Assembly: GCA_026770585.1 (NCBI GenBank) | Contig: MU647016.1 | Span: 76,065 to 96,436 of the forward strand | From: Baffinella frigidus | Lineage: Eukaryota; Cryptophyceae; Cryptomonadales; Baffinellaceae | Length of the DNA stretch: 20,372 bases | Direction: 5' to 3' | In this document: piece by piece, positions 1-20,372 of the stretch | Layout: the number at the start of each line of letters is the position of its first letter | Numbering within the stretch: the stretch's first letter is position 1 | Position numbers and translations under genes: made by a program | The notes under the pieces: model-generated | The model's input: only the letters and a program-made list of their open reading frames with translations | Databases searched by the model: none | What the model was told of the DNA's origin: nothing

Positions 1-127
1 AGGGTTCAGGGTTTTGGGTTTTGGGTTTAATGTTCAGAGTTCAGGGTTCAGGGTTCAGGGTTCAGGGTTCAGGGTTCAGGGTTCAGGGTTCAGGGTTCAG
101 GGTTCAGGGTTCAAGGTTCAGGGTTTG
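1..127 (+). repeat. G-strand telomere-like array, TTCAGGG variant
   Basis: Degenerate 7-bp tandem array in G-rich orientation. After an irregular start it becomes a nearly uniform run of about ten TTCAGGG units (roughly 39-112). It is not a chromosome end: the monomer is a variant and the array is followed by non-telomeric DNA and an array of opposite strand. Confidence 0.9.
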
Positions 128-152
128 TCGATCCGGACGCTGGGTCTCCTCG

Positions 153-249
153 CTACACCCTGCACCCTACACCCTAAACCCTAAAACCTCAACCCTCAAC
201 CCTCAACCCTCAACCCTAAACCCTAAACCCTAAACCCTAAACCCTAAAC
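153..249 (-). repeat. C-strand telomere-like array
   Basis: CCCTACA, CCCTCAA and finally CCCTAAA units, about five of the last (215-249). It faces the preceding G-strand array across a spacer of about 25 bp (128-152), giving G-then-C polarity on one strand. Confidence 0.9.
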
Positions 250-349
250 CGCACGCGAACGCAGGATCCGACCTCATGAAGAGGAGACCCGCATCCCTGT
301 GGGCAGTTAACTTTAATGATGTTGTAATGTAAATTGGGTCACATTACCG

Positions 350-371
350 CTACAGGGGTACCTCAACTATA
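350..371 (+). mobile_element. Solo end of the ACAGGGGTACC inverted-repeat family
   Basis: ACAGGGGTACCTC followed by a decayed version of the family's TCATAAGAAAC segment. No matching right end is visible nearby. The DNA that follows (to about 700) shares pieces with the element at 9304-9782: iterated TTTCTTAAT blocks and a CCGAGTGGTGC stretch (685 and 9550). This is probably a decayed member of that family. Confidence 0.6.
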
Positions 372-424
372 AGGAACAGTCAACATAAGGAACAAGGCGT
401 TTTTGGTGTCTGAATTCCTTAATA

Positions 425-590
425 AATAAAGAACGGAGGGCAGGCGTTCCCACTGAGTTTCTTGATAATTAGGGACCGAGGCTCGTCACCTGTTCGACCG
501 AGGCTCACAGGAACGGAGGGCGGGCGTTTCCACGGAGTTTCTTAATAAACTTAATAAACAAGGAACGGAAGGCGGGCGTTTTCTCACGAA
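425..590 (+). repeat. Degenerate 43-bp minisatellite, part 1
   Basis: Units of the form GGAACGGAAGGCGGGCGTT then CACTGAGTTTCTTGATAATT start near 433, 510 and 562. Unit spacing is broken by an insert (476-511) that is the reverse complement of about one and a half units of the 22-bp minisatellite at 4321-4440. Each unit contains a short AT-rich dyad (TTCCTT...AAGGAA). No coding potential. Confidence 0.7.
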
Positions 591-1048
591 CTACGAAAAA
601 AAACTATAGATTGCTTACCCCCTCGGAGAATGAAGCTGGCGAATTTTCGGGCCGAAAAACATGCTATCTCCCGAGAAAATCGGGTTCCCGAGTGGTGCGA
701 CTTTCAAAATTGAGTGATTTTCGGGCATCTGCAGGGCGGTTCACGTGTGTTCACCCTACACTTGTACCTTGGGGGGGGGGGTGCGGTTCAAACTGGCTTA
801 GAATGATGGGGTTATCTAGTTCGAAATACCTGGAGTAGATGTACATTACACGTACAGAGACCCTTGCTCAGAAGGAGCCACCCCCCCTCTTCACATGTAC
901 ATGTAGGATCGCCGCAGGACCCGAGTCAGGCATGCAGTGGTGAGGACGAGGAGTAATCTCAGTTTGAGGGGGCGGCACAGTGTCGAACGCAAGGGCGAGA
1001 GGGGAGGGGGGGAGAGGATTAAGAAACAAGGAGGATTAAGAAACAAGG
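591..1048. other. No recognisable gene
   Basis: Contains a short stretch shared with 9520-9580 (CCGAGTGGTGC then TTTnAAAATT), a G homopolymer at about 770-781, ACATGTACATGT-type short palindromes near 891-904, and G-rich DNA. The open frame at 611-838 runs through the shared repeat and the poly-G tract and is not a credible gene. Confidence 0.5.
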
Positions 1049-1186
1049 CAGGCGTTTTTCGTGAGTTCCTTAATAATGAAGGAACGGAAAGCGGGCGTTT
1101 CCACTGAGTTCCTTCATAATTAAGGAACGGAAGGCGGGCGTTCGCACTGAGTTCCTTGATAATTAAGGAAATGAAGGCGGGCGTTT
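1049..1186 (+). repeat. 43-bp minisatellite, part 2
   Basis: Three tandem units with GGAA cores at 1081, 1124 and 1167, an exact 43-bp period. Each is GGAACGGAAGGCGGGCG followed by GAGTTCCTTNATAATTAA. It is the same unit family as 425-590; the two blocks are split by unrelated sequence. Confidence 0.85.
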
Positions 1187-1191
1187 TCAGA

Positions 1192-1249
1192 TAAATCTAG
1201 GGGTCCCGATACCCTCAAAGTAAATCTAGGGGTCCCGATACCCTCAAAG
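1192..1249 (+). repeat. Perfect 29-bp tandem duplication
   Basis: Two identical 29-bp units (1192-1220 and 1221-1249) beginning TAAATCTAGGGGTCCCGATA. Identity without drift suggests a recent slippage or repair event. Confidence 0.95.
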
Positions 1250-1668
1250 CCCACCGTGTGGATCCGCACGTGAGTTGACCACCCGGATCGGCGAGGCCCT
1301 TAACTCTGCCCCCACGCTAATCCAGGCGTAGAGGAGACAGGGTCCCGGCATGGCACCGCTCCAAGTTTCTGAGTAATTCGTCTTCTCGACCTTAAGCTTT
1401 TATTGGTGTTAAGCTCAGGAACGATTGGAGAGGGAAATTCCCGCCATGAACATCCTTCTACAGGAGAGCTACCCTTTATCTGGCTGTGCCGTAAATCCGG
1501 TCGTCAGTTATGTTGGGAAACAATAAACCCTAAAGGTCCTTAAAAAAGGTCCTAAAGGCCAGCGCCGAAAGTCGAGGTCGTTTTAGGTTCTTCCCACCGA
1601 CGAAATTGGCAAATTCCGCCCATGGCCCTGAACCGCCAGAAGGCCCTGAGCCATGAAACTTAAACACT
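1250..1668. other. Non-repetitive spacer, no gene seen
   Basis: No open frame, RNA gene or inverted repeat of note. It includes one TGTTGGGA piece and CCTAAAGG pieces resembling the dispersed repeat seen at 7947-8048 and 10054-10286, too short to call a copy. Confidence 0.4.
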
Positions 1669-1669
1669 G

Positions 1670-3484
1670 TTTCCTAAACCCTGAACCCTAAACCCTGAAC
1701 CCTAATCTCAAAACTTTAAACACTGAACCGTAAACCACATACACTAAACCCTCGAACCCGAACCCTAAACCTCAAACCCTAAACCCTAAAGCCTCATGCC
1801 TCAACACGAATTTCTAAACTCGAAACCCAAAACTACAAACCCAAAACCCTAAACCAAAAAACACTAAACCCTGAACCCTAAACCCTGAACCCTAAACCCT
1901 AGACCCTAACCCCTAAAACCGTAACCCTAAACCCTCAACCCTCAACCCTCAACCCTCAACCCTAAACACTAAACGCTACACACTACATGTACAACCTACA
2001 CCCTACACCCTACACCCTACACCCGAACCACTAAGCCGGAAACCCGAAACCCTAAACGCTAAACCCTGAACCCTAAATCCTAAACCCTAAACCCTAACCC
2101 CTAAACCCCGCACCTCAAACCCTCAACTCTCAACCCTCAACCCTCTGCCCTTGAATTCGCAAGCTGAACACTAAACCCTGAACCGTAAACCCAAAACCCT
2201 GAACTCCAAACCCCAAACCCTGGACTTTAAAAAAACTCAACCCGAACCCTCAAACCCAAAACCCTAAACCCGAATCTTGATAACCTGAACCCTCAACCAT
2301 CAACCCTCAACCCCGAACCCTAAATCCCATCCAACCCGAAACCCTAAATCCTTGCCCCTTAACCCAAACCCTGAACACTAAACCCTGAGCCCTAAACCAT
2401 AAACCCCAAACCCTTAACAAAACCAGGTCCATGAACCCTCAATCCTAAACGCTAAACCATATACCCCAAGCCCTAAACCCTAAACCCTAAACCCTAAAAC
2501 CCAGAACCCAGAACCCTAAACCCCAAACACTAAACACTGAACCCTACACCCCAAAATCTACACCCTAAACCCTAAACCCGAAACACTAAAATCCAAACCC
2601 GAAACACAAAACACTAAACCATGAACTCTAAATCATCAACCATAAACTCCAAACACCACACCCTAAACCTGGGACCCTGAACCTTAAACCCTCAACCCTC
2701 AACCCTGAACCCTCAACCCAAAACCCTGAACACCCAACCCTGAACCCTGAACCCTGAACCCTGAACCCGAACCGCTAAACCCTGAAGCCTGAACCCTAAA
2801 CCCGAAACCCGCAACCCTAAACCCGAAACCCTAAACCCTAAACCCTGAACCCTTAATCTTAAACCCGAAACCCTAAGCCCTAAGCACTTAACCCTGGACC
2901 GTCACCTCCGAACCAAAAAAATCAATTCCTGATCCCGAACCCCATACCTCGAACCCTCAACCCTCAACCCTGAACACCAAACCCTTAACCGTAAACCGTA
3001 AACCGTAAACCGTAAACCGTAAACCGTAAACCCCAAACAATAAGCCTCCAACTCTAAATCCTAAACCCTAAACACTACACCCTAAAAACTGACCCTAACC
3101 CCTAACCCCTAACCCCTAAACCCTACACCCTACACCCTACACCCTAAACCCAAAACCCGAGACAGTGAAACCGAAATCCGAAACCCTCCACTCTAAACCC
3201 CAAACCCTCAACCCTCAACCCTAAACCCTGAACCCTCAACCCTCAACCCTCAACCCTAAAAGCTGAACCCGCAACCCTAAACCGAAAACCCTCAACCGTA
3301 AACCCCAAACCCTGAACGCCAAGCCCTAAACTGTAAACCCTGAACCCTGAACCCTAAATCCTCAACCCTCAACCCTAAGCCCTAAATCCTAAACCCCAAT
3401 CGCTGAATGCTGAACCCTAGACCCTAAACCTTAAACCCTCCCTGAACCCTGAACCCTGAAACCCAAACCTTTGACCCCTAAACC
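1670..3484 (-). repeat. 1.8-kb C-strand degenerate telomere-like array
   Basis: Continuous C-rich heptamers around CCCTAAA with many variants (CCCTGAA, CCCTCAA, CCCTACA, CCCAAA). Variants occur in local runs: CCCTCAA at about 1930-1960 and 3225-3255, CCCTACA near 1995-2025 and 3118-3143, and CCGTAAA at about 2988-3026. It carries splice-like strings (GTAAAC in the CCGTAAA run, ACCAG at 2422-2426). No genes. Confidence 0.95.
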
Positions 3485-3485
3485 C

Positions 3486-3873
3486 GCGTTCAGCGTTTCA
3501 GGTTTGAGGTTTAGGGTTGAGAGTTTGTGGTTGAGGGTTCAGGGGATTAGGGATTAGGGTTGAGGGTTGAGGGTTTAGGGTTGAGGGTGTAGGGTTTTGG
3601 GATCATGGGCTAGGGTTTAGGGATCCAAGGTTTGGCGTTCAGGGTTCAGGGTTCAGGGAGGGTTTAGGGTTTAGGGTTTAGGGTTCAGCGTTCAGCGTTC
3701 AGCGTTTAGGGCTTAGGGCTTCAGGTTTAGGGTTTAGGGTTCAGGGTTTAGGGTTCAGGGTTTAGGGTTTAGGATTAAGGGTTAAGGGTTAAGGGTGTAG
3801 GTTTAGGGTTTGGGGGTAATGTTGAGGGTTCAAAGGTTTAGGGTTCAAGGGTTTAGGGTTTAGGGTTTAGGGT

Positions 3874-3926
<53 letters not shown>

Positions 3927-3950
3927 GGTCGAGGGTTGAGGATTGAGGAT

Positions 3951-3982
<32 letters not shown>

Positions 3983-3986
3983 GTTT
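3486..3986 (+). repeat. G-strand telomere-like array directly abutting a C-strand array
   Basis: Polarity flips within a few bases at about 3485. The array begins with GCGTTCAG/TTTAGGG variants and ends in about sixteen near-uniform TTGAGGG units (3868-3982). Open frames translated across it (poly STLNPQP on the minus strand) are periodicity artefacts. Confidence 0.95.
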
Positions 3987-3987
3987 T

Positions 3988-4120
3988 ACAGGGTATCTGA
4001 GTGAAGAAACCAGAAAATAAGAACACAAACCGGATTTGGGTCCCCTGTTTTCTTAATTTAGCACCAGAGGGTTGACTCAATATTGCGTTTAGTCAACTCT
4101 CTGGTACTAATTCAAGAAAA
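3988..4120 (+). mobile_element. Degenerate inverted-repeat element end with hairpin
   Basis: 3988-4011 resembles the ACAGGGGTATCT...AAGAAA end of the element at 9304. Downstream ACCGGATTTG, TTCTTAATTT and GCACCAG follow in the same order as at 9350-9395, so this is a diverged copy of that element's left end. 4048-4077 and 4091-4120 are a 30-bp inverted repeat (26 of 30 matching) around a 13-bp loop, with GTTGACT in each arm. Confidence 0.6.
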
Positions 4121-4320
4121 GAGACACCGCCCGATGTCGGAGCACCCGTGTTCTGCTGCTGCAGCAGAACCGCTGCTGCAACGGCCACTCTCAGTTTCAC
4201 CATTCTAGGCCATCGTGGCCGATCGTGGACCTGGGAGCAGGGTTGGAAAGCGCCAGAGCCAGCTCTCCGGAAAGCGCCAGAGCCCAGCTCTCCCCTCCAT
4301 CTTCTTCAGAGTTCGAGTGT
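4121..4320. other. Short duplications, no gene
   Basis: Holds a 10-bp-arm dyad of GTTCTGCTGC (4150-4170) and a tandem duplication of GGAAAGCGCCAGAGC (from about 4236 and 4260). The overlapping open frames on both strands run into the minisatellite that follows and look incidental. Confidence 0.45.
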
Positions 4321-4440
4321 GAGCCTCGGTCAGACAGGTGACGAGCCTCGGTCGGACAGGTGACGAGCCTGGGTCGGACAGGTGACGAGCCTCGGTCGGA
4401 CAGGTGACGAGCCTGGGTCGGACAGGTGACGAGCCTCGGT
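4321..4440 (+). repeat. 22-bp minisatellite
   Basis: Five full units starting at 4321, 4343, 4365, 4387 and 4409, plus a partial one at 4431. The unit is GAGCCTCGGTCGGACAGGTG plus AC, alternating CTCGG and CTGGG at the fifth to ninth bases. A reverse-complement piece of the same unit lies at 476-511. Confidence 0.95.
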
Positions 4441-4977
4441 GGTTGACTAATGAACGGTATCTTTGGTCTCGCTTGTGCGTCGGGGCCTTGGCCTTCGCGG
4501 CCTATCCCTCCCAAGCGGGGTCTCATCTGGTAGCAAAGGTTATTCCGGGGCTCTGTTCCCCGGAACGACCAACGGAGGGCAGAAAAAACGGCTGGCGGAG
4601 CGCTCGCGCAGCGGCCCACTGGGGTAGAGGAGAATGACGGGGGCGGAATGCCTCTTGGCGATGGGGTGATCAGCGGGGACGGTGGCGACCAAGCGTGGCG
4701 TGGCGCGGCGCGGCTCGGCTGCTCGGAGCCCGGCGCTGCATGGAATGTCGGAGGGGACAGTGTTTTGTGTGGCTCCACTTTTCTTTTTGGAGTGCGGCGC
4801 TGGAGGGAGTGATGGAAGGGATTGTGTCGACTTGTGGCGCTGGAAGAGCTGGCGGTGCCTTGAGCGCACCATATGCATCAGAGCTGGTGGTGCCTTCACG
4901 GTTCACACTGTATTCAAAACTTCGATCTCTTGCGAGTCAAATTTGACCCGCTCACCACATAAGACCTCCCATACCTT
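4441..4977. other. GC-rich stretch, no convincing gene
   Basis: Open in several frames on both strands simply because it is GC-rich (tandem GGCGTGGCG / GCGCGGC around 4690-4715). No frame shows a recognisable domain, and none is supported by a second copy in the window. An unrecognised exon cannot be excluded. Confidence 0.4.
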
Positions 4978-5237
4978 CAGGGTTTAGGGTTTAGGGTTTA
5001 GGGTTTAGGGCTTAGGGTTAGGGGCTTAGGGTTAAGGGTTTAGGGTTCAGGGTCAAGGGTCTAGGGTTTAGGGTTTGGGGTTACGGGTTTTGAGTTTCGG
5101 GTTTGGAATTTGAGGTTTAGGTTTAGGGTTTAAGGTTGAGGGTTTAGGGTTGAGGGTTGAGGGTTTAGGGTTTAGGGTTTGGAGTTTAGGGTTTAGGGCT
5201 TAGGGTCTAGGGTTTAGAGTTTACGGTTGAGTGTTAA
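4978..5237 (+). repeat. G-strand telomere-like array preceding duplication copy 1
   Basis: TTTAGGG and variants, starting with four clean TTTAGGG units. It ends sharply where the duplicated segment begins (ACGGACCGAGAT), the same junction type as at about 15388. Confidence 0.9.
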
Positions 5238-6258
5238 TGGTTTGATGACGGACCGAGATCAACGTGGCCACCATGTTTTCTCAAAGGTCAAAGCTTACGA
5301 GCGAGGTAGGCGGTGGACATCACCCCCACGCGGCGGTCGTGTTTTTTCGAGAGAGCGGGCGAGAGTGACAGAGGGAGAGCGTGGGAGGGAGAGGGAGAAT
5401 GAGAGAGTGGAAACATGGTTTTCCGTGAGTGTGTGCGCTCGGGAGAAGGGAGAAGCAAACAAGACGCGTACTTATAAATTGTTAACGGGGAAAGTATCGT
5501 TGAGTGACCACACAGCTCGACCGCGGAAAGCTCAGGCCCAGAGCAAGGAGCGTGATACATGAAAGCAGAGGGCAACATCTCAAGTTGCGCGAAGATTCCT
5601 GGGAAAGCACCCAGAGAGACAAGCATGAGAGAGCCTCTTTCGGAACTTCACTTTTTACTAACATGAACACCTATTTTGCACAGACGGCTGGGTCTTGGCC
5701 GGCGGACTCTCACACCACCACCTCCATCTTCAACCTATCATCATCACGCCTGCACGGCGATTGCCGGAGGTGTCGTGGCGATCCCAGCGCTTCGGTGGTG
5801 CGGAGGGCGGTGCATGACGACGGCTCGGCAGGCAGCTTCGCGAGCTCGTCGGTCGGCGGCAGGCAAGCAAGTGCGGCAGGCGACTCGGAAGGCGTGGTAT
5901 CCATTTCAGAACTGGAGCATCGACTTATGCAAGGCGTGGTGGCGGTAGAGAAAGCGTCGTCGTTTGCCTCTCCTGTCGCATGTGAGGGCCACGGGGTCTT
6001 GGCTTGCAAGTGCGTCTCGGTCTGGTCGAGCAAGTCCAGCAAGACCCGCTCCTCCTCGGAAATTGACGGTGGAAGCACGATCCCCGATTGAGTCCACGAT
6101 GGTGGAAGAATGATCTCGTCGCCGTTGAAGACGATGTCGCGCCACGGCATCTTGCTCTTCCTCTTGCGCGTGCTTCTGCCTGTCGCTCGTTGATGTGCTC
6201 GGATTTGTATCGTGTTCTTGCTGTCGTTGGTTGTTGGTGTGGACGTTGGCAATACGAA
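5238..6258. repeat. Segmental duplication, copy 1
   Basis: Collinear with 15388-16640 in the same orientation about 10.15 kb away. Both start at ACGGACCGAGAT immediately after a G-strand telomere-like array, pass through a GA-rich tract (about 5350-5415), the shared ACAGACGGCTGGGTCTTGGC block (5681 and 15875), and then a homologous minus-strand gene. Indels in the leading part (5240-5690) include single bases, so that part is probably untranslated or intergenic. Confidence 0.9.
5710..6150 (-). CDS. Unknown protein, paralogue 1 (MPWRD family)
   Basis: A 146-residue protein of unknown function. The start chosen is the ATG at 6150, which has A at -3 and is the first ATG conserved with the paralogue at 16509; the open frame extends further upstream without a shared ATG. 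Order of parts: MPWRDIVF, GIILPPS-like box (12-19), a second box GIVLPPSISEEE (23-34), an acidic leucine-rich segment RVLLDLLDQTETH (35-47), the conserved stretch TGEANDDAFSTATTPCISR (59-77), then a 56-residue tail absent from the annotated paralogue. No signal peptide or membrane segment. Coding is supported because differences between the copies within 1-90 are all multiples of three. Introns and the true ends are untested. I do not recognise the family. Confidence 0.6.
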   Translation of the reverse strand: MPWRDIVFNGDEIILPPSWTQSGIVLPPSISEEERVLLDLLDQTETHLQAKTPWPSHATGEANDDAFSTATTPCISRCSSSEMDTTPSESPAALACLPPTDELAKLPAEPSSCTALRTTEALGSPRHLRQSPCRRDDDRLKMEVVV

Positions 6259-7010
6259 AGATGCTTTTCTCGAGCAAGGCCGTTGGCTGGATAATCGTTG
6301 GATAGCGAAATGCTGACGGAGGACTGCAAAATGCTGACTGGGTCATGGTGTTCCAGGGACGTTCCAGGCATGTTTCTGTCATCTTCTGTCAGCACAATCC
6401 TTCCAGAAGCTTCTTTGTCCTTTCTAAAGGTTTGTGGTGGCCCCTGTTGGGTGTAGTAATCTGAAAATACGTGACCGGTACAATCTTTTTGGGGGGTCAA
6501 AGGTTGTGTCTGTCATCATTTGTCAGCACAAATTAATCCAGAAGCTTCGATTTTGGGGGGCGACATCAGCGGATACCCTGTCATAATTCCTGTCATGTCG
6601 TTCCGACCTTTTCCCCAACAATCGAAACTTCTCTGATGACAAAGAACATTCTCGAGACAATCTCGAGACTGTCAAGATAGTCGACTGTGATGTGTTTATG
6701 GATGGATAAAAGGTCACGCGGTTGTGGATCCTTTCCGGCGGTCGTATTTTATCAAACGTGTTTCCCGTGACCCCAATCTTGAGGTCAGGACCCGCACATG
6801 ACCGTCAATATTTGTCACGTGGAGGTGCATGTGTCTGGCTGACAACACCTGGGGAAGCCCTGCTCGTGAAACACGTGCCCATTCGCGTGAGCAGCTCTAA
6901 TGTCATTTATCATAACCGGTTGCAGGGGGTCCTAAAAATGGACCCTGAAAAAAAAACTCCGAACCAAGTGTGGCAGATTCAACTACGCAAGCCTTCGTGC
7001 GACACGCAGC
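6259..7010. other. Divergent intergenic region with motif cluster
   Basis: Separates the minus-strand gene from the plus-strand ORF at 7011. Besides the GAAnnTTC motifs it carries direct repeats (6378-6413 and 6510-6548) and CACGTG boxes at 6816-6821 and 6872-6877. The GGTCACGCGG string (6711-6720) recurs at 16988-16997 in the equivalent region of copy 2. It may be a shared or bidirectional promoter zone. Confidence 0.4.
6401..6413. promoter_or_regulatory. Heat-shock-element-like motif, copy 1 upstream
   Basis: TTCCAGAAGCTTC is three alternating TTC/GAA units with exact 2-bp spacing, the heat-shock factor binding pattern. It lies 251 bp upstream of the minus-strand gene start. A partial site with the same GAAGCTTC core is at 6536-6548, and GAACATTCTCGAG (6644-6656) is a third candidate. 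The first two sit in a direct repeat (TGTCATC...TGTCAGCACAA). Function is inferred from pattern only. Confidence 0.45.
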
Positions 7011-7382
7011 ATGGCATCTGCATCCAACCCCATCAACCTACCCACCCAAGAGTTCAGGACCGGCCTCGACTTCGAGCGCCACAGCAGGTTCGAGGAGCCA
7101 CGCCCAAACCTCGTGTCCCACAAGATCCTCCGCGGCGTTTCTGCGTCCTCTTCAAGCGACGATCTACTCGACAATCAAAGCCCGGCGCAGAGCCCGGAGC
7201 TTGTCTCCGCCAACTTCATGAGGGCCGTCGAAGTGATCTCCGCAGAGTATCGTCTCCGGCCGCAACATCCTGCCGCGTCACACGACGAGTTCCTAGCGCG
7301 CCGCCTCGTCCAGCGCGCCCCCCGCGTCAATTCGCTCGAGGCAAAGCTCACCTGCGTCGCCGGGAAAGAGACGCGGCTGTAG
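7011..7382 (+). CDS. Hypothetical protein, 123 aa
   Basis: ATG in good context (A at -3, G at +4) opens a 123-residue, hydrophilic, charged protein: MASASNPINLPTQEFRT at the start, a serine-rich stretch (SASSSSDD, about 43-51) and an Arg-rich end. Codons are GC-rich at the third position, as in the phosphodiesterase. No domain recognised and no homologue in the window. Three overlapping frames are also open here, so the strand and frame rest on start context and composition only. It could be a first exon or a truncated gene. It stands divergent to the 5710-6150 gene, as the phosphodiesterase does to the second paralogue. Confidence 0.4.
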   Translation: MASASNPINLPTQEFRTGLDFERHSRFEEPRPNLVSHKILRGVSASSSSDDLLDNQSPAQSPELVSANFMRAVEVISAEYRLRPQHPAASHDEFLARRLVQRAPRVNSLEAKLTCVAGKETRL

Positions 7383-7491
7383 AATCCCTGCACCGTAACG
7401 GTTGTAGTGTATGGTGTTTTAATGAAGTGATGATAACATAGAGAACGGGCCTGTTTGTGCTGGCCATTCGCAGACCTCAAGGGTAGCGCGT

Positions 7492-7609
7492 ACAGGGGTA
7501 CCTCGCTCATATGAAGCACTCACCTCCCTGGGATGACCATAGGGCCCTAGACGTAGGCCTGCGGTAGGTTCCTAGGGTGGTTGGTTTCTTGTGATGGAGG
7601 TACCCCTGT
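7492..7609. mobile_element. MITE, ACAGGGGTACC family (118 bp)
   Basis: Starts ACAGGGGTACCTCGCTCAT and ends GAGGTACCCCTGT, with internal GGCCCTAG / CCTAGGG palindromes typical of the family. Flanks TAGCGCGT (left) and CAGTGTGT (right) match at five of eight positions, all three differences being C/T. This could be an 8-bp target-site duplication decayed by C-to-T change. No coding capacity. Confidence 0.8.
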
Positions 7610-7660
7610 CAGTGTGTCGGCGTGGCCGTGGCGTGCGCAAGGTCGCTCGGAGGGAGACCT

Positions 7661-7764
7661 TATCCCTTAAGTGACCAGTAGGCTTATGCGCCCTACCGTA
7701 GGGCCCTAGGACCTGCCTAGGGCTTCCACGGGCGATTATTCCCCCGTTGGTCACTTAAGGGATA
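7661..7764. mobile_element. Second MITE family, 17-bp perfect inverted ends
   Basis: TATCCCTTAAGTGACCA at 7661-7677 and its exact reverse complement at 7748-7764 bound a 104-bp unit. The interior (CAGTAGGC, GGGCCCTAGG, CCTAGGGC) is related to that of the ACAGGGGTACC elements. Loose end-like pieces (CACTTAAGGGACA at 9847, CTCAAGGGATA at 9812) show that other decayed copies exist. Confidence 0.8.
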
Positions 7765-7781
7765 CGTACTCATCTGGGGTA

Positions 7782-8030
7782 ATGCCGAGCAAGCAAACTG
7801 CAGTGCACACTCCCCAGCGGCTCGCCCCCCCCGAATTTGTTGACACGCGATTCAACGACTTCGAGGAGTGCGACTGGCTCATCAACTTGCTCCTGGGAAT
7901 AGGGCGCGCCACAGCAGCGAGTGGTGAGATTTTCGTCTCGCACCGGGGGGGCCTGAATGTGATCCGAAAGGAAGCATGGGTTTTCTGCAGAACAAGTTCC
8001 GGCGTCCGCCTATGTCGGGAGCTCGAATAA
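7782..8030 (+). CDS. Weak ORF, 82 aa, 3' part in a repeat
   Basis: An ATG opens a frame whose first about 55 residues (including PPEFVDTRFNDFEECDWLI) come from sequence seen only once in the window. The last about 27 residues are translated from the dispersed repeat at 7947-8048. There is a possible donor site at GTGAGATT (7922). At best this is a gene fragment or exon interrupted by a repeat, possibly not a gene. No family recognised. Confidence 0.2.
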   Translation: MPSKQTAVHTPQRLAPPEFVDTRFNDFEECDWLINLLLGIGRATAASGEIFVSHRGGLNVIRKEAWVFCRTSSGVRLCRELE

Positions 8031-8048
8031 CCTAAAGGACCTAAAGGT
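7947..8048 (+). repeat. Dispersed ~100-bp repeat, copy a
   Basis: Begins GGGGGGCCTGAATGTGATCC, passes GAAGCATGG, TTTTCTGCAGAACAAGTTCC and GGGAGCTCGAA, and ends CCTAAAGGACCTAAAGG. Related copies are at 10054-10127 (same strand, left end cut by a MITE) and 10186-10286 (opposite strand). Type unknown; no clear inverted ends. Confidence 0.75.
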
Positions 8049-8439
8049 GCAACACATATCTGGATGCGCAGCCGCTACATGTAGCTGGAAGAAGTTGCAG
8101 GACACGGCAAGGAAGGAGTCGCCCCCGGTACTGAGGAGTACCTGTCAGTAATCAGTAAGGCCTCGGGTTGACTGAGATGCCCGGGTAGGTAGCGAAACAT
8201 CGTATGTTCTGGGAAATCTGGGTTCTCTCTCATTTGAGAGAGGGATCGTGCAGGCCTCTCTCTTATCTACTCTGTACCTCTCTCGCTTTCCCCAGGCATG
8301 CTTGAATGGGGTTAGGGTATCCCGCAAGAGCCGGCCTCCTTGGTTGAATATTTACCCTAGCTCGAATGAATGTTGTCTTGCGCTCTCAAGGGGTTTAACG
8401 CAGGCTGCGAAGGGCATATCAGAGCGGCAATCGCCTCCA
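8049..8439. other. No recognisable gene
   Basis: Unique-looking sequence with CT-rich and GAGAG patches (about 8222-8285), including an imperfect inverted pair CTCTCTCATTTGAGAGAG at 8225-8242. Short open frames on both strands have no support. Confidence 0.4.
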
Positions 8440-8547
8440 ACAGGGGTACCTCGCTCATAAGAAACTGCCACCACCGAAGGGCCATAGGCATAGGCCTACT
8501 GTAGGATCCTAGGGTGGGGCGGTTTCTTATGAGCGAGGTACCCCTGT
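8440..8547. mobile_element. MITE, ACAGGGGTACC family (108 bp), best preserved
   Basis: The left end ACAGGGGTACCTCGCTCATA plus AGAAAC is matched by its inverse at 8521-8547, about 27 bp with few mismatches. The interior is AGGCCTACTGTAGGATCCTA-like and also palindromic, so the whole unit can fold into one hairpin. GCCTCC occurs just outside both ends (8433-8438, 8551-8556) but not at symmetric distance, so no clean target duplication. Confidence 0.88.
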
Positions 8548-8560
8548 AGTGCCTCCTAGC

Positions 8561-8593
8561 AGATGGGTTCAAAGTTACACCGCGCTACATGTA
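8561..8593 (+). repeat. 33-bp direct repeat, left copy
   Basis: Begins AGATGGGTTCAAAGTTACAC and ends GCTACATGTA. Identical to 9211-9243. It sits 13 bp after the MITE at 8440-8547. Confidence 0.95.
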
Positions 8594-9210
8594 ACCTAAG
8601 GAGGTTTTGGTCGGTCTGGCACTGTTGATACATTTAGCAACGGGATCCGGAGTTGCTACCCGACTGGGCAGTCCCTGACCCGATTGTCATAAGTTGACTT
8701 AAGAATTGGGCATTTTTACCCAATCGTCATAAGTTGACAAATAAGTTGACAAATATTCTTGTCCGGGCCGGGCCGGGCCCCCTCTCGTTCTTTGAGGGCT
8801 CGGAAACTGGATCGGGATGTGCTGCCGCGACCGCACGGCCATCGTGCGGCACGGCAGCGTTCTCTCTAGAGCGGTGCTGGATGGGGCCCGCATGGGCGGC
8901 GCGTGCCGAACGGCGGCGGGCGATCCAGCATCAGGGCATCAGATGCCAGCGAGCAAGTCAGAAAAGGATCCGACGGCAGCTGTGAGCAGGGCTGATGAGC
9001 AGCGGCGTCAACATGGCGGCTGGCGTGGGGCGCCCGTGGGGAGGCTGCGAGGAAGCCTGCCGACTCTTCTAAGCGCTGTCGCGCGTCGGGTGGCGGTGGG
9101 CCTGCGGATCTTGGACTTCTGGCCGGGGGGGCGGAGCCAGGCCACGGGACGGGATGGCGGATCATGGCGCAAGAGGCCGGCACGGCGCGTCGCGAGACCG
9201 GTGAGTTCAC
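8594..9210. other. GC-rich segment between identical 33-bp repeats, no clear gene
   Basis: Carries CATAAGTTGAC at 8688-8698 and 8728-8738 and ATAAGTTGAC at 8741-8750, with ATTGGG/CCCAAT arms between. It is then GC-rich to 9210, where frames on both strands are open (for example 8817-9293 plus, 8866-9222 minus). Their composition is Arg/Ala/Pro-rich without domains, and the plus frame continues through a MITE, so I do not call a gene. Confidence 0.45.
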
Positions 9211-9243
9211 AGATGGGTTCAAAGTTACACCGCGCTACATGTA
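9211..9243 (+). repeat. 33-bp direct repeat, right copy
   Basis: Exact second copy of 8561-8593. Its last base is the first base of the next MITE, so each copy lies beside an element of the same family. Confidence 0.95.
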
Positions 9244-9303
9244 CAGGGGTACCTCGCTCAAAAGAAACCGCCCCCCCTACGACCCTACTGTAAGCCTCTG
9301 CCT
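9243..9303. mobile_element. MITE left half interrupted by a nested element
   Basis: ACAGGGGTACCTCGCTCA, AAGAAACCGCC and CCTACTGTAAGCCTCTGCCT follow the order of the family interior. The expected continuation AGGGCCCTA is found at 9783, after the element at 9304-9782, so the latter appears to have inserted here. Confidence 0.6.
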
Positions 9304-9782
9304 ACAGGGGTATCTCGTCTGCAAGAAAGCGCATATCAAGACAATGTACCGGATTTGACCCCTACGTTTCTTAATTTTAAGGAAAAGGCACCAGCCGGAT
9401 TCTCCCTCCGATTTCTTAATTTAAGAAAACGTCGACCGACCGAATTCTCGGATTTTCTAATGAATTAAGAAAACAGCGACCGACCGGATTCTGTGAGTAC
9501 TAAGAAAACAATTGGGCCCCACATCTATCCCCCCGGAGAATGGAAAGTTCCCGAGTGGTGCACCTTTGAAAATTGCAAGGCCGCTTTCCTGCATTTTCTC
9601 GGACCGACCGCTTTCCTGCGTTTTCTTAACTTGTACGAAAACGAGGACCCAACGCTGTCGTGCTCTTTCTTAATTTATGAAAACAGAGACCGACCGGTTT
9701 TGCTCGCGCTTTTCTTAAAATAAACAAACGTCGACCGACCGACCCTCGAGCAAGGGTGTTCTTGTAGCCGAGGTACCCCTGT
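9304..9782. mobile_element. 479-bp non-autonomous element with 25-bp inverted ends
   Basis: The left end (from 9302) CTACAGGGGTATCTCGTCT continues GCAAGAA and is matched by the inverse of the right end with three mismatches over about 25 bp. The interior is iterated TTTCTTAATTTAAGAAAA dyads separated by CGACCGACCGA tetranucleotide runs (about 9365-9745). Two frames are open inside but are simply repeat-driven. It has no transposase. A diverged left end of the same element is at 3988, and possibly another lies at 350-700. Confidence 0.65.
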
Positions 9783-9805
9783 AGGGCCCTACAGGGGTAT
9801 CTCGG
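9768..9805. repeat. 38-bp near-perfect palindrome of element ends
   Basis: Inverted halves CCGAGGTACCCCTGTAGGG and its complement meet without spacer at GGGCCC, with one mismatch. It joins the right end of the nested element to another element's left end. Confidence 0.9.
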
Positions 9806-9878
9806 CATACATACTCAAGGGATAGGAGTGTAAGAGGCTACGGCCCACTTAAGGGACATCCCCTCCACCCTAAAGGAT

Positions 9879-10047
9879 ACTGGGGTACCTCGCTCACAGG
9901 TAACCAACCCCCCCCAGGACCCTACAGTAGGCCTATGCCCAGGGGCCTATGGTGATCCCAGGGAGGTGAGCCATCATAGGGCCCCAGGCATAGGCCTACT
10001 GTAGGGTCCTAGGAGGAGGTGCGTTCTTATGAGCGAGGTACCCCTGT
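9879..10047. mobile_element. MITE, ACAGGGGTACC family, enlarged copy (169 bp)
   Basis: Left end ACTGGGGTACCTCGCTCA (one mismatch), right end TGAGCGAGGTACCCCTGT. The interior is itself a long inverted repeat: GGACCCTACAGTAGGCCTAT near 9922 against ATAGGCCTACTGTAGGGTCC near 9990. This suggests an internal foldback duplication. Confidence 0.85.
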
Positions 10048-10053
10048 ACGAGA

Positions 10054-10127
10054 GGAAGCATGGCTTTTCTGCAGAACAAGTTCCGGTGTCCGCCTATGTT
10101 GGGAGCTCGAAGAACCTCAAGGACTCA
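10054..10127 (+). repeat. Dispersed ~100-bp repeat, copy b (truncated)
   Basis: GAAGCATGG through GGGAGCTCGAAGAACCTCAA. The left end is cut by the adjacent MITE. It is the inverted partner of 10186-10286, the two arms bracketing about 60 bp. Confidence 0.8.
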
Positions 10128-10136
10128 ATGGTATTC

Positions 10137-10340
10137 TGCTGCTCTTCGCCCGGCTCGAGCACAGAGGCACGCGGACTCAGCATCCTTTAGGACCTTGAGG
10201 TTCTTCGAGCTCCCAACATAGACGGACGCTGCAACTTATTTGCAGAAAATCCATGCTTCTTTTCGGATTACATCAGGCCCCCCAAACCAGAAAAGCTGTA
10301 CTTCAAAAAGCACAGTTACGCCCTCACCCAAGACGCTTAG
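10137..10340 (-). pseudogene. Relic of the phosphodiesterase 3' flank, interrupted by a repeat
   Basis: Read on the minus strand, 10339-10287 matches the bases from the phosphodiesterase stop onward (19388-19441: GGTGAGGG, GTAACTGTGCTTTTTGAAGT). 10185-10137 matches 19448-19496 (TGCTGAGTCCGCGTGCCTC, GCCGGGCGAAGAGCAGCAG). Between them lies copy c of the dispersed repeat (10186-10286), absent at the gene itself. The homology includes the TAA but no recognisable upstream coding sequence. It shows that the phosphodiesterase 3' end, or a whole gene since lost, was copied here in inverse orientation before the repeat inserted. Confidence 0.75.
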
Positions 10341-11006
10341 GAGTTATGGTTGAGGTGTTTAGAGTTTAGGGGTTAGGGGTTACGGTTAAGGTTTTGGGGT
10401 TTAGACTTTTAGAATTTAGGGGTGAGTTTAGGGTTTAGGGTTTGGGGATAAGTGGACCAGGGTTTTGGGTTCAGGCGTTTAAAATGTAGGGCCTAGGGGT
10501 TAGGGGTTTGGGGTTAGGGTTTGGGGTTTGGGGTTAACGGATTAGGGTTTAGGGTTTAGGGTTTAGGGTTTAGGGTTTAGGGTTTCGGTTTGAGGGGTTC
10601 AGGTTTCGGGTTTAGTTTTTAGGATGTAGGGTTGAGGGTACAGAGATTGAGGGTAAAGGGGGTTTGGGTGAAGGGGTTTTGGGTGTGGGTATATTTTTAT
10701 GGTTGAAGGTGTTAAGGATCTTCGTGGTTAGTTCTTAGGTTTTAGCGGCTGGTTTTGTGATTGATGATTTATGGTTTATGGTTCATGGTTTTGGGTGAAG
10801 GGTTTAGAGTTACGGGTTACGGGTTCAGGGTTACGGATTACGGGTTACGGGTTACGGGTTTAGGGTTTAGGGTGAAGAGTTTAGGGTGTAGGGTTTTTGA
10901 TCTAGGATCTATATTTTAGGGTTTAGGGTTCATCATTTAGGGTTTATGGTTAAGGTATTAGGAATAAGTGTTTGGGGTTTAGTGTTTAGGGTTTAGTGTT
11001 TAGGGT

Positions 11007-11094
<88 letters not shown>

Positions 11095-11334
11095 GGTTGA
11101 GGGTTGAGGCGTTTAGAGTTCAGGGCTTAGGATTAAGCGTTTAGGAACCAGGTTTTAGGGGATTGGGGTTTAGGGTTCAGGGTTGAGGGTTCAGGTTTCA
11201 TGCTCTAAGATTTAGGATGAAATATTTTTTGGTATTGGCAATTTGTTTCTCAGGATTTAGGGTTTATGTTCATGGTTTTTGGTTAATGGTTCATGGTTTA
11301 TGGTTTATGATGTCATGATTTATGGTTTATCATT
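10341..11334 (+). repeat. G-strand degenerate telomere-like array (about 1 kb)
   Basis: TTTAGGG-like heptamers with local runs of one variant: TTTAGGG (10547-10583), TTACGGG (about 10810-10858) and about fifteen TTGAGGG (11004-11108). It grades into TTTATGG units before the element at 11335. Confidence 0.93.
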
Positions 11335-11825
11335 AAGCGTATTTGAGTCTGGAAATTTCTGTTCATAAAACCTATCCTGACACCTAATCAAAGACCCAAA
11401 GTTGACTAAACTATCCGGGACATGAGCCATTTTTTTCAAAGTCGTAGAGATTTCCTTTTGCAAATTTGGTGTGTCCATCGACCCTATATATATATATATA
11501 TATACATTTAGAAGGACAGGTTTGACAAAAAAAATTGAAGAACTCTGAAATTCGTGTTTTGCGTCCGTTTATGCGAAAACATCACACGGGGTCGCCCGGG
11601 CGACCCCCTCGCAACCAACGATCTGTGTAGTAAACTGTGTCGTAAAGTTGTTGGTTTTATGGAATCGCAACGTTTCGTTGATACACAAAAGTAGCGAGTT
11701 TTATGTATTTCAAATTTGCTCGATTTTTGAAACACCTAAAGTTGACTAAACTTTCTGGTGTTAGGAATGGTGTTTCGTGTCAGGGTAGGTTTTATGAACA
11801 GAAATTTCCAGACTCAAATACGCTT
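11335..11825. mobile_element. 491-bp AT-rich element with 49-bp inverted ends inside the array
   Basis: 11335-11383 and 11777-11825 are inverted copies differing at one of 49 bases; the ends begin AAGCGTATTTGAGTCTGG. The interior is non-telomeric. It has a 15-bp direct repeat AAAGTTGACTAAACT at 11398-11412 and 11738-11752, (TA)10 at 11485-11504, and the perfect palindrome GGGGTCGCCCGGGCGACCCC at 11588-11607. A trinucleotide ATT lies outside both ends, a possible but weak target duplication. There is no long open frame, so it would depend on a transposase elsewhere. Confidence 0.8.
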
Positions 11826-11898
11826 ATTTATAGTGTGTTGTTTATGGTTAAGGGTTGTGGGTTGAGGGTTGAGGGTTGCGGGTTGAGGGTTGCGGGTA

Positions 11899-11971
<73 letters not shown>

Positions 11972-14900
11972 GGTTTGTGGTTTAGGGATCAGGGTTTCGG
12001 GGTCATTTGTTGAGGGCTTGAGGCTTTAGGGTTCAGGTCTTAGGGTCTAGAGTTTAGGGTTGAGTGTTTAAGGTTTATGTTTTAGGTCAAGGCGTTTAGA
12101 GTTTGGGGTTTACGGATTGAGGTTTAGGGAGTAAGGTTCGCGGTTCAGGATTAAGTGTTTGGGGTTTAGGGTTTGTGGCTCGAGATTCAGGGGTTTGGGT
12201 TTTGGTTGTAGGGTCTAAGGTTTAGGATTCAGAGTTTAGGGTTGAGGGTTTAGAATGAAGGGTGAAGGGGTTTTGGCTTTGGGTATATTTTTAACGGTTC
12301 AGGGTTTCATGATGTTAGTGGTCAGGTTTTGGGTTTTAGGGTTTATGTTTTAGGGTTTAGGGTTTAGAGTTTAAGGTGAATGGTTTATGGTTACTGGTTT
12401 AGGGCTTATGGTTTATGGTTTATGGTTTATGGTTTATGGTTTATGGTTTAGGTTATAGGGTTCATGGTTCAGGGTTCAGGGTTCAAGGGAGAGGTTCAAG
12501 GTTTGTGGTTGAGTGTTCAGGGTTGAGGGTAGAGGGTTTGGAGTTTAGGGATTTGGTTTTAGGGTTTAGGGATTAAGGTTGAGGGATGAGGGTTTCGGGT
12601 CAATGGATTACGGTCCGGGGTTTGTTGTTGAATGGTTTGGGTTTGAGGGTTCAGGGTTTAGGGTTTAGGGTTCAGGGTTTCGGGTTTTGGGAAGAAGGGG
12701 GTTTGGTCTTGGGTATATTTTGTTTGTTGTAGGGTTTAAAGATTTTAGTGTTCAGGTCTGAGCGTTCGGGGTTTAGGGTTTAGGGTTTGGGATTCAGGGC
12801 CGAGTGTTCAGAGATTATGGTTGTCGTTTTCTGGTTTATTGTTCATGGTTTAGGGTTTCGGGTTTAGGGTTTAGGGTTCATGGTTTAGGGTTTAGGGTTT
12901 AGGGTTTAGGGTTTAGGGTTTAGGGTTTAGGGTTGAAGGTTTAGGGTTTGGGGTTTGAGGTTTAGGGTTCAGGGTTCACTTCTTACGGTTTACGGTTTAT
13001 GGTTTATGGTTGAGGATTAGGGGTCAGGTGCCAGGTTTTATGGTTATTGGATTGGAGAACAGGGTTTAGGGTTTAGGGTTTGGGTTTGATGGAGGGTACA
13101 GGGTTTTGGTTTTTCGGGTTCAGTGTTTAAGCTTTAGGGTTTTGGGTTTTGTGTTTTGGGTTTGGGGTTTGGGGTTTGGGGTTTGGGTTTTAGGCTACAG
13201 GTTTCAGGGTTAAGGGTTAAGAGTTGAGGGTTTTGAATCAAGGGTTTAGGGTTTTGACATGAGGTTTTAGGGAGTGGGGTTCATTGTTCAAGGTTTAAGG
13301 TTTCAGGGTTTCAGGGGTTAGGTCCCATTTCTTAGATTTTGGGTTTTGGGGATTAAGAATTAGGTTTTATGGTTTACGGTTCAGGGTGTATGGTATTTGG
13401 TTTAGGGTGTAGGGTTTCAGGCTTAGGGTTCATGGTGTAGGGCAGAGGGTGTAGGGTCGTTGTTAAGGTTTAGTGATTTAGGGCTGAGGGTTTAGGGTTG
13501 AGGAGTCACGTTTCATCCCTCAGGGTGAAGGTTTTGGTTTTGGTTGTATTTTGTTTTTTGTTGGGTTGAAGGATTTAAGTGTTCAGGTCTGAAGGTTTGG
13601 GGTTTGGGGTTTGGGGTTGAGGATTCGAGCTGAGAGTTCAGTGTTTATGGTTTTCGGTGTATGGTTCACTTTTTATGATGTATGATTTTTTTGGTTCATG
13701 TTCTTGGATTTATGCTTTAATGTTTTTGGTTGAGAGTTTAGGGTTTGGGAATAGGGATTGAGGTTGAGGGTTTAGGGTCTAGTTGTTGGGGTCTAGGGTT
13801 CAAGGTTTAGGATTTAGGGATTTGGTTTTTTTTAGGATTTAGGGATTTGGGTTTAGGATTTAGGGATTTGGGCTTCGGGTTTTGAGCTTAGGGTTTCAGG
13901 TTTGGGGTTTAAGGTTTAAGGTTTGGGGTTTAAGGTTTAGGGTTTATGGTTTAGGGTTTATGGTTTAGGGTTTAGGGTTTAGGGTTTAGGGTTTGGGCTT
14001 TAGGCTTTAATCTTCAGGCTTTAGGTTTTTGGGATTAGGATTTAGCGTTCGAGAGTTTAGGGTTTAGGGTTTAGGGTCGTTTGTTTAGGGTTTAGGGTCT
14101 TTGGTTTATGGTTTAGGGTTTAGGGTGTAGGGTTCAGTTTTTAGGGTTTAGGGTTTAGGGTTCAGGTTCTGGGGTTCAGGGCACAAGGTTGAGGGTTTAT
14201 GGTTTAGGGTTTGGAGTTTATGGTTTAGGGTTTTGGTTTTATTTTATTGTTCAGGGACTGGGTTTATGGTTTAGGGTTTAGGGTTTCGGTTTTATGGTTG
14301 AGGGTTGAGGGTTTAAGTTTCACAGGTTCAGGTTTTAAGGTTTAGGGTCTTGGGTTTTGGGGGTAGAATTTAGGGTTTAGGGTTTTGGTTCCAGGTTGAA
14401 GGGTTAAGGGGTTAGGGTTTTGGGTTTTGGGATCAGGTTTGAGGGTTTAGAGTTTTTTTGATTATGGTTTAGAGTTTCAGGATTCCAGGTTTTGGGTCCC
14501 ATGTCTCAGGATTTGGGATTCGAAGTATAGGTTTTGGGGTTTACGGTTAACGGTTCAGGGTGTATTGTATTTGGTTTATTGTTTAGTGTCCAAGGTTTAG
14601 TGTTTAGGGTTGAGGGTTAAGGGCTTTGGATTTTGGGTTGAGGGTTGATGGTTTAGGGTCTAGGGTTTAGCGTTTAAAGTTTCAGTGTTTGGGTCTGAGG
14701 GTTTAGGGTTTAGGGTTGAGGGTTTAGTGTTCAGGGTTGAGGGTTTAGTGTTTGGGATTTAGAGTCTAGGGTGCAGGGTTTAGGGTTCAGGGTTTAGGAT
14801 TTAGGGTTTAAGGTTTAGGGTTTGAGTATTCAGGTCGGAGAGTTTAGGGTTTAGGGTTCAGGGTCTAAAGTGTAGGGTGTAGGGTTTAGGTTTTAGAGGT

Positions 14901-15387
14901 TATGGTTTGGGGTTCAGTGTTTAGGGTTTGGGGTTGAGGGTTTAGGGTTTGGGGTTGAGGGTTTCGGGTTCAGGCCTTAGGTTTTAAGGTTTGGGGTCTA
15001 GGGTTTAGGGTTTAGGGTTTATGGTCTAGGGTTCAGGGTTCAGGGTTCAGGGTTCAGGGTTCAGGGATAAGGATTTAGGAAATACTCATTTAGGTTCTAG
15101 GTTCCAGATTTTACGGTTCGGGGTTTAGGGTTTAGGGTTTAAGGCTTCGGGTTTTGGGTTTCGGGTTATTTGGGGTTTAGGGTTTAGGGTTTGGGATTTA
15201 GAGTCCAAGGTGCAGGGTTTCGGGTTTAGGGTTTCGGGTTTCGGGTTTCGGGTTTCGGGGTATTTAGGGTTTAGAATTTAGAGTTTGGGGTTTAGGGTTT
15301 AGGGTTTAGGGTTTAGGGCTTAGGATTTACGTTTTTGGGTTCAGGGTTTATGTTTTAGTGTCCAGTGTTTTTGTTTGGGTTGAGGGT
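11826..15387 (+). repeat. 3.5-kb G-strand degenerate telomere-like array
   Basis: Continues the previous array after the element. Runs of single variants recur: TTGAGGG (about 11890-11972), TTTATGG (about 12412-12455), TTTAGGG (12890-12930), TTTGGGG (13155-13185), TTCAGGG (15030-15065) and TTTCGGG (15222-15258). The GGTATATTTTT string recurs at about 10688, 12286 and 12713, hinting at longer-range duplication within the array. No genes. Confidence 0.93.
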
Positions 15388-16640
15388 TCGATTACGGACC
15401 GAGATGAACATGGCCACCATGAATTCTCAAAGTTCAAAGCTTACGAGCGAGGTAGGCGGTGGACATAGCCCCCACGCCGCGGTCGTGTTTTTTTCGAGAG
15501 AGCGGGTGAGAGTGACAGAGTGAAAACGCAGGAGTGAGAGGGAGACTGGGAGATTGGAAATATGTTTTTCCGTGAGTGTGTGCGCTCGAGAGAGAGGAAA
15601 GCAGGTACACGCGGACATCTAAATGGTGAACGGGGAAAGTATCGTTGACTGACGACACAGCTCGACCGCGGAAAGCTTAGGCCCATGAGCATAAACTTGC
15701 CTTCATCCCTCGGGATTTCCTCGGGATTTCACAAAGCAGAGTGCAACATCTCAAGTGGCGCGAAGATTTCCGGGCAAGCACCCAGAGAGACGAGCACGAG
15801 AGAGCCTCTTTCGGAACTTCACTTTTTACTAGCACAAACACCTTTTTTACAAGCACGAACACCTATTTTGCACAGACGGCTGGGTCTTGGCCGGCGGACT
15901 CTCACACCACCCACCACCCTTCATAATCTACCATCATCACGCCGGCCTTCGCGGCGATTCCCGGTGGTGTAGCGGCGATCCCAGCGTTCCGGTGGTGCGG
16001 AGGGCGGTGCATGACGACGGCTCGGCAGGCAGCTCCGCGAGCTCGTCGGTCGGCGGCAGGCAAGCAAGTGCGGCAGGCGACTCGGGAGCAGCGTCGTGGC
16101 GGATTCAGATCTCTTGAGCGGCACTTGAGCGTCGGCTTTGGGAAGGCGTGGTATCCATTTCCAAACTGGCGGTTCGGCTTATGCAAGGCGTGGTGGCGGT
16201 GGAGAAAGCGTCGTCGTTTGCCTCTCCTGTCGCATTCGACGGCGACCAGGACTTGGCTTGCAAGTGAGTCTCGGTCTGGTCGAGCACGTCCAGCAAGACC
16301 CGCCGCTTCGCCGGCGACCGGGGCTTGACTTCGAAGTGCGTCTCGGTCGGGTCAAGCAGGTCCAGCAAGACCCGCTCCTCCTCGGAAATAGACGGTGGAA
16401 GCACGATGCCACCGGTGGCGAAGGAGGCGGCGTCGTTCAACCCCGATTGAGTCCACGATGGTGGAAGAATGATGCCATGGCCGGTGAAGATGATGTCACG
16501 CCAGGGCATCTTGTTCTTGCTCTTGCGGGATGCAAAGGGGGATAGGAGTGAGTCCCGTCTGTCGAGAGGAAGCGTCGAGGAAAGTGGGTCCCAAGCACGA
16601 TGTATCGTGTTCTTGCTATCGTTGCTTGTCGGTGTTTGCG
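15388..16640. repeat. Segmental duplication, copy 2
   Basis: Second copy of 5238-6258. It is longer because of indels: extra bases at 15690-15725 and 15835-15860, a 57-bp difference at 16088-16144, a 72-bp internal tandem repeat at 16241-16384, and 33 bp near 16406-16440. It begins at the edge of a G-strand array like copy 1. Confidence 0.9.
16105..16509 (-). CDS. Unknown protein, paralogue 2 (MPWRD family)
   Basis: A 134-residue protein from the ATG at 16509 (A at -3), the start shared with paralogue 1. MPWRDIIFTG and GIILPPSWTQSG are followed by an 11-residue insert (LNDAASFATGG), GIVLPPSISEEE, and a tandem duplication of 24 residues: RVLLDLLDPTETHFEVK (46-69) then RVLLDVLDQTETHLQAK (70-93). 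Next comes the conserved TGEANDDAFSTATTPCISR. Relative to paralogue 1, a 57-bp segment near the end carries an in-frame TGA, so this copy stops 44 residues after the last shared block starts. The corresponding tail sequence is still present downstream (16087 leftward). Either paralogue 2 is truncated or the segment is spliced out, though I see no good GT-AG pair at its edges. Function unknown. Confidence 0.6.
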   Translation of the reverse strand: MPWRDIIFTGHGIILPPSWTQSGLNDAASFATGGIVLPPSISEEERVLLDLLDPTETHFEVKPRSPAKRRVLLDVLDQTETHLQAKSWSPSNATGEANDDAFSTATTPCISRTASLEMDTTPSQSRRSSAAQEI

Positions 16641-16949
16641 TTGGGTTTTGGGTTTCAGCACGCGTTGTATGTAACCTTTCCCCTTGACCTAGTTGACGGA
16701 GTCCCCGTGTTCCGGGATTGTCTGTTCTTGTTCCGGGGTTTACGAGCGTACGAAGCTTCGTATGATAAGGATACTGCAATCACAACGTCCACCACAAGAT
16801 TTTTTCCGTTTTTTTTCTCGTTAATAGATGCACCCGAGCATGTTCGACGCATGTGCTGACGGAATGCCCTTGTTCCGGGGTTTTACTACAGGTAGATGAT
16901 TGGGGGCCTGTCATCATAAAACCGCCCGCTGATTGCGTCCTGGACAATC

Positions 16950-16962
16950 GAAGCTTCTGGAA
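16950..16962. promoter_or_regulatory. Heat-shock-element-like motif, copy 2 upstream
   Basis: GAAGCTTCTGGAA is three correctly spaced GAA/TTC units, 441 bp upstream of paralogue 2 and 670 bp upstream of the phosphodiesterase. A second candidate, GAACCTTCTAGAT, is at 17106-17118. CTGTCATCAT lies before the site here (16909-16918) as it does at 6510 in copy 1. Confidence 0.45.
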
Positions 16963-17226
16963 GGACAAGGAGCCTTAGATAACTGCAGGTCACGCGGCAA
17001 TCCGACCTTACGTCCACTAAATTGTGTCCATGTATCGGTACACGTGATTGTTTTTGGCAATTCAGTCAACACGATAAATCCTTCTTGTCCAATTAAACTG
17101 CTCTAGAACCTTCTAGATTCTTGTAAGAACCCCGTTTATGTGACTTTGTGACTTCGTTGTCAGCAACGTGACACACAGCAAGTCGACACATAAACTACTT
17201 GAGACGTGACCGGGAGCAATCATAAG

Positions 17227-17314
17227 TTGACACCCTTGCAGAATGATCACAGAAACGGGCTATTCTTCCAAAAGTTGACCTCGCGGCAGGGAGGAGTTGA
17301 CTTTTGCGATTGAC
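17227..17314 (+). promoter_or_regulatory. Cluster of four TTGAC (W-box-like) motifs
   Basis: TTGAC at 17227, 17275, 17297 and 17310, all on the same strand within 88 bp; two read TTGACC and one TTGACT, the WRKY-type core. The first is part of CATAAGTTGAC, also seen at 8688 and 8728. Regulatory meaning is inference. Confidence 0.3.
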
Positions 17315-17334
17315 CACCCTCAATCAGGCCTAGG

Positions 17335-17376
17335 AAGCACGTTCAATATCCTGATATCAGGATATTGAACGTGCTT
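17335..17376. repeat. Perfect 42-bp spacerless palindrome
   Basis: Each 21-bp half begins AAGCACGTTCAATATCCTGA and the halves meet at GATATC (centre between 17355 and 17356) with no mismatch and no loop. It lies 256 bp before the phosphodiesterase ATG. Confidence 0.97.
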
Positions 17377-17631
17377 GATAACGCACACCTTGGCATGAAC
17401 ATGACCGACACAACTTCAAGATAGACCAGTCACCTAAACTCACGTGACTCCCGCATCTGAAATACGACGGTGTACCTTGTCCACTCGTTGAAACGAAGAG
17501 GTGGGCAAGAGGATGAAACACTCCCCAACTCCTAGAACTCAGTGCTGCTGTATGACGTTCATTAAAGCTCCATAAGCCTCCATCACCCCAAGATAAACGC
17601 CACACGACATAGCCGACGGAAAGAACACACG

Positions 17632-19391
17632 ATGGCCGATAATTCCGGCTACTTCTCCGAGGGCAGCAGCCCGCTCACCACCGCAACCGGCAGGAGTTGG
17701 TCCCTCAACTTCTTGGACCTCGATGGCTTCTTCGAGAGGAGCATGCACATGGAAGAGGCCAAGGTCCCCGTGCACCGCGCGTTGAGCAGAGTGGTGTCCA
17801 ATGCGCAGCTGGAGATCACCGAACGCGATGGCGGCGCCGCCAGCCCCGCCAGCCCCGCCAGCTCCGTCAGAAACTTCCTCTCGCGGACCAGCAGCACCGC
17901 CGCAGGCGACACGTGGTGGCGAGAATGCGAGTTGCCTGTAGCCCGCAAGCTGCGCCACCGCTCGCGGCGTGAAGCCATCACACGTGTGCATTCCGCTACA
18001 GCTGCCCTCCCCGACTGGCCGGAGGTCGAGGAACACGTCTTCGCCTCCAGCAAGCGGCATCTTCTCAGCTTCACCCTCGACCCAACAACCCTCACCCCCG
18101 ACGTCCTCTGCCACCTGGCCATGGAGATGTTCGTCAGCGCGGGGCTTCCCGCGGGGCTTGCCGAGCACCGCGTGCGCCGCTTCATCCTCGCGGTCCGCGC
18201 CTCCATGCTCGACAACCCCTACCACAACTTCAACCACGTGTTCGACGTGATGCAGACGACAAACGCGCTCGCGACTTCCACCGGGACCATGGCGCGCCTC
18301 GACGCCTGGGAGCGCTTCGGCCTCTTGTCGGCAGCGCTGTGCCACGACTTGGTAAACCCTAACCCTTAACCCCAAACCAGGAGCATCCGGGCGTGACCTC
18401 CGCGTTCCTCTCCAAGCAGGGCGCCTCGGCACACGGATACAAGAACCTCATTTTCCGGGACGCGCTCCTCGAGAAGCACCACGCTCTTCGCGCGCTCGGC
18501 GTCATGGTCGACCGCGACATCGGAATTCTCGACGGGCTCTCCTCCGCGCAGTACTACCAGTTCCGCTCCTCGGTTTCCAAAATTATCCTCGCCACCGACA
18601 TCTCGCGTCATAATGATTACCTCGCTGATCTCAATCAGTTCGCGGCGCGCCGCGCGGAGGACCCGGCGGTGGAGATGGAAAATCAGATGGCCATGGAGCT
18701 CATGGTCAAGTGCGCCGACATCTCCAACGTGATCAAGCCCACCAAGGTGGCGCGCCGCTGGGCACTACGCGTCACCGATGAGTTCTTCAACCAGGGCGAC
18801 GCCGAGCGCTCCATGGGCATGGAGGTCTCGGCAACCTGCGACCGCCTCACCAAGTCGCGCGTGGGTTTGCAAACAGGGTTCATTGACTTCCTCGCCGCCC
18901 CCCTCTTCACCCAACTCGCCGCCGCCTTCCCCGCGGCGCGCGGCCTGGATGCTCCGCTCGCGCAGCTTTTGGCGAACCGCGCGTCCTACGAGCTCTGCTC
19001 CGACGTCGAGCTCGAGCTGTCGCGCGACCTGCTGCTCTCCGAGACGGAATCGTCCGAGAGCCCGACGGAGGTGGGGGGGGCGGGCTCGCGGGTTGGCTCG
19101 CTGGTCTCTCGATGCGACCCGCCGCCCCCCGAGACTCACGAGTCTCCTCATCCTCTCGAGTTGCCGCTGGTGGTTGGCGCCGAGACGTCGCCGAGCAGGG
19201 TTGAGTGGTTCATGGCTGCGCGGGGGTTGAGTGGGTTGGATGTTGCAAGCGAGGAGCATCGTTCCGATCCGCTCCCCTCTGAGACGCAGGCGGGGGTTTC
19301 GGGGGTTTATAGAAGTCGCTTCGAGCCGGAGGATGTTGAGTGGTGTATGGTTGCGCAGGGCTGGAGTGAGTTGGAGGTCGGCGAGCATTAA
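17632..19391 (+). CDS. Class I 3',5'-cyclic nucleotide phosphodiesterase (two exons)
   Basis: Hydrolyses cAMP and/or cGMP to the 5'-monophosphate; specificity cannot be told. Exons 17632-18351 and 18381-19391 give 576 residues. The start ATG has A at -3 and G at +4. The N-terminus (1-140) is Ser/Ala-rich without a GAF or membrane segment. The PDEase_I catalytic domain (HD fold) spans about 145-440. YHNFNH holds the catalytic His198 and metal ligand His202. HDLEHPG (238-244, His238 and Asp239 as metal ligands) is recreated only by splicing. ATDISRH follows, then KCADISN with the third metal ligand Asp353 and EFFNQGDAE. LQTGFIDF has Gln404 where the purine-binding glutamine belongs. All key residues are present, so it is probably active. 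The tail carries a repeated motif (VEWFMAARGLSGLDV at 514-528, VEWCMVAQGWSELEV at 559-573) of unknown role. The N-terminal boundary and further introns are unverified. Confidence 0.93.
18352..18380 (+). other. 29-nt GT-AG intron made of telomere-like heptamers
   Basis: Begins GTAAACCCTAACCC and ends CCCCAAACCAG. Between GT and AG it is degenerate CCCTAAA-type units. Phase 0, between Leu240 and Glu241. Retention would shift the frame (29 is not a multiple of three) and hit TAA at 18367. Removal restores HDLEHPG, the invariant metal-binding motif of the family, which is strong evidence that it is spliced. Confidence 0.88.
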
Positions 19392-19407
19392 GCGCCTTTG
19401 GTGAGGG

Positions 19408-19412
19408 TGTAA
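19408..19412 (+). promoter_or_regulatory. Possible polyadenylation signal TGTAA
   Basis: TGTAA 17 nt after the phosphodiesterase stop matches the signal used by chlorophyte algae. The relic copy on the minus strand near 10320 reads CGTAA at the same place. A single pentamer is weak evidence. Confidence 0.3.
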
Positions 19413-19499
19413 CTGTGCTTTTTGAAGTAAAGCTCTTCTCGTGTGAAAGTGCTGAGTCCGCGTGCCTCTTCGCTCCAGCCGGGCGAAGAGCAGCAGGAT

Positions 19500-19621
19500 A
19501 CAGGGGTACCTCTCTCATTCGAAATAGCCTCCTCCTAGGACCCTACAGTAGGCCTGTGCCTAGGGCCCTAAGGTGGTCCTAGGGGTTGTGGGGCGGTTTC
19601 TTATGAGCGAGGAACCCCTGT
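19500..19621. mobile_element. MITE, ACAGGGGTACC family (122 bp) with 8-bp target duplication
   Basis: ACAGGGGTACCTCTCTCAT at the left; TTATGAGCGAGGAACCCCTG plus T at the right. AGCAGGAT flanks it on both sides (19492-19499 and 19622-19629). Short ends of the CAGGG type with 8-bp duplications fit the hAT superfamily. Caveat: the right flank holds other GCAGGA-like repeats (19630-19675). The insertion lies in the phosphodiesterase 3' flank, and the relic at 10137 ends at this same point without it. Confidence 0.85.
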
Positions 19622-19698
19622 AGCAGGATAGGGCTTGGCAGGACAGGACGGCAGTTGGTAGGATAGAGCGGCAGGTGTTGGGTAAAGATGTGCCGTGC

Positions 19699-19744
19699 GT
19701 TTAGGGTTGAGGGTTGAGGGTTGAGGGTTGAGGGGTTGAGGGGT

Positions 19745-19776
<32 letters not shown>

Positions 19777-20161
19777 GGTTTAGGGTTTAGCGTTTAGCGT
19801 TTAGGGTTTAGCGTTTAGGGTTTAGATTTTGGGGGCATTGGGGTTTGGGACATTAGGGGTTTGGGTTTTGAGTTTGGAGTTTGGCGTTTGTCGTTTGGCG
19901 TTTGTCGTTTGGCGATTGGGGTTCAGGGTTTACGGACATGAGGGTTTAGGGAATTGGGGTTTAGTTTTTAGGGGTTGGGGGTTGGGGTATGGGGTTTGGG
20001 GTTTGGGGTGTGGGGTTTGGGGGTTGAAGTTTGGGGGTTGGGGCTTGGGGTTTAAGGCTTCGGGCTTAGGGTCTAGGGTTGAGGGTTTAGGGCTTAGTGT
20101 TTAGGGGTTTTGGTCCAAGGTTTAGGGTTTAGGATCGAGGGTTCAGGGTTCAGGGTTGAGA
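19699..20161 (+). repeat. G-strand telomere-like array
   Basis: TTGAGGG runs (about 19706-19780), then TTTAGCG/TTTAGGG, then TTTGGGG-rich units with a few TTTGGCG. The plus-strand frame open across 19829-20104 is repeat-derived. Confidence 0.93.
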
Positions 20162-20212
20162 TTTTTTGAGCAAACCCAAGAGGGTTCGGGCATTCACGTT
20201 CCCGGAACGACC

Positions 20213-20372
20213 CCAAAACCCTGAACCCTAACCCAAAACCCCTCAACCCCTCAACCCTGAACTCTAAACCCTAAACCCTAAACCCCAAACCTTAAACCCT
20301 AAACCCTAAACCCTAAACCCTAAACCCTGAACCCTAAACCCTAAACCCTAAACCCTCAACCCTAAACCCTAA
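20213..20372 (-). repeat. C-strand telomere-like array at window end
   Basis: CCCTAAA with some CCCTGAA and CCCTCAA, the cleanest CCCTAAA run in the window. It faces the preceding G-strand array across a 51-bp non-telomeric spacer (20162-20212). Confidence 0.95.

Follow-up and report, generated by a model that had tools for sequence, protein, structure and literature searches.

The window analysed here is a stretch of 20,372 nucleotides of Baffinella frigidus (G000:C684:76065-96436) from a genome that totals 382,457,362 bases over 1364 contigs; the Baffinella CCMP2293 assembly is put at 534.5 Mbp in a passage of PMC9756366. On the plus strand, positions 17632-19391 hold a gene for a class I cyclic-nucleotide phosphodiesterase, which encodes 576 residues once 29 nt are removed. 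Exon 1 (17632-18351) runs from the ATG at 17632 to ...AALCHDL and exon 2 (18381-19391) from EHPGVTS... to the stop, the two being open over 241 and 336 codons, respectively. They match PDEase_I (PF00233) over the catalytic domain with its HD..HPG motif (8e-9 for exon 1, 5e-45 for exon 2). The best solved relatives of the protein are PDEB1 enzymes (E 2e-46), and the nearest named protein relatives, among the matches listed, come from Baffinella frigidus. Neither the Rfam models (gathering threshold) nor a tRNA scan gave a match in the window, and no phosphodiesterase relatives were found in viral contigs.

The CCCTAAA unit resembles the repeat that caps chromosome ends in many organisms. Here, tandem CCCTAAA-like units lie at internal contig sites, and between 38 and 45% of the window is telomere-like depending on the threshold, in line with the share of about 40% given in the first-pass annotation. 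The largest array of the CCCTAAA strand (1661-3486, plus strand, far end set by eye) holds a CCGTAAA run, and the array scan places another on the same strand downstream of the gene (20205-20371). The splice-like strings that had been quoted from the arrays at 2988-3026 and 2422-2426 are present. We also observe MITE-like palindromes with ends TACAGGGGTACCTCGCTCATAAGAAAC at 7491-7609, 8440-8547, 9242-9277, 9878-10049, and 19500-19622 (the last by eye), as well as an element with inverted ends TCTGGAAATTTCTGTTCATAAAACCTA within an array at about 11350-11825 (by eye). Positions 5230-6140 and 15390-16500 appear by eye to be a segmental duplication, with an antisense paralogous gene pair (MPWRDI...) near arrays.

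The two phosphodiesterase exons are separated by a GT-AG interval of 29 nt in phase 0 (18352-18380, plus strand; context ...GACTTG^GTAAACCCTAACCCTTAACCCCAAACCAG^GAGCAT...). Its excision joins CHDL to EHPG and restores the HD..HPG motif, and the junction is codon-exact in the PDEase_I profile, of which positions 1-44 fall in exon 1 and 45-231 in exon 2. Coordinates, length, phase, and motif restoration are thus exactly as first proposed, by the sequence and by the Pfam join at 44/45. If the 29 nt are retained, translation stops after five codons, adding the peptide VNPNP. The interval opens with GTAAAC (18352-18357), a donor common to the four copies in this genome that have an intron at the site, and closes with the acceptor CAG (18378-18380, ACCAG|GAG). 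CTAAC at 18359-18363, 18 nt from the 3′ end, is a possible branch point, and TTAAC (18366-18370) is a second candidate. In the window and in the own-genome copies alike, the ends are GT and AG and removal restores frame and protein. We consider it probable that the 29 nt represent a genuine spliceosomal intron of very short length and at the same time a contracted member of a class of telomere-like introns, a judgment that covers both parts together. Splicing is predicted from sequence; the very short length of 29 nt and the telomere-like DNA around the gene might instead indicate that a dead gene copy has been disrupted by an insertion that breaks its frame, with no intron at all. That reading is very improbable given the long open exons with their strong phosphodiesterase match, three paralogues that share the exact position and the GT-AG ends at different lengths, and ten relatives with inserts that start at the site.

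The annotation had described the intron as made of degenerate CCCTAAA units, and this likeness exceeds that of shuffled sequence. Scored against cyclic CCCTAAA, the 25-letter interior from GT to AG reaches 20/25, a value attained by none of 5000 mononucleotide shuffles and by 12 of 5000 dinucleotide shuffles, and no exon 25-mer clear of the intron (0/1682) scores above 14. The inner 20 letters give a weaker result, with 142/5000 dinucleotide shuffles reaching their score. Shuffling the remaining letters around a constant donor, CTAAC, and CAG reaches the score in 23 of 20000 trials.

A PF00233 profile search of the genome returned at least 40 matches, of which 22 copies could be classified at the site, the rest being parts of these or partial copies. 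Thirteen copies have no intron, four have the window-type intron (type A), and five have an intron 10 nt upstream (type B). The type A introns measure 29 nt in the window, 106 nt in C714, 107 nt in C313, and 121 nt in C882, with flanks of 26 nt that are identical on each side in all four copies. Each is telomere-like from donor to acceptor, with z scores against shuffles of 5.0, 10.5, 12.4, and 12.4 in order of length. We directly observe the bare site, GACTTGGAGCAT, in the paralogues C666, C1219, and C1358. In the genome tree the latter two are the sisters of the window copy (100/100), and the absence of the intron from both fits loss as well as gain.

The type B introns are 100 to 195 nt long, start with GTGAGCCCC, and lie in another phase. 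Their DNA in the five own-genome copies is that of ordinary introns, which score close to shuffled versions of themselves (z 0.4 to 2.5); C187 has the top value, with a slight heptamer excess (13/1000 shuffles reach it). Type B sites were therefore dropped as further telomere-like introns. According to the relevant part of PMC3488318, support is lacking for introns that slide by more than one base, and the 10-nt shift between the two sites is therefore unlikely to be sliding. A third intron position, of ordinary sequence by eye, is seen within the HD motif of C309 (CAC G^AC).

Two histories may account for the distribution of type A introns, one old gain followed by exact losses or several independent gains at one hotspot, and we regard them as evenly balanced. 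The identical position and flanks of the four copies speak for one gain, and the tree (C313,((C714,C882),(C666 none,(window,(C1219 none,C1358 none))))) allows a reading with a single gain and two losses, in which exact loss must have occurred twice. Repeated gains would have had to hit the same nucleotide three times, and are favored by the occupation of three nearby places of this motif across the family at large (type A, type B, and inside HD in C309). Two of the deciding forks of this tree have support values of only 87/84 and 91/86.

The C313 intron of 107 nt comes within an edit distance of 3 from the 29-mer after one internal deletion. Of 60 control array pieces sharing its ends, 4 come equally close, which weakens this step, so that contraction leans mainly on the shared site and the lengths. 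Contraction from a longer member of the class is the best reading of the 29-nt form, and the deletion numbers point only weakly in that direction. A source in the nearby arrays was considered and rejected: the closest array match to the 29-mer lies at edit distance 5 (3 for the inner 27 letters), compared with a mean of 4.4 for 60 random array pieces matched to other arrays (plus strand of the window only). The suggestion of intron birth from telomere-like DNA is supported for the class, which occupies other positions where compared copies have none, and is not supported as a recent capture of the 29-nt copy from a nearby array, given paralogous introns of 106 to 121 nt and no closer array match.

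Protein searches (the best 120 of 139 matches, and 51 further matches) yielded 159 different proteins. At the site, 113 are continuous, 10 carry a translated insert at the phase-0 position of the window intron, 22 end at W, and 13 show other states; the remaining one, P0152, was caught by the read-through filter yet is continuous. Some of the 113 may be spliced models or transcripts, whose genes could still carry an intron. In the 22 proteins ending at W, the intron would begin 10 nt upstream of the window site; before the own-genome DNA was available, these read-throughs could have been telomere-like. Of the ten insert read-throughs, nine differ from a CA-rich null at P below 0.05 (P0125, P 0.14), and the eleven peptides including that of the window sum to 238 against a null mean of 115 (0/2000). 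A search of relatives for an ancestral intron of unrelated sequence, as the first-pass annotation had advised, does find an intron at the exact position, but one that is telomere-like in the four own-genome copies and in those nine read-throughs. P0121, known as a protein record only, is the row nearest to the window in the protein tree and stops at the upstream site.

The insert of P0004 is 123 nt long and in frame. Searching with it retrieved itself and two other proteins, one of them P0161 (PF01264), whose peptide repeat is similar, and the peptide repeat alone is therefore no mark of lineage. The C-termini of P0035 (LLNPKSYTLHPTP) and of P0042 and P0043 (VTLNPNK) look like telomere-like read-throughs elsewhere in the gene. 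Pattern scans of a viral collection gave 13 contigs; short CCCTCAA arrays occur in L002-L013 (L004, L006, L007, and L010 examined for ORF layout and the other eight for composition), and L001 is phage-like by its ORFs.

Scanning the phosphodiesterase loci revealed three further telomere-like introns (z about 10): one of 128 nt in C1297 (DS|VRR, before VRRFILAV), one of 151 nt in C309 (KM|VSR, before VSRLPSS), and one of 66 nt in C1091 (PG|LG, within YPG|LGP). The C1297 site is continuous in 20 of 21 other classified copies, C1219 being unmatched by the pattern. The PG|LG region is open in all 22 classified copies, and C309 is also continuous there. The KM|VSR site was compared with a single copy, C1091, and is uninterrupted there. 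The C1297 intron is accompanied by a possible target duplication that matches in 8 of 10 letters; no clear one was found at the window site or at PG|LG. C309 and C1091 hold ordinary introns too and, together with those of the type B copies, they show that the telomere-like class is not equivalent to all introns.

These longer introns bear on the possibility that splice signals (GTAAAC, CTAAC, a C-rich tract, and CAG), rather than descent, account for the telomere likeness. All of these signals occur in the short 29-mer, and the P0125 read-through is not separable from the CA-rich null. Such convergence nevertheless seems very improbable, since few shuffles match when the signals are fixed, the introns of 66 to 151 nt and the in-frame insert of P0004 are long tandem arrays, and ordinary introns of the same family are unlike the repeat.

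To look beyond this family, 15 stretches were fetched blind to introns. Six are all N (L044, L045, L048, L051, L053, and L057), L058 is 96% N, and telomere-like DNA makes up 3 to 50% of the readable letters in the nine that are not all N. Genes were searched only beside telomere-like segments and only for introns with CCCTAAA in sense, so that the examples say nothing on frequency. A site-1 protease gene on C141 (L047 with L054 and L055) shows three junctions, across which the joined peptide is contiguous with 8uwc_A, a site-1 protease chain of solved structure (query residues 1-135, E 7e-55) and matches PF23090 (1e-64). Its introns of 406, about 788, and about 648 nt are telomere-like over fractions of 0.86, 0.40, and 0.52; for the second, the copy used is unsure, and another acceptor would give 608 nt. 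Partial copies of exon ends lie between telomere-like arrays in this gene, in a mirage-like layout. In a TCP11 gene on C1078, an intron of 93 nt holds eight exact CCCTAAA units after about 20 non-repeat letters, and the joined exons match PF05794 over 149-435 in one stretch, reaching about 45 residues beyond the junction. In a transporter-like gene on C107 (L046; family weak, with MFS_1 and Sugar_tr below cut-off), the readable 3′ part of an intron is telomere-like and the 5′ part falls in a gap. A second TCP11 candidate of 50 nt was dropped because its Pfam match begins just past the junction, as were candidates at L046 4805, in L049 and L050, and on the minus strand of the window, which are without family evidence. 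These examples, sought beside repeats, show that the class extends to further gene families, the site-1 protease and TCP11.

In every telomere-like intron named here, the sense strand is the C-rich one. The phosphodiesterase loci were scanned on both strands, and G-rich segments lie mostly outside coding parts, with one match of 25 nt inside the C309 locus and others in C1219 and C1358. One-sidedness is shown for the phosphodiesterase family only, the other stretches having been searched in C-rich sense alone.

Taken as a class, the introns that are wholly or largely (CCCTAAA)n in this genome support birth from telomere-like DNA, because the same genome has such introns at positions that compared copies lack, as birth predicts. 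It is also possible, if unlikely, that ordinary introns existed beforehand and were overwritten by expanding telomere-like minisatellites, which left nothing of them but the splice sites. Telomere-like arrays are abundant in the stretches examined, and some introns may have been filled later: the site-1 protease introns are mixed in content, with duplicated exon ends between arrays, the TCP11 intron starts with non-repeat letters, and related copies have ordinary introns nearby. Such overwriting fits poorly with the four window-site introns, which are repeat from end to end, with two phosphodiesterase positions uninterrupted in almost every classified copy, with a third uninterrupted in the one copy compared, and with an ordinary type B intron that differs in position and phase.

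Birth could have proceeded by insertion of telomere-like DNA into an exon with the C-rich strand in sense. A pure C-rich strand has no G, its CTAAC and CTAAAC resemble branch-point motifs, TAAAC after an exon G would create the donor GTAAAC, and a change from CCTA to CCAG would supply an acceptor. Because this strand offers donor, branch point, and acceptor signals, the inserted DNA may be close to an intron at birth. Repeat slippage would later lengthen or shorten it, giving 29 to 121 nt at a single site. We tentatively propose, as an idea somewhat short of an even chance, that new spliceosomal introns in this algal lineage are born when telomere-like DNA enters exons, perhaps through telomerase acting at double-strand breaks, and that the C-rich sense makes a ready-made intron, so that a repeat believed to be kept out of exons by its stop codons is tolerated and spreads as introns across many genes.

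The source of new introns is a long-standing question, and many recent cases have been ascribed to transposon-like introners. In the sections of PMC9860276 and PMC7789003 that describe them, introner elements resemble the introns reported here in that repeated DNA forms whole introns at many positions of one genome; they differ in being transposon-like, some with inverted and direct border repeats, whereas the unit here is a telomere-like minisatellite. Low-complexity families were filtered out according to PMC9860276, and a telomere-like class would therefore probably have been removed from that screen. Near-identical copies, as expected of introners, were not found among six telomere-like phosphodiesterase introns (the 29-mer left out): those sharing a site are separated by 27-30 edits over 107-121 nt, and those from separate sites by 36-88 edits over 106-151 nt. 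In this small sample of one gene family, the likeness lies in the repeat unit. Telomere-repeat introns, if true, would be a second and simple source of introns, of a low-complexity kind that the main published introner screen removed. One gene family of one genome here includes both occupied and empty copies, so that gain, loss, and length change become directly testable, and the case also bears on the minimum length of a working intron and on why the repeat was found in one orientation only.

Minisatellite mirages of the amphioxus globin and Adh3 genes, as outlined in PMC3087553, involve a tandem duplication of the exon-intron border that is proposed to yield new intron positions. The site-1 protease gene has such tandem border copies, similarly laid out with telomere-like spacers, and they are absent at the window site in the four copies. 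The mirage units in that account are border copies of 10 to 160 bp and not a telomere heptamer, and the window-site introns are a plain array. For the nucleomorph-bearing alga Amorphochlora amoebiformis, a passage of PMC12730881 reports new lineage-specific introns, half of them with the simple repeat [AT]n; this repeat differs from CCCTAAA, and that passage does not claim whole-intron repeats. Interstitial telomeric sequences, in the portion of PMC7215372 that covers them, are short telomere-like stretches at internal sites linked to double-strand break repair. In humans, 31% are placed there within introns and none in exons; stop codons in either orientation are the explanation given, and how such sequences affect splicing is called worth testing. 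The telomere-like introns described here differ from these in that the repeat is the intron itself and cuts coding sequence. In titles and abstract openings of the open-access literature, among the matches listed, we found no description of telomere-like introns as a class.

The class may show how new introns arise from simple repeats. A second kind of repeat is seen in C1091 (L038), where a 140-nt intron at LQ|VGF consists of a CT-rich, nontelomeric microsatellite with an exact 10-nt direct repeat, TGCAGGTCGG, at its borders; the corresponding site in C309 is bare. This CT-rich intron hints that simple repeats in general may become introns here.
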